From: Aquisphaera giovannonii | Lineage (GTDB): Bacteria; Planctomycetota; Planctomycetia; Isosphaerales; Isosphaeraceae | Direction of reading: 5' to 3' | Assembly: GCF_008087625.1 (NCBI RefSeq) | Contig: NZ_CP042997.1 | Location: 8,618,001-8,682,000, forward strand | Length of the DNA stretch: 64,000 nt | Shown here: in pieces, positions 1-64,000 of the stretch | Layout of the letters: every line of letters begins with the position of its first letter | Numbering within the stretch: the first letter of the stretch is position 1 | The notes under the pieces: generated by a model | What the model was told of the DNA's origin: nothing | Databases searched by the model: none | The model's input: only the letters and a program-made list of their open reading frames with translations | Made by a program: the position numbers and the translations under genes

Positions 1-151
1 CCCCCCGGGCGACGACATCCCACGCCATCCGGGAGCCCTTCTCCCTGAGATTGCGGCGGGCCCGGTTGGGCGGCACCGCCGCCCCGGCCCGATTCGACGG
101 CGGCGATTGGGACCACGAGTGAGGGAGCGGCGCGGACGGTCAGGAACCCCC

Positions 152-1936
152 ATGACGACCCTGCAACAAGACAGGACGACCAATCCGCGGCGGCAGCCTC
201 CGCATCGGATGTTCAAGCCCCCCGAGTGGCATTGGACGGACGCCGGCGAGGTCGGCTGGTGGTGTCGCGGCCCCTGGCGCGACACGCTCCTCGGCCCCGA
301 CGGCCTCCGGCTGGAGCAATGGCGGGCGGAGGGGCGGCTCTCCACGGTGAAATCCGGCCCCCATCGCGTCGTCTACCGGGTGGACCTGCCCGAGGGGCCC
401 ATCTTCATCAAGCACTACCTCGTGCCCGACTACCGGGCGATGTTCCGCCAGTGGTTCCGCCGCGGCAAGGGCCGCAACGAGGGCAAGCGGTCCGAGCTCC
501 TCCGCTCGATCGGCGTGCCGACGATCTACCCGATCGCCCTGGGCGAGCGTCGGAAGCGGAAGTTCCTCTTCGAGAACTACCTGGTCACCTGGGAGATCCC
601 CGGCTCGCTCGCCCTCGACGAGTTCCTGGAGGGGCACCTGCACGAGCTGCCGGAGCCCGGCCGCTCCCGGGTCCGTCAGCGGATCGCCAGGGAGCTCGGC
701 GTGCTCACCGCCAGGCTCCACAACCACGGCCTGACTCACATCGACTTCCACCCGGGGAACGTCCTGATCCGCCTCGAGGGCGGCGACCGCGTCGAGCTGA
801 GCATGATCGACCTGGACGCGCTGCGGCAGTCGAAGCGGCTGACCTGGAAGCAGGCCCAGCGGAACCTGGCGCTGCTGGATCATTACTTCTGGGTGCGGAG
901 CAGCCGGGTCGAGCGGCATCGGTTCGTCAGGGCCTACCTGGAGGCCCGGGAGGGCGAGACGCCCGACCCGCGGCGGTTCGCCCGGGGCATCGAGGAGATG
1001 ACGCGGGCCTGGGCCGAGCGGCTCTGGAGGCGATGGGGCCGCCGCTGCCGCTCCACCAACAAGTATTTCCGCGTCCACCCGGGCCGGGGGACCTGGGCGG
1101 TCGCGGCGCAGGACGTGGAGCCGGCCCAGGTCGAGGCCCTGCTCGCCGACCCCGACGCCCCGTTCCGCGGCGAGGGGGCGGCGATCCTCAAGGACTCGAG
1201 GACGACCACCGTCGCCGAGGCCAATATGTCCGTCGCCGGGGAGCCGACGCGCGTGGTCTACAAGCGGTTCAACCGCAAGAAGTGGATCGACCCCTGGCTC
1301 AACCTGTTCCGCCCCTCGCGCGCCTGGCGGTCCTGGCAGGCCGGCCAGGACCTCTGCAGCCGGGGGATCCCGACGCCCAGGAACCTGCTCTTCGTGTCCC
1401 GGAAGCGGCGCTTCCTCACCCACCCGTTCTCGTGGTTCCTGCCGCACGAGACCTACCTCGCCACGATCAAGGAGGACGGGGTCCAGCCCCTCTCCCGCTA
1501 CATCCGGACGGTCCTGCCGGCCCTGCCGCCGGAGGACCGCCGCCGCCGCGTCCGGCGCCTCAACGACGAGCTGGCCCGGCTCATCCGCGACCTCCACGAC
1601 CGCTCGCTCTCGCATCGCGACCTGAAGGCCTCGAACATCCTGATCCGCCTCGACCCGTCCGGGCACGGCGAGCTGCTGAGCCTCATCGACCTGGTCGGCG
1701 TCCGCCTGATCACCCCCGTCCCCCGTGGACGGCGGGTCCAGAACCTGGCCCGGCTCAGCCTGAGCCTGGCGCACGCACCGGGCCGGACGCGAACCGAGAC
1801 GCTGCGATTCCTCCGCGCGTACCTCCCCTGGGGGCTCTCCCCCCTGTCCGACTGGAAGGGCCTCTGGCGCGACGTGCAGGCGGCCATCTCGGCGAAGCAG
1901 GAACGCAACCACCGACGCGGACGCCCGCTCTCCTGA
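152..1936 (+). CDS. Tandem lipopolysaccharide-kinase-like (Kdo/InaA fold) protein
   Basis: A 594-residue protein with two kinase-fold modules in one chain. The first has HIDFHPGN near residue 195, followed by IDLDAL. The second has HRDLKASN near residue 487, followed by IDLVGV. These are the catalytic-loop and metal-loop positions of the Kdo/InaA/Rio-like small kinases, which phosphorylate lipid A core sugars or related substrates. I chose the ATG at 152 because AGGA lies about 8 bases upstream; a TTG at 107 would add 15 residues without support. The second module keeps HRD-x-K-x-x-N but has DLV where DFG is usual. A lipoprotein gene follows 22 bp downstream on the same strand. The substrate cannot be read from sequence; the planctomycete outer membrane is a reasonable context. 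Confidence 0.8.
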   Translation: MTTLQQDRTTNPRRQPPHRMFKPPEWHWTDAGEVGWWCRGPWRDTLLGPDGLRLEQWRAEGRLSTVKSGPHRVVYRVDLPEGPIFIKHYLVPDYRAMFRQWFRRGKGRNEGKRSELLRSIGVPTIYPIALGERRKRKFLFENYLVTWEIPGSLALDEFLEGHLHELPEPGRSRVRQRIARELGVLTARLHNHGLTHIDFHPGNVLIRLEGGDRVELSMIDLDALRQSKRLTWKQAQRNLALLDHYFWVRSSRVERHRFVRAYLEAREGETPDPRRFARGIEEMTRAWAERLWRRWGRRCRSTNKYFRVHPGRGTWAVAAQDVEPAQVEALLADPDAPFRGEGAAILKDSRTTTVAEANMSVAGEPTRVVYKRFNRKKWIDPWLNLFRPSRAWRSWQAGQDLCSRGIPTPRNLLFVSRKRRFLTHPFSWFLPHETYLATIKEDGVQPLSRYIRTVLPALPPEDRRRRVRRLNDELARLIRDLHDRSLSHRDLKASNILIRLDPSGHGELLSLIDLVGVRLITPVPRGRRVQNLARLSLSLAHAPGRTRTETLRFLRAYLPWGLSPLSDWKGLWRDVQAAISAKQERNHRRGRPLS

Positions 1937-1958
1937 CCCCGGCTAAGAGGGCCCGAGC

Positions 1959-2969
1959 GTGATCGAGCCATCCCCGACCCCCAGGCGGCGCGCAGGCGAG
2001 GCACGGCCGAGGGCCCCGCGACGCGGCCCGCTCCCGGCCCTGGTCCTCGCGATCGCGGCCATCCAGGCCGGCTGCGCGACGATGGGGGAACGCGGCGTCT
2101 CGCTCGTCCCCACCAAGTACCAGGTCCGCACCGGCCCGTTCCTGATCTTCTCGAACTCCCCGATCCCCGCGGATTCCCCGGCCGTCCGCTGCCTGCATGC
2201 CCTGGAGGGCGACCTCCAGGCCCGCCTCGGCTATCGGGACCGCGGCGACCAGGATCCCGTGGAAATCTACGTCCTCAACGACCGCGAAGCCTACACGCAT
2301 TTCCTGAAGTTCTACTATCCCGAGCTGCCGCCGCGTCGGGCCTTCTTCCTCGCGCAGGGGGACCGCCGCGTCGTCTACACGTTCCTCAGCGACCGGCTCG
2401 AGGAGGACCTCCGGCACGAATCGACGCACGCGCTGGCGCGAGGCTACTACGGGGACCTCCCGCTCTGGCTGGACGAGGGGCTCGCCGAGTACTTCGAGTC
2501 GCGGCCCGACCCGGCCGGCCGCGACGAGCACATGAGCCGACTGCCGGGCGACCTCCGCTCGGGATGGACGCCCGACCTGGCCCGCCTGGAAGCGCTGAAG
2601 GACATCCACGAGATGACGCCCCGGGACTATCGCGAGGCCTGGGGCTGGGTCCACCTGATGCTCGACGGCGATCCGCCGCAGAGGACGATCCTGCTCGACT
2701 ACCTGGACGCCGCCCGCTCCGGCGGCCGCCGGCCGTCGTTCGCGCAGGCCCTCGCGGCGCGCGGAACGACGGGCAAGTCCCTGGTGTCCCACATCGAGGC
2801 CGTGCAATCCAGGGCCATCGCCAGGGGCCCCGCCCCGGGGCCGGACGCGCAGGCCAGGGATCGCACGGTCCGGTTCCAGGACCGCTCGCTCGAGCCCCCG
2901 ACGGTCCGCGTCACCGGGCCGACCCGGCAGGGATTCTTGAAGCGGATCGGCTCGTGGCTCGGCTTCTGA
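1959..2969 (+). CDS. Lipoprotein with gluzincin-like metallopeptidase motif (DUF1570-like)
   Basis: A 336-residue protein with a basic N-terminus, a hydrophobic stretch and a lipobox ending IQAGC near residue 38, so it is probably a lipoprotein. Near residue 152 it has HESTH, a HEXXH zinc motif, and about 20 residues later WLDEGLAEYFE, which gives the third ligand glutamate typical of gluzincin peptidases (MA clan). Planctomycetes carry many such DUF1570-like proteins of unknown substrate. It lies 22 bp after the kinase gene and is probably co-transcribed. The C-terminal 80 residues are basic and low in recognisable motifs. Peptidase activity is inferred from the motif only. Confidence 0.7.
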   Translation: MIEPSPTPRRRAGEARPRAPRRGPLPALVLAIAAIQAGCATMGERGVSLVPTKYQVRTGPFLIFSNSPIPADSPAVRCLHALEGDLQARLGYRDRGDQDPVEIYVLNDREAYTHFLKFYYPELPPRRAFFLAQGDRRVVYTFLSDRLEEDLRHESTHALARGYYGDLPLWLDEGLAEYFESRPDPAGRDEHMSRLPGDLRSGWTPDLARLEALKDIHEMTPRDYREAWGWVHLMLDGDPPQRTILLDYLDAARSGGRRPSFAQALAARGTTGKSLVSHIEAVQSRAIARGPAPGPDAQARDRTVRFQDRSLEPPTVRVTGPTRQGFLKRIGSWLGF

Positions 2970-3002
2970 ACGCGACACCCGCCGCCGGGCGCCGGCCGGC
3001 CG

Positions 3003-3365
3003 TCACGACTTCGATGCGATGGGGAGCTGATTGATCTTCGCGGCGAGGATGAAATCATTCTCGCTCAGCCCGCCGATCGCATGCGTCGTGAGCACGACGG
3101 CCACCTTCCGATAGCCCTCCAGGTGCAGGTCGGGGTGGTGGCCCTCCTCCTCGGCCAGCCTCGCGAGCCGGTCGAAGAACTCGATCCCGGCCATGAAGTT
3201 CTTCACGGTCCATTCGCGGCGGATGCCCCTGCCGTCGGCCGTGATCGACCAGCCCGGGAGCCGGCGGACCTGCTCTCGGGCCTCGTCGGGCGCGACCGGA
3301 GGGACGCCCCCCTCGCAGGGGACGCACGACCTGCGGTTCAGGTCCTGCTCGCTGGCTGCGCTCAT
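3003..3365 (-). CDS. phhB: 4a-hydroxytetrahydrobiopterin dehydratase (pterin-4a-carbinolamine dehydratase)
   Basis: A 120-residue protein of the pterin carbinolamine dehydratase family, which dehydrates 4a-hydroxytetrahydropterin during recycling after aromatic amino acid hydroxylation. The family signature is visible: FFDRLARLAEEEGHHPDLHL with the catalytic histidine pair, then THAIGGLSENDF. The start at 3365 is set by a 4-base ATGA overlap with the panB stop codon, which implies translational coupling. The preceding N-terminal residues include CVPCEGG, as in many bacterial members. No aromatic hydroxylase gene is adjacent, so the link to phenylalanine metabolism is family knowledge, not context. 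Confidence 0.88.
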   Translation of the reverse strand: MSAASEQDLNRRSCVPCEGGVPPVAPDEAREQVRRLPGWSITADGRGIRREWTVKNFMAGIEFFDRLARLAEEEGHHPDLHLEGYRKVAVVLTTHAIGGLSENDFILAAKINQLPIASKS

Positions 3366-4171
3366 CGGAAGCTCTCGTCCTCGGTGGGGAAGGCGCCGCC
3401 GCGGACGTCCCGCACGTACTCGGCGGCGGCCTGCTTCATCTGCTCGCCGAGCTCGGCGTAGCGCCTCGCGAACCGGGGCCGGAATCCGTCGGAGAGGAGG
3501 CCGAACATGTCGTGGAGGACCAGCACCTGGCCGTCGCAGCCGGCCCCCGCGCCGATGCCTATGGTCGGTATCGGGATCTCCGACGAGATGGCCGCGGCGA
3601 GCCGAGCGGGGATGCACTCGAGGACGACGGCGAACGCCCCCGCCTCGAAGACCGCCCGCGCGTCCTCCCGGAGGGCATCCTCCTCGCGTTGCACCTTGTA
3701 CGAGCCGAGCCGGCGGATCGACTGGGGGGTCAGGCCCAGGTGGGCCATGACAGGGATCTCCGCGTCCACGACCGCCCGGATCGTCGCGGCCATCCGCCGG
3801 CCCCCCTCCAGCTTCACGGCCTGGCAGCCCGTCCCCTTCATCACGCGCCCCGCCGATCGGATGGCCTGGCGGGGCGAGACGTGGTAGGACAGGAACGGCA
3901 GGTCCGCCACGACGAGCGCCCGCTTCGTGCCCCGCGCCACCATCTCCGAGTGGTAGATGATCTGCGGGAGGGTGACGGACAGCGTCGTGTCGCGGCCCTG
4001 CACGGTCGTCCCCATGGAATCGCCGACGAGCAGGCAATCGACGCCGGCCGCGTCGAGCAGCCGCGCCGTCGGGTAATCATAGGCCGTGATCACCGCGATC
4101 TTCCGGCCCTGCTGCTTCCAGGCCGCGAAGTCCGGGACCGTGACGCGACGCTCTTCACTGGCCATGGCCAC
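3362..4171 (-). CDS. panB: 3-methyl-2-oxobutanoate hydroxymethyltransferase (ketopantoate hydroxymethyltransferase)
   Basis: PanB transfers a hydroxymethyl group from 5,10-methylene-THF to alpha-ketoisovalerate, giving ketopantoate for pantothenate and coenzyme A. The 269-residue length is normal for the family. Visible signatures are AYDYPTARLLDAAGVDCLLVGDSMG near the N-terminus (metal-binding aspartate), VKLEGG, MAHLGLTPQS and IGIGAGAGCDGQVLVLHDM near residue 200. It overlaps the upstream glycosyltransferase gene by 17 bp and the downstream pterin dehydratase by 4 bp, so the three genes form one transcription unit. A second ATG at 4165 is also possible. No panC or panD is nearby. Confidence 0.95.
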   Translation of the reverse strand: MAMASEERRVTVPDFAAWKQQGRKIAVITAYDYPTARLLDAAGVDCLLVGDSMGTTVQGRDTTLSVTLPQIIYHSEMVARGTKRALVVADLPFLSYHVSPRQAIRSAGRVMKGTGCQAVKLEGGRRMAATIRAVVDAEIPVMAHLGLTPQSIRRLGSYKVQREEDALREDARAVFEAGAFAVVLECIPARLAAAISSEIPIPTIGIGAGAGCDGQVLVLHDMFGLLSDGFRPRFARRYAELGEQMKQAAAEYVRDVRGGAFPTEDESFR

Positions 4172-5669
4172 CGGCCCCGCCCCTTCCGCGGCTCTCGAGT
4201 TCGGCGATCAGGACGCTCGGCGTGTCCTTCACCACCTTGTATCGTGCCCGGATCGTCCGGTGCAAGGCGTCTCGCGCGGGGTCGGCCGGGCCGGACGCCA
4301 GGTCGGCCACGTACCGCGCCCCGCGTGCCCGGTAGAACTCCACCAGGTCCGCCGGGTCCAGGGCGTCCCGCGTCGGGGCCCCCGGCCATTCGGCCGCCGC
4401 ACGGGCCGCCGCCGAGGGCGTCCGCTCCAGGCGACAGCCCCGACGGTCCGCCTGGTAGAGGAGCGGCTCGGCCGCCACCAGCCAGTCGCCGCCCGGGACC
4501 GCTCGCCGCACCTCGGCGGCGGCCTCCTCCAGCCCGGCCCACTCGTCCGGCGTCCGCCACGTCGTCCGCGAGAAGTATCCGCACCCGGCCAGGAAGGCCG
4601 CCGCGGCGAGCCACGCCGCGGCCCGGCGGGAGCCCGCGTGCCGCGCCCAGAGCCGGCCGATCCCCGCCGCGAGGGCGGGCGCCAGGGAGAGCCAGTAATA
4701 CTCGTGGTGGAGCTTCGCGCCGAGCAGCGCGAGCATCGCCAGCGCCGACGCGGCCCAGGCCTTCCAGAGGTCCCGGGGCTCGGGCCGGCGGGCCCCGTCC
4801 ACGCCCCCGACGGACCTCGCGGCCACGCCCAACGCGCCGAGGAGGACGCCGGGCGGGCCGAACGCGCGGACGAGCAGGAAGCGGCCGACCTGGCGGATCG
4901 TCTCCGGCCTCGCCAGGGCCGACAGCCCGACGACCGCCATCCAGATCGCGCGGTTCTCCGCGGAGGCCCGCGATCCGCTCGACGCGATCAGCCGCGGCAC
5001 CCAGGCATACCAGCACGCCGCCGGGACGATCGCGGCGGCGGCCAGCAGCAGGACGGCCCTCCGCCGATGGCCCGCGATCACCAGGAGCAGCGGCACGATC
5101 GCGAACGCCCCCGTGACCTTCGCAGCCAGGCCCGTCGCCAGCAGGGCGAACGCCGGTGCCCACCAGCCCCTGGCCCCTCGGCTCGCGCGGTCGGCGCACT
5201 CCAGGCCGGCGAGGACGCCGCCCAGCATGAGGGCATCCGGCTGGAACGCCCTGCCGTAGCGGAGCGTGACCGGGAACGCGCAGAAGGCCACGAGAGCGGC
5301 CGCCGCGGCGGCATCCCCGTCCCGCCGCCGGACCAGCCCGCAGAGCCCCCAGGCCGCCATCGCGGCGGCCAGCGCCGAGACGCAACGCCCCGACGCCTCC
5401 AGGGCCATGCCGGTCAGCCGGCGGAAGCCCACGACGATCGCCTCGTAGACCGGGGGCTCCACCACGAAGTAATTCGGGAGTGGCGCGGTGTCGAGCGACG
5501 GGCGCAGGAAGCCCGATCCGCGGTCCAGGTTCCGCGCCACCATCGCGGTCGGGATTTGGCGGCCGACGTAGTTCTCGACGATCGGCTGTCCGGCGAAGGC
5601 CATGCGGATCAGGGCGGTGGACAGCACGAGCGAGGCCAGGAGCAGGCGGGGCCGAGGCGTCCCCCGCAT
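4155..5669 (-). CDS. Integral-membrane glycosyltransferase, GT39/ArnT-like
   Basis: About 504 residues with many hydrophobic helices rich in Ala, Leu and Gly. The N-terminal extramembrane loop (GQPIVENYVGRQIPTAMVAR) and the following segment resemble the dolichyl-phosphate-mannose-protein mannosyltransferase/ArnT family, which uses polyprenyl-phosphate sugars at the membrane. The start at 5669 (MRGTPRPRL) directly precedes the first helix; a further in-frame ATG at 5720 would add a hydrophilic 17-residue tail. The 3' end overlaps panB by 17 bp. Acceptor and sugar are unknown. The short C-terminal soluble domain could be substrate-binding. Confidence 0.7.
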   Translation of the reverse strand: MRGTPRPRLLLASLVLSTALIRMAFAGQPIVENYVGRQIPTAMVARNLDRGSGFLRPSLDTAPLPNYFVVEPPVYEAIVVGFRRLTGMALEASGRCVSALAAAMAAWGLCGLVRRRDGDAAAAAALVAFCAFPVTLRYGRAFQPDALMLGGVLAGLECADRASRGARGWWAPAFALLATGLAAKVTGAFAIVPLLLVIAGHRRRAVLLLAAAAIVPAACWYAWVPRLIASSGSRASAENRAIWMAVVGLSALARPETIRQVGRFLLVRAFGPPGVLLGALGVAARSVGGVDGARRPEPRDLWKAWAASALAMLALLGAKLHHEYYWLSLAPALAAGIGRLWARHAGSRRAAAWLAAAAFLAGCGYFSRTTWRTPDEWAGLEEAAAEVRRAVPGGDWLVAAEPLLYQADRRGCRLERTPSAAARAAAEWPGAPTRDALDPADLVEFYRARGARYVADLASGPADPARDALHRTIRARYKVVKDTPSVLIAELESRGRGGAGGHGQ

Positions 5670-5878
5670 GCGCAGGCCGCTTGAACATCCATCATCGCCG
5701 TCAGGACCATGGGCGTGCATTTCGCGGTTTCTTCAAGGACGGCGTGGAAAAAAATTGAAACGAGCGCGGGCAGATGGCAGGATAGCCGGCCAGGTCACCT
5801 CTTCTCTTCTATCCCAGAGCGTCAGGGAACGATTTCGTCCCATATCCCGCTCGCGTCCTTTCAACGGGAGGAAGCACC

Positions 5879-6313
5879 ATGCTCGTGCGCGATGTCCTTC
5901 GCGAAAAGGGGAATCGGGTCATCTCGATCGACGTGGACGCGACGGTCCACGAAGCCGTCGCGAAGCTGGTGCAGAACAACATCGGCTCGCTGCCCGTGGT
6001 GGATCAGGACGGCACGCTCCTCGGCATCTTCGCCGAGCGCGACGTCCTCCGCCTCATGCACAATCGGGGCGAGGGCTTCGGCCGCATGAAGATCGCCGAG
6101 GTCATGACCCCGGGCCCGGTCACGTGCGGCGAGATGGACGACGTCAACGACGTGATGGGGCAGATGTCCGAGCGTCGGATCGCCAAGGTCCCCGTCGTCG
6201 CCGACGGCGTCCTCGTCGGCATCATCTCCGTGGGCGACGTCGTCAAGGTGATGTACGACAAGGTCGCCGCCGAGAACCACCACCTCCTGTCGTACATCCA
6301 CGGCGCAGTCTGA
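5879..6313 (+). CDS. CBS-domain pair protein
   Basis: A 144-residue protein made almost entirely of two CBS domains (about residues 8-65 and 72-130), the ligand-sensing module that binds adenosyl compounds. Repeating signatures are SLPVVDQDGTLLGIFAERD and KVPVVADGVLVGIISVGDVV. A strong ribosome binding site, GGGAGGAAG, lies just before the ATG. It stands alone between genes on the opposite strand, so it has its own promoter in 5721-5878. Stand-alone CBS pairs usually regulate other proteins in response to energy state; the partner is unknown here. Confidence 0.88.
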   Translation: MLVRDVLREKGNRVISIDVDATVHEAVAKLVQNNIGSLPVVDQDGTLLGIFAERDVLRLMHNRGEGFGRMKIAEVMTPGPVTCGEMDDVNDVMGQMSERRIAKVPVVADGVLVGIISVGDVVKVMYDKVAAENHHLLSYIHGAV

Positions 6314-6364
6314 ACGCCCGCGAGCCCGGGGCCGGGCCCGACCGGCCCCGCGCCCGGGCCCATT

Positions 6365-8032
6365 TCAGTCCCCCGGGGGCCTGGAGGCCCGCGCTCCACG
6401 GGCAGGCATCCGCCTGGGCGAGCCCGCCGCCGTGCCGTTCCGCGAGGCCGCGACGCGCCTGCCGCGGAGCGGCTCCGACGCCGACCGGATGCGCCTCGGG
6501 TCATGCTCGGCCGGCACGTCCCCGTTCCAGCGGTCGTACGTCGCCGTCAGCTCCGCGAGCCTGCGCCCGAGGGCCGCGGTCAGCTGCCTCGACTCGAACC
6601 GCCAGCCCCAGTTCCCCTCGGCCTTGCCCGGGACGTTCATCCGGGCCGAGCCATCCAGGCCCAGCAGGTCCTGCATCGGCGCGATGGCGATGTCGGCCAC
6701 GGACTCGAACGCCAGCCGGATCATGTCCCAGCTGAATTCCGTCCCCTTGGACCGCAGGTAGCGCAGGGCGAAGGCCCGCTCGGCGGCGATCTGCTCCGGA
6801 GTCTGGGTCGTCTGAACGTTGTTCGAGGTGAGCCAGCCGACGCAGGTGTCGTTGTCGTGGGTGCCCGTGTAGACCACGCAGTTGGGCACGAAGCGATGCG
6901 GCAGGTTCTTGTCCTCCTTCGGATCCGTCGAGAATCCGAACTGGAGGATCCGCATGCCGGGGAGCCCGAATTGCTCGCGGAGGGCGTCGACCTCCGGGGT
7001 GATCACGCCCAGGTCCTCGGCGATGAACGGCAGCTCCACGAACTGCCGCTCCAGGGCCTTGAAGAACGCCACGCCCGGCGACGGGGCCCACCGCCCCTTC
7101 GCGGCGGTCTTCGCCTTGCCGGGGACCTCCCAGTAGGACTCGAAGCCGCGGAAGTGGTCGATGCGGATCAGGTCCACCCAGTTGAGGAGCCCGCGAAGCC
7201 GCTCGATCCACCACGCGAACCCTTCCTCCTCGTGGGCCTCCCAGCGGTAGAGCGGGTTCCCCCAGAGCTGGCCGGTCGTGGCGAAGAGGTCCGGCGGGAC
7301 GCCGGCCTGGACGGTCGGCCGCCCCTTGCCGTCGAGGTGGAAGAGCTCCGGCCGGGACCAGACGTCGGCGCTGTCGTGGGCGACGAAGATCGGCACGTCG
7401 CCGATGATCTTCACCGCCCGCTCGTCGCAATGCGCCCGCAACCGCGCCATCTGCGAGGCGAAGACGAACTGGACGAACCGGTGGAAGCGGACCTCCGCCG
7501 CCAGCTTCTCCCGCCATTTCCGCAGCGCCGGCTCCTTGCGGGCGACCAGCGGGCGCTCCCATTCGGTCCAGGCCCGTCCCCCGTGCGCATCCTTCAGCGC
7601 CATGAACAGGGCGTAGTCGTCCAGCCAGCGGGCGTTCGCCGCGCAGTATTCCCCGAAGGCCGAGTGCTCGGCCGGGAAGCCGTCGTACGCCTTGCGCAGG
7701 AGCGAGCCCTTGATCTCCGCGGCCGCCCGGAAGTCGGCCCGCTCCCCCTCGGGCTTCGGCAGGCCCGTCAGGTCCCGCGCGGAGAGCAACCCCTCCTCGA
7801 CCATCAGCTCGGGGCTGATGAGCAGGGGGTTGCCGGCGAACGATGAGGGGGATTGGTACGGCGACGGCGTCCCGCCGGTCGGCCCGAGGGGGAGCACCTG
7901 CCACCATCGCTGGCCGGCATCGCCCAGGAAATCCACGAACCGGTGGGCCTCCGGCCCGAGGTCTCCGACTCCGAACCGTCCGGGCAAGGAGGTGGGATGA
8001 AGGAGCACGCCGCTGGACCTGGGAAACCTCAT
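6365..8032 (-). CDS. malQ: 4-alpha-glucanotransferase (amylomaltase, GH77)
   Basis: A 555-residue GH77 enzyme that transfers alpha-1,4-glucan segments between maltodextrins in glycogen and maltose metabolism. The N-terminal signature GVLLHPTSLPGRFGVGDLG and then TPSPYQSPSSFAGNPLLISPE are diagnostic. Catalytic regions visible are LIRIDHFRGFESYW (nucleophile Asp), PFIAEDLGVI (acid/base Glu) and TGTHDNDT (stabilising Asp). The start at 8032 (MRFPRSSG) is chosen because family members begin just before GVLLHPTSL; an upstream in-frame ATG at 8098 adds 22 atypical residues. The last 45 residues are an Arg/Pro/Ala-rich extension not typical of the family. Confidence 0.95.
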   Translation of the reverse strand: MRFPRSSGVLLHPTSLPGRFGVGDLGPEAHRFVDFLGDAGQRWWQVLPLGPTGGTPSPYQSPSSFAGNPLLISPELMVEEGLLSARDLTGLPKPEGERADFRAAAEIKGSLLRKAYDGFPAEHSAFGEYCAANARWLDDYALFMALKDAHGGRAWTEWERPLVARKEPALRKWREKLAAEVRFHRFVQFVFASQMARLRAHCDERAVKIIGDVPIFVAHDSADVWSRPELFHLDGKGRPTVQAGVPPDLFATTGQLWGNPLYRWEAHEEEGFAWWIERLRGLLNWVDLIRIDHFRGFESYWEVPGKAKTAAKGRWAPSPGVAFFKALERQFVELPFIAEDLGVITPEVDALREQFGLPGMRILQFGFSTDPKEDKNLPHRFVPNCVVYTGTHDNDTCVGWLTSNNVQTTQTPEQIAAERAFALRYLRSKGTEFSWDMIRLAFESVADIAIAPMQDLLGLDGSARMNVPGKAEGNWGWRFESRQLTAALGRRLAELTATYDRWNGDVPAEHDPRRIRSASEPLRGRRVAASRNGTAAGSPRRMPARGARASRPPGD

Positions 8033-8183
8033 GCCCGACCTCGCTCGCCATTCGATCGCCGCGGGCGCCACGTCCCTCGCGGCCCCTCTCGCCGCCAAGA
8101 GATTCGCGTCTCACCGCGGAAAGATCAAGCCGGAAACGCGGCGATCGCGATCGATCGCCGGTCCCTTGCAAGCGCTTGCGGCG

Positions 8184-8987
8184 TCAAGGGCCGATCCCGC
8201 CCAGGAACTCCTCCACGTGCCGGCGGAAGGCCGCCTTGTCCTCGATGTGGGGCATGTGGCCGACGCCCGGCATCACCGCGAATCGCGAGCCCGGGATCAG
8301 GCCCGCGAGCTCCTCGGAGACGCGGGGCGGGTTCACCAGGTCCAGCTCCCCGACGAGCACCAGGCAGGGGACGTCCACCGCGCCGAGCCGCCCCCGCGTG
8401 TCGTGGGTCGTCGCGGCCCGGGCCTGCCTCGCGAAGGCTTCGGCATCCTGGGGCCAGGGATTCCGCTCGGCGAAACGGACGAGGCCGTCGATCTGGCTGT
8501 GGTGCTGGTAGAACGGAGGGGCCACCAGCCACGGCAGCGTCGCCCTCGTGAAGTGGCCCACCGGCACCTGGCGGCGGAGCAGGACCCAGGAATCGATCAC
8601 CGCCCTGCGCCACTCGTTGGAGCCCGCGTGCGACGAGACGAGGACCAGGCTCTTGACGAGCCTCGGGTGGCGGAGGGCCAGCTGCTGGGCGACGAGCCCC
8701 CCCAGCGATTGGCCGAGGACGTGCGCGGGGGGCGAATCGATGGCCTCCAGCCAGCCGGCGACATCGTCCGCCATGTCCTCGGTGGTGTAGGCCGAGCGGC
8801 CCCGGTCGCTCCGGCCGGCGTCGCGGGCGTCGAAGGCCAGCGTCCTGTATCGAGCGGCGAAATACCGCTGCGCGAGGCCGAACGCCCGGTGATCGCCCCC
8901 GAGGCCGCTGAGGAAGACCAGCGGCTCGCCCTGCTCCCCCATCTCCTCGTAGTAGAACGAATGCGCGTTGACGAAGATGCTGGGCAT
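8184..8987 (-). CDS. Alpha/beta-fold hydrolase
   Basis: A 267-residue hydrolase with the full catalytic layout of the family: oxyanion region FLSGLGGD near residue 25, nucleophile elbow GQSLGG with Ser94, acid in [10 protein letters not shown] near residue 212, and histidine in [10 protein letters not shown] near residue 240. It resembles 3-oxoadipate enol-lactonase or haloperoxidase-type hydrolases, but specificity cannot be read from sequence. It is transcribed on the same strand as malQ after a gap of about 150 bp and is probably a separate unit. Confidence 0.8.
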
Positions 8988-9090
8988 GGTCGCGCGGTCC
9001 GCCGTCGCTTGCGTCGTGGTGGCTCGTCCGGGGCCGGCGTCGCCTGGGACGCGCCGGTGCTCCTCCTCGGCTCAAGGATACCCTACTCAC

Positions 9091-9118
9091 TTGACTCCCC
9101 GCGCCCGTGGTTTATGAT
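9091..9118 (+). promoter_or_regulatory. Sigma-70-type promoter of tRNA-Glu
   Basis: TTGACT (9091-9096) and TATGAT (9113-9118) are separated by 16 bases and lie 15 bases before the tRNA 5' end. This is an unusually good consensus match for GC-rich DNA, in the right place. Confidence 0.75.
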
Positions 9119-9133
9119 ATTCCCTGTCACTGG

Positions 9134-9205
9134 CCCCCATCGTCTAGCGGCCTAGGATACTTGGTTCTCAGCCAAGGGACCGGGGTTCGAGTCCCCGTGG
9201 GGGTG
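9134..9205 (+). tRNA. tRNA-Glu (anticodon CTC)
   Basis: A 72-base cloverleaf: acceptor GCCCCCA paired with TGGGGGT (first pair is G-T), D arm GTCTAGCGGCCTAGGAT, anticodon stem CTTGG/CCAAG with loop TTCTCAG (anticodon CTC, reads GAG), T arm with GGTTCGAGTCC. The 3' CCA is not encoded. Confidence 0.95.
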
Positions 9206-9227
9206 CTTTCCAATCTTCAAAAACCAG

Positions 9228-9258
9228 AGAGCGGCCGACGTCCTCGGCCGCTCTTTCT
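9228..9258 (+). terminator. Rho-independent terminator after tRNA-Glu
   Basis: An 11-bp perfect stem (AGAGCGGCCGA with TCGGCCGCTCT) and a 5-base loop, followed by TTTCTGCGTTT. It lies 22 bases after the tRNA. Confidence 0.75.
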
Positions 9259-9389
9259 GCGTTTACAGATCGCTCGAACCAGCCCCGCCCCTTCTTCCAG
9301 CTTCCCGTTGCTCGAATCCTGTATTCGAGGCACCTCCGCCACGCACTAACAGGGCAAACCGCTCATCTCCGTGGCAGGAGCCTTCCGCG

Positions 9390-12300
9390 ATGCCTCGCCA
9401 AGCACACCGATCGTCGATCCCCGATCTGATGACCTTGTATGAGGTTGGGAGGATCGGCGGGCTGACCGATCGCGAGCTGCTGGACCTCTACGCCGGTCGC
9501 GACCGGGCGGCGGCCAATCAGGCCTTCGAGGCCATCGTCCTCCGCCACGGCCCGATGGTGCTGGGCGTCTGCCGACGCAATTTGGCGGATGAGCACGCCG
9601 CGGAGGATGCCTTCCAGGCCACCTTCCTGGCCCTGGCCCTCAAGGGCGGGGCCATCCGCAAGCCGGACTCGCTCGGGCACTGGCTGCACGGAGTCGCGCT
9701 GCGGGCTTCCCGAAGAGCAAGGGCCTGCACCGGTCGTCGGGGCGGCCAGCCGCTCGGGGCGATCCGATCCGAGCCGGAGACCTCGGAGATCGATGTGGCC
9801 GAGGGCAGGGAGCTCCGTTCGTCGCTCGACGAGGAGATCGACCGCCTGCCGTCCGCCTATCGCCGGGCCGTGATCCTCTGCTATTTCCAGGGCAAGACGC
9901 AGGAGGACGCGGCGAGGGAACTCGGGTGGACCAAGGGGACGGTCTCCGGACGGCTGGCTAGGGCCAAGGACCTACTCCGCACTCGCCTGACCCGGCGCGG
10001 GCTGGCCCCTTCCGCCGCCCTGGTCGCGGCCCCGCTCCCGGCGGCGGACGCCTCGCCTGCGATACCGGCCGACCTCCTGGGCACCACAGTCCGGGCTTCG
10101 ATCCGCCTGTCGCTCGGCCGCGGGGCGACTCCCGCCGGCTTGGGGACCGCGTCGGAGCTCGCCGCATCGGTCCTGCGATCGATGACGCTCTCCAGGATCA
10201 GGACGACCGCCGCCGTGATCCTGGCGACGACCGCCGTCACCGTCGCAATGGCCCGGGCCGGCGCCCGCCACGAGCCATCGGCGCAGGACACGAACGCGGC
10301 CTCGCGCACGGCGACATCCCCGCCGCGCACGCCCTTCTCGGGCTCGCCGTTGCCCCGGCATGCGATCGCCCGGCTCGGCGCGACGCAGCTTCGGCACGAC
10401 GGCGTCGTGACCGGCCTCTCGTTCTCGCCGGACGGCCGCACGTTGGCCTCCGGCAGCTGGGATGGCACGGTGAAATTCTGGGATGCGGCTACGGGCGAGG
10501 CATCGGCATCGTTCGCTCCCATCCGGGCGGACCAGGCCGGCGTCCTCTCGGTGGCCTACTCGCCCGACGGCTCGAGGCTGGTCCTCGGCACGGACAATGG
10601 TTGGATTGTGCTCCGTGACCTCGTCGAGAACCGCGACCTCCTCCGCGAGAAGGTCCAGACGGGGCGAGTCTACGGCCTCGCCTTCGCCCCGGACGGACGG
10701 ACGTTCGCGGCGGCCGATTTCGAAGCTCCCGTCGTCAGCATCCGGGATGCCGGTACAGGCCGGGAGCGTCGCCGGCTGACCTACCAGGCCACGCAAATCT
10801 TCCAGGGTCCGCTCGCCTTCTCCCGGGACGGGAAGCGGCTCGCGGTCGGCGTCACGCCGCGCAGCTCCGACGGCGAGCGGATCGTCATCTGGAGCCTGGA
10901 CGCGGAGCCGACGCCCATCGTCATCCGCGGTGCCCACGATGGCGGCCTGAACGGCCTGGCCTTCGCCCCGGACGGTTCGTTGATATCGTCCGGCGCGTCG
11001 TATAGGACCGAGCACGGGCCTGACGGCGCGGAATCGTTCGTGAGCCGCCCCCAGGTCCGGAGCTGGGATTCCGCAACCGGGCAGCGGCTGCGGGAGTTCG
11101 ATCCCGGGATCGAAAGGGGGGGCGGCGGGGTGGCCCTTTCCCCGGACGGCAGGAGTCTCCTCTCCGTCCACTCCGACTGCATCCTCATCCGGGACCTGGC
11201 CTCCGGCACGATCCGGCGGAAGCTCGCCATCGAGCCGGAGCAAGGGAGCTCGGGCATGGTCGCCGGGATCGCGATCTCGCCCGACGGGAAGACCCTCGCC
11301 GCGGAGCGGCACGATCATGCCGTCCACCTCTGGGACCTCGAGACGGGCCAGCCCCTGCTCGTGCGGAAGGACGCCCACGACTCTCCCCTCTGGGCGACCT
11401 CCGTGCTTGAAGGTTCCCTCGTCGCCACGGGGGACGACCGCGGCCGCATCTCCATCTGGGAGCTGCCGCGAGGGGTCCGGTCCCGCACGCTCGAGCTGGG
11501 CAAGAAGGGGCGAGTATGGTCCCTGCATCCCAGCGCGGACGGCAGGTCCCTCGCCGCCGTCGGGGAGTACTTCGAACCGGCCGGCGGGTTCCGGGGCTTT
11601 TACCGCGTCTGGGAGATCCCGAGCTTCGCGCTGCGGCACGAGGGTCGGCTCGATGATCGGGCCGTCTGCGTCACCTTCTCCGGCGACAGCCGGCGCATGG
11701 CGATCGGGGGGTGGAATCAGGACGCCCCGAAAGCCCTCCCGGCCGCGAAGGCCGAGGAGACGCCGCGCGGCAAGGTCCGCGTGCTGGACCGGGCGACGGG
11801 GGAGAGCCTGGCCTCCCTCGCGGGGCATGAGGGCCGCGTCCGCGCCCTCGCGTTCTCCCGCGACGAACGGACCCTGGCCTCGGCGGGGGAGGATGCCGTC
11901 GTCCGCCTCTGGGATGTCGCCTCCGGCCGCCAGCTCCGCGAGGTTGCCGTCCAGGAGCCGCAATCGGGCGACCGTGCGGCCCCCCCGGGACACCGCACGT
12001 CGCTCGACGCGGCGGCGATCTCTCCGGACCTCGCCACCGTCGCCACCGCCAGCTTCTTCGGCGACAAGATCCTCGTGTGGGGACTCTCGAATGGCCAGGT
12101 GCGACGGACGATCTCGGTCCCGAGCTACAGCCAGGCCGTGCTGGCCTTCTCGCCGGACGGCCGCCGGCTGGCCTCCGCGGTCCAGCCTTCGGGCGACGGA
12201 GGCCCCTCCGCCCGGATCTCCCTCTGGGACCTCGCCACCAAGCGGGAGCTCCTTCGCCTGGAGCCCAGGGTGGAGGGCATCAATTCGCTCGCCTTCTCCG

Positions 12301-12398
12301 CCGACGGCAAGCGGCTCGTCTCGGGTCAGAACGACACGACGGCCCTCGTCTGGGACGTCTCGGCGGCCGACGAGGCGTCGCGTCGGCCCGGCGACTGA
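9390..12398 (+). CDS. ECF-type RNA polymerase sigma factor fused to WD40 beta-propeller
   Basis: A 1002-residue fusion. Residues about 20-95 are sigma region 2 (FEAIVLRHGPMVLGVCRR, then AAEDAFQATFLALA); residues about 138-195 are region 4 (LPSAYRRAVILCYFQGKTQ and a helix-turn-helix ELGWTKGTVSGRLARAK). A hydrophobic segment near 268-290 (TTAAVILATTAVTVAMARAG) is a likely membrane anchor. From about 330 to the end there are many WD40 repeats (LSFSPDGRTLASGSWDGTVKFWD and similar). This architecture is well known in planctomycetes. A plausible reading is that the propeller outside the membrane senses a signal and controls the sigma module inside, but this is inference. It is monocistronic by layout, 185 bp after tRNA-Glu. 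Confidence 0.92.
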   Translation: MPRQAHRSSIPDLMTLYEVGRIGGLTDRELLDLYAGRDRAAANQAFEAIVLRHGPMVLGVCRRNLADEHAAEDAFQATFLALALKGGAIRKPDSLGHWLHGVALRASRRARACTGRRGGQPLGAIRSEPETSEIDVAEGRELRSSLDEEIDRLPSAYRRAVILCYFQGKTQEDAARELGWTKGTVSGRLARAKDLLRTRLTRRGLAPSAALVAAPLPAADASPAIPADLLGTTVRASIRLSLGRGATPAGLGTASELAASVLRSMTLSRIRTTAAVILATTAVTVAMARAGARHEPSAQDTNAASRTATSPPRTPFSGSPLPRHAIARLGATQLRHDGVVTGLSFSPDGRTLASGSWDGTVKFWDAATGEASASFAPIRADQAGVLSVAYSPDGSRLVLGTDNGWIVLRDLVENRDLLREKVQTGRVYGLAFAPDGRTFAAADFEAPVVSIRDAGTGRERRRLTYQATQIFQGPLAFSRDGKRLAVGVTPRSSDGERIVIWSLDAEPTPIVIRGAHDGGLNGLAFAPDGSLISSGASYRTEHGPDGAESFVSRPQVRSWDSATGQRLREFDPGIERGGGGVALSPDGRSLLSVHSDCILIRDLASGTIRRKLAIEPEQGSSGMVAGIAISPDGKTLAAERHDHAVHLWDLETGQPLLVRKDAHDSPLWATSVLEGSLVATGDDRGRISIWELPRGVRSRTLELGKKGRVWSLHPSADGRSLAAVGEYFEPAGGFRGFYRVWEIPSFALRHEGRLDDRAVCVTFSGDSRRMAIGGWNQDAPKALPAAKAEETPRGKVRVLDRATGESLASLAGHEGRVRALAFSRDERTLASAGEDAVVRLWDVASGRQLREVAVQEPQSGDRAAPPGHRTSLDAAAISPDLATVATASFFGDKILVWGLSNGQVRRTISVPSYSQAVLAFSPDGRRLASAVQPSGDGGPSARISLWDLATKRELLRLEPRVEGINSLAFSADGKRLVSGQNDTTALVWDVSAADEASRRPGD

Positions 12399-12414
12399 GC
12401 GGCGACCGTCCGCC

Positions 12415-12576
12415 TCATCCCGCCTGTCCTCCGTCCCTTGCCGCGGGCAGCCGATCGAGCACCCATCCCGCGAGCCAGGCACCCAGGTCGATCGGCAGCC
12501 TCGCGACGGGCCCCAGCAGCAGGGCCCCGATCCCGAGCGTCCCGACCACCGGCAGGTTCATCATCAAGTGAGTCAT
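12415..12576 (-). CDS. Small hydrophobic hypothetical protein
   Basis: A 53-residue reading frame, MTHLMMNLPVVGTLGIGALL and onward, with one central hydrophobic helix and a charged C-terminus. It lies in the 300-bp gap between two convergent genes. The ribosome binding site is poor and the function is unknown. It is included because its composition looks protein-like rather than random; it could be spurious. Confidence 0.35.
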   Translation of the reverse strand: MTHLMMNLPVVGTLGIGALLLGPVARLPIDLGAWLAGWVLDRLPAARDGGQAG

Positions 12577-12701
12577 CGTCCGCGGCCCCGGCACGTCCCC
12601 TGGTGCACGACCGGTCCACCCGGCCCCGCTTTTCTATCGGACGCGGCCGCCTGCGGCGGACATGGCATCATGGAGGAGCTAGCGGCCAGGAGCCGGTCGC
12701 A

Positions 12702-14096
12702 TCAAACCAGCTCGCGGATCGGCTCCTTCTCGTCGAGGAGCGTCATGGGCCGGCCGCCGCGGTCGGAGACGGCGGTGGCGGGGTCGATGCCCAGGTTGTG
12801 GTAGAGCGTGGCGAAGACGTTCTGGAAGGTGATCGGCCGGTCCTTCGCCTGGGCGCCCTGCTTGTCCGTCGAGCCGATCACCTGGCCGGTCCGCATGCCG
12901 CCGCCCGCGAGGAGCGCGAAGTTGACCGCCGGCCAGTGGTCGCGGCCGGCGTCCTTGTTGATCACCGGCGTGCGGCCGAACTCGCCCCAGACGACGACCG
13001 AGACGTCCTTGTCGAGCCCCCGCTGGTGCAGGTCCTCGATCAGCGCGGACAGGGCCACGTCCAGCTTGGGGATCCGCTTCGCGTTGGCGCCGAAGTTGTT
13101 GAAGTGCGAGTCCCACCGCCCGAAGCCGATCGTCACCACGCGCACGCCGGCCTCCACGAGCCGCCGGGCCATCAGGAAGTGGTCCATGCAGCAGGGCGGC
13201 CCGTCATCCTCGTTGTTCATGTCGCCCACGCCGTAGCGGGCCCTCACCCGAGGATCCTCGCGGGAGACGTCGAGCGCCTCGTAGATCCGCTTCGAGGCGA
13301 GGATGTCGAACGCCCGCTGCGTGAACGCGTCCATGCTCCGCATGGTCTCGGACCGGTCGACGTCCCGGCGGAAGCCGTCGAGCTGCGCGAGGAGGGCCCG
13401 CCGTCCGCCCAGCCGCGAGGGGACGATGGTCCGTTCGTCCAGGGCCAGGCCCGCGGAGCTCTCGTCGGACTTGTCCTGGTTCGGGGCGGGCTTCTCGCCC
13501 CGGAAGGGGGTGAATGGCGCGTGCGCCAGGCCGAGGTAGCCGGGGTCGCCCGGGTTGGCCCACGGCGGATGGCCCACCCTCGGCGAGAGGCCGACGAACG
13601 GCGGGATGTCCGGTTGCACCGGCCCCTTCAGGCGGGAGACCACCGCGCCCAGGCTCGGCCGCCCCCCCTGCGCCCGGCTGATCGTGTCCTTGTACCCCGT
13701 CAGGCACTGCCCGGCCGAATGCTCGCCGCCGGCTCCCACCAGGGACCGGATCAGGGCGAACCGGCCCATCATCCGGGCCAGTCGCGGCATGTGCTCGCAG
13801 ATCATCAGCCCGGGCACGTCCGTCGCGATCGGCCGGAACTCGCCGCGGATGCCCGCCGGGGCGTCCGGCTTGAGGTCGAACATGTCCAGGTGCGGCGGCC
13901 CCCCGGCGAGGAAGACCATGATCAACGACTTCCCCACCGGCTGCGCCCCGGCCCGAGACGGCAGGCCCGCCGCCTCCGCGCGGAGGACCTGCGGCATCGC
14001 CAGCCCGCCCATCGCCAGGCCGCCGATCCGGAGGAAATCACGCCGGGAGACCCCGTCGCAGAACCGCCCGCCTTCTCGTCCCAGGATCGTCAGCAT
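12702..14096 (-). CDS. DUF1501 domain-containing exported protein
   Basis: A 464-residue DUF1501 protein, one of the expanded planctomycete families. The N-terminus has a twin-arginine signal, SRRDFLRIGGLAMGGLAMP, so export by Tat is likely. Family features are visible: VFLAGGPPHLDMFDLKPDAP, GEHSAGQCLTGYKD, GRWDSHFNN, VVVWGEFGRTPVIN and the C-terminal YHNLGIDP. The start at 14096 (MLTILGREGGRFCDGVSRRDF) matches the usual start of the family; an upstream ATG at 14144 adds 16 residues. Family members are often encoded beside DUF1549/DUF1553 cytochromes; here the partner is not adjacent. The fold is alkaline-phosphatase/sulfatase-like by family knowledge; the substrate is unknown. Confidence 0.9.
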   Translation of the reverse strand: MLTILGREGGRFCDGVSRRDFLRIGGLAMGGLAMPQVLRAEAAGLPSRAGAQPVGKSLIMVFLAGGPPHLDMFDLKPDAPAGIRGEFRPIATDVPGLMICEHMPRLARMMGRFALIRSLVGAGGEHSAGQCLTGYKDTISRAQGGRPSLGAVVSRLKGPVQPDIPPFVGLSPRVGHPPWANPGDPGYLGLAHAPFTPFRGEKPAPNQDKSDESSAGLALDERTIVPSRLGGRRALLAQLDGFRRDVDRSETMRSMDAFTQRAFDILASKRIYEALDVSREDPRVRARYGVGDMNNEDDGPPCCMDHFLMARRLVEAGVRVVTIGFGRWDSHFNNFGANAKRIPKLDVALSALIEDLHQRGLDKDVSVVVWGEFGRTPVINKDAGRDHWPAVNFALLAGGGMRTGQVIGSTDKQGAQAKDRPITFQNVFATLYHNLGIDPATAVSDRGGRPMTLLDEKEPIRELV

Positions 14097-14376
14097 TCCG
14101 GCCGCCCCCTCGCCCCGGGATTGTTGCACCTTGGTTAAACACAAATCCTACGTCCCGGGATCGAGGATTGCAAAGGAGATTCCGGGGGACGATCGATTGC
14201 GTCCGGAGCGAGCCGGCCGGCGATCCGGGCCCGGATGCCCGGATGGCCAGGGCTGGCCGCGTTTGTATAAGATGGGATGTAGGCCGCTCGAACCCGGTTG
14301 CGCGTGCAGTGTCGGGATCCTGGGTCGCGGCCCAACCAATCCTTGCCGCGGCCCGATCCCCAGCGAGAACCACGGA

Positions 14377-14961
14377 ATGACCGAGAATACGACCCCGTTG
14401 GATGCCCCCCTGGACCCGGCCCCTTCCCCCGCGCGGGCCAAGGCCGTGCGCAAGGTCTCGGTGCGGGAGGCCCAGGACGACGTCCCGACGAAGGCCGTGG
14501 ACCGACGCAACCCCGGCCGCATGGAGCAGGCGCTCGAGCGGGCCCGCATGGCCGCGCGGATTGCCGACGACAACCGGGCGAAGGACATCCTGGTCCTGGA
14601 CCTGCGCCAGGCCACCCCCCTGCTCGACTATTTCGTGATCGCGACCGCGAATTCCAGGCGGCAAAGCCAGGCCATCGCCTTCGAGATCGACGCCGAGATG
14701 AAGAAGATCGGCGAGCTGAAATTGGGCATGGAGGGCGTCGAGGAGGGCCGCTGGACCCTCATCGACTACGGCGACTTCGTCGTCCACGTCTTCTCCGCCG
14801 ACGCACGGACCTACTACGCGCTGGAGGAGATCTGGGGCGACGCCCCCCAGCTCGAATGGCGAGAGGAGGGCCGGGTCCCGCGGGAGCGGCCCGCCGAATC
14901 CGCCGACGAGCCCCCGGCCGACGACGAGGCGGGAGACGACGTCGCCGATTTCGAGTCCTGA
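14377..14961 (+). CDS. rsfS: Ribosomal silencing factor RsfS
   Basis: RsfS binds ribosomal protein L14 and blocks subunit joining when nutrients are scarce. The core (about residues 50-155) shows DILVLDLRQATPLLDYFVI, TANSRRQSQAIA and WTLIDYGDFVVHVFS, all diagnostic. At 194 residues it is longer than the usual 105-130 because of a 50-residue basic N-terminal region and an acidic C-terminal tail. The frame stays open far upstream, so the start is uncertain; ATG 14377 is the last one that leaves the domain intact with a short tail. argS follows on the same strand after about 220 bp. Confidence 0.9.
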   Translation: MTENTTPLDAPLDPAPSPARAKAVRKVSVREAQDDVPTKAVDRRNPGRMEQALERARMAARIADDNRAKDILVLDLRQATPLLDYFVIATANSRRQSQAIAFEIDAEMKKIGELKLGMEGVEEGRWTLIDYGDFVVHVFSADARTYYALEEIWGDAPQLEWREEGRVPRERPAESADEPPADDEAGDDVADFES

Positions 14962-15180
14962 GGACGCCTCGGACCGGCCGCTCCCTCTCGAGGTGTCTGC
15001 CGCGGGGACTCGTCTGGTAAGCTACGCATCGCCCGGGCTCCGGGCCGCAGGCCTGCGGCCCCTTCCTCCACCCCGGGGGATCGGGGCCTCCGCCCGGCCG
15101 ATCCCCGGGTCAGTCCATGACTCCGTCGAGGGGGGGCGAGGTCGAACCCGCTCCCCCGGCCAGGAACCGATGACGCTCCC

Positions 15181-17037
15181 ATGAACGTACTCGAACGCCT
15201 CCGCGCCGCCTTCGCCGCCGCAACCCCCGAGGGGGGCGACCCGAAGTCGTTCGGCTCGGCGGTCCGCTCCACGAACGACCCGAAGTTCGGCGACTACCAG
15301 GCCAACGGCTGCATGGGCCTGGGCAAGGCCATGAAGGTCAACCCCCGCGACCTCGCCGCCCGCGTGGCGGAGGCCGTGGACCTGGAGCCGCTCGCCGGCA
15401 AGCCCGAGGTCGCCGGCCCGGGCTTCCTCAACGTCCGCCTCCACGACCTCTGGATCTCCCGGACCCTAGGCGAGCTCCTCGCGGGCGGCTTCCCGGGCAT
15501 CGAGGCCCCCCCGAAGCCGAAGACGGTCGTCATCGACTTCTCCTCGCCGAACGTCGCCAAGCCGATGCACGTGGGCCACATCCGCTCCACCGTGATCGGC
15601 GACAGCCTGGCGCGGATCTTCGAGGCCCTCGGCCATCGCGTCATCCGCGACAACCACCTGGGCGACTGGGGCCTCCAGTTCGGCATGATCCTGTTCGGCT
15701 GGAAGAACGAGCTCGACCCGGAGGCGTACGCGCTCGACCCGGTCGGCGAGCTGGCCCGCCTCTATCGCCTCGTGGCCTCGCAAATCAAGCCCGCCGAGGA
15801 CCTCGGCGACGGCCTCCGCGAGGTCCTGGCCCTGGAGTCGAAGGGCAAGGCCGACGAGGCCGCGAAATCGCTCGCGAAGCTCACCGCGAAGTCGGGCATG
15901 AGCCGCGAGGAGATCACGGTCGCCGTCGCCGAGGCGAAGGCCGTCGCCGACGCCAGCCGCGCGGAGACCGTCAAGCTCCACGCCGGCGACCCGGAAAACG
16001 TCGCGCTCTGGAAGAAGTTCATGCCCTACTGCCTGGAGGCCCTCCGCGGGGTCTACCAGCGGCTGGGCGTCCGCTTCGACGTCGAGCTCGGCGAGAGCTT
16101 CTACAACCCGATGCTCGCCTCGGTCGTGGAGGACCTCCAGGCCCGAGGGATCGCCGAGGAGAGCGAGGGCGCCGTCGTCGTCTTCACCGAGGGCTTCAAG
16201 GCCCCGTTCATGGTCCGCAAGAGCGACGGGGCGTTCAACTACGGCACGACCGACCTGGCCACCATCAAGTACCGGGACGAGACCTGGAAGCCGGACCAGG
16301 TGCTCTACGTCGTCGATCACCGCCAGGGCGACCACTTCAAGCAGCTCTTCGCCGTGGCCCGCAAGTGGGGCCGCGACGGCGCGGCGCTCGAGCACGTGGC
16401 CTTCGGCACGATCCTCGGCACCGACCGCCGCCCGTTCAAGACCCGCGCGGGGGACACCGTGGGGCTCGAGTCGCTCCTCGACGAGGCCGTCTCGCGGGCC
16501 CGCGAGGTCGTCGAGGAGAACAGCCCCCACCTCGAGGCGGAGGAGAAGGCCCGCGTGGCCGAGGTCGTCGGCCTGGGCGCGATCAAGTACGCCGACCTCT
16601 GCCAGAACCGGCTCAGCGACTACGTCTTCGACTGGCAGAAGATGATGGCGATGAACGGCAACACGGCCACCTACCTGCAATACGCCTACGCCCGCATCCG
16701 CAGCATCTTCCGCAAGGGCGGCTTCGAGCCGGAGGCGGTCCGCGCCGCGAAGCCGGAGATCATCCTCACCAACCCCGCCGAACGCGGGCTGGGCGTCCGC
16801 GTCCTCCGCCTGCCCGAGGTCCTGGAGCTGGCGGCCCTGGAGCTCAAGCCGAACATCCTCACCGATTACCTGTTCGACCTCGCGAACGCGTTCAGCACGT
16901 TCTTCGAGGAGTGCCCCGTCCTCAAGGCCGACACGCCGGAGCGTCGCGACAGCCGCCTGGCGATCTGCGACCTCACGGCGCAGACCTTGAAGTTCGGCCT
17001 CGACCTGCTCGGAATCGACGTCGTCGACCGGATGTGA
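15181..17037 (+). CDS. argS: Arginyl-tRNA synthetase
   Basis: A 618-residue class I synthetase that charges tRNA-Arg. Visible features are the N-terminal Add1-like domain, the HIGH-type motif HVGHIRSTVIGD in SSPNVAKPMHVGHIRST (about residues 117-135), the NHLGDWGLQFG segment, DHRQGDHFKQLF, and FKTRAGDTVGLESLLDEAV before the C-terminal DALR anticodon-binding domain. The length is slightly above the common 550-600, with an Ala/Lys-rich insertion near residues 215-260. The cytochrome gene begins 34 bp downstream and may be co-transcribed. Confidence 0.96.
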   Translation: MNVLERLRAAFAAATPEGGDPKSFGSAVRSTNDPKFGDYQANGCMGLGKAMKVNPRDLAARVAEAVDLEPLAGKPEVAGPGFLNVRLHDLWISRTLGELLAGGFPGIEAPPKPKTVVIDFSSPNVAKPMHVGHIRSTVIGDSLARIFEALGHRVIRDNHLGDWGLQFGMILFGWKNELDPEAYALDPVGELARLYRLVASQIKPAEDLGDGLREVLALESKGKADEAAKSLAKLTAKSGMSREEITVAVAEAKAVADASRAETVKLHAGDPENVALWKKFMPYCLEALRGVYQRLGVRFDVELGESFYNPMLASVVEDLQARGIAEESEGAVVVFTEGFKAPFMVRKSDGAFNYGTTDLATIKYRDETWKPDQVLYVVDHRQGDHFKQLFAVARKWGRDGAALEHVAFGTILGTDRRPFKTRAGDTVGLESLLDEAVSRAREVVEENSPHLEAEEKARVAEVVGLGAIKYADLCQNRLSDYVFDWQKMMAMNGNTATYLQYAYARIRSIFRKGGFEPEAVRAAKPEIILTNPAERGLGVRVLRLPEVLELAALELKPNILTDYLFDLANAFSTFFEECPVLKADTPERRDSRLAICDLTAQTLKFGLDLLGIDVVDRM

Positions 17038-17071
17038 CGAGACCCGACCCGCCCCACCCGGAGCCCGCCCG

Positions 17072-18958
17072 ATGAAGCCCGCCAGTCCCCTGCCCGGCCG
17101 CATCCTCGCCCTCGCGATCGTGCTCGCCGTCCCGGCCTCGGCCCTCGTCGCCTCGCTCCGGTCGCGGTCCGTCGGCGGCGAGGTCGATGCGTCGCCGTCG
17201 CGGACGACCCCGAAAGAGGAGCCCCACCGCAGCCCGATCGCGCTGGCCCTCTCGGCCGACGGCCGCCGCCTCCTCACGGCCAACCAGACCGCCGGCTCCG
17301 TCTCCCTGGTGGACACGGAGGCCAACAAGGTCCTCGCCGAGGTCCCCACCGGCGACAGGCCGGCCGGCGTGGCGATCTCCCCCGACGGCTCGCGCGGGCT
17401 CGTCGCGCACTGGTACGGATACGACGTCGCCCTCCTCTCTCTCGACGGCGACCGGCTCGCGATCCTCGGCCGGCTCGAGGTCGGCCCGGAACCCCGCGGC
17501 GTGACCTTCTCGCGAGACGGCAAGTCCGCCTACGTGGCGGTCGGTGTGAGTAACGAGGTGGTGAAGCTGGACCTGGACCCGCTCCGCATCGCGGGCCGGG
17601 TGGCGGTCGGGCGCGAGCCCAGGGGCCTCGCGACCTCGCCGGACGGCAAGCTCCTGCTCGTCGGCAACGCCCGCTCGGGCGACCTCTCGGTCGTCTCGAC
17701 CGAGTCCCTGGGCGTCCTGCGGACGGTCCCCGTCGAGGGCAACGTCCTCCGCCAGGTGGCCATCAGCACCGATGGGCGATACGGCTACGTCGCGCACATG
17801 AAGAACCGCGGGTTCGCGGCGACCTCGAACAACATCGACCAGGGCTGGGTCCTCGGCCAGCGGCTGACCCGGATCGACCTGACCGACCCGAAGCCGTCCT
17901 ACGCCTCGCTCGCGCTCGACCCGCGGGGCAAGGCCGCCGGGGACGCGCACGGCATGGCGGTGAGCAAGGACGGCAAGTACCTGGCCGTCGGCCTGGGCGG
18001 GACCCACGAGGTCATGCTCTTCCGGACCGACCTCCGCCGCCTCCCATGGCGGATCGACGGCTCGCGCGACCTGATCCCGCCGGAGCTCCTCAACGACGAC
18101 GGCCGATTCCGCCGCGTCGCCCTGGGCGGCCGGCCGACCGAGGTCGCCTTCGCCCCCGACGGCAAGACCCTGTACGTCGCCAACTACCTGGCCGACGCCG
18201 TGCAGGTCGTCGACGCCGACTCGGCCGGCCTGGTCCGTACGATCGACCTGGGGCGGCCGAAGGCGATCTCCCTCACCCGCCGCGGCGAGGAGATCTTCCA
18301 CGACGCCACCCGGTCCTTCAACCAGTGGTACAGCTGCAACACCTGCCACAGCGACGGCCACACGAACGGCCAGACCTTCGACACGTTCAACGACGGCCGC
18401 TACGACCTCAGCAGCGCCCACGAGGGGAGCCACAAGAAGACCCCCACGCTGCGACGCGTCGTGAAGACCGGCCCCTGGACCTGGCACGGCTGGCAGACCG
18501 ACCTCGATGACGCCGCCTTCGAGTCCTTCACCAAGAGCATGCAGGGCCCGAAGCCCAGCGACGAGGACCTGAAGGCCCTCGTCGCCTACCTGGCCACGCT
18601 CGACTTCCCCCGCAACCCCTATCGCGACCCGTCGGGCAAGCTCTCCCCCGAGGCCGAGCGCGGGAAGGCCGTCTATTCGTCCGCCAAGGCCGCCTGCAAC
18701 ACCTGCCACGGCGGCCCCGAGTTCACCGACGGGAAGATCCACACCGTCGGCCTCGAGGAGCCGGGCGACCGCTACCGCGGCTACAACCCGCCCAGCCTCC
18801 GGGCCCTCTACGACAGGGACCCGTACCTCCACGACGGCCGCGCGAAGACCCTCCGCGAGGCCCTCTCCGGCCCCCACAGCGCCGGGGCCGTCACGAACCT
18901 GGGCGAGCTGACCGACGCCGAGCTGGACGACCTGCTGGCCTACCTGAAGACGTTGTGA
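17072..18958 (+). CDS. YVTN beta-propeller protein with C-terminal c-type cytochrome domain
   Basis: A 628-residue exported protein. The N-terminus is a signal peptide or anchor (GRILALAIVLAVPASALVAS). Residues about 45-395 hold beta-propeller repeats with YVTN-like units (SVSLVDTEANKVLAEVPTGD, TLYVANYLADAVQVVD). Residues about 400-628 contain two haem c motifs, CNTCHSDGH and CNTCHGGPE, and resemble the di-haem peroxidase/MauG-like domain. It is periplasmic by inference. It lies 34 bp after argS. The redox partner is not identified. Confidence 0.85.
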   Translation: MKPASPLPGRILALAIVLAVPASALVASLRSRSVGGEVDASPSRTTPKEEPHRSPIALALSADGRRLLTANQTAGSVSLVDTEANKVLAEVPTGDRPAGVAISPDGSRGLVAHWYGYDVALLSLDGDRLAILGRLEVGPEPRGVTFSRDGKSAYVAVGVSNEVVKLDLDPLRIAGRVAVGREPRGLATSPDGKLLLVGNARSGDLSVVSTESLGVLRTVPVEGNVLRQVAISTDGRYGYVAHMKNRGFAATSNNIDQGWVLGQRLTRIDLTDPKPSYASLALDPRGKAAGDAHGMAVSKDGKYLAVGLGGTHEVMLFRTDLRRLPWRIDGSRDLIPPELLNDDGRFRRVALGGRPTEVAFAPDGKTLYVANYLADAVQVVDADSAGLVRTIDLGRPKAISLTRRGEEIFHDATRSFNQWYSCNTCHSDGHTNGQTFDTFNDGRYDLSSAHEGSHKKTPTLRRVVKTGPWTWHGWQTDLDDAAFESFTKSMQGPKPSDEDLKALVAYLATLDFPRNPYRDPSGKLSPEAERGKAVYSSAKAACNTCHGGPEFTDGKIHTVGLEEPGDRYRGYNPPSLRALYDRDPYLHDGRAKTLREALSGPHSAGAVTNLGELTDAELDDLLAYLKTL

Positions 18959-19082
18959 GCCCTCCGTCGTTCCATCGACCTGCCCGCGGCTGAACCGGTC
19001 AGCCCGAATTGACGGGCGGAGGGAAGGTCGTCATCCTGACGCCGGGATCGAATCTCGCTCCACGATGGCGGAGGGACTCGTC

Positions 19083-20072
19083 ATGCGTCGAGGTCGTGCT
19101 CCGGGGCCCCGTGGTGCCTTCACGCTGATCGAGCTCCTCGTCGTCCTCGCGATCATCGGCCTCCTGATCGCGCTCCTCCTGCCGGCCGTGCAATCCGCGC
19201 GCGAGGCGGCGCGGAGGGCCCACTGCCAACACAACCTGAAGCAGCTCGGTCTGGCCCTCCACGCCTACCACGACGCCTGGGGCAGCTTCCCGCCGGGCTA
19301 TCTCCCCTCGCGCGCCCCTCGCCCCGGGGCATCCACCGGCGCCGAGCTCGGCGCGGGGTGGGGGTGGGGGACGCTGGTCCTCCCTTATCTGGAATCGCGG
19401 CCCGTCTACGACGCCGCGAACTTCGACCTCGGATTCGGCGAGGTGACCGGAGAGGTCGTCGGGCTCCGGGAGAACCGGACCGTGAGGCAGGTCAGCCTCT
19501 CGACATTCCTCTGCCCGAGCGATGGCGACGCGTCGGGCCCCCTGGACCTCGGCGGTGCCACGATCGCCGGATCGCCGGGCCAGTACGTCGCCTCGGCCGG
19601 CTGGATGGACACATCGCGGTCCCCCATCCAGGGTGACGGGCTCCTGTATCCGGGCAGCCGCGTCTCCCTGGGCGATGTCATCGACGGCACGGGCTCAACG
19701 CTGCTGCTCGGCGAGCGGTCGCGGAACCTCGCGGAGGCTGCGTGGGCCGGCTCCTTCGGCAGCCACGCGGATCCCGCGCCCCTCTGCACCAAGCGGGGAT
19801 GGCCGGTCAGGTCGTGCGTCGGGCTGATGTTCCTGCTCATGGGCCGCACCGGCCCCCCGGGCGACATCATCGGCGGCCAGGCCGCCGGGGGGATCACGCC
19901 GAACCATCCCTCGGCCGGTGCCGACGGCTTCTGGAGCCGCCACCCGGGCGGATGCGAGTTCCTGCTCGGCGACGGCTCCGCCCGCTTCATCAAGTCGTCG
20001 ATCGATACGCGGGTCTTCCGCTCGCTCTCGTCCCGGGCCGGCGGCGAGGTGATCGGGGCGGATTCCTATTAG
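19083..20072 (+). CDS. DUF1559 prepilin-like protein
   Basis: A 329-residue member of the DUF1559 family, greatly expanded in planctomycetes. The N-terminus has a type IV prepilin cleavage/methylation motif, [20 protein letters not shown], followed by [20 protein letters not shown]. The C-terminus has the family H-x-G signature (HPGGCEFLLGDGSARFI). ATG 19083 is preferred because GGAGGG lies about 9 bases upstream; the ATG at 19065 has no such site. Pseudopilin-type surface or secretion roles have been proposed for the family; none is demonstrated here. Confidence 0.9.
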   Translation: MRRGRAPGPRGAFTLIELLVVLAIIGLLIALLLPAVQSAREAARRAHCQHNLKQLGLALHAYHDAWGSFPPGYLPSRAPRPGASTGAELGAGWGWGTLVLPYLESRPVYDAANFDLGFGEVTGEVVGLRENRTVRQVSLSTFLCPSDGDASGPLDLGGATIAGSPGQYVASAGWMDTSRSPIQGDGLLYPGSRVSLGDVIDGTGSTLLLGERSRNLAEAAWAGSFGSHADPAPLCTKRGWPVRSCVGLMFLLMGRTGPPGDIIGGQAAGGITPNHPSAGADGFWSRHPGGCEFLLGDGSARFIKSSIDTRVFRSLSSRAGGEVIGADSY

Positions 20073-20127
20073 ACCGATACGGGCCCGGGGACGAGCCCGC
20101 CTCGGCCGTCAATCGGGGGTTGCGGCC

Positions 20128-21033
20128 ATGCGTCTCCTCGCCGGACCGATCGTCTGCGGAGCGATCCTGGGAGGGGGATGCGGCGGCCCCGGTGCCGGGG
20201 TGGACCTGCCGCCGCCCACTCCGGGCCTGGAACTCCGCGGCGAAGATTTCGCGCAGGCCCGCGCCGCCTTCTCGACCCGTCTCACCCGCCATGCCCCCCC
20301 GCCCGGCCAGGCCCAAGCCCTGCCCGCCATCCCGGACGCGGAGACCGTCGAGTACGCATCCGGCCACCTTCGCCTGAAAGCCTACCGGAGCCGCCCCTCG
20401 GCGGGGCCCGCCAGGCGGCCGGCCGTCCTCTTCCTGCACGGAGGGTTCTCATTCGGCGAGGGCCACTGGGAGATGAGCCGGCCGTTCCGCGAGGCCGGCT
20501 TCGTCGTGATGACGCCGGTCCTCCGCGGCGAGAATGGCCAGCCCGGCGACTTCAGCCTCTTCGGCGACGAGGTCGGCGACGTCCTGGCCGCCGCCGACGT
20601 CCTGGCCTCGGCCCCGGACGTGGACCCGAGGAACGTCTTCGTGGCCGGACACAGCGTCGGGGGCACGCTCGCGATGCTCGCCGCGATGACCTCCCGCCGG
20701 TTCCGGGCCGCGGCCTCCTTCTCCGGTTCCCCGGACCTGAACATCTACTTGAAGGTGAGCCGCACCCCCGCCCCCTTCGACGCATCCTCGGCCGCCGAGG
20801 TCCGCCTGCGTTCCGCGGTCGCCTACGCCTCCAGCTTCAAGTGCCCCGCACGCCTCTACTACGGCGAGGACGAAATCTGGGTCCAGAGCAGCACCAGTCG
20901 TACGGCCGTCCTCGCCTCGAGGGCGGGGCTCGACGTGGCGGCCGTCGAGCTGCCCGGAGACCATTTCTCCTCGGTCCAAGCCGCGATCCGCGAGTCCATC
21001 GCGTTCTTTCGCCAGCACATGGCTGCCGACTGA
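20128..21033 (+). CDS. Lipoprotein alpha/beta hydrolase (dienelactone-hydrolase/prolyl-oligopeptidase-like)
   Basis: A 301-residue protein with a lipobox (ILGGGC, about residue 18), so probably membrane-anchored. The catalytic layout is visible: FLHGGFSFGEGHW (oxyanion region), nucleophile elbow VAGHSVGG near residue 175, and a C-terminal GDHFSS histidine near residue 278. It resembles S9/dienelactone hydrolases. Substrate unknown. A GGGGG stretch lies before the ATG. It follows the DUF1559 gene by 55 bp and could share its transcript. Confidence 0.78.
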   Translation: MRLLAGPIVCGAILGGGCGGPGAGVDLPPPTPGLELRGEDFAQARAAFSTRLTRHAPPPGQAQALPAIPDAETVEYASGHLRLKAYRSRPSAGPARRPAVLFLHGGFSFGEGHWEMSRPFREAGFVVMTPVLRGENGQPGDFSLFGDEVGDVLAAADVLASAPDVDPRNVFVAGHSVGGTLAMLAAMTSRRFRAAASFSGSPDLNIYLKVSRTPAPFDASSAAEVRLRSAVAYASSFKCPARLYYGEDEIWVQSSTSRTAVLASRAGLDVAAVELPGDHFSSVQAAIRESIAFFRQHMAAD

Positions 21034-21351
21034 ACCGCGACGCCCGCCTCTTCATGCAGACGCTACCCCGGGCAGCAATATGTCGACGACGCGAGGCCGC
21101 AGGATTGGCCGTGCCTCGACGAGGCCGTCGACCTCACCCCGTCGACGCCCTGGCTCGTCCCGTCCTCATCCGCGGTTTCGGTTGTACCGCCGAGGCAATC
21201 TCGCGGAGTTCGATCTCCGGGAACCTCCGCAACACGGCTCTGCCTGGATGGAGCTGGCTCAACGTCCGCGTCCAGGGCTCAAGGCTTTTTTGGCAAACTC
21301 GGGAAGCGAAATCGCCGGGTGACATGGGGAACGATCAAGACCCGGGAAACA
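21034..21351. other. Intergenic region without recognised gene
   Basis: About 320 bp between the hydrolase gene and the terminator of the oppositely oriented tRNA-Ala. Open frames cross it but none has a credible start or domain. I see nothing functional apart from the terminator at its right edge. Confidence 0.5.
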
Positions 21352-21380
21352 AAAAACCCCGGCTTGCGCCCGGGGTTTTT
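21352..21380 (-). terminator. Bidirectional rho-independent terminator
   Basis: A CCCCGG/CCGGGG stem with a 7-base loop, flanked by AAAAA on one side and TTTTT on the other. It can stop transcription from tRNA-Ala on the minus strand and from the hydrolase on the plus strand. Confidence 0.85.
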
Positions 21381-21411
21381 CGTCACAAATCCATCAGGAA
21401 GAATAATTTAG

Positions 21412-21485
<74 letters not shown>

Positions 21486-21510
21486 TGTGCTGGTCGTTTG
21501 ACGGAGATGA

Positions 21511-21538
21511 ATTCTAGGGAAAACTGGTTCCGTGTCAA
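21511..21538 (-). promoter_or_regulatory. Promoter of tRNA-Ala
   Basis: On the minus strand, TTGACA (21538-21533) and TAGAAT (21516-21511) are separated by 16 bases. The -10 box ends 26 bases before the tRNA. Confidence 0.7.
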
Positions 21539-21613
21539 CTCATGTCCGCGAGGAGTATCATAATTCCCGGGGGCGGCGAATTCAACGTCAGATCCGGGCA
21601 AGGGCGGGTGCGG

Positions 21614-22198
21614 ATGCGAAGCGAGCGAGAGAAGATGCTGGCGGGGGAGCTCTACGACCCGGCGGATCCGGTGCTGGTCGCCGCGATGAGGCGGGCGCAG
21701 GAGCTGTGCGTGGCCCTGAACCAGACGGCGCCGGGGGACGAGGCGGGGCGGCGGCGGATCTGCCGGGACCTGTTCGGGGCCGGCGGGGACAGCGTCCGGA
21801 TCCGGCCCCCGTTCTTCTGCGACTACGGCTCGCACATCCGGATGGGGGAGTCGGTCTACTTCAACGTCAACTGCGTCATCCTGGACGTCTGCGAGGTGAC
21901 GATCGGGGACTTCTGCCTCTTCGGCCCGGCCGTGCAGATTTACACGCCGCTCCATCCGCTGGAGCACACGGTGCGGCGGTTCGTCGAGTACGGCAAGCCC
22001 GTGGAGATCGGATCGGACGTCTGGGTCGGCGGCGGGGCGATCATCTGCCCGGGCGTCCGGATCGGCGATCGCTCCATCATCGGCGCGGGGAGCGTCGTCA
22101 CCCGCGACATCCCCGAGGGCGTCCTCGCCGTCGGCAACCCGTGCCGCGTCGTACGAGAGGTGGCGAGCGGGGACGGACCGACGGGCGTGCGGGCTTGA
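21614..22198 (+). CDS. Sugar O-acetyltransferase, left-handed beta-helix (maltose/nodulation acetyltransferase-like)
   Basis: A 194-residue hexapeptide-repeat acetyltransferase of the Maa/LacA/NodL group, which transfers acetyl from acetyl-CoA to a sugar hydroxyl. The N-terminal mac domain (SEREKMLAGELYDPADPVL), FFCDYGSHIRMGESVYFNVN and the catalytic histidine region YTPLHPLEH are all present, followed by GAGSVVTRDIPEGVLAVGNP. The start at 21614 (MRSEREKML) fits the family; an in-frame ATG at 21542 would add 24 atypical residues. It is divergent from tRNA-Ala. Confidence 0.9.
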   Translation: MRSEREKMLAGELYDPADPVLVAAMRRAQELCVALNQTAPGDEAGRRRICRDLFGAGGDSVRIRPPFFCDYGSHIRMGESVYFNVNCVILDVCEVTIGDFCLFGPAVQIYTPLHPLEHTVRRFVEYGKPVEIGSDVWVGGGAIICPGVRIGDRSIIGAGSVVTRDIPEGVLAVGNPCRVVREVASGDGPTGVRA

Positions 22199-22249
22199 CG
22201 CGGCGGTCCCTGGCGATTCGAGGCGAACCACATCCGGGGGGGAAGTGAC

Positions 22250-23470
22250 ATGAGCAGTCCGGGACGCGCGGCCTGCCTCGCCCTGCTCGCCGCGACGGCC
22301 GCCCTGCCCTGGCGGGCCGCCCTCGCGGACGATTTCGACCGGCTCGACGGGGAGGTCCTGGGGAAGCTCCTCCGCGATCCCAAGACGAAGTCGCCGGCCT
22401 CACTGGGCTTCCGAGAGCTGGAGGCCCTGCCGACCGCGCTCCGCGGCGTCTCCTCGCCGCTGATCGTCCTGAAGACCGACCAGGGGAACTACGCCCGCCT
22501 GCTCGTCGCCCCCGGGTTCCACAAGCGGAAGGACCCTCCCGGGGCCCTCGTGCCGGTGCTCGTGATCGAGCGGTTCGACACCTTCGACGGCGGCCAGGCC
22601 GGGACCCGCGTCGCGAAGGGGAAGGACGTGACCCTCTTCCCCGGCTTCCGGGTCGACCTGGACACGGGCCGAATCGTCCCGGAGGGCCTCGGCGGCGACC
22701 TCCGCTTCGCGGCGAAGGGCGAGAATGACGGGCTCCTCGCCGCCATCGAGCCGGCCCGGCTCGCGACCCTGGACGCTCGCCCGCCGTTGCCGGCCGAGAA
22801 GGCCTCCGGCCCGTCCGCGGGCAAGGTCGTGCGGGCCTCGGATTACGCGGGCAAGTATCGCCTCGTCGCGGACAATCAGTGGTCGGGCGAGCTCTCGCTC
22901 CAGGTGGATCCCGCCGGGGCGGTCTCCGGCTGGTTCGTCTCCGACGGCACGGGCGGGGAATACCCCGTCTCCGGCCGGGTCGAGGCCGAGGGCCCGCCGA
23001 AGCTCAGCTTCTCCGTCCAGTTCCCGCGAGCCCGGCAGGACTTCGCCGGACGGCTCTGGTCCGAGGGCAAGGGCGTAATCGCCGGCCTCTTCACCATGGG
23101 CAGCCACGAGTCCAGCTTCGTCGCGGTCCGCGATGGAGTGCGCAACGCCGCGGACCTCGACCTGGACGTGGCACCCGGCTTACCGATCCAAGGTGTCTCG
23201 CCGCGGGCCGATGCCGGCGGCAAGCCGTGGATCCGCGTCGCACTCGGCTCGCAGCCGGATCGCTACCGCGTCCGCAAGGATGCGGACGAGAAGACGGCCG
23301 CGGAGCTGATCGACGTCCTCAAGGAGGCCGCGGCGGCCGACCCGGGGGCGCGAGTCGTCCTGGCGGCGCCGGCCTCAGCCCCCTACTCGCGCGTGCTCGC
23401 GGCCGTCGATGCGATCCGGGGCGCGGGAATCGGGACCATCCGCGTCGTCCCGGCCGCGGGCGAGCCGTGA
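22250..23470 (+). CDS. Exported protein of unknown function with ExbD-like C-terminal segment
   Basis: A 406-residue protein with a clear signal peptide (RAACLALLAATAALPWRAALA, about residues 7-27), so probably periplasmic. The middle part has beta-rich segments (ELSLQVDPAGAVSGWFVSD) of no known family. The last 75 residues (DEKTAAELIDVLKEAAAADP ... APYSRVLAAVDAIRGAGI) recall the periplasmic domain of ExbD/TolR, but no ExbB or TolQ is adjacent; this is a weak resemblance. A strong GGGGGGAAG precedes the ATG. It is the last resident gene before the integrated element. Confidence 0.6.
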   Translation: MSSPGRAACLALLAATAALPWRAALADDFDRLDGEVLGKLLRDPKTKSPASLGFRELEALPTALRGVSSPLIVLKTDQGNYARLLVAPGFHKRKDPPGALVPVLVIERFDTFDGGQAGTRVAKGKDVTLFPGFRVDLDTGRIVPEGLGGDLRFAAKGENDGLLAAIEPARLATLDARPPLPAEKASGPSAGKVVRASDYAGKYRLVADNQWSGELSLQVDPAGAVSGWFVSDGTGGEYPVSGRVEAEGPPKLSFSVQFPRARQDFAGRLWSEGKGVIAGLFTMGSHESSFVAVRDGVRNAADLDLDVAPGLPIQGVSPRADAGGKPWIRVALGSQPDRYRVRKDADEKTAAELIDVLKEAAAADPGARVVLAAPASAPYSRVLAAVDAIRGAGIGTIRVVPAAGEP

Positions 23471-23485
23471 ATCGTCGATCGCGGC

Positions 23486-23515
23486 TTGATCCTTCACGCC
23501 GCGACTGCGAAGATC
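23486..23515 (+). promoter_or_regulatory. Candidate ancestral promoter of the tRNA-Sec gene
   Basis: TTGATC and AAGATC, separated by 18 bases and ending 26 bases before the truncated tRNA-Sec copy. If the element inserted within the tRNA gene, this is the promoter that originally served it and is now left behind at the left junction. The boxes are only moderate matches. Confidence 0.35.
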
Positions 23516-23541
23516 GTGGCCCGTCGCGTTCATGCCGATCC

Positions 23542-23583
23542 GGGAGCGTGTCCGTAGCTGGTGCTCGGCCTGGTCTTCAAAAC
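23542..23583 (+). repeat. Left attachment site: 5' half of tRNA-Sec
   Basis: 42 bases identical to 39727-39768, the first 42 bases of the intact tRNA-Sec gene, through the acceptor 5' strand and D arm into the anticodon loop. Identity stops at 23584. It cannot fold into a tRNA and marks the left boundary of the element. Confidence 0.92.
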
Positions 23584-23923
23584 GCCTGTCGGCAGCATCA
23601 CATGAATAACCGATATTACATATCCAACCGCAAACCACGCTCCCAAAACAACTTGCGTCACAACAAACAACACCTATTCCTTGATCAATTCTTAATCACG
23701 CCCGCCTCGCTGAGCGGAAATCCGGTCGCCGGGTAGTCTATTCGCGTGATGCCAAAAAGCAACACCCGCCCGCCAGGCCGCCGGTGATGCCCGCTCGGCT
23801 GGATCGGCCTCAACTCGCCTCGCTTCGCCGAACGCGAAAGGCCGGACTAGCGGGGGGAGATCCCCGCCAACCCGGCCCGGCGAGATTCGAGGAAGGTAGC
23901 CGCCCAAGGGAGGGCAGGCCCCA
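23584..23923. other. Left end of the element, no gene
   Basis: AT-rich DNA at about 23600-23700 (as in an attachment-site arm), then a small hairpin (GCGGGG/CCCCGC near 23855) and one copy of the element's dispersed motif at 23898. No supported reading frame. Confidence 0.5.
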
Positions 23924-24286
23924 TCAACCGTTGATCGAGAGCGTCAATCGGTGACAGATGCCGTTGTCTGGCGACGTGTAAAAGAGGATGTCGGCGGAAT
24001 CGGGATACGGCGCGTCAATACTCATGACTTGCACGTCGGCCTGCTCTTCCAAGAATCGGAAGAGACGATGCCGCAGGCTCCGGACTAGCTCCACGTTCTC
24101 CGCCGGCCAGTCGCGGCCATAGCACGCCCCTTCTTGGGCGGCTGCCTCCGCGGGCGTCGTCGGAAGGGCCTCGGTTGGCCGGGTCGCCTTCCGGCCCTTG
24201 CCCTTGCTGTTCGCTATCGCCCCGCCGTTGGCCGCCGCAGGCTTGCCGCCCCGCCCATTCGTCCGAATCGCGTTCGCCGTCGCCAT
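23924..24286 (-). CDS. Hypothetical protein of the element's left end
   Basis: A 120-residue protein. The N-terminal half is basic and low complexity (GGAIANSKGKGRKATRP), the C-terminal half looks folded (VELVRSLRHRLFRFLEEQ, then DILFYTSPDNGICHRL). No family recognised. GGAG lies about 13 bases before the ATG. A copy of the dispersed motif (24134) lies inside the gene and encodes EAAAQEG. It sits in the accessory position of the element, so a host-related role is possible but unproven. Confidence 0.55.
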   Translation of the reverse strand: MATANAIRTNGRGGKPAAANGGAIANSKGKGRKATRPTEALPTTPAEAAAQEGACYGRDWPAENVELVRSLRHRLFRFLEEQADVQVMSIDAPYPDSADILFYTSPDNGICHRLTLSING

Positions 24287-24872
24287 GGGTGCAACTCCGC
24301 TTTTGGTGCCGTCGCTGGCAGGTCCCGCCCGGCCTCCGCATCGCGTGAATCAAGCCGGATAAGCACTATCCTTGGCGGGGTTCGCGAAGATTGCAAGAGC
24401 CGAATCGGAATTTTCTTTTATGAAAATCCGTGGCAACGTTGCCACATGGCAACGAGACCGCTCCGTTTCTTGGCCGCGGTTCCGATCGCAACGGGAGTGG
24501 CGGATTTGGGAGCATGCGGCCGTCCTGGCGGTCGGGCGCGGGCTTATACTTGGAGCCGGCGCAACAGTTTGCCGGGGCCGGCGGCGGGGGTCAAAGTAGC
24601 GCCCCACGATAGGCCACCGATTCAAACCAGCCTTCGGATTGCCGATTGGGCCATCGCCGCTCAGGCAATTTTCAAGCTCTCGCGGTCGGCGTTTAACGCC
24701 TTGACTTGGATAAGAAGTCTTAAACACAAGGGGCGCGCCTACAGGGACGCTCGGGGGGGCCGCCCGGGGTTAGTGTGGCCCCCGGAAACAGGGCGGGCTC
24801 GCCTGAGGCGACTAATGGGAACGCAACACGAAGCCGAAGCGAGGCATTCGAACGAGGCGACGCATCACAAAA
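24287..24872. other. Non-coding stretch with operator-like palindrome
   Basis: 585 bp without a supported gene. At 24431-24444 there is a perfect 14-bp palindrome TGGCAACGTTGCCA, followed by a third half-site TGGCAACG at 24447-24454. This looks like a regulator-binding site about 145 bp upstream of the 120-residue gene. An open frame crosses the stretch but its codon use and content are not protein-like. Confidence 0.5.
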
Positions 24873-25887
24873 TCACAGCGCAACGTAGCTGTATTTGCTT
24901 AGTTCTTGTCTCATGTTTTCAAACATGCCCTGTAGCCTTGCGAGATATTCTCTACTTTCATCTCTCGCAACAAGAAATCTGAACTCATTATTATACTTTA
25001 CGTCCCACAATTCTCGAAATGTGTGCTCAACAACTTCCGAGGTGCCACTATGTATCGTGTCCCGTATGTCGTCCATCATGGTCGGGGCGAGCGGCACGCC
25101 GCAGTTGTTCTGAACCCATTCAACAACGACGTTCGACAGGCTAATCCTGCGAACCTGAGGCGGAGGGTAATACTGCTCGGCCCACTCCGAGGCAGGCAGG
25201 ATATCAAAGTCAAAAAGCCTCAGCAGTGCGGACGCAGCAATCAAACACTTAACCGCAAGCGAATCTCGATCGCGAAATAGGTCGGAATATGGACCGACCT
25301 GACCAGACATAGTCTCGGCCACCATGCTCCGGATACGAATAGCAAATATGGAGCGAGTCAACATCAACATGGCGGACCGATCTGCATCCCATTCTAAAAC
25401 CTGGCTCACTATCGAGGGCTGCGTAGTCGCGTCGCCACCCCGGTATTCCGCGATATAAGCTACGCCACGGTCATTATCTTCATAATCCAGATGGCCGGCG
25501 AGAATATGTCTCAATTCGTGATAGTGCAAAAAATGTGTGGCTATGTCGGCAAAAAAATCGGACGCTTGTCTTCTTTTCTCGTCGCGTGGAATGTAATCTT
25601 CTAAGCTTATTGCGGCCGATTTAGCCGCCGCTAGAAGACTATTGTAATTGCGAGTGATTGGAAGCTTTGGCAAATCGCTCCGCTCAAGTTCTACATCGCC
25701 AAGCGCGGGGGCGAAGGCCGGAGTTGACAGCAGATTCCTAAACATAAATTCCAAGGTCATTTGCAATCCATAAGTTATTGTTATAGCATAATATGAATCT
25801 TCTTTTATAGCCCAAGCATTTATGAGAGGGCTGTCAATGTAATCTACGACAACTTTGGGAAGTTGCCGCCTGAGGCCTGTAGGCTTA

Positions 25888-26885
25888 GAAACTATCCGAG
25901 AACACCTGTAGTGATCATGTGACGGCTACTTTGGGCTTGCCTTGAGTGAGGCGATAGAGCCTGCGATACCAGAGGAGGGCGCAGGCGAGCTGGATCATGC
26001 CGAGGTAGTTGATGTCGTTCTTCTCGTACCTCACCAGCAGGCCGCGGCACTTCGACAGCCAGGCGAAGGTCCGCTCGACGACCCAGCGGCGGGGCTTGTG
26101 CCCCTTCGAGGTGTCGACGGCCTTCTTCTCCTCGCCGATGCGACGGATGTGCGGCGCGTATCCGGAGGCGGTCGCCGCCTCCTCCGAGCGGGGGTTGTCA
26201 TACCCCTTGTCGAGGCAGAGGTTCTGCGGCTCGTCGGCCGACGGCTCGGGCCTCTCGACGACGATCGCCTCGATCGTCTCGGCCAGGAGCTTCTGCTCCA
26301 CGACGTTGGCCCCGGCGATCACCACCCCCAGCGGCCCGCCATCGGCGTCGGTCAGCAGGCTCTTCTTGGTGCCCTGCTTGCCGCGGTCGGTGGGGTTCCT
26401 GCCCGTCTTTTCCCCCCCCGGACCGGGCCTTGCCCAGCATCGCGTCGGCGCTCTGCCATCTCCAATCCACCCCGCCGAGCTCGTCGCACTCGGCGAGGAT
26501 GACCGCCCAGATCCCCTCCAGGACGCCCCCCTCGGCCCATCGCCGGAACCAGTCGTGGACGGTGCTCTTGGGCCCGAACCGCTCCGGGAGCTGATCCCAC
26601 TGGCAGCCGCTGCGCATCCGGAAGATGATCCCTTCGAGCATCCTCCGCCACTGGGCCGGCGGTCGCCCCGTCGCCTTGGCGGGCCAGAACTCCAGGAGGA
26701 TCGGCTCGATCCTGGCCCACAGCTCATCGGGGATCTCCCAGATCGTCTCCAGCGGCGGGACTTGCGATTTCCGGCGAGCCATCTCCGGGCCTCCTGGTCA
26801 TGGTGCCCCCCTCGCGAGCGGATCTCATGACACAAACCCCTTCAAGCAAAGGGCATTCCGGAAAGCCAAGTTCTCGGATAGTTTC
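25888..26885 (-). mobile_element. IS5-family insertion sequence, 998 bp
   Basis: 16-bp perfect terminal inverted repeats GAAACTATCCGAGAAC (25888-25903 and 26870-26885), flanked by a TTA target duplication (25885-25887 and 26886-26888). It encodes an IS5-type transposase in two frames. The TTA duplication and perfect ends suggest a fairly recent insertion. Confidence 0.92.
25915..26782 (-). CDS. IS5-family transposase in two frames (frameshift at a G8 run)
   Basis: The first frame starts at 26782 (MARRKSQVPPLETIWEIPDE) and carries the DUF4096-type N-terminal domain (WRRMLEGIIFRMRSGCQWDQ). The second frame, ending at 25915, carries the DDE part: GRNPTDRGKQGTKKSLLTDA, DKGYDNPRSEE, and RRWVVERTFAWLSKCRGLLV with the catalytic Glu. 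The frames meet at a run of eight G followed by AAAA (about 26410-26420). Seven G would give one continuous protein. Several IS5 subgroups use frameshifting or slippage at this very position, so the arrangement may be functional; it could also be an inactivating indel. Confidence 0.85.
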
Positions 26886-27043
26886 TTAAGCGCCACTCGA
26901 AATTCGTCTACAAGCCTCGCAAGTATAGACTGTTGTTTTTTCATCCTCTCGTTCGACCGCTGAGGGGCGTCATCCGGCAGCCTCCGACGAAACTCGGCCC
27001 TCAGCTTCAGTATCGCTCTTTCGAAAAGCTCGGCATCGCTCAT

Positions 27044-27377
27044 GGCGGCGTCCCTCATGAGTATACAATGAGACTTTGGTGTCATGAAGCCTCGCGAATT
27101 GTGGGATGCCATTATATAGGACGCCAGATCAAGCCGCAAGACAATAACCAGCCCCTCCCCTTGTGGCAGGTTGGTTGAAACGACAAGCCAAGGGGTGGCG
27201 GTCCACAAACCCCACCGCACCTCGCCTGGGCGGCTGCCCCCCCGTCTCTGTATCGTACGCCACGCGCCGACCGTGCCCCGCTGCGGGCGAGTTGCATCTG
27301 CGCAATTCTGGTATCCTGATTCCGGCCCGGCGGAATTGTTCCCCGGGAATGGCGTGAGTTGCGGAAGGGGGTTCGTG
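27044..27377. other. Intergenic region of the element
   Basis: About 330 bp between divergently oriented genes (the split protease gene and the DUF4177-like gene), so it should hold both promoters. One dispersed-motif copy (TGGGCGGCTGCC at 27227) lies here. I do not see a convincing promoter pair. Confidence 0.4.
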
Positions 27378-27644
27378 ATGTCGCGGCCGAACCGATGGAC
27401 TGGCTTCGCACTCCTGGCATGCCTGGCTCTAAGTATCCTAGCTCTCGGGTCCTCGATGTCTTCCGGACAGGGCCCGGCAGCGAAACCGGCAATTTGGGAG
27501 TACAAGTCGATCTGGTTCAGTCCGACAAACAAGCCACCCGAGGATTTAAACGCCGAAGGAAAGCAGGGCTGGGAACTAGTCTCGGTCGCCGAGGCAGACC
27601 AGTTCCACCATGTGATCGCCGTCTTCAAACGGGCGAAGCCGTAG
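27378..27644 (+). CDS. Small exported DUF4177-like protein
   Basis: An 88-residue protein with an N-terminal hydrophobic segment (WTGFALLACLALSILALGSS, about residues 7-26) and a C-terminal domain WEYKSIWFSPTNKPPEDLN ... GKQGWELVSV ... VFKRAKP that matches the DUF4177 pattern. GGAAGGGGG precedes the ATG. It is the only plus-strand gene of the element and lies between the tape-measure gene and the protease gene, a typical place for cargo. Function unknown. Confidence 0.72.
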   Translation: MSRPNRWTGFALLACLALSILALGSSMSSGQGPAAKPAIWEYKSIWFSPTNKPPEDLNAEGKQGWELVSVAEADQFHHVIAVFKRAKP

Positions 27645-27747
27645 TGGCGCAACCAAGAGGCTTTGCGGCCGACTTCCCGGGCCTGCGGCGGCCGACTCCC
27701 CGGACACCGCAGGCCCGCAGTGCTCCGCAGGCCCGCGTTCTTGCCAG

Positions 27748-29331
27748 CTAGACCATCGCGTCCAGGGTGACCAGGTCGGCCGGTTGGGAGAGGTTCGCGG
27801 CCAGCTTTTGAACGGCCTGCGCCAGCTTGTTGACGCCGCTGGCGGTCGCGTTCGTGTTCTTGGCGATCTGATCCTGCGTCTTGCCGGACGGGTCGCCGAA
27901 CTTCGATCGCAGGGTGATCGAGGCCGCCTCGGCGGAGCCGGCCAGGGCCGCCCCGGAGAACGCCTTCCCCTCGCGGGGGGCCTTCGCCGCCTTGTCCGCC
28001 TTCTCTTTGCCGCCCGCGATCCCGAGTTTTGAGAAATCGACTCCCGCGGGCCTGGCGAGATCCTTGCGAAGCGCGTCGATCTTCTGCCGGGCCTTGTCGA
28101 AATACTCGTTGACGGACGCCGAGGCGTCGGGGGCCAGGGCGGCTTTCTCGAATTCCTTCCGTTGGGCTTCGGCCGTGGCCTTGAAGGAATTCGCCCATTT
28201 CTTCATCTCGGGATCGCCGATGCTGCCGATGCGACGGCCGGCGTTGGGGTCCATGAAGGCCCCGAAATTCTTCTTGTCGAAGACGCCCGAGAAATCGCCC
28301 ATCGCCATGGAGATGAGCGGCTTCAGGGTCGACAGCCGGTCGATGATCTCGCCCACGCCTTCGGTGATCGAGGCCTGCGCCAGCTTCCAGTCACGCGCGA
28401 TGGTCTGGAATGCGTCCGCCACGCCGCCGGCCGTCTTTTGGAGCCAGCCCATCGACTCGGCCGCCTGGCTCGCGCCGCCCACCGTACCAGCCGCCCAATC
28501 GAGGGCCGCCGCCTTGTTCCCCTGCCAAGCGAGGTTCAGCGCCTCGATCCCTACGTTGATCTCAGCCAGGCCCTTTCCCACGACAGGCAGGAGCGTCTCC
28601 CCGATCGAGGCCGCGAGGTTGCCGACCCTCCCCGTTGCCTCGCGGGATGCATTGGCGAACCCATCGGCCGTCTTCGCCAGGTCGCCCTGCGCGTCCTTAA
28701 GCCCGCCCATGATGATGGACGCGCGGGCCGCAACCTTCGCTTGGTTGGATAGCTCTTGCCCCGCCTTGACCAAGCCCATTTCCAGAGCCTTGGCCTTGAC
28801 CATATCCTCATTCATGAGGATGCCGAGATCCTTCAATGGCTCGCTCTCGCCGGACAGGCCCGACCGGAGCTTGTTGAACGCGGCGTCGAAGTCCAGGTTG
28901 AAGAACGACGACGCATCGCCGGACAGCTTAACGAACTGCGAGGCGAGATCGGCCGCCTGGCCTTCGGTGAACCCGGCCCCCTTGAACAGACCGCCGAGCT
29001 TGCCCGATGCGTCGAGGAACTCGTTTTTGGACGTGCCGAACGCCTCGGCCATGGCGTCGGCATCGGCCGTGATCTTGCCGGCCGCCTTGCCGAAGATCGA
29101 TTGAACCTTGTTGATGTTCTCGCTGAGATCCGAGGCCGCGGAGATCATCTTGCCGAAGCCGATGGCCGAGGCCGCGCCGAAGGCCGCCGTGAAGGCCCCT
29201 GCGATCAACGCGCCGGTGCCGGTGGCGCTCTTCTCGAAGCTCTGGAGTGACCGCTGGGCGGAGGCGAGGCCGGATTTGAACTTCGCCGTATCCGCCATCA
29301 TGGCGATCGAGATTTTGCCGACTAAGGCCAT
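27748..29331 (-). CDS. Phage tail tape measure-like protein
   Basis: A 527-residue protein. The N-terminus (ALVGKISIAMMADTAKFKSG, then SAQRSLQSFEKSATGTGALI) is typical of tape-measure proteins, followed by the hydrophobic AGAFTAAFGAASAIGFGKMI and a long helical region (LSENINKVQSIFGKAAGKI, KDAQGDLAKTADGFANASRE). The length is short compared with usual tape-measure proteins (often over 700), which would imply a short tail. AAGGAA precedes the ATG at 29331; an in-frame upstream extension has no support. No other tail gene is visible. Confidence 0.82.
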   Translation of the reverse strand: MALVGKISIAMMADTAKFKSGLASAQRSLQSFEKSATGTGALIAGAFTAAFGAASAIGFGKMISAASDLSENINKVQSIFGKAAGKITADADAMAEAFGTSKNEFLDASGKLGGLFKGAGFTEGQAADLASQFVKLSGDASSFFNLDFDAAFNKLRSGLSGESEPLKDLGILMNEDMVKAKALEMGLVKAGQELSNQAKVAARASIIMGGLKDAQGDLAKTADGFANASREATGRVGNLAASIGETLLPVVGKGLAEINVGIEALNLAWQGNKAAALDWAAGTVGGASQAAESMGWLQKTAGGVADAFQTIARDWKLAQASITEGVGEIIDRLSTLKPLISMAMGDFSGVFDKKNFGAFMDPNAGRRIGSIGDPEMKKWANSFKATAEAQRKEFEKAALAPDASASVNEYFDKARQKIDALRKDLARPAGVDFSKLGIAGGKEKADKAAKAPREGKAFSGAALAGSAEAASITLRSKFGDPSGKTQDQIAKNTNATASGVNKLAQAVQKLAANLSQPADLVTLDAMV

Positions 29332-29400
29332 CGCTGAGTTCCTTGATATGTGTGAGTGCGAATGAACGAGGCTTTGTTTCATCCCCCGGCAGACGGAAGG

Positions 29401-29443
29401 CCAGCCACCCAAGGGCAGGGCTGCCCCTCGATTGGGCGGCTGG
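29401..29443. repeat. Intergenic inverted repeat of the element's dispersed motif
   Basis: CCAGCCACCCAA (29401-29412) and TTGGGCGGCTGG (29432-29443) form a 12-bp stem with one wobble around a GGGCAGGGCTGCCCC loop that can itself pair. It lies between the tape-measure gene and the next gene. Confidence 0.75.
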
Positions 29444-29456
29444 CGTTGGCCGGCGG

Positions 29457-30026
29457 TTAGGCATAGGTCGGGAAGATGTCGCCGGCGCGGGCCCGTGGGC
29501 TGCGCAGGGCCGAAAGATATCGCTCTCCAGCCTGCGTGAGCCGCGCCCCGGTGGCCAGCTTCACGAAGCCGCCCTTCAGTTCCTGGCACGCCCGTTCCTC
29601 GGGAAGGTCGAGCGCCACCCCTTTCCCGTGATGCGAGCTATTAAACATCAGGCAGTCCGCGGTGACCGTCACCTTAATGCGAGGCTGGCCGTTGAACGGA
29701 TCGGGAGGTGGCGTCGGCTTGACCGGGGGCCTCCTATCGGGAAGCGGCTCGGTCAACTGCGACGGGTCCACGATCTCGGCCGCGCCGTCCCTATGGAGAT
29801 CGAGGGCCCGGAACTGGCTCGCGATACCCTCCTGTCCGGCTGCCAGGATGTGCCGATGGGCAACCACGCCTTCGCGGAGCGCCTTGATCCTGACCGTGTA
29901 TTCAGCCTTCCCGGCCTCCACCCAATGCTCGGCCAGCGTTTCGGGCACGGTCAGAAGCTCGCCGGCCCCGCGGATCTCGCCGTTGTGGATGAGGGCCTTG
30001 GTCAGTTTGACGGTTTCGATCGCCAT
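29457..30026 (-). CDS. Hypothetical phage-related protein between capsid and tape measure genes
   Basis: A 189-residue protein (AIETVKLTKALIHNGEIRGA, then VPETLAEHWVEAGKAEYTVR). The N-terminal part looks like a small head-tail or structural domain; there is a Pro-rich linker (PDRRPPVKPTPPPDP) near residue 100. No family recognised with confidence. GGAGAG lies 9 bases before the ATG. Its place directly downstream of the capsid gene suggests a virion role. Confidence 0.65.
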   Translation of the reverse strand: MAIETVKLTKALIHNGEIRGAGELLTVPETLAEHWVEAGKAEYTVRIKALREGVVAHRHILAAGQEGIASQFRALDLHRDGAAEIVDPSQLTEPLPDRRPPVKPTPPPDPFNGQPRIKVTVTADCLMFNSSHHGKGVALDLPEERACQELKGGFVKLATGARLTQAGERYLSALRSPRARAGDIFPTYA

Positions 30027-30069
30027 GTGAAAACTCTCCGATGCTTCGGTTGGGAAGGAAGGCGGGGGA

Positions 30070-30102
30070 GGCAGCCGCCCAATGCGGGGCTGGGCGGCTG
30101 CC
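30070..30102. repeat. Perfect inverted repeat of the dispersed motif
   Basis: GGCAGCCGCCCA (30070-30081) and TGGGCGGCTGCC (30091-30102), a perfect 12-bp stem with a 9-base loop, between the capsid gene and the 189-residue gene. No T-run follows, so it is not a classic terminator. Confidence 0.8.
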
Positions 30103-30117
30103 GGTCGGGGCTGGGGC

Positions 30118-31194
30118 TTAGGAAGTCACGATGTCGGTCGCCGCGCAGAACGCCGCGGGCTGGCGAACGAGGATGTCCACGTCCTGAAAGAGGTTCACGC
30201 GCACGACTCCGAGTGTCGAAGCCTTGTACGGGTCAACCAATACGTCCGCAACGCTGAAAAGCTGGATGACCAGGTTCGACCAGTCTGCGTATACGATCGA
30301 ACCGAGATTTGTCCCGGTGCCCTTTGTCGTGTTGTCCGGCATGTTGCCAGTTGACCAGGCTGGCTTGCCCAAGACGCGATCCGCATCAGACCAGAGCCAG
30401 GCCCCGGAGCCCGCGGACGAACCATCGATCGAACGCATCTTCGATCTCGTCGCAACGCTGGCCACCCAGCCGAGCGAGGCCGAAGCCGCGGCATCTCCGT
30501 TCGCGGCGGCGACCGCCTTCTCCATGGCGACGAGAGTTGCGCGGGTCGGCACTCCGCCGTTCGTGCCAAGGGCCACGCTGCCAATGCCCGAAGTCTGAAG
30601 AATGCCCGTCGGCTGGCCGCTCGATCCGCTGCCATTGAGGGCCGCCCGATCGATCTCGACGGCCGCCCCGGTGATCAGGTCGTCAATCACCATCCGTTCG
30701 ACCGCCGGGCCGCCTTGGGACAGCATGCGGGTCGTGATATCGACGTACGCGGCCACGGTCCGGGGGCTAGCCACTACGGCCGCAGTCGTCGGATTGGTCG
30801 AACTGCCCGGGGCCGCAGCCTCATTCACCCAAGAGGTTTGAGCCGCGGTCAATTTGCGGGGCAGCTGGACTTGCCCGTAATTCGTCGTCTCGCCCGATCG
30901 GAGGTCGCCGAGGAACGCGCCGGCCAGGCCGCAGACCAGCTTAGGCCGCAGGATGTCCGCGGTCCCGGCCAGATACTTATAGATCGCCCCGGAACCGGCC
31001 GTCGTGTCGAGCGCTCGCTCTTCAAATGAGCCGCCCAGCAACGCCGGGATCGGCACCAGGAATCCCTGGGGGGAGATGCCGAGAGATCGAGCAAGAGCCT
31101 GGCCGGCCTCGCCCTCAAATCCCCCGGAATTGATCCTCTTGCCGTCCACACATCGCTTGATCGCACTGAATAGGGAATACTGATGATTAGACAT
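30118..31194 (-). CDS. HK97-family major capsid protein
   Basis: A 358-residue capsid protein of the HK97 fold. Diagnostic stretches are AAYVDITTRMLSQGGPAVER (the N-arm/E-loop to P-domain transition), DDLITGAAVEIDRAALNGSG and the C-terminal VYADWSNLVIQLFSVADVLV with VRVNLFQDVDILVRQPAAF. AGGAA precedes the ATG. A prohead protease gene is not visible next to it, although many HK97 capsids need one; the N-terminal 100 residues may act as scaffold. In the element this implies its own particle, or redirection of a helper phage particle. Confidence 0.9.
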   Translation of the reverse strand: MSNHQYSLFSAIKRCVDGKRINSGGFEGEAGQALARSLGISPQGFLVPIPALLGGSFEERALDTTAGSGAIYKYLAGTADILRPKLVCGLAGAFLGDLRSGETTNYGQVQLPRKLTAAQTSWVNEAAAPGSSTNPTTAAVVASPRTVAAYVDITTRMLSQGGPAVERMVIDDLITGAAVEIDRAALNGSGSSGQPTGILQTSGIGSVALGTNGGVPTRATLVAMEKAVAAANGDAAASASLGWVASVATRSKMRSIDGSSAGSGAWLWSDADRVLGKPAWSTGNMPDNTTKGTGTNLGSIVYADWSNLVIQLFSVADVLVDPYKASTLGVVRVNLFQDVDILVRQPAAFCAATDIVTS

Positions 31195-31265
31195 CGCGAT
31201 TCCTATGGGATGGGAGGGGAAACGAAGGTTGATTGACAGGGATGCCGCGCGACGTTGAGCGGCTG

Positions 31266-31670
31266 TCAGATCCCGGCCTCGGAGATCTCGATCAGGAGGA
31301 GCAAAGCCTCGCGGCTCGGCAAATGCCCCGCCCTACGCTGACGGTTGATCAGATCCCGGGCCGCCACGGCCACGGCCCGGACGTCGGCCGCGTTGTCCCG
31401 GGATTCGCAGAGCCGTTCAAGGCAGCCCCGGATGAGCCGGACACTGGCATCCTTCAGCGGGGCGGATAGGTCGATCTTGCCGATGTCCACGCGATCGGGC
31501 TGCCGGTCTTCGGCGGTTGGCTCCGGCGCCATGGCGGGGGCGGGCTTGCCTTGCTGGGAGGCCGTGCGGGCGAGCCCTTCACGGATCATCCGGTCTGTAT
31601 CCATGCCGCGCCGGGTACGGCCGCCGAGATCCGCGGATTCCGGTTCTCCGGCCGAGGTCTTCGTCGTCAT
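31266..31670 (-). CDS. Hypothetical phage-related protein
   Basis: A 134-residue hydrophilic protein (MTTKTSAGEPESADLGGRTR to EALLLLIEISEAGI). The C-terminal 70 residues are helical (DASVRLIRGCLERLCESRDN). No family recognised. AAAGGAA lies before ATG 31670; longer in-frame starts upstream lack a site. It lies just upstream of the capsid gene, where scaffolding or protease genes are often found, but no protease motif is visible. Confidence 0.55.
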   Translation of the reverse strand: MTTKTSAGEPESADLGGRTRRGMDTDRMIREGLARTASQQGKPAPAMAPEPTAEDRQPDRVDIGKIDLSAPLKDASVRLIRGCLERLCESRDNAADVRAVAVAARDLINRQRRAGHLPSREALLLLIEISEAGI

Positions 31671-31708
31671 CGTCGTTCCTTTCGGCACCATCGCCGGGTT
31701 CACGCTTT

Positions 31709-31757
31709 CCAGCCACCCAATTGGGCGGCCGCGGGGCGTCACTTCGTTGGGCGGCTG
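31709..31757. repeat. Inverted copies of the dispersed motif
   Basis: CCAGCCACCCAA (31709-31720) can pair with TTGGGCGG directly next to it (31721-31728) or with TTGGGCGGCTG at 31747-31757. It is a third intergenic stem-loop of the same kind, overlapping the end of a very small frame. Confidence 0.7.
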
Positions 31758-31834
31758 AACAATCGCCGCAGGATGATCATGGTGATTCGGGCCTCGGTCT
31801 TGAGCCGATCCCACGCGGTTTCACGGTTCGCCAT
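31739..31834 (-). CDS. Very small basic reading frame
   Basis: 31 residues, MANRETAWDRLKTEARITMI and onward, basic and helical. It overlaps the end of the upstream 113-residue gene by 14 bp, as coupled genes do, but the 3' part contains the motif copy and it may be spurious. Confidence 0.3.
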   Translation of the reverse strand: MANRETAWDRLKTEARITMIILRRLFSRPTK

Positions 31835-32162
31835 TCTGTGTCCTCGATTGGGCTTCGATGGCCTCGGCCTCGCCCGGCAAGAGCAGGGCCAGCCGCTCCA
31901 GGTACGCCGTTTCGCCTTCCCTGAATGCATCCCGGGGCTCGGGGGCATCCCACTGCCAGAATCCGGCCGGCCGAGTGCCCGGGTTCGCCGCCGCCCACTC
32001 GCGGATAATCTGTTCGCCATGCCCTTTCCAGGCCGGCAGGAGTTTGTCATCGGCGAACAGGGCCCGGCCACGGCTGTTGTCGCCCCACTCAAGGAAGAAC
32101 CTCGTGAGGGCGTCGCAGGCCGCCGCCGGGTTTCGCCGGTAGCGGGGTCTTGGGCTCGGCAT
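31821..32162 (-). CDS. Conserved phage/island-type hypothetical protein
   Basis: 113 residues. The segment GEQIIREWAAANPGTRPAGF followed by WQWDAPEPR is a pattern I know from hypothetical proteins of phages and genomic islands, often near terminase genes. Function unknown. It starts 5 bp after the terminase small subunit gene ends, so the two are co-transcribed. Confidence 0.6.
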   Translation of the reverse strand: MPSPRPRYRRNPAAACDALTRFFLEWGDNSRGRALFADDKLLPAWKGHGEQIIREWAAANPGTRPAGFWQWDAPEPRDAFREGETAYLERLALLLPGEAEAIEAQSRTQNGEP

Positions 32163-32167
32163 GTGAC

Positions 32168-32509
32168 TCAGCTAACGCCTTTCGCCGAGGAATCGGGGTC
32201 CAGCCGAAGGGCCTTCATCGCCGAGATGAAGACGTTTTGGGCCTCCTTGGCGATCGCGACGCACGGGTGGCCCTTGATGCTGTTGCGGCCGTCGCAGACC
32301 GTGATTCCCTCAGCCGCGATGATCAGCCGGGCTTGCTCCGCTCGATCCCGGGCGTTCATGGCCTCCAGGAGGATCGCCAACGCCTCCGGATACTGGCCGA
32401 AGTTGTAATCCCGGACGATCGAGCGCCAAAGGGCCGCGCTGCCCTCCGAAAGATGCCCGGGCGGCTCGGGGCTCATGCCGATGCTGGGTGTCCCGTGATG
32501 CTTGCTCAT
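32168..32509 (-). CDS. Terminase small subunit, P27-like
   Basis: 113 residues with the P27 small-terminase pattern: HLSEGSAALWRSIVRDYNF near the N-terminus, a helical middle (ALAILLEAMNARDRAEQARL) and EGITVCDGRNSIKGHPCVAI followed by a C-terminal helix ending LRLDP. Small terminases recognise the packaging site on DNA. No large subunit follows, in contrast to normal phage genomes. A lone small subunit that redirects the helper's large subunit is characteristic of some satellites. Confidence 0.75.
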   Translation of the reverse strand: MSKHHGTPSIGMSPEPPGHLSEGSAALWRSIVRDYNFGQYPEALAILLEAMNARDRAEQARLIIAAEGITVCDGRNSIKGHPCVAIAKEAQNVFISAMKALRLDPDSSAKGVS

Positions 32510-32676
32510 GTAATATGCCTATTGGTTTATCGACGTTTCGGCCCAAGGTTCCGCGAGAAATCGCGCCAGGGCACGTCGGTCCACAAGGTCGAGTCGCGTA
32601 GCAAATGGACTCCCCTACCCATCCATGTGCGTTGATGGGTCTGGGTATCTCGCCATGCCTGCGGGCCTGCGGCAGC

Positions 32677-32934
32677 TCACTCCGCACGCGCCGGCCGGAT
32701 CGATCGGGTCACGACATCGTTCAATTCGAAGACATCGACGCGTTGCCTGGTCTGGCACGGCAGGACATGGGCCGGCAGTTCGCCGGATCGGATCAACGTC
32801 CGGATGGCCTTCTCGCTCAGGCCCACGATCCGGCTGGCCGCGGCGATGCTCACGTATCGGCTGAGCGTCGCCGGCCGGCCGCGGTCCCCATGGCCAGGAC
32901 CGGTGCTGGCTGATGCTGGTGCGGTGATGCTCAT
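32677..32934 (-). CDS. Helix-turn-helix DNA-binding protein (excisionase/AlpA type)
   Basis: 85 residues with a MerR-like winged helix: YVSIAAASRIVGLSEKAIRT then LIRSGELPAHVLPCQTRQRV and DVFELNDVV. This is the excisionase/AlpA pattern of integrative elements. ATG 32934 is chosen because AGGTG lies about 10 bases upstream. It probably binds DNA near the attachment sites or regulates the structural genes. Confidence 0.75.
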   Translation of the reverse strand: MSITAPASASTGPGHGDRGRPATLSRYVSIAAASRIVGLSEKAIRTLIRSGELPAHVLPCQTRQRVDVFELNDVVTRSIRPARAE

Positions 32935-33144
32935 GGCTTCACACCTCGTGAAACGGGAATTCAACAGGTCTCTACCCATATAATGTATTTTTCACCCGCC
33001 TTAACGCTGGCAATCCGAGAGAAATCCGGGGGAATCGCCCAGAAATAGGGAAATTCCCCCAGGCGATCCCGCGGAACCCCGGGGGAGGGGATAGGCGCCC
33101 AAGGAGGGCTGGCGACACGCTGCGCCTGGGGCCCGCATTTGGCC

Positions 33145-33555
33145 CTAGGACGTGCCGCGGGGACGCACCAGGTAGATCGCACGTCCCGGCTCCCCAGGCC
33201 CGTCAGCGTGGCGTATAGGCGACCGCCAGCGCCGCCCGCGGTGAATCCCCTCGCCATCGGCCGAACAGCCGAGGCAGACCGCGGATCGCGGGGGCCGCCC
33301 TTGGCATATGGGGCAGGTCCGCCCCTCCACCGGACGCGATGCCGGGTCCGCCCCCCAGTAGTGGTTAGTCGGCCGGTGGCTCGGAGTCTCGTGCTTCCGC
33401 GGCCGGCCTCGCTTGCGCCTAGGCGGCGGGGCATCGTCGTCGGACGGAAGGCGTCGCGGGGCCGGATCGGGTAGCGGCGGGTCCGGAAGCCCCTCGTGGC
33501 GGCGGCTCCATCCGATCAGGTTTGCCCCCAGGAGCACGTAATGTTCGCGACTCAA
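33145..33555 (-). CDS. Zinc-ribbon protein with AT-hook-like motif
   Basis: 136 residues starting at TTG, with AAGGAG 4-9 bases upstream. A basic KRGRPRKH segment near residue 48 looks like an AT-hook, and CPICQGRPPRSAVCLGC is a treble-clef or ribbon zinc site. Possibly DNA-binding. Its gene lies between the origin-like array and the HTH gene. No family recognised. Confidence 0.55.
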   Translation of the reverse strand: MSREHYVLLGANLIGWSRRHEGLPDPPLPDPAPRRLPSDDDAPPPRRKRGRPRKHETPSHRPTNHYWGADPASRPVEGRTCPICQGRPPRSAVCLGCSADGEGIHRGRRWRSPIRHADGPGEPGRAIYLVRPRGTS

Positions 33556-33613
33556 TGGTCACTCCTTCGTGACAGCGGACGAGATACGGATAGGCGTGAA
33601 CGGCCCGCAGGGA

Positions 33614-33928
33614 TCACTTGCCCGCGGCGGCGCGACGACGGCGGGTTTCGAGCTTTTTGGCCCGGGCGAACCGGATCGGCTCGGCCGGGTCGGCATTGCA
33701 CGATTCACATAACAGTATGGTCATTGGTTTCGGATAGTCGGGGCTGCCCGGCGCGCTCCACATGCTGATGGGGTCTGGCTGCCCACAGGAGGTGCAACGG
33801 GCCGGGCCGCCGTGATCGCGGTCGCGGGATTCAGGATTGGCCGCCGAAGAGCCGACTGGGGGCCGCGGGGCGGGAATGGGTCGGCCGCTGGCGGCAGTTG
33901 CAGGGGCAGGGGGAAAGATGGTCGGCAC
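33614..33928 (-). CDS. Small zinc-ribbon protein
   Basis: 104 residues, GTG start (GGAG about 11 bases upstream). A CTSCGQPD ... LLCESC pair forms a four-cysteine zinc site; the C-terminus is basic (ARAKKLETRRRRAAAGK). It resembles small phage zinc-finger proteins. Function unknown. Confidence 0.5.
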   Translation of the reverse strand: MPTIFPPAPATAASGRPIPAPRPPVGSSAANPESRDRDHGGPARCTSCGQPDPISMWSAPGSPDYPKPMTILLCESCNADPAEPIRFARAKKLETRRRRAAAGK

Positions 33929-34051
33929 GATGAGGCTCCTGGTGCGGGGTCAAGGGTGATGGGTGACGGGGTACGCGTGGCAAGGTCGGGATAGGCCGGG
34001 CTACGCCGGCGTGAGCCACCCAAGGCGGGCCACGCGGTGCAGCCGGGATGT

Positions 34052-34308
34052 GGTCCACCCCCCGGTCCACCCTTGGTCCACCCTGGAACATGCGAAAAAG
34101 CCCGTAAACTACAGGGTGGTCCACCCGGTCCACCCTTTTGCGGGGTTCTTACTGTTACTGGAGAAGAGAGGCCCCGATAGCTCTCTCCGTCTCAATTTTC
34201 CCTAGGGAGTTAGTTCTCGGAAAAAGGGTGGACCGGGTGGACCACCCTGTAAAAGAAGCGGCGAAACGAAGTCCCAAGGGTGGACCAAGGGTGGACCGGG
34301 GGTGGACC
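34052..34308. other. Mirror-symmetric iteron array, probable replication origin
   Basis: Ten copies of a 9-mer. Left arm, GGTCCACCC at 34052, 34064, 34075, 34118 and 34127. Right arm, the reverse complement GGGTGGACC at 34226, 34235, 34278, 34289 and 34300. The spacings mirror each other (12, 11, 43, 9 on the left; 9, 43, 11, 11 on the right). Between them lie 90 bp of less GC-rich DNA with runs of T and A. The array is 33 bp downstream of the primase-helicase stop codon. Iterons on both sides of an AT-rich stretch next to the replication protein gene is the origin layout known from staphylococcal pathogenicity islands. No gene is present in 33929-34340. Confidence 0.8.
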
Positions 34309-34340
34309 GGGCTCGGCCGTCGGGGCGGATCGCGAGCCGC

Positions 34341-37100
34341 CTAGAACGGGATGTCGGGCCCCTCGGCGAGGCGGACTCCGGAGAATACGCGGATTCTCCT
34401 GCCTTCGAGTCGCGGCCGCTGGTCGGTGATTTCGGGGAAGGCCGAATAGAGCTTGCTGCTGAAGTCCTGGAGATTGCCCGCGTCCTTTCGCCCGCTCGAC
34501 TCGCACCATCGGAGCCAGGCCCCGAAGAGTTGCTCCTTGATGGCATAGGCGTCCGGGTCAAGCTCGCACGCCTCCGACACGAACAGGCCGATGGGGTTGC
34601 TCGTCGCCTCAAGCTCTTCCAGGGCCGCCGCGCCGGATTTCGGCTGAATGAACCGGCCGCGATCCATCAGTCTTATCCAGCCGTCCAGCGCCCAGAGCAG
34701 AATGCTGGGTAGTTCGGCCCTGAGTTTCCGCTCAAGCTCGCGATCTTCTTTCCCGAGAAACGAATTGGTCAGCTTGAGCAGGATCACGCGGGACGGGAGG
34801 GCGCTCGAGTAATCCCCCAGCTTCGGGACGGAATTCCCCGTCAGGACGAACCGCGTGCGGAGCGTGCCGTTCCAGGGGGCCTGGTGCTTCCGATCGATCG
34901 TCTGCGGATCTTCGCCCGAGATCGAGAGGAGCCGCTCCACGATCGCCTGAGAATCGACGCGGCCCGAGAGCCGCGACTCGGTGCAGACGGCCACGGACTT
35001 GCCGATTAGTTGCTGCGAGCCGAATGGGCCCGCCAGGCTTGTCAGGGTGGGGGCCGCGATGTTCGGCTCCCCCACAAGCTCCCGGAGCGTCCGGGCGATC
35101 GTGCCCTTTCCCGACCGCCGAGGGCCGATGATCATCAAGATTTTCTGCATCGACGTATCTGCCGTGAGGAGATAGCCGAGCCATTCCTGGAGGCATTCAA
35201 CCGCCTCCTGATCGTCCGGCCAGAGGGATTCCACGAAGGCCGACCATGCCCGAGGCCGCGGGGCGTCGGGGTCAAAATCGTAGGTGACGGCGAATGGGCT
35301 GAAGAATCGCGGCGTCGGCGGCAGGGTGCAGGGGAGGCCCCTCGCGTAGCTCGCGAGATGCACGAGCGAGTTCGCCGCGGGCAGAACGCCCATGGCGTCC
35401 CAAACGTGGTCGCCGCCCAGCCAGGCCGGCTGCGCGGGCGTGTCCTCAATCCGCTCGTGGGCAAGCTCCTGGATCGCCGCGAGGACATCCCGAGTCAATG
35501 AGCCCGTCACGTCTCGGAGGCGGGGCATCTTCGGAGGCGGCGCGTCGTCCGATGCGGCCAGGAGGGCCTCGTATCGCTCCATCGCGAGCCCGTGGAGCCG
35601 TTCGAATTCGAGGCGGATCACGCGGACGATGATCGGCCTAAGCTCTGCATCCGGCATCGGCGCGTAATGGCGCCCGTTCCACGCCTGGCACTCGCCCTGC
35701 CAATAGATGAGCTTGTGCCGATCGGGATGTGAGAACTGATCGAGAACAAGCCTGGCGAGTCGATGCGGATTCGCCTCTTGGCCGGCTGCGTCGTCCGGTT
35801 CGCCGTCATCGCCGGGCAAGCCCCCGCTTGGGCGGCTGCCGGGGGAAGGGGCCGGCTCGCCGGGCATCGGGCGCCCGGCCAGGAGATAGCCGCGCGGCTT
35901 GTCGTCCGGCTTGGAATCCGCTTGGGAGAGCTTGTGCTCGATCTCCCACGGTTCCCAGGGCGGCACGCATTGGGTGTTCCACTCCAGCGCGATCGGCCGG
36001 GCCTGATCGATGGTGAGGCCGAACCCCTTCACGAGCACGCAGGCCATATCGAAGGTCTGATTATGGCCTCCCTGCCCGGAGATCGCCGGAGCCATCTTGG
36101 ACAGGTAGGTGCGGGCCCGCGTGATCGGGTCGGTCCCGCCGCTCGCCGAGGGTTTCCCCGGGATCGCGATCGGCCCCGCTTGGTCCACCGGGGTCTTGTC
36201 TGGGGCAGGATGATCGGCCACCCATGCCGCGAGGTCGAGGGGCACAAGCTCGCGGCCGTCCGGGCTATCCAGTGTCGCCAGCCGCCAAGGGCGGTCGGGC
36301 AGGTGCGAGCCCTTCGCCTTCAAGGTTCCGGGGCAGGCGCACACGCGGGCCGGATTCCGCGTCGTCGCATCCACGGTGGCCCCATTGCCCGAGTAGCGGC
36401 TACCCAAGTAGGCGAGGGCTGAGGCCGCCAGGCGCCGGGCCTCCTCGATATCTGCGATGGGCTTGATCCGTGCGAGTACCCAGGCACCATTCCCGCTTGT
36501 CCCGTAGATGGCCGCTTCGGCGATCTCCGGATGATCCATCAAGAGCCGGTCGCGGGCCTCGATCGCCTTGGCTCGCTCCGCGTTGGTCGCCGAAATCCCG
36601 GCCCGCCGTTCCGAGTCGATGTCGATGAAGAGGAACCGGGCCGCCTGGATGTCGTCGTCGGCCGTCGCGGTGCGAACCTTCGTGATCTTGTTCCGGCTGA
36701 TCCCCAGCAAGTCAGCCTTGACCGGATTCGGCGTGACATAGGCCGACACGCCGCGCAGCCGCCCAAGATCGGCCACGGCGGAATCCAGGTCGTCATACCA
36801 GCCGGCCAGCGTTGTATCGTACTCTGCGTTTCGCTCGATCCAGCCGCCTCGGGCGAATTTCCCGGAGAGGATTCGGATCTCGAAGCAAGAGCCGGGGACG
36901 TGGATGGCTTCGAGGAATCGCCTAGCCTGATCGGGATCGAATTGCGGCGGGCCTTGGTCGCACGGCCGCCGCGTGCTGGGCGGCTGTGGTTCTACCGCCG
37001 GGGGCATGGTCGCGATCGCGGGGGCCTCGCTCGCCGGGGGGAAATCGACGGGGGCCGCCGAAGCTGCGGCGCACGCCGGATCGGCATACGATAGTGTCAA
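34341..37100 (-). CDS. Primase-polymerase/SF3 helicase replication protein (P4 alpha-like)
   Basis: A 919-residue protein. The N-terminal part has an AEP-type primase/polymerase motif, RFLFIDIDSERR (DxD pair, about residue 155), and a second conserved stretch GATVDATTRNPARVCACPGT. A linker near residue 400 is Pro/Gly/Asp-rich. The C-terminal part has the D5/P4-type helicase: Walker A GPRRSGKGTIARTL near residue 658, then Walker B and sensor regions (VAVCTESRLSGRVDSQAIVE; FVLTGNSVPKLGDYSSALPS). TTG 37100 is preferred because GAGGT lies 6 bases upstream; ATG 37007 is the alternative. It probably initiates replication at the adjacent iterons. Confidence 0.88.
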   Translation of the reverse strand: MTLSYADPACAAASAAPVDFPPASEAPAIATMPPAVEPQPPSTRRPCDQGPPQFDPDQARRFLEAIHVPGSCFEIRILSGKFARGGWIERNAEYDTTLAGWYDDLDSAVADLGRLRGVSAYVTPNPVKADLLGISRNKITKVRTATADDDIQAARFLFIDIDSERRAGISATNAERAKAIEARDRLLMDHPEIAEAAIYGTSGNGAWVLARIKPIADIEEARRLAASALAYLGSRYSGNGATVDATTRNPARVCACPGTLKAKGSHLPDRPWRLATLDSPDGRELVPLDLAAWVADHPAPDKTPVDQAGPIAIPGKPSASGGTDPITRARTYLSKMAPAISGQGGHNQTFDMACVLVKGFGLTIDQARPIALEWNTQCVPPWEPWEIEHKLSQADSKPDDKPRGYLLAGRPMPGEPAPSPGSRPSGGLPGDDGEPDDAAGQEANPHRLARLVLDQFSHPDRHKLIYWQGECQAWNGRHYAPMPDAELRPIIVRVIRLEFERLHGLAMERYEALLAASDDAPPPKMPRLRDVTGSLTRDVLAAIQELAHERIEDTPAQPAWLGGDHVWDAMGVLPAANSLVHLASYARGLPCTLPPTPRFFSPFAVTYDFDPDAPRPRAWSAFVESLWPDDQEAVECLQEWLGYLLTADTSMQKILMIIGPRRSGKGTIARTLRELVGEPNIAAPTLTSLAGPFGSQQLIGKSVAVCTESRLSGRVDSQAIVERLLSISGEDPQTIDRKHQAPWNGTLRTRFVLTGNSVPKLGDYSSALPSRVILLKLTNSFLGKEDRELERKLRAELPSILLWALDGWIRLMDRGRFIQPKSGAAALEELEATSNPIGLFVSEACELDPDAYAIKEQLFGAWLRWCESSGRKDAGNLQDFSSKLYSAFPEITDQRPRLEGRRIRVFSGVRLAEGPDIPF

Positions 37101-37307
37101 GGTGCAACCTCGTTGCTTGCGAAGGCTAGCTCGATGGCCGGCGGCGCGGAGTGCCACCCCCCAAGACGGGCTCCGTCTTGCCGGCCATCTTGCGTTTCCA
37201 ATGGGATGTCGGCCGCCACGCTGGGCGGCTGACATGGGCCCCGCTACGTCGCGAGGCTGATTGGAGATGCGGCTCGCCGCGTCTTTACGGCAATACGCGC
37301 GGGGCGT

Positions 37308-37541
37308 CTAGGCGGTCGCTAGGGCGGGAGACGGGCCGGCAAGTCGCTCGCGGATCAGGAGGCGTAAGGTCTCGCTGCGGGTGATCCGCCGCGCCTCGGC
37401 CAGGCGATCAATCCTCTCGACATCCGCGGGGGGCAGGCACGTGCTCACGATCAGCTTCTGTTCCTGCGTGCGGGGCCGGGCTGGCGGGGTTGAACGGCGG
37501 TATGCGGCCATGGACGGCATCTCCCTCAGTTGTGAAGTCAT
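37308..37541 (-). CDS. Ribbon-helix-helix regulator (CopG/Arc-like)
   Basis: 77 residues. The C-terminal 45 residues show the RHH pattern: KLIVSTCLPPADVERIDRLA then EARRITRSETLRLLIRERL. ATG 37541 has AAGG 8 bases upstream; ATG 37511 (MAAYRR) has GAGGGAG upstream and is also likely. It is the first gene downstream of the promoter at 37582-37611 and precedes the primase gene, so it may control replication or copy number. Confidence 0.72.
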   Translation of the reverse strand: MTSQLREMPSMAAYRRSTPPARPRTQEQKLIVSTCLPPADVERIDRLAEARRITRSETLRLLIRERLAGPSPALATA

Positions 37542-37581
37542 GTCGGCCTTTTCGCGTCTTTAGCTCGCGGCCTCTATCTAA

Positions 37582-37611
37582 ATTATATCCCAAGGTGTAC
37601 AGGCGGACCAA
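37582..37611 (-). promoter_or_regulatory. Promoter of the replication operon
   Basis: A perfect TATAAT (37587-37582) with TTGGTC 18 bases upstream (37611-37606), directed into the RHH and primase genes. An inverted repeat ATCCGG-N10-CCGGAT (37614-37635) lies just upstream and could be an operator, with another TTGACA (37642-37637) beyond it. Confidence 0.6.
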
Positions 37612-38453
37612 TAATCCGGAACAACGAAACCGGATTTGTCAAGTCCGCGTTGATTTTTTGCAACATCGGCCCACGTGACAGCCTCCCACGGCAGGCGATC
37701 GGTCATCATGCTGCCCTTCGTGACGCCCGCCTCGTTTGGGCGGCTCTCCCTGGCCACAGCCGAGGGCCTCGCTTTGCCTCCGGCCTGTTCACCGACCGAT
37801 CGGGCACTCGTTACAGCCGCGTCGTGTCCAAGAGTTCACAGGTGCGCTTCCGTCTAGTCTTATCGGCATCCCTCACCGACGTTGTGCAATTACGGTGCAA
37901 ATCCGTCGTCGTTTTCGCGGCCGGGCCCGTTCGGGCATGTCTCCGGGGGCCCTGGGATCGGTCCAGCCGGAGTGTCGGCCGGGCCGCGATGGCTGGGGCG
38001 TTAGCCAGGCGACGGGCACAGTATGAGATGCGTATCGAGCGTGTGATTTTGCGCCACGGATCGCCTCGACACCTTCATAAGTCCTCTTTCATTGCCCCCT
38101 GGCGACGGCACATTCGATGTCGACCACGCGAGATTCCGGCTCACGCCGATGCCCTCCGATCAACCTCTGAATCCCCAATCGGGACAGGAGGCGGGATGCG
38201 TGTATCAGGTTATAGACGACGACCCTGTCCAGTGGTCTTCTCGGCCGTCGCGGCGTGTCCCGAGCGCCGATCGCCCGTTTCTCCGGCCTTCGGTCGAAGG
38301 GCGAGGGCATAGGATCGGCGCGGAGGACTGCAACGGCCGCGGTGGCAGGTCGTCACGGCGAGGGGCGCCCTGCCAGTCGCGATTGCTCATCCCGGGGCCT
38401 TCCGCCGCGGGCGCCCTCGCCTGGGTGGCAGTCCCCGGCTACGGCCGATAGCC
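37612..38453. other. Regulatory/unknown stretch between integrase and replication operon
   Basis: About 840 bp. Open frames exist on the plus strand (37650-38312 and 38092-38451), but their sequence is Arg/Ser/Pro-rich, without domains or good starts, and I do not accept them. It holds the operator-like repeat beside the promoter and one motif copy (37736). A satellite repressor would be expected about here but is not recognised. Confidence 0.45.
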
Positions 38454-39629
38454 TCACTTCACCTTCCGCCCGGCCCGAAACGCGGCAACTTCCGCACCGG
38501 CCGTCCGCGCACGCCGATCCCCGGGCCGGTCATAGATCGTCCGTAGGACTTCGGGAGAGTGGCCCAAGACCGCGGCGGCCCTGTCCTCCCCTAGTGCCTC
38601 GATGGCATCGGTTGCCCAGCCGCGCCGCAGGTCGTAGGGCTGCCAGCGCGCGGGGATCGCCCTCCCTTGGGTGGCTGCCCATGGCCGAACGTCCTCTCGC
38701 AGCCAACGCCAGTGTTCCGCTTCCCTGGCGCTCTTGCACGACGACGGCCAGAACACCCATGTCTTGTGACGCTCGGGCAGGCTCGCTATGGCCCGGATCA
38801 GCCTGGCGCATCGCCCGAGCGGCAGGCTCCGTCGCTTGGCGGTCTTCGCCCGGTCGGGATCGAGCCGGACGATTCCCGCGGCAAGGTCAACCTCTTTCCA
38901 GGTCAGCCCGACCGTTTCCCCCGTCCGGCAGCCCGTGTATGCCCCGAACGTGAAGCAAGCCGCCCGAAGCCACCGGCTGACCCGCGTTCGCCTCGGCCTG
39001 CCCCGGGGCGATACCGGCGATCGCGCGTATGCCCGCATGGTCCGCAGGATGGCCCGCGTCTGATCCCATTCCGGCGCATCGCCGCGCGGCCTCGGGTTCC
39101 GCACCGGCCGGATTCCCCGCCAGGGGTTGCGGTCGATAACCTGCGCCGGCTCGCGCCCGGAGATCGGCCGGGCCGCCCATTCCAATGCCGCCCGCACCAC
39201 GTTGAACGTCTGCCGTTTCGCTCCCCCGGGTAGCCTTTCGTATCGGAACCAGTCTTCCGGCCCGATCTCGCAGGCCAGGCGGTTCCCACACGCGGCCAGG
39301 AACCGGCGGCAATGGAAATCTATGTCTGCCACCGTCCGGGCTCGCCTGCGGGCCTTCACGGCGGCCCTGCGGTACTCCCGGAATAGGTCGGCTAGCGACC
39401 ACGGGGGCCCGACCGCCCCTTCGTTGGGTGGCTGCCCCGCCGCGGCGATCTCGGCACGCTGGCGCTCGATCGCCCAGCGGACCATGGCGGCGTCATTCGG
39501 CCCGAGCGGCTTCCCGTTCGGCCCGACCAAGACGACCGGCCGCCGCCTGCCCGACGGCCCGATTTCGCCGATCGCGGCCCGCCAACGGCCCTTCGTCTGG
39601 TCCCAATAGCCCGTGAATTTCCGGCCCAT
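38454..39629 (-). CDS. Tyrosine recombinase (integrase)
   Basis: A 391-residue phage-type integrase. The catalytic residues are visible: Arg in AYTGCRTGETVGLTWKEV (about residue 233), Lys in DRAKTAKRRSLPLG, YDLRRG in the place of HxxR (second Arg, with Tyr instead of His), and LGHSPEVLRTIYDR with His and the nucleophile Tyr near the end. The N-terminal arm-binding and core-binding regions are basic. AGGGGG precedes the ATG. The gene starts 98 bp from the tRNA-Sec copy at the right junction. Two motif copies (38667, 39424) lie inside it. Confidence 0.93.
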   Translation of the reverse strand: MGRKFTGYWDQTKGRWRAAIGEIGPSGRRRPVVLVGPNGKPLGPNDAAMVRWAIERQRAEIAAAGQPPNEGAVGPPWSLADLFREYRRAAVKARRRARTVADIDFHCRRFLAACGNRLACEIGPEDWFRYERLPGGAKRQTFNVVRAALEWAARPISGREPAQVIDRNPWRGIRPVRNPRPRGDAPEWDQTRAILRTMRAYARSPVSPRGRPRRTRVSRWLRAACFTFGAYTGCRTGETVGLTWKEVDLAAGIVRLDPDRAKTAKRRSLPLGRCARLIRAIASLPERHKTWVFWPSSCKSAREAEHWRWLREDVRPWAATQGRAIPARWQPYDLRRGWATDAIEALGEDRAAAVLGHSPEVLRTIYDRPGDRRARTAGAEVAAFRAGRKVK

Positions 39630-39726
39630 AAGCTACCCCCTTGCGGATATGTTACCCGAAAGGTAGCCTATGCCATCGGCCTTAACCTGAAAAGACTTAC
39701 GGCCGATCCAGTGTTTAGCCCCGCAG
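39630..39726. other. Right attachment arm, promoter region of integrase and tRNA-Sec
   Basis: Two inverted repeats: CATAAGCTACC/GGTAGCCTATG (imperfect) and ATCGGCC (39675-39681)/GGCCGAT (39701-39707). They could be integrase or excisionase arm sites. TTGCGG and TAGCCT with a 17-base gap, directed to the tRNA, are the best but weak promoter candidate. This DNA belongs to the element, not to the original chromosome. Confidence 0.4.
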
Positions 39727-39768
39727 GGGAGCGTGTCCGTAGCTGGTGCTCGGCCTGGTCTTCAAAAC
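39727..39768 (+). repeat. Right attachment site (first 42 bases of tRNA-Sec)
   Basis: Identical to 23542-23583. The repeat ends within the 3' side of the anticodon loop or stem. The crossover therefore occurred inside the 5' half of the tRNA gene. Confidence 0.92.
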
Positions 39769-39825
39769 CAGTGAGGGGTCGCGCGAGCGGCTCCTGGTGG
39801 GTTCGATTCCCATACGCTCCCGCCA
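39727..39825 (+). tRNA. selC: tRNA-Sec (selenocysteine, anticodon TCA)
   Basis: A 96-base tRNA plus an encoded CCA. It has the 8-bp acceptor stem GGGAGCGT/ACGCTCCC, the anticodon stem-loop TGGT-CTTCAAA-ACCA (anticodon TCA, reads UGA), a long variable arm (about 39771-39797) and the T arm GTGGGTTCGATTCCCAT, as in bacterial tRNA-Sec. Its presence implies selenoprotein synthesis in this organism. The first 42 bases are shared with the left junction of the element. Confidence 0.95.
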
Positions 39826-39849
39826 ACCTCCGCGCCGGATCGCGCTTCC

Positions 39850-40764
39850 TCATTCGGGAGCGTCGGGCTTCTTATCCCCGTGGGCGGAGTGGCCGGCGGT
39901 GGCGGGCGCCTTGCCGGTCGCCTCGCGCTGGCCCCATTCCTGGACGGGGTCGGCCTGGTCGGGCAGCTTCTTGGCGAGCTCTTCGGACGCCTTCTCCTTA
40001 TCGTCGGTCTGCTTCTCTTCGGCCATGGCGGGTGCGTCTCCATCGGTTGCCGGCGGGGTCATGGTCGCGAGCTTCCTCGCGATCTGGCCGCCGTAGATCG
40101 GCTTCATGATGGCCTGTGCCGCGCGGTTGACCGCGTCGAACGGCTGCGGCATCGGCCGGCGGATGTCCACGATCAGGATGACCCGATCCTGGGTGCAGCT
40201 GTTGTAGACCTCGTGGTCCCAGCTGTCGTCGAAGAGGATGCTCTCCCCCTCCTTCCAGGTGTAGACCTGGTCCTTGAGGCGGATCGACGGCGGGTTCTCC
40301 TCGGGGACAACGAGCCCCAGGTGATAGCGCAGGTATCCGCGATAGGGCCCCTCGTGCGCCGGGATCGACTTGCCCCCCTCCAGGATCGAGAAGAACGCCT
40401 CGAAGAGGCCCGGGATCGTATCGAGGATGGCGACGGTCCGCGGGCAGCGGTCGGCGAACCCCTTCGGCTTCACGCCCATCAGGTTGAGCGGGAATACCTT
40501 CCAGTCCCGGTCCTTGTCGACCGTCCCGGAGATGTACGTCTGCATGGCGTCGAGCTCGTGGTAGCGCGGGATCGAAGCCCGCTCGGGCAGCACGTTCAAC
40601 ACCTCCTCGCGGATCGCCGAGAAATTCCGATCCAGCTCCAGCAACTCCGGACGCGTCGCGGCGACGTCGTGGAAGATCGGCCGCCGCGGCCCGCCGGTGT
40701 GCAGGTCGTAGAAAAGGTTGAGGGGGACCAGGAGCTTCTCGTAGTCGAAATGATCCAGCAGCAT
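39850..40764 (-). CDS. Aspartyl/asparaginyl beta-hydroxylase-like 2-oxoglutarate oxygenase
   Basis: A 304-residue protein of the Asp/Asn hydroxylase family (2-oxoglutarate and Fe(II) dependent). Iron ligands are visible in IPAHEGPYRGYLRYHLGL and SWDHEVYN, and the 2-oxoglutarate-binding Arg follows in DRVILIVDIRRPMP. The last 80 residues are charged low complexity (AEEKQTDDKEKASEELAKKL). ATG 40764 has GGAGG about 7 bases upstream; the upstream ATG at 40803 adds 13 residues. It is resident chromosome, convergent to tRNA-Sec. The substrate is unknown; bacterial relatives modify lipids or peptides. Confidence 0.85.
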   Translation of the reverse strand: MLLDHFDYEKLLVPLNLFYDLHTGGPRRPIFHDVAATRPELLELDRNFSAIREEVLNVLPERASIPRYHELDAMQTYISGTVDKDRDWKVFPLNLMGVKPKGFADRCPRTVAILDTIPGLFEAFFSILEGGKSIPAHEGPYRGYLRYHLGLVVPEENPPSIRLKDQVYTWKEGESILFDDSWDHEVYNSCTQDRVILIVDIRRPMPQPFDAVNRAAQAIMKPIYGGQIARKLATMTPPATDGDAPAMAEEKQTDDKEKASEELAKKLPDQADPVQEWGQREATGKAPATAGHSAHGDKKPDAPE

Positions 40765-41072
40765 GCGTGCCCTCCGGCTCGATTCGTAAACCCAGGCGAG
40801 CAACGGGCTGGCTCGCCAGCCCCGCGGGTTTGCTCAAAACCCCCATTGTGACTGTCGGCGCGAAAAATGCGCCGTGAATTTGTGTTCATGCCGGCCGTCG
40901 GTGGAAGTTGACGCCCCTGCGAGGCAGGTATAGCCTGATGTTGAAGGCACCGTCGTGCGGGTCGTGGGATGCCATGTGTGCGGCGGCGTGATGCATCCCA
41001 AATCGTCGGCGACACCCTGCCGCCTGCGGATCGACAGTCCGCGGCGGGTCGCGTTGCGTGCTCGAGGTTGAG

Positions 41073-41858
41073 ATGCGACAGATCGGCCCCGCGATGAGGT
41101 TGGTCCTGGTCGTAGCGTCGCTGGCCGGGATGGCCCTCGTCGCCGCGCGGCTCGGCCGACGGGGCGAGCGGCCCGAGGCGATCGAGGGGATGAGGGCGAT
41201 TGCCGAGGGGCGGGCTGGCGAGGCGGCCGCGGCCGCCTCGCGCTGGCTGGCCGCGGAGCCTCGCGCGGCCGGTGGGCATGTCCTCAGGGGGCGCGTCGAC
41301 GTGGCCGAAGATCGGCTGCCGGAAGCCGCGGACGAGCTCCGGTCGGCGATGGCCATGGGAGGGGAGCCCGGTGACCTCGCCCTGCTCCGCGCGCTGATCG
41401 CCGCCAAGGCCGGCCGGCACGCGGAGGCCATCCCGTCGCTGGAGCGGGCGTCCTCCGGGGCGCATCGTGCGGATCGCCAGGTCGCCGAGGCCCTCGCGAG
41501 GGCCTACCTGGAGACCTACGACCTGAACCGGGCCGCGATCGTCCTGGACCGGTGGGCCCGCGACTTCCCCGACGACCCGAAGCCGCACCTCTGGCGGGCC
41601 GAGGTCCACGGCCGCGACGGCTCGGAGACGGGCGTCGTCGAGGCCGATTTCCGGGAGGCCCTCCGGCGAGAAGCGAGCCTGGCGCCAAGCACCACGGCCG
41701 CCGCCGTAGCGGGCTCGGTGGCCGCGGATCTCGCCAAGGTGGATCATCACAGGCCCACCGGCGGCGACCACGCAGCCGCCGGCAGCCACGGCGATCATCG
41801 GACCGATCACCGCGGCGAGATTCACGGCGGCCACCATCGCGAGCGCGAGACGGAATGA
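41073..41858 (+). CDS. TPR-like membrane-anchored protein with atypical C-terminus
   Basis: A 261-residue protein. After an N-terminal hydrophobic segment (RLVLVVASLAGMALVAARLG) come helical repeats of TPR type (about residues 35-205: GRAGEAAAAASRWLAAEPRA, DLALLRALIAAKAGRHAEAI). The final 55 residues (DHHRPTGGDHAAAGSHGDHR) are His/Asp-rich and unlike TPR proteins, and the gene may have been cut and fused to unrelated DNA. GAGG lies just before ATG 41073. No partner gene is obvious. Confidence 0.6.
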   Translation: MRQIGPAMRLVLVVASLAGMALVAARLGRRGERPEAIEGMRAIAEGRAGEAAAAASRWLAAEPRAAGGHVLRGRVDVAEDRLPEAADELRSAMAMGGEPGDLALLRALIAAKAGRHAEAIPSLERASSGAHRADRQVAEALARAYLETYDLNRAAIVLDRWARDFPDDPKPHLWRAEVHGRDGSETGVVEADFREALRREASLAPSTTAAAVAGSVAADLAKVDHHRPTGGDHAAAGSHGDHRTDHRGEIHGGHHRERETE

Positions 41859-41939
41859 CCGACGGTTGAGCCGACCGGGATCGCGCGGCCGTCGGACCCA
41901 GGACGAGGGCTCGCCCCGTAGCCCACCCCGGACCGCTCG

Positions 41940-43034
41940 TCAGCGAGACGCAACGCGGCGAGCGGCCCACGAAGGGAGGACGGCCATGACCGCCAGGACG
42001 GCGAGTATCGCCAGGAAGAGCGGGGACCACCCCGGGGCGGGGACGACCATGCCCGGGATGAAGACCGCGGTCTCGGCGGCCTTCTTGCTGGTGGCGTGGG
42101 CGATGCTGACCGGCCGCAACGTGCCGTCCGGCAGGCGACGATCGCTCTCGTAGACGAGCGAGTAGCTCGCGCCGAGCCGGGTGGCGATCTCCTCGTAGAT
42201 GGCCTTGAGCTGGTCCGCATCGCGGGCCCGGTAATACTGCGCCCGGGTGGACGTCGCCAGCCGCTTCAGGTCGTTGCTGGCGATCTCCCGCTCCGACCCG
42301 AGGCCCAGGGTGTAGACCGGCATGCCCACGCGCTTGGCAGCGGCGATGGTCATCGCCAGGTTGCCCATCTGGCTGGCCGTGTCCTCCCCGTCGGTGAGGG
42401 CGAGGATCGCCCGCCGGCCCTGCTCCTCGCCGAGCATGTCCAGGGCCTCGAGGACCGCGTCGTAGAACCGCGTGGCCCCGTCGGGCTCGAGCTCGTCCAC
42501 GACGTTGCGGACCTCCGCGCGATCGGTCGTGAACGGGCAGAGGGTTTCCACCCGGGAGCTGAAGCCGACGACGGCGACCCGCGACCCCGCCGGCAACTTC
42601 TCGAGGAACGACGCGACGGCCCGCTTGAGTCCGCCGATGCGGTCCTCGTTCTGCATGCTCCCGCTGTGGTCGACGACCAGGACCACGGTCGTCGGCACGG
42701 TTTCCCGCGTCTGCGGCGCCTGGAATTCCAGGACCTTGACCTCGTTGCCCTCCTCCGTGACCCGGAAGTCCTCGCGGCGGGCGTCCAGGAGGTACGAGCC
42801 GTCCGGCTTCTTCACCTCGAACTGGACCGCGATCTTCGGGAAGGCCTGCTGGCTGGCCCCCGTGATGATGACCTCCGTCTCGCCGGCGGAGGATGCCTGG
42901 GGCCGGGCGTCCGAAGGCTCGTCCTGCGACCGCGCCCCCGCCGCCGCCGTCGGCAGGATCAGCGAGGCGAGCAGGATCGGGCCCGCGATTGCGGCCTTCC
43001 TCGACATCAAGGGACGTCGGCCAGTCGGCCTCAT
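41940..43034 (-). CDS. VWA-domain membrane protein
   Basis: 364 residues. A signal peptide or anchor (AAIAGPILLASLILPTAAAG) is followed by a small beta domain, then a von Willebrand A domain with a complete MIDAS pattern (VVLVVDHSGSMQNED, about residue 125; LALTDGEDT) and a C-terminal membrane helix (FLAILAVLAVMAVLPSWAAR). It begins inside the stop codon of the FHA gene (ATGA), so it is translationally coupled to it. It is the last gene of a five-gene operon with FHA and Hsp70-type proteins. Such proteins often bind a partner in a metal-dependent manner. Confidence 0.85.
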   Translation of the reverse strand: MRPTGRRPLMSRKAAIAGPILLASLILPTAAAGARSQDEPSDARPQASSAGETEVIITGASQQAFPKIAVQFEVKKPDGSYLLDARREDFRVTEEGNEVKVLEFQAPQTRETVPTTVVLVVDHSGSMQNEDRIGGLKRAVASFLEKLPAGSRVAVVGFSSRVETLCPFTTDRAEVRNVVDELEPDGATRFYDAVLEALDMLGEEQGRRAILALTDGEDTASQMGNLAMTIAAAKRVGMPVYTLGLGSEREIASNDLKRLATSTRAQYYRARDADQLKAIYEEIATRLGASYSLVYESDRRLPDGTLRPVSIAHATSKKAAETAVFIPGMVVPAPGWSPLFLAILAVLAVMAVLPSWAARRVASR

Positions 43035-44659
43035 CGGGGGGCCTCCGGGGCGGGGGATGATGCGGGCCGATCGGGCGGGATCGCGATCCAGGAGAGGAGC
43101 CCGAGGCCGGCGCCGACGACGCCCCAGAGCGAGACGACCGCGACCGAGGTGCTCGACAGGGGGCCGAGGGGAGCTTCCACGCTCTGGATGACGGCGTAGC
43201 CGATCGCGGCGGCGAAGACGCCGAGCAAGGCGCCGGCGAACGCCGCGGGGATCAGGTCGCCGGCGGCCGAGGGCTCGCCGGGGCTGCCTCGCAGGATCCA
43301 AGCCGCCCCGAGCAACGCCCCCGCCGCGGCGAGGACCATAGCCATGCCCGCCAGCCGCAGCTCCGCCCAGTGCCCCAGCGGAGATGTCGAGCCCAGGAGC
43401 GTCGGCAGCAGCCCCGATGCCATCACCAGGGCTCGGAAGAGCATCAGCGCGATCGCCGCGGCCAGGACGCGACGGCCGAGCGATTGCGAGGCGACCCGCT
43501 TCCCGACCGGCCGCGCCCACGTCATGGCCGCCGCCGCGTGCGTCGACGGCGGCGAGGAGGCGGCCGCGTCGAAGGGCTCGGGGATCGCCTCGGCCCGGGG
43601 GGGCCGCTCCGCCCTCACCTCCACCCGCCTCACCCCGCCGTTGCTCCGGACGACGACCGCGCCCAGGGCCTCGCCCGACGCGCCCCGCGAGGGCTCGTCC
43701 GGCAGGTCCACCTCGATGGGCACGTCGGTCTCGTCGATCGTCGCGAACGGCGTCGAGGCGAACCCGGGGGACACGCGGATCCGGGGCTGGGAGGCACCGG
43801 GCCGCGTGGCCGGCGGCGCCTCGACGCTCACCTGGCTGCGGAGGAGCCGGAAGCCCACGTTGGTGATCCGGAGCGTCTGCCGGACCGTGCCCACGACTGA
43901 CGTGCGGATGACGATCGTCGCGGGGTGGACGTCCAGCTCCGGCCCGCTCGGGCGCGTGACGGGGAGTCCTGCCAGCCACGCGTCGAGCCGCTCGTCGGGG
44001 TCGCCCGTCGCCGTCGCGGAGGGGAGCAGGTCGGGCCGGCCGATCCGCCGCAGGAAGTCCGCCAGCCGGCCCGAGGTCAGCTCGTCGCGGAGCGCCCGCC
44101 AGCGCTGGGCCGCCAGCGGCAGGAAATCGTCCCAGGCCCGGCAGGTCGCCCCGCCCAGCGTGTACGGCGCCGGCAATCCCCCCCCGACCGGGGGCCCCGG
44201 CGAGGGCGATGCGGCCCTCGGCTGGGGCAACGGAGCCGGCGCCGGCGAGGGCGCAGACCGCGGCCGTTCCGGCGCGGGCTGCCGCGGGGGCGGGGGAGCG
44301 GGTGCCGCGACGCGCTTGACCTCGAGCTGCACGCCGCCGAGCTGGATCAGGTCGCCGGGCTGGAGCGGGCGGGCCTGGGCGCTGAAGAGGCGCTGGCGAT
44401 TGACGAACGTACCTCCCGGGCTGTCCAGGTCCCGGATCGACGGCCCGCCACCGGAGAGGGTCACGCTGGCCTGCCTCGCCGCCATCCGCCGCGGAGAGGA
44501 CGTCGGCTCCTGGCCCGACAGGTCGAGCCCCGGCATGCCCCCGAGGGCATTCCCGAGGATCGTCTCCCCCGCCGCGAGCGAGTACGTCCGGCCGGGCTCC
44601 CGCCCCCGGACGATCTCCAGGATCCACATCTCGTTCGCAGTTCCGGCGGGCGCGGGCAT
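43031..44659 (-). CDS. FHA-domain membrane protein
   Basis: 542 residues. Residues about 12-110 form an FHA domain (RTYSLAAGETILGNALGG, ASVTLSGGGPSIRDLDSPGG, NRQRLFSAQARPLQPGDLIQ), which binds phosphothreonine. A Pro-rich linker follows, then a beta-sandwich-like region (about 215-340), and four or so membrane helices at the C-terminus (VLAAAIALMLFRALVMASGL and others). It overlaps the VWA gene by 4 bp and follows the other FHA gene by 31 bp. A phosphorylated partner, perhaps from a Ser/Thr kinase elsewhere, would be expected. Confidence 0.82.
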   Translation of the reverse strand: MPAPAGTANEMWILEIVRGREPGRTYSLAAGETILGNALGGMPGLDLSGQEPTSSPRRMAARQASVTLSGGGPSIRDLDSPGGTFVNRQRLFSAQARPLQPGDLIQLGGVQLEVKRVAAPAPPPPRQPAPERPRSAPSPAPAPLPQPRAASPSPGPPVGGGLPAPYTLGGATCRAWDDFLPLAAQRWRALRDELTSGRLADFLRRIGRPDLLPSATATGDPDERLDAWLAGLPVTRPSGPELDVHPATIVIRTSVVGTVRQTLRITNVGFRLLRSQVSVEAPPATRPGASQPRIRVSPGFASTPFATIDETDVPIEVDLPDEPSRGASGEALGAVVVRSNGGVRRVEVRAERPPRAEAIPEPFDAAASSPPSTHAAAAMTWARPVGKRVASQSLGRRVLAAAIALMLFRALVMASGLLPTLLGSTSPLGHWAELRLAGMAMVLAAAGALLGAAWILRGSPGEPSAAGDLIPAAFAGALLGVFAAAIGYAVIQSVEAPLGPLSSTSVAVVSLWGVVGAGLGLLSWIAIPPDRPASSPAPEAPR

Positions 44660-44690
44660 GGCGGCGTATCCCCTCCCCTGGATCGTGATC

Positions 44691-45638
44691 TCAGCGCTGT
44701 CGGAAGAGCAGGACGGTCTGGCCGAGCTCGATCCGGTCGCCGTCGCGGAGCGTCTCGGTCCCCGTGAAGGCCTTGCCGTTGAGCCTCGACGAGGCCGCGG
44801 CCGCGAGGTGCTCGATCGCGTAGCCGTGGGGGCCGCCGAGGATCCGCGCGTGCTGGCGGGCCACGCCGGGGTCGCCGAAGATGCCGACCTCGGCGCGCTC
44901 GTCCAGGCCGAGGCGGCAGATGGGCCGGTCGAGGAGGTACGTCCTGCCCTCCTGCCGGCCGCTCAGCACCTGGATCCAGGCCCGGCGGAGCGCCTGCTCC
45001 ACCAGGGCGAGCGAGAGGCCCAGGCCGGCCCCCAGGATGACGATCCCGAGCGCCTGGCCCAGTTCGGTGCGGTTCCCCATCGCAACGCGGATCGCCTCGA
45101 AGCTCATGCCGCCGACGAACCCGCCGATGCCGCCGCCGATGAGCCCCATGACGAGCCGCTGCCGCGACCGCCCGGCGATCCCCTGCCCCACTCCGATGCC
45201 GAGCCCGAGGACCGCCCACGAGCACGCCCGCCCGAGGATGCCGCCCTGGAAGAGACCGATGACCTGCTCGCCGAGCACCAGGCCGAGAGCGCCCCCGATC
45301 GCCGCGGCAGGCACGCCCCAGGCCACCGCCCGGGCCAGCCGCCGCCAGGCCCCGTCCCGGAACGGCCCGCAGGCGCCCAGGAAGGAGCCGACCGAGCCGC
45401 CGATCAGGAGGCCGGCCAGCGCGTCGCGGACGTTGACGGAGCTCGCCTGCACCAGCTCCACGTAGAGGTAGAGTCCCAGCAGCGCGCCGATCGCCCCGGC
45501 CAGCGCCAGGTCGTAGGCCTGTCGCCGGCTCGCCCGGCCGGCGAGTCGCGGGGACGGGCTCGCCGGCGTCGAGCCCGGGCCGGCCTGGGGGGACGGCTCC
45601 GTGGGCCTCGGGGAGGTCGCGGGGGTCGTCCTGGTCAT
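44691..45638 (-). CDS. Membrane protein with C-terminal FHA domain
   Basis: 315 residues. A Pro/Ser-rich N-terminus is followed by several Gly-rich membrane helices (ALAGAIGALLGLYLYVELVQ, GLIGGGIGGFVGGMSFEAIR) and, from about residue 220, an FHA domain (TYLLDRPICRLGLDERAEVG, RLNGKAFTGTETLRDGDRIE). It starts within the stop codon of the Hsp70-VWA gene (ATGA overlap). The Gly-zipper-like helices suggest oligomerisation in the membrane. Confidence 0.8.
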   Translation of the reverse strand: MTRTTPATSPRPTEPSPQAGPGSTPASPSPRLAGRASRRQAYDLALAGAIGALLGLYLYVELVQASSVNVRDALAGLLIGGSVGSFLGACGPFRDGAWRRLARAVAWGVPAAAIGGALGLVLGEQVIGLFQGGILGRACSWAVLGLGIGVGQGIAGRSRQRLVMGLIGGGIGGFVGGMSFEAIRVAMGNRTELGQALGIVILGAGLGLSLALVEQALRRAWIQVLSGRQEGRTYLLDRPICRLGLDERAEVGIFGDPGVARQHARILGGPHGYAIEHLAAAASSRLNGKAFTGTETLRDGDRIELGQTVLLFRQR

Positions 45639-47746
45639 GAGAGCACCCGCAGGCCGCGGCCCCCCTCGGCGATCATCCGCGCGATGTGGCCGAACGCCTG
45701 CACGAGCTCGCCGCTGCGGGCGAAGATCGAGGCCCGCTCGCTGCTGGCCAGCCGGCCGAGGTACTCGCGATCGGCGTCGCCGGTGCCGATCGCCACGACC
45801 TCGATGCCCTGCTGGCGGGCCGCCAGGGCCTGCTCCACCGCGCTCTCCGGCGCGTCGGGGAATCCGTCGGTGAGCATGACGATGTACCGCCTCGCGTCGG
45901 TCGCCGCGAGCTGGCCGCGTGCCATCTCCAGGGCGTCGGTCAGGTTCGTCGAGCCCTCGGCCTCGAGCCGGCCGACCGCCGCGTACAGGCGCCGCACGTT
46001 GCTCGTCGCGGCGCACTGGAGCGCGACCATCGAGGAGAACGAGATGAGTCCGACCTCCATCGTCGTGAAGTCGCAACGGTCCAGGAACTCGCGGGCCGCG
46101 GTCTGGGCCTCGGCGAGCGGGCCGCCGATCATGCTCGAGGAGACGTCCATGAGGAGGATGACGCGGATCCGCTCCGGCATCCCCGCGCCGGCGGCCTCCG
46201 CGACGGCGGCCGGCGGCAGGGCCAGCCAGGTCATGTCGTCGGGCACCGGCTCGACCTCCAGGGCGAGCCGGTGGCCCGTGTCGCGCTGGGTCGCGGACAC
46301 CTGCACGACGCCGTTGGCGTCGTACGAGAGCCCCACGTCCACCATGACCTCGGCATCGGTCGGGGAGATGCCGTCGAACACGTATTTCCCGAGGATCGTG
46401 CAGTCGAGCGGCGACTCGCTCTCCCCCTGAGTCAGGTAGACCTCCAGGCGGGAGTTCGCGCCGCCGTGCGTCGCGTGCAGATACGTCTTCGTGTTCCGGG
46501 CCGGGATCGGGAGGTTCCGGCGGATCACGATGTCGTTCTGGTAGGCCGACCCGTCCGCGCTGACTGCGATCGTCCCCAGGCTGTGCGACATGACGTCGGT
46601 GACGCGGGGGGCCGCCGCGGGCGCGTGCGCGCCCTTGCCGACGGCGACTGCGCCCAGCGTGAACCTGGGCAGGGCGTCGCCGATGGACTCGCCCACCTCG
46701 ATGGCCGCCTGGACCGCCGCGCCGAGGGCGACGACCTCGTCCACGTTGACGCCGGTGCGGGGCGGCTTGCCCGCCATCCCGGCGACGTACGAGCGGACCA
46801 TGGGCATCCGCGTGGATCCGCCGACGAGGAGGACGCCGTCGAGCCGGCGCCAGTCGAGGTTCGCCTCGCCGAGGGCCTCCTCGGTGAGACGCCGGGTGCG
46901 GTCCATCAGCGGGGCCGTCATCGCCTCGAACTCGGCCCGGGAGAGCTCGAACGTCTTCCGCTCGGCGCCGAGCTGGAGGGTGATCCGCGTGGCCGCCCGC
47001 TCGGAGAGGGCCCACTTGGCCTGCTCGCTGCGGACGAGGACCTCGTTCAGGGCCACCGGGTCGTCGAGCGGGTCGAAGCCGGTCTCGGCGGCGAACCGGT
47101 CGGAGAGGAACGTCGCGATGCGGTCGTCCCAGTTCTTCCCGCCGAGGTCGTGGTCCCCGGCCGTGGACAGGACGGCGACGTCGCCGTGGGCGATCCGGGC
47201 CACGGTCACGTCGAAGGTGCCGCCGCCCAGGTCGTAGATCAGGACCGTCTCGTCGGGCGCATCGCCCCGGTTCAGGCCGTAGGCGAGCGTCGCGGCGGTC
47301 GGCTCGTTGACGATCCGCAGGACGCGGAAGCCCGCCGCCTCGCCGGCCTCGATCGTGGCCTTCCGCTGGGCGTCGCCGAAGTAGGCCGGCACCGTGATCA
47401 CGGCGCGGTCCGCCTCCTCGCCCAGGGCCGCCTCGGCGTCCTCCTTGAGCCGCTTCAGGACGATGGCCGAGAGGTCCGTGGCGTCGTAGGTCCGGTCGCC
47501 GAACTGGAGCTGGTAGAGCGCCGAGCCCATGTGGGGCTTGAAGAAGCTGGCGATCTCCGAGTCCCCGAGCCGGGCGTACTCCTTCGCCTCGTGCCCGACG
47601 GCCGGCGGCTCCGTCCCGAAGTAGACGACCGAGGGCGTGATGTTCGCCCCCTCCCGGTTGGGGATGACCTCCGGCCGGCCGTGGCGGTCGCGGTGCGCCA
47701 CGACCGAGTTGGTCGTCCCCAGGTCGATGCCGACGAACGTGGCCAT
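45635..47746 (-). CDS. Hsp70-type chaperone fused to a VWA domain
   Basis: 703 residues. The N-terminal 375 residues are an Hsp70 ATPase domain (VGIDLGTTNSVVAHRDRHG, FGDAQRKATIEAGEAAGF, LIYDLGGGTFDVTV, LVGGSTRMPMVRSYV). A short substrate-binding beta domain follows. From about residue 525 a VWA domain begins (RVILLMDVSSSMIGGPLAEA, MIDAS DxSxS; VMLTDGFPD). The usual Hsp70 helical lid is missing, replaced by the VWA domain. This fusion is rare outside a few lineages. It is the second gene of the operon, 28 bp after the first Hsp70 gene. Confidence 0.9.
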   Translation of the reverse strand: MATFVGIDLGTTNSVVAHRDRHGRPEVIPNREGANITPSVVYFGTEPPAVGHEAKEYARLGDSEIASFFKPHMGSALYQLQFGDRTYDATDLSAIVLKRLKEDAEAALGEEADRAVITVPAYFGDAQRKATIEAGEAAGFRVLRIVNEPTAATLAYGLNRGDAPDETVLIYDLGGGTFDVTVARIAHGDVAVLSTAGDHDLGGKNWDDRIATFLSDRFAAETGFDPLDDPVALNEVLVRSEQAKWALSERAATRITLQLGAERKTFELSRAEFEAMTAPLMDRTRRLTEEALGEANLDWRRLDGVLLVGGSTRMPMVRSYVAGMAGKPPRTGVNVDEVVALGAAVQAAIEVGESIGDALPRFTLGAVAVGKGAHAPAAAPRVTDVMSHSLGTIAVSADGSAYQNDIVIRRNLPIPARNTKTYLHATHGGANSRLEVYLTQGESESPLDCTILGKYVFDGISPTDAEVMVDVGLSYDANGVVQVSATQRDTGHRLALEVEPVPDDMTWLALPPAAVAEAAGAGMPERIRVILLMDVSSSMIGGPLAEAQTAAREFLDRCDFTTMEVGLISFSSMVALQCAATSNVRRLYAAVGRLEAEGSTNLTDALEMARGQLAATDARRYIVMLTDGFPDAPESAVEQALAARQQGIEVVAIGTGDADREYLGRLASSERASIFARSGELVQAFGHIARMIAEGGRGLRVLS

Positions 47747-47773
47747 GCGCGGTACGCCTCCCCCTCGCCGGCC

Positions 47774-49468
47774 TCATGATACGGTCAGCAGCCGCAGGGC
47801 CGTGGACCGCTCCTCGACCTCGTCGGAGTTCAGGACCGCCTCGGTCTGGAACTCGACGTCGATGGAGCCCCCGGCGGTCAGGTCGACGGCCGAGACGTTC
47901 AGCCGGCCGTCCTGGTTGATCGCGAACTTGACCCGGATGGGGCTGCGGGCCGGGAGCTGCTCGGGGAGGTTCAGCGTGGCCGTGCCGACCTCCTGGCAAT
48001 CGGCCGGCTCCGTGCTGTCCCGCTCGCCGGACATGACGCGGATGTCCACGGCCGCCTGGTTGGCGGCGTCGGTGCCGAAGTCGGTCATCCGCTCCAGGGG
48101 CACCTCGGAGTTCCTAGGCAGGAGGTAGACGACCACCTCCCGGCTCTGGTCGTCGCGGGCGACGACGCCCAGGCTCTTGGACAGGACGTTGACGATCCGC
48201 GTGCCGACCAGCTCGCGCACCGGGCCGGTGAGCGTGAAGCCGAGCTGCTTCTCCAGGTGGTCGAGCGCCTTGGCGACCTCCTCCTCGGGGACGTCGCTCA
48301 GGTCGATCGGCCCGGAGTCCGCGGCGCCCGCGCCGCCGGCCTCCCCGTCGCGGCCGGCCGCCAGGATGGAGGAGACCTCGTCGTGCAGCGACTCCTTCAG
48401 GCCGTACAGCGCCGCGCCCTTGGCGACGGCCTCGTCCGGGTCGTAGCTCTCGGGCTCCTTCTCGAACTCGGCGACGAGCCGGGCGTGGACCTGGGGCATC
48501 CGGGTCGCGCCGCCGACGAGGATGATCTTGTCGAAGCTGGCGTGCCCCTTGGCGCGGGCGTCGGCGAGCATCTCGCGGGTCAGCTCGATCGTGCGGTCGA
48601 GGAGGTGGCGGGTGATCTCCTCGAACTTGGGCCGGTCCAGCTCGACGCGGGCCTGCTTGCCGGCGTGGGTGACGCGGAATGGCGCCTTCTCGCGCTGGGT
48701 CAGGGTCTTCTTGCCGCGCTCGGCCTGGAGGAACAGATCGTTGAGGACCTCCGGGTCGTCGAGCGGGTCGGACTCCTCGCCGGTCTGCTCGCGGAACTGC
48801 TCGGCCAGGTACATGACGATCGCCTCGTCCCAGAGCGTGCCGCCGAGGCGATGGTCGCCGCCGGTGCAGATGACGCGGATCAGGCGGTCCTTGATCTCGA
48901 TCATCGTGATGTCGAACGTGCCGCCGCCCAGGTCGTACACGAGGACCGTCTGGTCCTCGCCCTGCTCCAGGCCGTAGGCGATCGCGGCGGCCGTCGGCTC
49001 GTTGAGGATGGCCCGGACGTTCAGCCCGGCGAGCCGGCCGGCGTTGGCCGTGGCCTCCCGCTCCGGGGTGCCGAAGTAGGCCGGGCAGGTGATCACCACG
49101 TCGGCCACGTCCTCGCCGGGGAGCGCCAGCGCCGCGTCGCCGGTGACCTTGCGGAGGATGAACGAGGAGATGTCCTCCGGGCCGTAGGACTTCCCCTCGT
49201 ACTCGAAGACGAAGTTGGGGTCGCCCATGTGCTGCTTGACGCGTGAGACGACGCGGTGCGGCTCGACCTTGGCGGACTCCTTGGCCGTGTTGCCGACGAT
49301 CACGCTGTCCCCGTCGAAAAGCACGACCGACGGCGTGATCCGCTCGCTCTCCTGGTTGGGGACGACGACCGCCTTGCCGTGCTCGTCCACGTATGCGATC
49401 GCCGAATACGTCGTCCCCAGGTCGATCCCGTACACCCGCTTCAGACCCTGGCCTTCACCCTGAGACAC
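47774..49468 (-). CDS. Hsp70 family protein (DnaK-like)
   Basis: 564 residues. Clear Hsp70 ATPase motifs: YGIDLGTTYSAIAYVDEHGK, FGTPEREATANAGRLAGL, LVYDLGGGTFDITMIEI, ILVGGATRMPQVHARLV. The substrate-binding beta domain ends near the C-terminus and the lid is absent or very short (true DnaK is about 640). GTG 49468 is chosen since GGGGAG lies 9 bases upstream and VYGIDLGTTYS follows about ten residues later. It heads the operon and is not the housekeeping dnaK by context (no grpE or dnaJ nearby). Confidence 0.9.
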   Translation of the reverse strand: MSQGEGQGLKRVYGIDLGTTYSAIAYVDEHGKAVVVPNQESERITPSVVLFDGDSVIVGNTAKESAKVEPHRVVSRVKQHMGDPNFVFEYEGKSYGPEDISSFILRKVTGDAALALPGEDVADVVITCPAYFGTPEREATANAGRLAGLNVRAILNEPTAAAIAYGLEQGEDQTVLVYDLGGGTFDITMIEIKDRLIRVICTGGDHRLGGTLWDEAIVMYLAEQFREQTGEESDPLDDPEVLNDLFLQAERGKKTLTQREKAPFRVTHAGKQARVELDRPKFEEITRHLLDRTIELTREMLADARAKGHASFDKIILVGGATRMPQVHARLVAEFEKEPESYDPDEAVAKGAALYGLKESLHDEVSSILAAGRDGEAGGAGAADSGPIDLSDVPEEEVAKALDHLEKQLGFTLTGPVRELVGTRIVNVLSKSLGVVARDDQSREVVVYLLPRNSEVPLERMTDFGTDAANQAAVDIRVMSGERDSTEPADCQEVGTATLNLPEQLPARSPIRVKFAINQDGRLNVSAVDLTAGGSIDVEFQTEAVLNSDEVEERSTALRLLTVS

Positions 49469-49786
49469 GGCAGAGCTCCCCGTTGCTGGCCCGGCTTCTC
49501 GGTCGTCGCCTCGCCACATCGCCCCCCCGACGCGGGGCGCCCGCCCTCCAGCCCGGCGCACGGGGCGGGGAGTGGGGGGCGGCGATTCGTCAGTCTGTTC
49601 GCGCGTACGGCCAATATTATTGGTCTCGGTCCGCGTAAATTCTCGCGGCGCCTCGACGTCCAAGCAACACCCCGGCCCCGGATCTCGGCGGCGTCTCGGG
49701 CGTGACCGCCCGGCCTTGCCCCGAAATTCATTCTCCAGTAGCCTGATAGGAAAGCTACAGCATTCTCTCCGAGGGAGCCGTTCCCC
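49469..49786. other. Divergent promoter region between Hsp70 operon and cysK
   Basis: About 318 bp. The middle (around 49600-49640) is less GC-rich and likely holds the operon promoter. I see no convincing heat-shock element (such as CIRCE) or cysteine-responsive leader. Confidence 0.4.
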
Positions 49787-50758
49787 ATGGCCCAGGATGA
49801 CGCCGTCGCGAGCCGCGGGCGGATCTTTGACGACATCACCCAGACGATCGGAAACACGCCCCTGATCCGGCTGAGGAACGTGACCGACGGGGCGAGGGCC
49901 CAGGTCGTCGCCAAGCTGGAGAGCGCCAACCCGCTCTGGTCGGTGAAGGACCGGATCGCGGTGGCGATGATCGACGACGGGGAGAAGGCCGGCAAGATCA
50001 CCAAGGACACGGTGATCGTGGAGCCGACCAGCGGGAACACGGGCATCGGCCTGGCCTTCACGTGCGCCGCCCGGGGCTATCGGCTGGTCGTGACGATGCC
50101 CGAGAGCATGAGCCTGGAGCGGCGGCGGCTGATCAAGGCCTTCGGGGCTGAGATCGTCCTGACGCCCGCCGCCGAGGGGATGCCCGGCGCGGTCCGCAAG
50201 GCGGAGGAGGTCCTCCGGAATACGCCCAACGCGTTCATGCCGCAGCAGTTCAAGAACCCGGCGAACCCGGAGATCCACCGCCGGACGACGGCCGAGGAGA
50301 TCTGGAGGGACACCGACGGCAAGGTGGACATCCTCGTCGCGGGGGTGGGCACGGGCGGCACGATCACCGGCTGCGGCGAGGTGCTCAAGGCCCGCAAGCC
50401 CGGCCTCCAGGTCGTGGCCGTGGAGCCGCTGAACTCGCCGGTGATCAACCAGGCCCGCCACAAGGAGCCGCTCCGACCGGGGCAGCACAAGATCCAGGGC
50501 ATCGGCGCGGGGTTCATCCCGGACGTGCTCAATCTGGAGGTCATCGACCAGGTCGTGACCGTCCGCGACGACGAGGCCTTCGAGATGACGCGACGGCTCG
50601 CGAAGGAAGAGGGAATGCTCTGCGGCATCTCCTGCGGGGCCGCCACGGCGGGCGCCGTCGCCGTGGCCCGGAAGCCGGAGAACGAGGGGAAGCTGATCGT
50701 CGTCGTCCTCCCCGACCTCGGCGAGCGTTACCTATCGACGCCGCTCTTCCCCGAATGA
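49787..50758 (+). CDS. cysK: Cysteine synthase A (O-acetylserine sulfhydrylase)
   Basis: 323 residues, PLP-dependent, makes cysteine from O-acetylserine and sulfide. Motifs: [17 protein letters not shown] at the N-terminus, the PLP lysine in [12 protein letters not shown] (about residue 47), [14 protein letters not shown] substrate loop, [10 protein letters not shown] phosphate-binding loop, and the C-terminal [15 protein letters not shown] ribosome binding site precedes the ATG. It overlaps the JAMM protease gene by 4 bp. Confidence 0.96.
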
Positions 50759-51204
50759 GCGATGCAGAGGGGCCGGCCGCGGGGGCCACGCGCCCGCTGG
50801 AGATCCCCCGCGCCCATTGCGAGGCCATGATCGCCCACTGCCGCGCCGAGAGCCCGCTCGAGTGCTGCGGCCTGCTCGGCGGACGCTCGCCGCGCGTCTC
50901 CGCGTTCTTCGCGCTGCCGAACGTCGCCGCCCAGGGCGAGACCCGCTACGAGGCCGATCCGATCGCGGTCATCGAGGCGGCGAGGACGCTCCGCGAGGAG
51001 GGCAAGGAAATCCTGGCGATCTACCACTCGCATCCGCGGTGGCAGGCGATACCGAGCCGCACCGACCTCGAGCTCAACTACTGGGGAGAGATGCCCCGGA
51101 TCATCGTCTCCCTGCTGAGCGAGCCGCCCGAGATCCGCGCCTGGAGGCTCGACCCCGAGAGCTTCGAGGAACTGCCGTGGACGCTCATCGAATCGGACGG
51201 GTGA
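50755..51204 (+). CDS. JAMM/Mov34 metalloprotease (MPN+)
   Basis: 149 residues. The complete JAMM motif is present: Glu in [12 protein letters not shown], then [14 protein letters not shown] (H-x-H-x7-S-x2-D). In Mycobacterium, Mec+ of this family releases cysteine from the carrier protein CysO, working with CysM. Here the gene starts in the cysK stop codon (ATGA), so the two are translationally coupled. No CysO/ThiS-like small carrier is visible in the neighbourhood, so the same pathway is a hypothesis. Confidence 0.88.
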
Positions 51205-51268
51205 GAGCCGGCCGAGGAACCGGCTCCCGCCCCGCGAGACGCCCGACATTCGCCCCGCGGCGATGCGG

Positions 51269-51766
51269 CTATTTCAGGACGACGATGATCCGCATGCTGG
51301 AGACCAGCCACTTGTCCCCCTCCTTGACGCGGACCTGGTAGAAGGGCACCTTCGGGGAGTCCGACTGGAGCGTATTCACGTCGAAGGTGCCGGCGATCAC
51401 GAGCATGTCCGGGGCGACCAGCTTGGCGTACTCCACGTGGTTGCGGGACTTGATCGTCTGCGGCTTCTCGAAGAGCTTCCCATAATGCTTCTCGACCTCC
51501 GGCCGGCCGACGTATCGCTCCGTCTTCTTGTTGCCGTCCCCCCCCCGAAGAGTCATCACGATCTCCCCCTCTTCGGTATAGGTGTCGGCCATGGCCTTCG
51601 CGTTCATCGTGTCGAACAGCGCCGCGCCCTCGGTGGTGAGCTTGACGGCCAGGGCGGTGGCCTCGTCGGCGGGCTTGTCCCTGTCTTGACCGGCCGCCGG
51701 GAGCCGTGAGGTGGTGAGCATCAGGGCGAGGCACGCCGTCAGGGCCGCAAGTCTGATGTGTCGCAT
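51269..51766 (-). CDS. Exported NTF2-like protein (SgcJ/DUF4440 type)
   Basis: 165 residues. Signal peptide (RLAALTACLALMLTTSRLPA) then an NTF2-like fold (GAALFDTMNAKAMADTYTEE, VGRPEVEKHYGKLFEKP, FYQVRVKEGDKWLVSSMRII). AGGAG lies 8 bases before ATG 51766. Such proteins are often ligand-binding domains or minor enzymes; no substrate is evident. Confidence 0.8.
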   Translation of the reverse strand: MRHIRLAALTACLALMLTTSRLPAAGQDRDKPADEATALAVKLTTEGAALFDTMNAKAMADTYTEEGEIVMTLRGGDGNKKTERYVGRPEVEKHYGKLFEKPQTIKSRNHVEYAKLVAPDMLVIAGTFDVNTLQSDSPKVPFYQVRVKEGDKWLVSSMRIIVVLK

Positions 51767-51899
51767 GAGTAGCTCCTGATCAGGGGAAAGGCAGGTCTCC
51801 ATCCGCCCTCATCTGACCGCGACCCGGCCCCTCATGCAAGACACTCGCGACGGGGCGGGACCGACAACAATCGATTCGGCGTCGGGAGTGCCACGGTCG

Positions 51900-52055
51900 T
51901 CAGATGGGGAGGACCGGCTCCGCACGCCCTCGGAGCGAACGCTCGAGAGCGACGGCCGCGCGGAACAGGACGTTGTTCTCCCGGCGGATTTGGCGGTGCA
52001 TGCCGGCCTCGAATTCCCGCAAGCCTTGGAAGAGGACGCGAGCTGGGCCTGGCTT
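51900..52055 (-). pseudogene. Remnant of a hemerythrin-type iron-sulfur repair gene (Ric/ScdA-like)
   Basis: About 50 codons on the minus strand between the hflC stop (52056) and a stop at 51900. They read LFQGLREFEAGMHRQIRREN then NVLFRAAVALE, which strongly recalls the C-terminal end of Ric/ScdA hemerythrin-like proteins (E-x-D-x-H-x-H-x-x-x-EN-x-LF). The rest of the gene is missing and one of the usual histidines is Gln. I take it as a decayed fragment; this is pattern memory, not a database hit. Confidence 0.45.
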
Positions 52056-53216
52056 CTACTTGCCGGCGGAGAGGCTCGCGGCGGTTCGGCTCGGGGCATC
52101 GGCCGTGGGACCGGGCGTGGGCCGCGGGCCGGGCGGATCCAGGGACTTGATCATCCTCAGCAGCGAGCTGTCGGTCGTGAGGATCAGCCGCGTGTCCCCC
52201 TTGAGGGCCTCCTTGTAGGCTTCCAGCGTGCGGACGAACGTGTAGAACTCCCCCGTCTCGCGGATGGCCTTCGCGTAGGCGTCGATGATGTCCGCGTCGG
52301 CCTTGCCCTTGAGGATGTTCGCCTCCTGCTTGCCCTCGCCCTCAATCTTCTGCACCTCGGCCTGGGTCCTGTTGAGGATCTCCTGCTTGCGCTGCTGGCC
52401 CTCGGCGATGGTCTTGGCGGCGATCGCCTCCATCAGGGAGACCGCGCGGTCGAAGGCGGCCTCGCGGACCTGGGGGACGAACTCGATCCGGGACAGGCCG
52501 ACGTCCACCAGCTCGATGCCGCGGCCCCGGCCCTGGATCTGCGCATCGTTCTTGCCGTCCTGGGCCAGGCCGTGCTGCGCGTCCAGCCGGATCGCGTCCA
52601 TGATCTTCGTGCGGCCGAGGTGGATGGGCTCCCTCGCCTCCGGCGGGACGACGAAGTCGGGGATCGCCTGATCGAGCGAACTGGCGGACTTCGCATCCCC
52701 GGCCGGGCCGGTCGCGGCGGCCGTGGCGGCGGCGACCATCTCCGGCGGCAGGCCCAGGGTGTAGGTCATCTTCCGGTTGGTGCTGCGGACGATCTCCGCG
52801 AGGTTGTTCGTGGTGATGGTGTCGCGGGCCATGCTGCGCACGAACTCCTTCACGCGGGACTCGGCGTTGGGGACCGTGCGGAGCGTCCGGACGAACTGGA
52901 CGGGGTCGCTGATCCGCCAGACGGCCCAGACGGTGACCTCCACCTTCTTGCCGTCGGCCGTGGGCACGTCCACCAGCTTCTCGGACTCGTGCGTGCCGTG
53001 CCAGACCTGGAGGGTCTTGGGCAGGCGGAGGACTTCCTGGATGAACGGCAGCTTGAAGTACAGCCCCGGCTCGGTGCGGCTGGCGACCGGCTGGCCGAAC
53101 TGGAGGAGCACGGCGAGCTCGCGCTCGGTCACCACATAGCAGACCGACCTCATCAAGGGTGCGATCAGGATGAGGGCGACGCCGACGGCGACCGGGATCC
53201 AGCGACGCGTGTTCAT
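52056..53216 (-). CDS. hflC: HflC-like SPFH membrane protein
   Basis: 386 residues. N-terminal helix (WIPVAVGVALILIAPLMRSV), SPFH/band-7 domain (VLLQFGQPVASRTEPGLYFK, VTVWAVWRISDPVQFVRTLR), then a long helical region rich in Ala, Glu and Lys. It forms a complex with HflK that regulates the FtsH protease in known bacteria. An insertion of about 70 residues (near 150-225, LGLPPEMVAAATAAATGPAG ... GRGRGIELVDVGLSRIEF) is not usual in HflC. It overlaps hflK by 4 bp (ATGA). Confidence 0.85.
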   Translation of the reverse strand: MNTRRWIPVAVGVALILIAPLMRSVCYVVTERELAVLLQFGQPVASRTEPGLYFKLPFIQEVLRLPKTLQVWHGTHESEKLVDVPTADGKKVEVTVWAVWRISDPVQFVRTLRTVPNAESRVKEFVRSMARDTITTNNLAEIVRSTNRKMTYTLGLPPEMVAAATAAATGPAGDAKSASSLDQAIPDFVVPPEAREPIHLGRTKIMDAIRLDAQHGLAQDGKNDAQIQGRGRGIELVDVGLSRIEFVPQVREAAFDRAVSLMEAIAAKTIAEGQQRKQEILNRTQAEVQKIEGEGKQEANILKGKADADIIDAYAKAIRETGEFYTFVRTLEAYKEALKGDTRLILTTDSSLLRMIKSLDPPGPRPTPGPTADAPSRTAASLSAGK

Positions 53217-54250
53217 TGGTCGCGTCCCCCCTTCGTATTCAGGTTCAGGAGCGGCAGGAGCTGCTTCAGGTCGCCGTCGATGATCGTCTTGTCCTTGATG
53301 CCGATGAGCAGGTCCTGCATGGCCTCCAGGTAGAGCCGCTGGCGGGTTAGCTCCGGGGCACGCTGGTAGGCCCGGTGCTTGGCGAGGAGGGCCTCGATCT
53401 CGCCCTGGGACTCGGCGCGGCGGCGGGACGCGTAGCCCTCGGCCTCGCGGATCAGCTTGTCGCGGGCGGCCTTCGCCTCGGGCAGCAGCTTGTTCCGCTG
53501 GGCCTCCGCCTCGTTCTCCAGCTTCTGCTTCTCCTGGATCGAGGCGTTCACGCGGTCGAAGGCCGGCTTGACGAGATCGGGCGGCACCACGCGCTGCATC
53601 TGGAGGGCGGTGACCGTGATGCCGCAACGGTACTCGTCCAGGATGTGCTGCATGCCGGCCCTCGCCTCGTTGGCGATGTCGCTCCGCTTGGGGCCGATGA
53701 CCTCGTCGAACGAGTAGTCCCCGACCAGCCGGTTCATGACCGTGCGGGCGACGAACGTGATCAGCTCGGAGGCGAACGCGTTCGCTCCCTCGTCGCCGAC
53801 GTCCCGGGGGAACCGGAAGAGGTAGTCCGACGGCTCGGTCACCCGCCAGGCGATCGTCCACTCGACCGACGCCGTGTTCAGGTCGCCGGTGAGCATGAGC
53901 GTCTCCTCCTCGAGCGGGCGTGAGCCCTCGACGCTGCCCGGCGCGTTCTCGCCGGAGGACGGCGAGCCGAGGGGTAGCCGGAGGCCGTGCTCCTCCACGC
54001 TGACCTTCATCACCTGGTCGATCACCGGTAGCTTCACGTGGAGGCCGGGTGCCACCGTCGCGCGGTACCTGCCGAACCGCAGGACGACGGCCTGCTCATG
54101 GGGCGCCACGGTGTAGGAGCCGTCGAAGAGAAGGCCGAGGATCAGGAGCAGGCCGATGCCCCACGGGATGTACACGAGGAGCTTCTGCCAGGGCTCGCTG
54201 GGCCCGCGGCGTCCCCGCATCCGGCGGACGTAGTCGTCGAAGGACTCCAT
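53213..54250 (-). CDS. hflK: HflK-like SPFH membrane protein
   Basis: 345 residues. N-terminal helix (LLVYIPWGIGLLLILGLLFD), SPFH domain (EQAVVLRFGRYRATVAPGLH, then VEWTIAWRVTEPSDYLFRFP) and a helical stalk (QEKQKLENEAEAQRNKLLPE, RDKLIREAEGYASRRRAESQ). AAAGGAA lies before ATG 54250. Co-translated with hflC. No ftsH adjacent. Confidence 0.87.
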   Translation of the reverse strand: MESFDDYVRRMRGRRGPSEPWQKLLVYIPWGIGLLLILGLLFDGSYTVAPHEQAVVLRFGRYRATVAPGLHVKLPVIDQVMKVSVEEHGLRLPLGSPSSGENAPGSVEGSRPLEEETLMLTGDLNTASVEWTIAWRVTEPSDYLFRFPRDVGDEGANAFASELITFVARTVMNRLVGDYSFDEVIGPKRSDIANEARAGMQHILDEYRCGITVTALQMQRVVPPDLVKPAFDRVNASIQEKQKLENEAEAQRNKLLPEAKAARDKLIREAEGYASRRRAESQGEIEALLAKHRAYQRAPELTRQRLYLEAMQDLLIGIKDKTIIDGDLKQLLPLLNLNTKGGRDQ

Positions 54251-54482
54251 GCGCGACCGTTCCTTTCCCCTGCAAGCGCGAGGCCTTACGCCCGCCATAC
54301 CCCTGCGCGGCCGGAGGGCGAGTGGATCGGGCTCTCTCGCCCGTCCTCGATCGCTGATGGATTCGCCCATCGGGGCGAAACCTTGGATCGATGGCCGCCG
54401 GCCCGCGACGGCAGCGGCCCGGTGCCGTCACACCCGGCGTGAACGGCACCCAGCGAGTCCGGCTTCAGCACGATCGGAGCAG

Positions 54483-54814
54483 TGCGGCCCGCAGGATTCG
54501 AACCTGCAACCAAGGGATTCAAGGGCCCCCGGGTTTCCCCGAGGCTTGGACTATCTCATCCTCCGCCGAGGTGGCGGAGGCCGGGCGCTCTTGGGCGGGG
54601 GTTATCGTTGGGGCTCACCCCGCTAGTCTCTGAACCTTCCTGGCGACCATGGCCCTGCCAGGCTTGGCTGCGGATTGCCCTGCGCGGGCGACGGGATTCC
54701 TCCCGGACCTGCGTTTAGGTTCCCCGCAATTCACCCGGTTCGCAGCGAGGGGTTGCCCCCTCGTGCCACCTTGATCCTGATGAGTCCCCTGCTCTGCCGT
54801 TGAGCTAGGGCCGC
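54483..54814 (-). tRNA. tRNA with anticodon CAT (Ile2 or Met), split by a group I intron
   Basis: Exon 1 is 54814-54780 (GCGGCCC ... GGGGACTCAT), exon 2 is 54519-54483 (AATCCCTTGGTTGCAGG ...). Joined, they give a 72-base cloverleaf: acceptor GCGGCCC/GGGCCGC, anticodon stem GGGGA/TCCCT with loop CTCATAA, T arm GCAGG-TTCGAAT-CCTGC. The intron lies directly after the anticodon. The body resembles tRNA-Ile(CAU), which needs lysidine; elongator Met cannot be excluded. CCA is not encoded. Confidence 0.88.
54520..54779 (-). ncRNA. Group I self-splicing intron (IC3-like)
   Basis: 260 nt inside the tRNA gene. On the minus strand it has the P4-P5 pattern AATTGCGGGGAACCTAAACG, the P7-P3 pattern AAGGTTCAGAGACTAGCGGG, the second P7 strand GATGAGATAGTCCAAGCC, and a terminal G. 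These match the well-studied Azoarcus tRNA-Ile intron by position and sequence. No open frame for a homing endonuclease is inside. Confidence 0.9.
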
Positions 54815-54930
54815 ATCGAAACCGGTCTCATCTTGGCCGCGGCGTCGCGGAAAGGCAAGGCGAGGTCCGCCGGGGCCGCCCATTCGATGCGCGGCATCCC
54901 CGGCGTTCCACCTCGTCCGGGATGAGCCCA

Positions 54931-55890
54931 TCAGGATTCGACGGAGGCGAACTGGTGCGGATCGTCGGCCGGGACGAACTGATTGGGATCATCGACGATC
55001 GACTGCACCGTTCCGCCGTTGAGCGCCGGCTCGGCGTCGGCCGCGGCCCGCTTCCGCTGGACCTTCGCCAGCTTGATGTTTCCGGTTATGCCGACGTAGG
55101 AGAACCCCTTGATCACCCAGTACGTCGGGTCGAGCTCCCACCAGTCGAGCCCGTGGCGGGCCGAGGTCTGGAAGGCATGGTGATTGTTGTGCCAGCCCTC
55201 CCCGTAGGTCAACGCGGCGACCCACCAGAGGTTCGTGGACTGGTCCCGGGTCGCGTGCGTCCGGTAGCCCCAGATGTGGCTCGCGGAGTTCACCAGCCAC
55301 GTCGTATGCAGGACCAGGATCGTCCGCAGGAAGCCGCCCCAGACCAGCCAGCTCCAGCCGCCCGCGGCGTAGAGCAGGCCCATCAGCGCGATCGGGAAGA
55401 GGATGTGGTAGTTATCGATCCATCGCAGCACCGGATCCTTGTACAGGTCCGGGGCCCACCGCTTGTAGTAGGCGGCGGTATGACGGGACGTGTCGTCGAC
55501 GACCATCCACCATCCCATGTGGGCCCAGAAGAAGCCCTGCAGCGGGGTGTGGGTGTCATGCTCGTCGTCGGAGAATGCGTGATGCCTGCGGTGATCCGCG
55601 ACCCAGCCGATCGGCCCGCCCTCGGAGGCCATGGTGCCGATGATCGTCAGGGGGTATTCCAGCCACCTGGGCCTGAGCGTGAAGCTGCGATGGGTCAACA
55701 GCCGGTGATACGTGAGGCAGATGCCGATCCCGCCGGTCAGCCAGTGGAGGAAGAGGCAGATGGCCACGGCGCTCCAGGAGAAATTGGACGGCAGCAACGC
55801 GAAGGCGGCGCCCACGTGCAGGGCCCCAATCCAAATAATGGGGATCCACGAAGTCCGCGGAGCCTGGGTTTGTACGGTCGTCGTCGTCAT
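54931..55890 (-). CDS. Acyl-CoA/fatty-acid desaturase, delta-9 type
   Basis: 319 residues with the three histidine boxes of membrane desaturases: YHRLLTHRSF (about residue 62), DHRRHHAFSD (about 98) and EGWHNNHHAF (about 231), and four membrane helices between them (WSAVAICLFLHWLTGGIGIC and others). It introduces a double bond into fatty acids at a di-iron centre. The last 60 residues are acidic. It lies downstream of the intron-bearing tRNA on the same strand order but is a separate unit. Confidence 0.93.
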   Translation of the reverse strand: MTTTTVQTQAPRTSWIPIIWIGALHVGAAFALLPSNFSWSAVAICLFLHWLTGGIGICLTYHRLLTHRSFTLRPRWLEYPLTIIGTMASEGGPIGWVADHRRHHAFSDDEHDTHTPLQGFFWAHMGWWMVVDDTSRHTAAYYKRWAPDLYKDPVLRWIDNYHILFPIALMGLLYAAGGWSWLVWGGFLRTILVLHTTWLVNSASHIWGYRTHATRDQSTNLWWVAALTYGEGWHNNHHAFQTSARHGLDWWELDPTYWVIKGFSYVGITGNIKLAKVQRKRAAADAEPALNGGTVQSIVDDPNQFVPADDPHQFASVES

Positions 55891-56274
55891 ATCCAGCCTT
55901 TTCTCAACTCGGGAGAAGATTCGCCACGGTAGGGTGCCTGCGGGCCGACCAAGCTCGACGTAAACAGGCTGGGGCTTTCAATTTTGCGTACTCAACGTCG
56001 GGTACGGGAGGGGCGGTCTCCTTGGCTTCCCGGTCGGCGGACGCTCGCCGGGCTCGGCCGGGCGTCGCAGGGGCGAAGCCTCGGCGCAACTTACCGGACA
56101 TCGGCGCTCGGTTCTCTCGCCTGGGATGTCGTTTTCGAAAGACAAGGTGGGCGGTAGGCAAGAGGAGGCGCCGGCGCGACCGGGGCGGCGGTGCGCGGCG
56201 AGGAGGAGTGTATCGCAGGCGGGGCCCGAACTCCACCATCCAGGCCCACAAAAATCAGCCGCTCGGCCGGGAGC
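55891..56274. other. Intergenic region without recognised gene
   Basis: About 380 bp upstream of the desaturase gene. An open frame on the minus strand (55904-56251) is Arg/Pro-rich without a domain and is not accepted. Nothing else seen. Confidence 0.5.
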
Positions 56275-57837
56275 CTAGAACGAGTTCACCAGGTGGGCCT
56301 CCTTGGAGGCCATGTCCCGTTCCAGCCTCCAGACGTGGAAATGCATCGCCATGTGGAACACATAGGTGAAGACGAGACCGGGACGCCTGTGCACCTTGAT
56401 GAACCGCCCCAGGTGCCGGCGGTAGAGGGCGCGGAGGCTCGCGTCGGGCACCCTCGCCATGAGCCTCGCGAAGAGGCCGATGGCCCTGGCCATGCAGAGG
56501 GCCTCGGATTGCATCCAGGACGGCGAGATCCGCCACCATCGGCGCCTCTTCGTGATCCCGAAATCGAAGTCGGGATCCAGGAACAGGGCGTCGGTTCGCT
56601 CGAAGTAGGTCACGGGGTCGTACAGCTCCCGGAGGACGCGCAGGTAGCCCTCCAGCAATTCCTCCCGGGTCATCTGCAGCGGGATGATGTTGGTCCCGAA
56701 CTCCGGGCGATCCGACAGGTCGAGCCGCCCCTCGGCGGCGAGCCGGTCGTGGAGCGGCGTCTTCGGGATCGCGCTGAGCATGCCGGTCATGGCGAACGGG
56801 ATCCGGCTGGCCTGGACGAACTCGATCTGGCGGTCGAAGATGGTCGCGTCGTCGCTGTCGAAGCCCATGATCATCCCGCACCAGACCTCCATGCCGGCCG
56901 CCTGGATGCGGTGGACCTTCTCCAGGAGGGTGCCGCCGGAGCGGACGTTCTGGAACTTCTTGGTCTCGCGGAGGGCGTCCTCGCTGGGGCTCTCGATGCC
57001 GATGAACGTGGCGACGAAATTCGCCCGGGTCATCAGGTCCAGCAGCTCGGGGTCGTCCGCCAGGTCGATCGACGCCTCGGTGAACAGGGACAGCGGATAG
57101 CCGCGACGCTCCTGCCAGGCGACCACCTCGCGGAGCACCTCCTTGATCGCCTTCTTGTTGCCGATCAGGTTGTCGTCCACGACGAAGACGATCCGCTGGC
57201 CGCTCGCGAGGATGGCCTCGAATTCCGCGATCACCTGCGCCGAGGTCTTGATCCGCGGGCGTCGGCCGAAGGTGACGATGATGTCGCAGAACTCGCACTG
57301 GAACGGGCAGCCGCGGGAGAACTGGAGGCTGCCGAAGGCATACCGATTCATCTTCAGCATGTCGAAGCGGGGCGTGGGGACCCTCGTCATGTCGGTCTTC
57401 TCGGCCTGCTCGTAGCGATACTGGTGCAGGCCCTGCTTCCACTCCGCCAGGAACCTCGGCCAGGTGTCCTCCGCCTCGCCGACGAAGATGACGTCGGCGA
57501 GCCCCTCGAAGTAGTCCTCCTGGACGGTGATCCACGGCCCGCCCACGACGACGAAGCAGCCCCGCTCCTTCAGCTCCTTGATGATCTCCATCATCCGGAA
57601 CCTCTGGACGCTCATCCCCGTCACGCCGACGATGTCCGCCTTCGCGACGCGGTCCCAGTCGATGTCCTCGACGGTCTCGTCGATCAGGGTGACGGAGTGC
57701 TCCGCGGGCGTCAGCGCGGCGAGCAAGGGCAGGCATGCCACCGGCAGGTTGCTCGACTTGCCCATGAAGGGCAGCGCGTGCTCCATGCCCCAGTAGGACT
57801 TCTCGAACCGCGGATTGATGATCACGATGTCGGCCAT
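56275..57837 (-). CDS. B12-binding radical SAM protein (DUF4070-type, HpnP-like group)
   Basis: 520 residues. N-terminal B12-binding-like domain (IVIINPRFEKSYWGMEHALP, SVTLIDETVEDIDWDRVAKA), radical SAM core with the CxxxCxxC cluster motif GCPFQCEFCD (about residue 175), and a C-terminal DUF4070-type region (PLQMTREELLEGYLRVLREL). Close families methylate unactivated carbons, among them the hopanoid 2-methylase HpnP. Hopanoid modification is plausible but not demonstrated, since no hopanoid genes are adjacent. Confidence 0.8.
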   Translation of the reverse strand: MADIVIINPRFEKSYWGMEHALPFMGKSSNLPVACLPLLAALTPAEHSVTLIDETVEDIDWDRVAKADIVGVTGMSVQRFRMMEIIKELKERGCFVVVGGPWITVQEDYFEGLADVIFVGEAEDTWPRFLAEWKQGLHQYRYEQAEKTDMTRVPTPRFDMLKMNRYAFGSLQFSRGCPFQCEFCDIIVTFGRRPRIKTSAQVIAEFEAILASGQRIVFVVDDNLIGNKKAIKEVLREVVAWQERRGYPLSLFTEASIDLADDPELLDLMTRANFVATFIGIESPSEDALRETKKFQNVRSGGTLLEKVHRIQAAGMEVWCGMIMGFDSDDATIFDRQIEFVQASRIPFAMTGMLSAIPKTPLHDRLAAEGRLDLSDRPEFGTNIIPLQMTREELLEGYLRVLRELYDPVTYFERTDALFLDPDFDFGITKRRRWWRISPSWMQSEALCMARAIGLFARLMARVPDASLRALYRRHLGRFIKVHRRPGLVFTYVFHMAMHFHVWRLERDMASKEAHLVNSF

Positions 57838-58162
57838 AAAGGCTCGCCCTTCACTTTCCTCATCGGGGATGCGGCAGGCCCGAGGGCCTTGCCGCCGGCG
57901 ACGCGACTCGCGGGCCGGCGGATGAGTCTCGTCCGTCGCGATCGTGGCCGCAGTATGCGGGCCGGCCCATTATCGTGGCGCCATCACCAAAACCTCAAGC
58001 GGCATTCCGCGCGATGCCGTCGCGGGCGCCGGGGCCCGGAGGCGTCGGCCGCCGCCCGCGGGCGTCGGCCTTCGGCGGTTCTCAAATCGATCCCCCCCTT
58101 GTTAGAATCGGACCGTCGAGACGGACTCTCCCGCCTTCGCCCCTCGCGACGAGCCTTGCCCG
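57838..58162. other. Divergent intergenic region
   Basis: 325 bp between divergent genes; must contain promoters for both. I see no clear consensus boxes or repeats. Confidence 0.45.
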
Positions 58163-59269
58163 ATGTCGATCCCCCTGCGAGCGACGATCGATGACCGACG
58201 GGAAGCCGAGGCCGGCGTGCCCCCCTTCGAGCCGCCCCCGTGGCTCCGCAACGCCCACGCGCAGACCGTGGCCGGGCGGTACCTGCTCCGGGGCGACATC
58301 CGCGTCCCGGCCTCCCGCCACGAGATCGATCTCGGGGACGGCGACCGGCTCTGCGTGCTCGAGACGATCCCGCCCGACTGGTCGCGCGGCGACCCCGCCG
58401 CGATGCTCGTCCACGGGCTGGGGAGCTGCGCGCGGGCGCCGTACATGGCGCGGATCGCCGGCCGCCTGGCGGCGTTGGGCGTGCGGGTCGCTCGCATGAA
58501 CCTCCGCGGGGCCGGGGACGGCTTCGGCCTGGCCCGGGGGATCTACCACGCCGGCCGCACCGGGGACGTCCGCCTGGCGCTCGCCTGGCTGGGATCGCGG
58601 GCGCCCGGCTCGCCGATCGCGTTGGCCGGCTTCTCGCTCGGCGGGAACCTCGCCCTCAAGCTGGCCGGCGAGGCCGCGGTCGACCCCGTCCCGGGCCTCG
58701 ACTGCGTCCTCGCCGCGAATCCTCCCGTGGACCTCGCGGCCAGCGCGGCGACGATCACCAGGCCCCAGAACCGGCTCTACGATTGGAACTTCACCTCGTG
58801 GCTCCGCAGGGAGGTCCGACGCCTCCACGGCCGCTTCCCGGACCTCGGCCGGCCGGACCTCCGGGGCGTCCGCTCCGTCCGCGACTTCGACCAGCGCTAC
58901 ACGGCCGCCCGCAACGGGTTCTCCTGCGCGGACGACTATTACGAGCGCAGCAGCGCGCGGGCGTGGATCGCGCGGACGACCCTGCCGGGCCTCGTCGTCC
59001 ACGCCGCGGACGACCCCTTCATCCCCGCGGAGTCGTTCGCGGGGGTCGCCTTCCCGCGGCCGCTCGAGTTCGAGATGACGCGCCACGGCGGCCATCTCGG
59101 CTATCTCAGCCGACGGCCCTGGCACGGCGACCATCGCTGGCTCGACGTCCGATTCGCCGCCTGGCTGGCGGACCGCTGGGGCCTGCCCGCCGATCGCCTC
59201 GACCTCTCCGCCCCGCGGCGGACCCGCCGGATCACGGCCCTACCGGGAGTGCACACGCGCCATGCCTGA
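58163..59269 (+). CDS. YheT-family alpha/beta hydrolase
   Basis: 368 residues of the YheT/EMB8 type. Features: PPPWLRNAHAQTVAGRYLLR at the N-terminus (family hallmark WLxNxHxQT), MLVHGLGSCARAPYM, nucleophile elbow AGFSLGGNLALK (Ser near residue 155), Asp in AADDPFIP and His in RHGGHLGYLS near the C-terminus. Such enzymes hydrolyse short esters or lipids; the substrate is unknown. It overlaps the next gene by 8 bp. Confidence 0.88.
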   Translation: MSIPLRATIDDRREAEAGVPPFEPPPWLRNAHAQTVAGRYLLRGDIRVPASRHEIDLGDGDRLCVLETIPPDWSRGDPAAMLVHGLGSCARAPYMARIAGRLAALGVRVARMNLRGAGDGFGLARGIYHAGRTGDVRLALAWLGSRAPGSPIALAGFSLGGNLALKLAGEAAVDPVPGLDCVLAANPPVDLAASAATITRPQNRLYDWNFTSWLRREVRRLHGRFPDLGRPDLRGVRSVRDFDQRYTAARNGFSCADDYYERSSARAWIARTTLPGLVVHAADDPFIPAESFAGVAFPRPLEFEMTRHGGHLGYLSRRPWHGDHRWLDVRFAAWLADRWGLPADRLDLSAPRRTRRITALPGVHTRHA

Positions 59270-59642
59270 ACCGTCGATCAACAAGTACCGGGCCGCGATG
59301 GACGTCCTCATCCGGGGCCGCGACCAGCTCGTCGAGGCGCTCGCGGAAGACGTCCTCGAGCAGGAGGAGAACTTCCGCGACGCCGGCTTCCAGTTCCACG
59401 AGTTCCTCGAGACCCAGGGCGCCCGCCTCCACTTCCTGGGCCTGATCATGGGCCACCTGGAGCAGTCCGCCGAGCTCGTCGAGGAGCAGGAGGCCCAGCG
59501 CACGCGGCAGGCCGCCGCCGCCAAGAAGGGGGATCCGTCGCTCCCTCGGAAACGATCCAAGAGCCGCAACGCCCAGTCCTCCAAGCCTCGCCGCCAGGCG
59601 CCGCCGGACTCCGAGGGGTCCATCGACGACATCCCGTTCTGA
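59262..59642 (+). CDS. Conserved hypothetical protein, helical
   Basis: 126 residues. The first 80 residues are helical and acidic (DVLIRGRDQLVEALAEDVLE, FRDAGFQFHEFLETQGARLH); the tail is basic then acidic (PRKRSKSRNAQSSKPRRQ ... GSIDDIPF). No family recognised. It overlaps the hydrolase gene, so it is co-translated. Confidence 0.6.
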   Translation: MPEPSINKYRAAMDVLIRGRDQLVEALAEDVLEQEENFRDAGFQFHEFLETQGARLHFLGLIMGHLEQSAELVEEQEAQRTRQAAAAKKGDPSLPRKRSKSRNAQSSKPRRQAPPDSEGSIDDIPF

Positions 59643-60024
59643 GCCCGGTCCCGGGTCGAGCCTCCACGAGACTCCTCACGCGGACGCCACCAGTCTCAAC
59701 CCCCCCCAGCCCGAGCCAGGTCGCGACCCATTTTCTACAAAATCGATCGACTCAATGGGAATTCTTCTTGACGGCCTGCCGGGTGAGACGAAATATAGTG
59801 ACCAATCGTGGGCTTCGCATTGTTGAAGCAATGAACCCGCGTCGATCACCCGAGCTGCCCTGACGGGACCCGTGCCGGAGCGATCCGGCCCGGCCGGCGG
59901 GGCTCAGGTGGCCCACGATTCGTCTCCCTCCTGCCGACTCGAACACGAGAGGCGTAGCGCCCAAATACCGGCGACGGACCGACCGTTCAAGGCGGAGGTC
60001 CACGCCCTACTCGTGGAGTCGAAC
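59643..60024. other. Upstream region of the DUF1559 gene with possible promoter
   Basis: 382 bp, AT-richer around 59740-59830. TTGACG (59768-59773) with AAATAT 17 bases later (59791-59796) is a possible promoter for the DUF1559 gene. No gene seen. Confidence 0.4.
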
Positions 60025-61194
60025 ATGCTCAGACTCGCGCAAGGAGGCCGGCCGCGTCCGGTCCGCGCCCGCCGCGTGCCCACGCGCCCCGCTCGCCGTC
60101 GTGGGTTCACGCTGATCGAGCTGCTGGTGGTGATCGCGATCATCGCCGTGCTCATTGCCCTGCTGCTCCCGGCCGTGCAGTCGGCCCGGGAAGCCGCGCG
60201 TCGGATCCAGTGCACCAACAACCTCAAGCAGATCGGACTGGGCCTCCTCAATTACGAGAGCGCGAACGGATCGTTCCCGCCGGGTGCCCTGGCCTACTTC
60301 CTCAACGGCAACATCAATTCGCCGACGTTCGCGAACAACCAGGGGCCGAGCGTCCACGCGCGGATGCTCAATTTCGTCGAGCAGGCGTCGCTCTTCAATG
60401 CGCTGAATTTCAGCGTACCGATCTTCAACGAGCCGGTCGGCGACCTGATGAATTCGACAGTCACGCTGACGCAGATCCAGTCCTTCCTGTGCCCGTCGGG
60501 CCCCGGGCCGAGCTGGACCATCCAGGGCGGCGACAGCGTGTTCGACGGGCTGAAGGCCGTGGGCAACAGCTACTTCGCCTCGGTCGGATCGAGCCTGGAG
60601 TTCGCGGCCCAGCAGTCCGGCGGGCCGCCGAACGGCCCGTTCCCCTACGTCGGCACGAAGGGGCACATCACCAAGCTCTCCGAGATCACGGACGGCACGA
60701 GCAACACGCTCGCCTTCGGCGAATGGAAGCTCGGCAGCGGCCAGCTCAACGTTTACTCGGTCCAGGATGTCGTCTTCAACGGCAGCTTCCCCGCGGGGAC
60801 CAGGCGCAATGACGGGACGCTGAACATGCCCCACCCGGCGCTGGTCGCCAACTTCAAGCCCTGGCTGGAGCAGTGCGGCCAGTTGTGGCGGTCCGGCGGC
60901 GGCCGCCACGGCAAGACGCCGACGCTCGGGGAGTCGTGGGCGTTCGGATTGACCGGCTACACGATGGGCAACGTCCTGCTCCCGCCGAACGCCAAGTACC
61001 CCAACTGCAACGCCGCCGCCAGCGGCATCGCGAACCCCGGCGTGTTCGGGCTGAGCAGCTACCACCCGGGTGGCGCGAACATCCTGCTGTTCGACGGCTC
61101 GGTCCGGTTCCTCAAGGACACCGCCAGCGATCCGACGGTCTGGGCGCTCGGCTCGATCAAGCAGGGCGAGATCATCTCGGCCGACAGCTACTGA
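60025..61194 (+). CDS. DUF1559 prepilin-like protein
   Basis: 389 residues, second DUF1559 member. Prepilin motif [20 protein letters not shown] at about residues 27-46, then [20 protein letters not shown]. The C-terminal signature [20 protein letters not shown] is present. ATG 60025 has GGAG upstream; the frame is open further upstream but without support. It is followed by a cytochrome-type gene on the same strand. Confidence 0.92.
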
Positions 61195-61340
61195 TCCGGG
61201 CGCGGGCGTCGCCCCTTAATCCGGGATAGTCAACCCCACTCCCGCCCCCAACGCGGCCGGGCCGGCCAGTGCGGGCCATCACCAAGCCCAGCGCCCGGCC
61301 CGATATCATGTGCACAGGTGAATCGCGAGGACGACTTTTC

Positions 61341-64000
61341 ATGATGCGGATTCCGTCGCATATCCTGGCCGTCTCGCTCCTGGGCCTGGCCCCGGCGGCG
61401 GCCGGCGAACCGGGCCCCGCGCCCGACGCCCAGAGGGTCGAGTTCTTCGAGAAGAAGATCCGCCCCCTGCTGGTCGACAACTGCTACAACTGCCACTCGG
61501 CCAATTCCGGCGGCAAGAGCGGGCTGCGGGTCGACGACCGCAACGGGCTGGTGCAGGGCGGCGACCGCGGGCCGGCCGTCGTCCCGGGCAGGCCGGAGGA
61601 GAGCCTGCTGATCCAGTCCGTGAAGCATGCGGACGACGCGCCCAGCATGCCGCCCAAGAAGAGGCTCAGCGACGAGCAGGTCGCCGATCTCACGCGGTGG
61701 ATCAAGGACGGGGCGGCCTGGCCATCGGCCGCCGTCGGGGTCGACTTGAGCAAGCACGACCCGAAGTATGACAGGCTCCGCGCCGAGCACTGGGCCTGGC
61801 AGCCTCTGCGAGAGGCGGCGCCCCCCGCCGTCCGCGACGCCGCCTGGCCGCGAGGCGACCTCGACCGCTTCATCCTTGCGAAGCTCGAAGAGAAGGGTCT
61901 CAGGCCGGTGGGCGACGCCGACAAGACGGCGCTGATCCGCCGCGCCTCGTTCGACCTGACCGGCCTGCCGCCGACCCCCGAGGAGGTCTCGGCCTTCCTC
62001 GCGGACGAGTCGCCCGACGCGTTCGCGAAGGTCGTCGATCGGCTCCTCGCGTCTCCGGCCTTCGGCGAACGGTGGGCGAGGCACTGGCTCGACGTCGCCC
62101 GCTACGGCGAGTCCACGGGCGGATCGCGCAACGTCCCCTATCCCCACTCGTGGCGGTATCGCGACTACGTCATCGACGCCTTCACGCGCGACAAGCCGTA
62201 CGACCAGTTCATCCGCGAGCAGGTGGCCGGCGACCTCCTCCCCGCCTCCTCGCAGGCAGAGAAGGACGCGCACGCGGTGGCCACCGGCTTCCTGGCGATC
62301 GGCCAGAAGGACGTGAACCAGCGGTTCAAGGTCCGGTTCGTCATGGACAACGTCGACGAGCAGATCGACGCCGTGAGCCGGTCGTTCCTCGCCGTCACCG
62401 CGAGCTGCGCCCGCTGCCACGACCACAAGTTCGACCCGATCCCCCAGGCCGATTACTACGCCCTGGCCGGCATCTTCCAGAGCACCGACCTCTGCGCCGG
62501 CGTCCGGAACAAGATGGGGGGCGGCGGGCTCGACTATTACGACACGTCCCTACTCATCACGCTCGGCAAGGAGGTCAAGGCTGAAGAAGATCCCGCGCTC
62601 GCCGAGAAGATCGCAAAGGCGACCAGGGCGTACGAGGACGCCCGCAAGGAGTTCCAGAAGATCCGGGGCACCCCCGAGGGCCTGGCGATCCAGCCGAACG
62701 GCCGCCCGAAGCAGTTCCAGTTCCGGCAGAAGATGAACAAGGCCCAGGCCGAGCTGAGCGCGTTGACCGATCCCGCCGCGAAGGGCAACGTCGCGATCGG
62801 CGTGCGCGACGCCAAGCAGGTCGCCGACACCGAGGTCCGCATCCGGGGCGAGGCTGAGAAGCTCGGACCGGTCGTGCCGCGCGGGTTCCTCAGCATCCCG
62901 GCGGTCGCGGACGCCCCCAAGCTCAACGCGAAGCAGAGCGGCCGGCTCGAGCTGGCCCGGTGGCTGAGCAGCCCGAGGAACCCGCTCACGTCCCGCGTGA
63001 TGGCCAATCGCGTTTGGCAGCACCTGTTCGACCAGGGCCTGGTCAAGACGGTCGACAACTTCGGCGTCAACGGCGACATCCCGTCCCATCCGGAGTTGCT
63101 CGACTATCTGGCCGCGGGCTTCGTCGCCGACGGCTGGTCGGTCAAGAAGCTGGTCCGGAGGATCGTCCTCAGCCGCGCCTACGGCCTGTCGTCGGAGGCA
63201 CGTCCCGAGAACCTCAACGTCGACCCGGCCAACCGCCTCGTCTGGCGCCACTCCCCCCGGCGCCTGTCCGGCGAGGAGATCCGCGACGCGACGCTCGCGG
63301 CCGACGGCACGCTCAGCCGCTCGCACCCCGAGGGCTCGGCGGCGAAGGACCTGAAGGTCATGGAGCTGCCCAACAACGGCCCGCTCGCCCGGACGCTCGC
63401 CGAGAAGGCGCTCGCCAGCGTCGATCGCAGCATCTACCTCCCCCTGCTCCGCGGCCTCACGCCGACCTCGCTCGAAGTCTTCGACTTCGCCGAGCAGAGC
63501 ATGGTCACGGGCAGCCGCGACACCACGACCGTCGCCACCCAGGCCCTCTACTTCTTGAACGATCCCTTCATCCGGCGACATTCGCTGAACCTGGCGGAAC
63601 GGCTGCTCGCCCGAGCCGAGCTGGATGACGACGCCCGGGTCGAGCTTGCGTATCGCCTGACCCTCGGGCGCGGGCCGACTCCTCGCGAGATCGAGCGCGG
63701 ACGCCGCTTCCTCGCCGAGTACGAGAGGAGCGAGGCCGAGGCGATCGCCGCGGGCGGTGAGGGATCGAATGGGCCGTCCGACACCGTCGTCGTGGACGAC
63801 AACGCCGCGACCCTGGCGGCCACAGGGACGAACGGAGGGGCCGGGGCGGGCGCGGCCAAGCCGCCGATCGACCCGGATCAGATCATCCCCACGGACGCCC
63901 CCGTGAAGGAGGAGGTCATCCGCGCCTCCACCCCCCGCGACGCCGCGTGGGCGGGCTTCTGCCAGGCGATCTTCGGCAGCGCCGAATTCCGCTACGTCCG
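61341..64000 (+). CDS. PSCyt1/DUF1549/DUF1553 planctomycete cytochrome protein (partial, 3' end cut)
   Basis: At least 886 codons, open to the window edge. Signal peptide (ILAVSLLGLAPAAAG), then a PSCyt1 cytochrome c domain with CYNCHS (about residue 49), DUF1549 (LIRRASFDLTGLPPTPEE, then GERWARHWLDVARYGES), a second haem motif ARCHDHKFDPIPQ, and DUF1553 near the C-terminus (SRVMANRVWQHLFDQGLVKT, LSGEEIRDATLAADG). A low-complexity stretch of about 50 residues (SNGPSDTVVVDDNAATLAAT and on) lies just before the end, which stops at AEFRYV, only a few codons short of the usual C-terminus. Periplasmic; redox role unknown. Confidence 0.93.
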   Translation, partial: MMRIPSHILAVSLLGLAPAAAGEPGPAPDAQRVEFFEKKIRPLLVDNCYNCHSANSGGKSGLRVDDRNGLVQGGDRGPAVVPGRPEESLLIQSVKHADDAPSMPPKKRLSDEQVADLTRWIKDGAAWPSAAVGVDLSKHDPKYDRLRAEHWAWQPLREAAPPAVRDAAWPRGDLDRFILAKLEEKGLRPVGDADKTALIRRASFDLTGLPPTPEEVSAFLADESPDAFAKVVDRLLASPAFGERWARHWLDVARYGESTGGSRNVPYPHSWRYRDYVIDAFTRDKPYDQFIREQVAGDLLPASSQAEKDAHAVATGFLAIGQKDVNQRFKVRFVMDNVDEQIDAVSRSFLAVTASCARCHDHKFDPIPQADYYALAGIFQSTDLCAGVRNKMGGGGLDYYDTSLLITLGKEVKAEEDPALAEKIAKATRAYEDARKEFQKIRGTPEGLAIQPNGRPKQFQFRQKMNKAQAELSALTDPAAKGNVAIGVRDAKQVADTEVRIRGEAEKLGPVVPRGFLSIPAVADAPKLNAKQSGRLELARWLSSPRNPLTSRVMANRVWQHLFDQGLVKTVDNFGVNGDIPSHPELLDYLAAGFVADGWSVKKLVRRIVLSRAYGLSSEARPENLNVDPANRLVWRHSPRRLSGEEIRDATLAADGTLSRSHPEGSAAKDLKVMELPNNGPLARTLAEKALASVDRSIYLPLLRGLTPTSLEVFDFAEQSMVTGSRDTTTVATQALYFLNDPFIRRHSLNLAERLLARAELDDDARVELAYRLTLGRGPTPREIERGRRFLAEYERSEAEAIAAGGEGSNGPSDTVVVDDNAATLAATGTNGGAGAGAAKPPIDPDQIIPTDAPVKEEVIRASTPRDAAWAGFCQAIFGSAEFRYV

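Follow-up and report, generated by a model that had tools for sequence, protein, structure and literature searches.

A group I intron in the tRNA-Ile2(CAU) gene of Aquisphaera giovannonii and across the Isosphaeraceae

The IC3 intron of Azoarcus BH72 interrupts tRNA-Ile(CAU), the same tRNA and the same place after CAU as the intron of Aquisphaera giovannonii described here. The two also share a GUG guide, small size, the lack of an endonuclease, a P2 capped by a GNRA loop and a P9 capped by GAAA. Between P7 and the 3' strand of P3 (P3'), however, Azoarcus has only a few bases, where the A. giovannonii intron has a 29-nt hairpin. The cyanobacterial tRNA-Leu(UAA) intron, another old tRNA intron kept through a lineage, differs in both the tRNA and the insertion site.

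Group I introns have a limited distribution in bacteria, and crystal structures exist for the Azoarcus intron, according to a review in which planctomycetes go unmentioned (PMC3984707). A tRNA review of 2014 gives the host groups as cyanobacteria and alpha- and betaproteobacteria (PMC4033280). The tRNAscan-SE 2.0 report describes introns in the tRNA-Ile2 of Acidovorax and Burkholderia, and counts 36 bacterial genomes where group I introns conceal an fMet or Ile2 gene (PMC8450103); likened by description only, the A. giovannonii locus is of the same kind, a group I intron in tRNA-Ile2 hiding the gene from tRNA finders. Introns go unmentioned in a comparison of four Isosphaeraceae genomes (PMC5352709). 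No paper on planctomycete tRNA group I introns was found among the papers listed from the open literature, a search that covers few subscription papers and is not proof of novelty.

The interrupted gene lies on the minus strand of the window, the whole stretch of 64,000 nucleotides that was analysed, and its features are collected in Table 1. A sequence-only reading had given the same span, and its account of the layout stands: the exons read on this strand form a tRNA with a CAU anticodon, and the intron starts directly 3' of that anticodon and is 260 nt long. The CCA end is not encoded in the 3' exon. That the insert is a group I intron is borne out by the RF00028 covariance model, which matches positions 54792-54527 of the minus strand with 55.7 bits (E 1.9e-11, cmscan of the 64-kb window; gathering score 50), and by covariation among 26 aligned cores. 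The model R1, built from those 26 cores, gives 187 bits at the locus, the window itself being one of its 26 sequences. As had also been claimed, there is no endonuclease gene. The longest stop-free stretch in the sense frames is 54 codons, and the two ORFs of at least 80 aa that overlap the intron lie on the opposite strand and have no Pfam match at E up to 1.

Table 1. The interrupted tRNA-Ile2(CAU) gene and its surroundings, in window coordinates
Feature	Position	Strand	Basis or remark
Interrupted tRNA-Ile2(CAU) gene	54483..54814	-	
5' exon of tRNA-Ile2(CAU)	54780..54814	-	anticodon CAU at its end (54782-54780); strand read
Group I intron, 260 nt, last base G	54520..54779	-	RF00028 55.7 bits; covariation in 26 cores
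3' exon of tRNA-Ile2, begins AAUCCC	54483..54519	-	strand read
Internal guide sequence GUGG (P1), pairs with UCAU of 5' exon	54766..54769	-	sequence
P3 5' strand CCGGGUG	54732..54738	-	core alignment and fold
P7 5' strand GACUA, guanosine-binding helix	54624..54628	-	RF00028 alignment; invariant in alignment A1
Hairpin GCGGGG / CCCCGC between P7(5') and P3(3'), 29 nt	54595..54623	-	40/40 family introns
P3 3' strand CGCCCGG	54581..54587	-	core alignment and fold
P8 (CCUCC / GGAGG and loop)	54560..54580	-	core alignment
P7 3' strand UAGUC	54549..54553	-	RF00028 alignment and core alignment
Fatty acid desaturase gene, conserved neighbour, outside intron	54931..55890	-	Pfam PF00487

RF00028 matches 84 of 397 genomes of the class, and 43 of the 45 genomes of Isosphaeraceae. 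Because the match in two of the 43 (G016 and G165) is a tRNA-Lys intron, the tRNA-Ile2 intron is counted in 41 of 45 family genomes, always at the same site, with one copy (G017) cut by a contig end. R1 finds the same 41 genomes, including 25 of 26 good genomes and 20 of 21 genera, matches that are partly built in since 22 of the R1 sequences are family members. In the four family genomes without a tRNA-Ile2 intron match (G008, G019 and G165, which are 64-77% complete, and G016, at 96%), no tRNA-Ile2 was recognised, with or without an intron. When one mismatch is allowed, the 5' exon end matches at 8 places in G016, 6 in G019 and 5 in G165, all 19 outside tRNAs, and at none in G008. A 21-base junction pattern allowing up to three mismatches revealed no uninterrupted tRNA-Ile2, and hence no empty site, in any of the 45 genomes; its single match (in G003) lies outside any tRNA. 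Some Isosphaeraceae carry a second group I intron, in the anticodon loop of a tRNA that reads as tRNA-Lys(UUU) (L080-L082, L084, L086, L090, L091, L101, L143). Its core is different and, in those read, has no P7-P3' hairpin.

Altogether 41 introns were delimited, 40 from the family, including that of the window, and one from G048, a planctomycete of another family. Across 910 cells of the 26-core alignment, pairing in the helices P3, P4, P6a, P7 and P8 and in the extra hairpin reaches 99.1%, compared with 31-49% in slid controls. Double-sided changes occur at 12 of 35 core pairs, a number reached in none of 500 shuffles. P8 shows such changes in three of its five pairs, the last pair being unformed in 5 of the 26 sequences. 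A minimum free energy fold of the window intron recovers P2, P3, P8 and P9 unaided (z -2.45). A GNRA-capped hairpin precedes P3 in all 40 delimited family introns, and a GAAA-capped hairpin follows P7 in 37. All 40 end in G, which the delimiting search pattern itself demanded. P5 is short by eye in the window and most of the alignment, with no P5abc extension, and some relatives have longer P5 arms. To judge by sequence, the catalytic core of the window intron is intact.

All 40 delimited family introns have the guide GUG, complementary to CAU. On the other side, P1 amounts to only four pairs, two of them G-U, and no clear P10 helix was found in the window intron. We infer a two-step, guanosine-initiated self-splicing reaction. 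The last four bases of the 5' exon, UCAU, would pair with GUGG of the intron to form P1, and a free guanosine bound in P7 would cut the RNA after CAU. The freed U would then attack after the terminal G of the intron, joining the exons as ...GGGGACUCAU-AAUCCC... to give a normal tRNA-Ile2. Maturation of the tRNA, CCA addition, conversion by TilS to AUA reading and charging would follow. Self-splicing is plausible for the Isosphaeraceae intron because the group I intron of Bartonella tRNA-Arg(CCU) splices both in vivo and in vitro (PMC7717549). A rather doubtful further possibility is that pairing of the guide with CAU keeps the anticodon out of reach of methionyl-tRNA synthetase for as long as the precursor is unspliced.

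The interrupted tRNA combines its CAU anticodon with G1-C72 and A73 and does not have the initiator form. Its exons resemble E. coli tRNA-Ile2, and the joined anticodon arm is that of uninterrupted tRNA-Ile2 genes in two genomes of the family of G048 (L211, L213). It is therefore read as tRNA-Ile2, the decoder of AUA, and not as an elongator tRNA-Met, an identity drawn from sequence likeness and from the presence of a separate Met-like gene rather than from an isotype model. A whole-genome tRNA search gave 86 matches. ARAGORN reports five CAU genes, of which two are initiator-like, one is elongator-like (L024) and two are odd; none of them resembles Ile2. A search for the 5' exon end that tolerated one mismatch hit four places in the genome, of which only the window locus is a tRNA, and the junction pattern has no match in this genome. 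The searches for CAU genes, the exon end and the junction thus gave no tRNA-Ile2 gene besides the interrupted one. RF00028 likewise finds one group I intron there and no second. A single TilS gene (151 bits, cut-off 93.6) is present, and C34 of this tRNA would presumably be converted to lysidine by its product.

Several other tRNA-like loci were observed along the way. The two odd CAU genes lie in two dense arrays of divergent tRNAs (L061 and L062, at 3.085 and 6.719 Mb of G000:C1), and one of the initiator-like CAU genes is also in an array. Within the window there is a tRNA-Sec gene at 39727-39821 (77.1 bits). A 96-base tRNA-Ala(GGC) called by ARAGORN at 5079-5174 is not supported by Rfam at threshold; it lies inside a likely ORF at 4155-5720, and the call is probably wrong.

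The suggestion that all copies of this tRNA may need splicing holds for tRNA-Ile2(CAU), whose single gene is interrupted. It does not extend to AUA reading as such, since a tRNA-Ile(UAU) gene is present as well (L003, G000:C1:6033549-6033621, ARAGORN), which could be a second, unusual way to read AUA. The further suggestion, that the intron could tie translation to splicing conditions, is a conjecture. Within the genus, G002 has a relative of the UAU gene at 95% (L235), which ARAGORN also reads as UAU, and G001, the third genome, has no match. The three next-best matches, in other genera, are tRNA-Val or tRNA-Arg, and the remaining ones are short or do not exceed 82% identity along a long stretch. 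AUA itself is rare, accounting for 13 of 14,144 codons in 29 window ORFs picked by length and GC pattern. The presence of the UAU gene in two genomes of the genus and the rarity of AUA would both fit an RNA that is group I-like but protein-dependent or partly decayed, with AUA read mainly by tRNA-Ile(UAU). Against this stand the intact catalytic core and the lack of a UAU gene match in G001 and, among the next-best matches, in other genera, and we consider it unlikely. Because of the same lack, relatives should depend on splicing of the interrupted tRNA-Ile2.

The hairpin between P7 and P3', together with the loop motif GUGAG..AAC.AUA, occurs in all 40 delimited family introns. It shows no double-sided changes within A1, the alignment of 26 cores. 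What supports it as a helix are the compensated arms of relatives outside the family: where the window has GCGGGG/CCCCGC, the tRNA-Asn introns have GGUGGU/ACCACC and GGUGGU/GCCACC, phage introns have GGCGGG/CCCGCC and GGGCC/GGCCC, and one tRNA-Leu intron has GCGAGG/CCUCGC. These pairs were read from the sequences, the MAFFT alignment A2 having misplaced the tRNA-Asn segment and one phage segment, so that no count is given for A2. The hairpin may brace the guanosine site, by analogy with P7.1/P7.2 in phage Twort, which are reported to brace the guanosine pocket (PMC1995217).

A pattern made from the hairpin motif matched 35 stretches in genome contigs. Taking the labels as given, 31 of these are Isosphaeraceae, other planctomycetes or unspecific, and the other four come from three MAGs labelled Proteobacteria, Myxococcales and Deltaproteobacteria, all tRNA-Leu by our reading. 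The Proteobacteria- and Myxococcales-labelled MAGs belong to one phylum, in which 8 of 329 genomes match RF00028, and six of the eight are tRNA-Leu introns with the hairpin. The same motif as in the window intron is carried by tRNA-Leu(UAA) introns of that phylum (L150, L160, L243, L244, L247, L248) and of the Deltaproteobacteria-labelled MAG (L168, L177). They are the nearest intron lineage found to the window intron, yet differ from it in the tRNA and, by our reading, in the site, which is 33/34. In L247 the 5' strand of P7 reads GCCCCUA in place of GAGACUA, so this copy is possibly inactive or carries a sequencing error. Two viral contigs also match the pattern (L179, L180), with no tRNA on the viral stretches examined. 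L180 encodes part of a major head protein (phrog_9953, 145 bits), with a homing-endonuclease-like ORF without Pfam match close by and seemingly two introns close together. BLAST of the window intron against phages and plasmids gave short weak matches only, and BLAST of a tRNA-Arg intron (L193) against plasmids one short match.

Outside Isosphaeraceae, RF00028 matches 41 of 352 genomes of the class. By eye the hosts are tRNA-Ile2 at 33/34 (12 loci), tRNA-fMet (5), tRNA-Leu (7), tRNA-Asn (2) and rRNA, a tally that leaves out L129, L134, L136 and L137 and takes L093, L094 and L098 as looking like rRNA. Five genomes of one genus with weak matches (G095, G195, G299, G317, G344) are outside the set read, and a sixth of that genus (G128, L131) is included. 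In G048 an intron (L057) lies exactly at the window's site, but it is IC3-like and without the hairpin, so that the site 3' of the anticodon of tRNA-Ile2 has been filled at least twice. IC3-like introns occur in tRNA-Ile2 of other Planctomycetia at a different site, U33/C34 by our reading (L107, L112, L114-L117, L123, L126, L127, L130, L132, L133). In tRNA-Asn(GUU) of other Planctomycetia two introns (L095, L104) have the same P7-P3' hairpin, and at least six tRNA-Arg(CCU) introns in other planctomycete classes (L193-L196, L198, L201), again by our reading, have a related hairpin motif. R1 was also searched over the phylum with six candidates scored per genome, and misses there therefore mean little.

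These comparisons bear on the subgroup. Two profiles were built with the hairpin cut out, one from 23 planctomycete introns without it (IC3-like) and one from 17 introns with it, neither containing the family; high scores of introns with the profile they helped to build are expected. Candidates in which the pattern found no core were dropped (3 of 26 for the IC3-like profile, L105, L131 and L129, and 1 of 18 for the hairpin profile, L247). The window core scores 12.0 bits with the IC3-like profile and 62.7 with that of the hairpin lineage. Across the family introns the medians are 11.6 and 55, and 40 of 40 prefer the hairpin lineage. The Azoarcus core, in the sequence used here, has the opposite preference, 69.8 for the IC3-like profile against 40.9; the IC3 label of that profile is our own, checked only with this sequence, and does not derive from published subgroup models. 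For the intron of T4 nrdD (IA2) one profile gives -0.6 and the other no score. It too has extra structure between P7 and P3', but its insert is longer and reads as two hairpins. IA2 introns have an extended P9 and a pair of hairpins, P7.1 and P7.2 (PMC4227781), whereas the window intron has one hairpin and a simple P9, and an IA2 assignment was rejected on these grounds. The standard IC3 label was rejected as well, from the hairpin in all 40 family introns and the profile test, and with it the description 'IC3-type' in the sequence-only reading. On the profile scores, including those of T4 nrdD, the window intron is neither a typical IC3 nor an IA2 intron.

It could still be an ordinary IC3 intron of the Azoarcus kind, shared with proteobacteria through recent transfer, in which the hairpin is a local insertion. 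The small size without an endonuclease and the letters around P6' and P7, which resemble IC3, agree with this, as do the site and CAU tRNA, which are those of Azoarcus. So do the tRNA-Ile2 introns reported for Acidovorax and Burkholderia (PMC8450103). Yet even with the hairpin removed all 40 family introns side with the hairpin lineage, the hairpin itself is in every one, introns of tRNA-Asn, tRNA-Leu and phages have it too with compensated pairs, and presence through the family beside a conserved neighbour speaks against recent transfer, which makes this account quite improbable. We tentatively raise, as a possibility that is itself rather doubtful, an undescribed group I subgroup whose mark is one conserved P7-P3' hairpin bracing the guanosine site. 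Its members would have colonised phage head genes and, in planctomycetes and Myxococcota, at least four tRNA genes (Ile2, Leu, Asn, Arg), and in Isosphaeraceae would have become fixed and essential to tRNA-Ile2 maturation; the comparison set for this lineage is one without the tRNA-Arg introns of Agrobacterium and the tRNA-Ile2 introns of Burkholderia.

The exons are identical in 30 of the 41 delimited genes, with intron lengths from 252 to 416, and the core distance averages 0.235 over 26 introns. Of the 40 other family loci searched, 30 have the desaturase gene (PF00487) next to the tRNA, and the 10 where it was not found include some with short flanks; the G048 locus does not have it. On the other flank, the Band 7 protein of the window had no match at any searched family locus. 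A tree of 44 cores separates the 40 family rows from four tRNA-Leu introns by a branch with full support. Genus labels change 20 times on the intron tree (minimum 19, shuffled mean 34.9), and 25 of its 41 inner branches have support under 80. Intron and desaturase distances are modestly correlated (Spearman 0.27 over 26 loci; 15 of 2000 permutations as high).

The conserved neighbour and the clustering by genus suggest one old gain before the family diversified, followed by vertical descent with the locus. Of the two origins that had been proposed, old inheritance or transfer between distant bacteria, the former is thus upheld within the family, by presence in 41 of 45 genomes, the neighbour, the genus clustering and the lack of any empty site. 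Repeated horizontal invasion of this one site across many Isosphaeraceae could draw on the different intron in G048, on the weak support inside the tree and on the sporadic, mobile behaviour of which such introns are capable (those in tRNA-Arg of alphaproteobacteria are reportedly sporadic, going by the title of Paquin 1999), but is very improbable in view of an intron without endonuclease in 20 of 21 genera, with the desaturase beside it, clustering by genus and no empty site. Because it has no endonuclease, the intron is probably immobile, and its persistence would be due to the rarity of precise loss. The locus is very probably best explained by a group I ribozyme intron that interrupts the single tRNA-Ile2(CAU) gene and was gained once, before the family diversified, and inherited vertically since.

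The interrupted gene is absent from the ARAGORN output for the window, and for this reason tRNA-Ile2 can be missing from the annotation of these genomes. With two sites and at least two kinds of intron, tRNA-Ile2 in Planctomycetia offers a test case for how such introns choose their targets. The ~40 orthologous ribozymes of the family, whose exons are nearly frozen while the introns diverge, bear on why introns stay, on the order of splicing, lysidine formation and charging, and on the role of the hairpin between P7 and P3'. For the Isosphaeraceae themselves, a single-copy tRNA gene serving a codon in use appears to have been interrupted through the whole history of the family.
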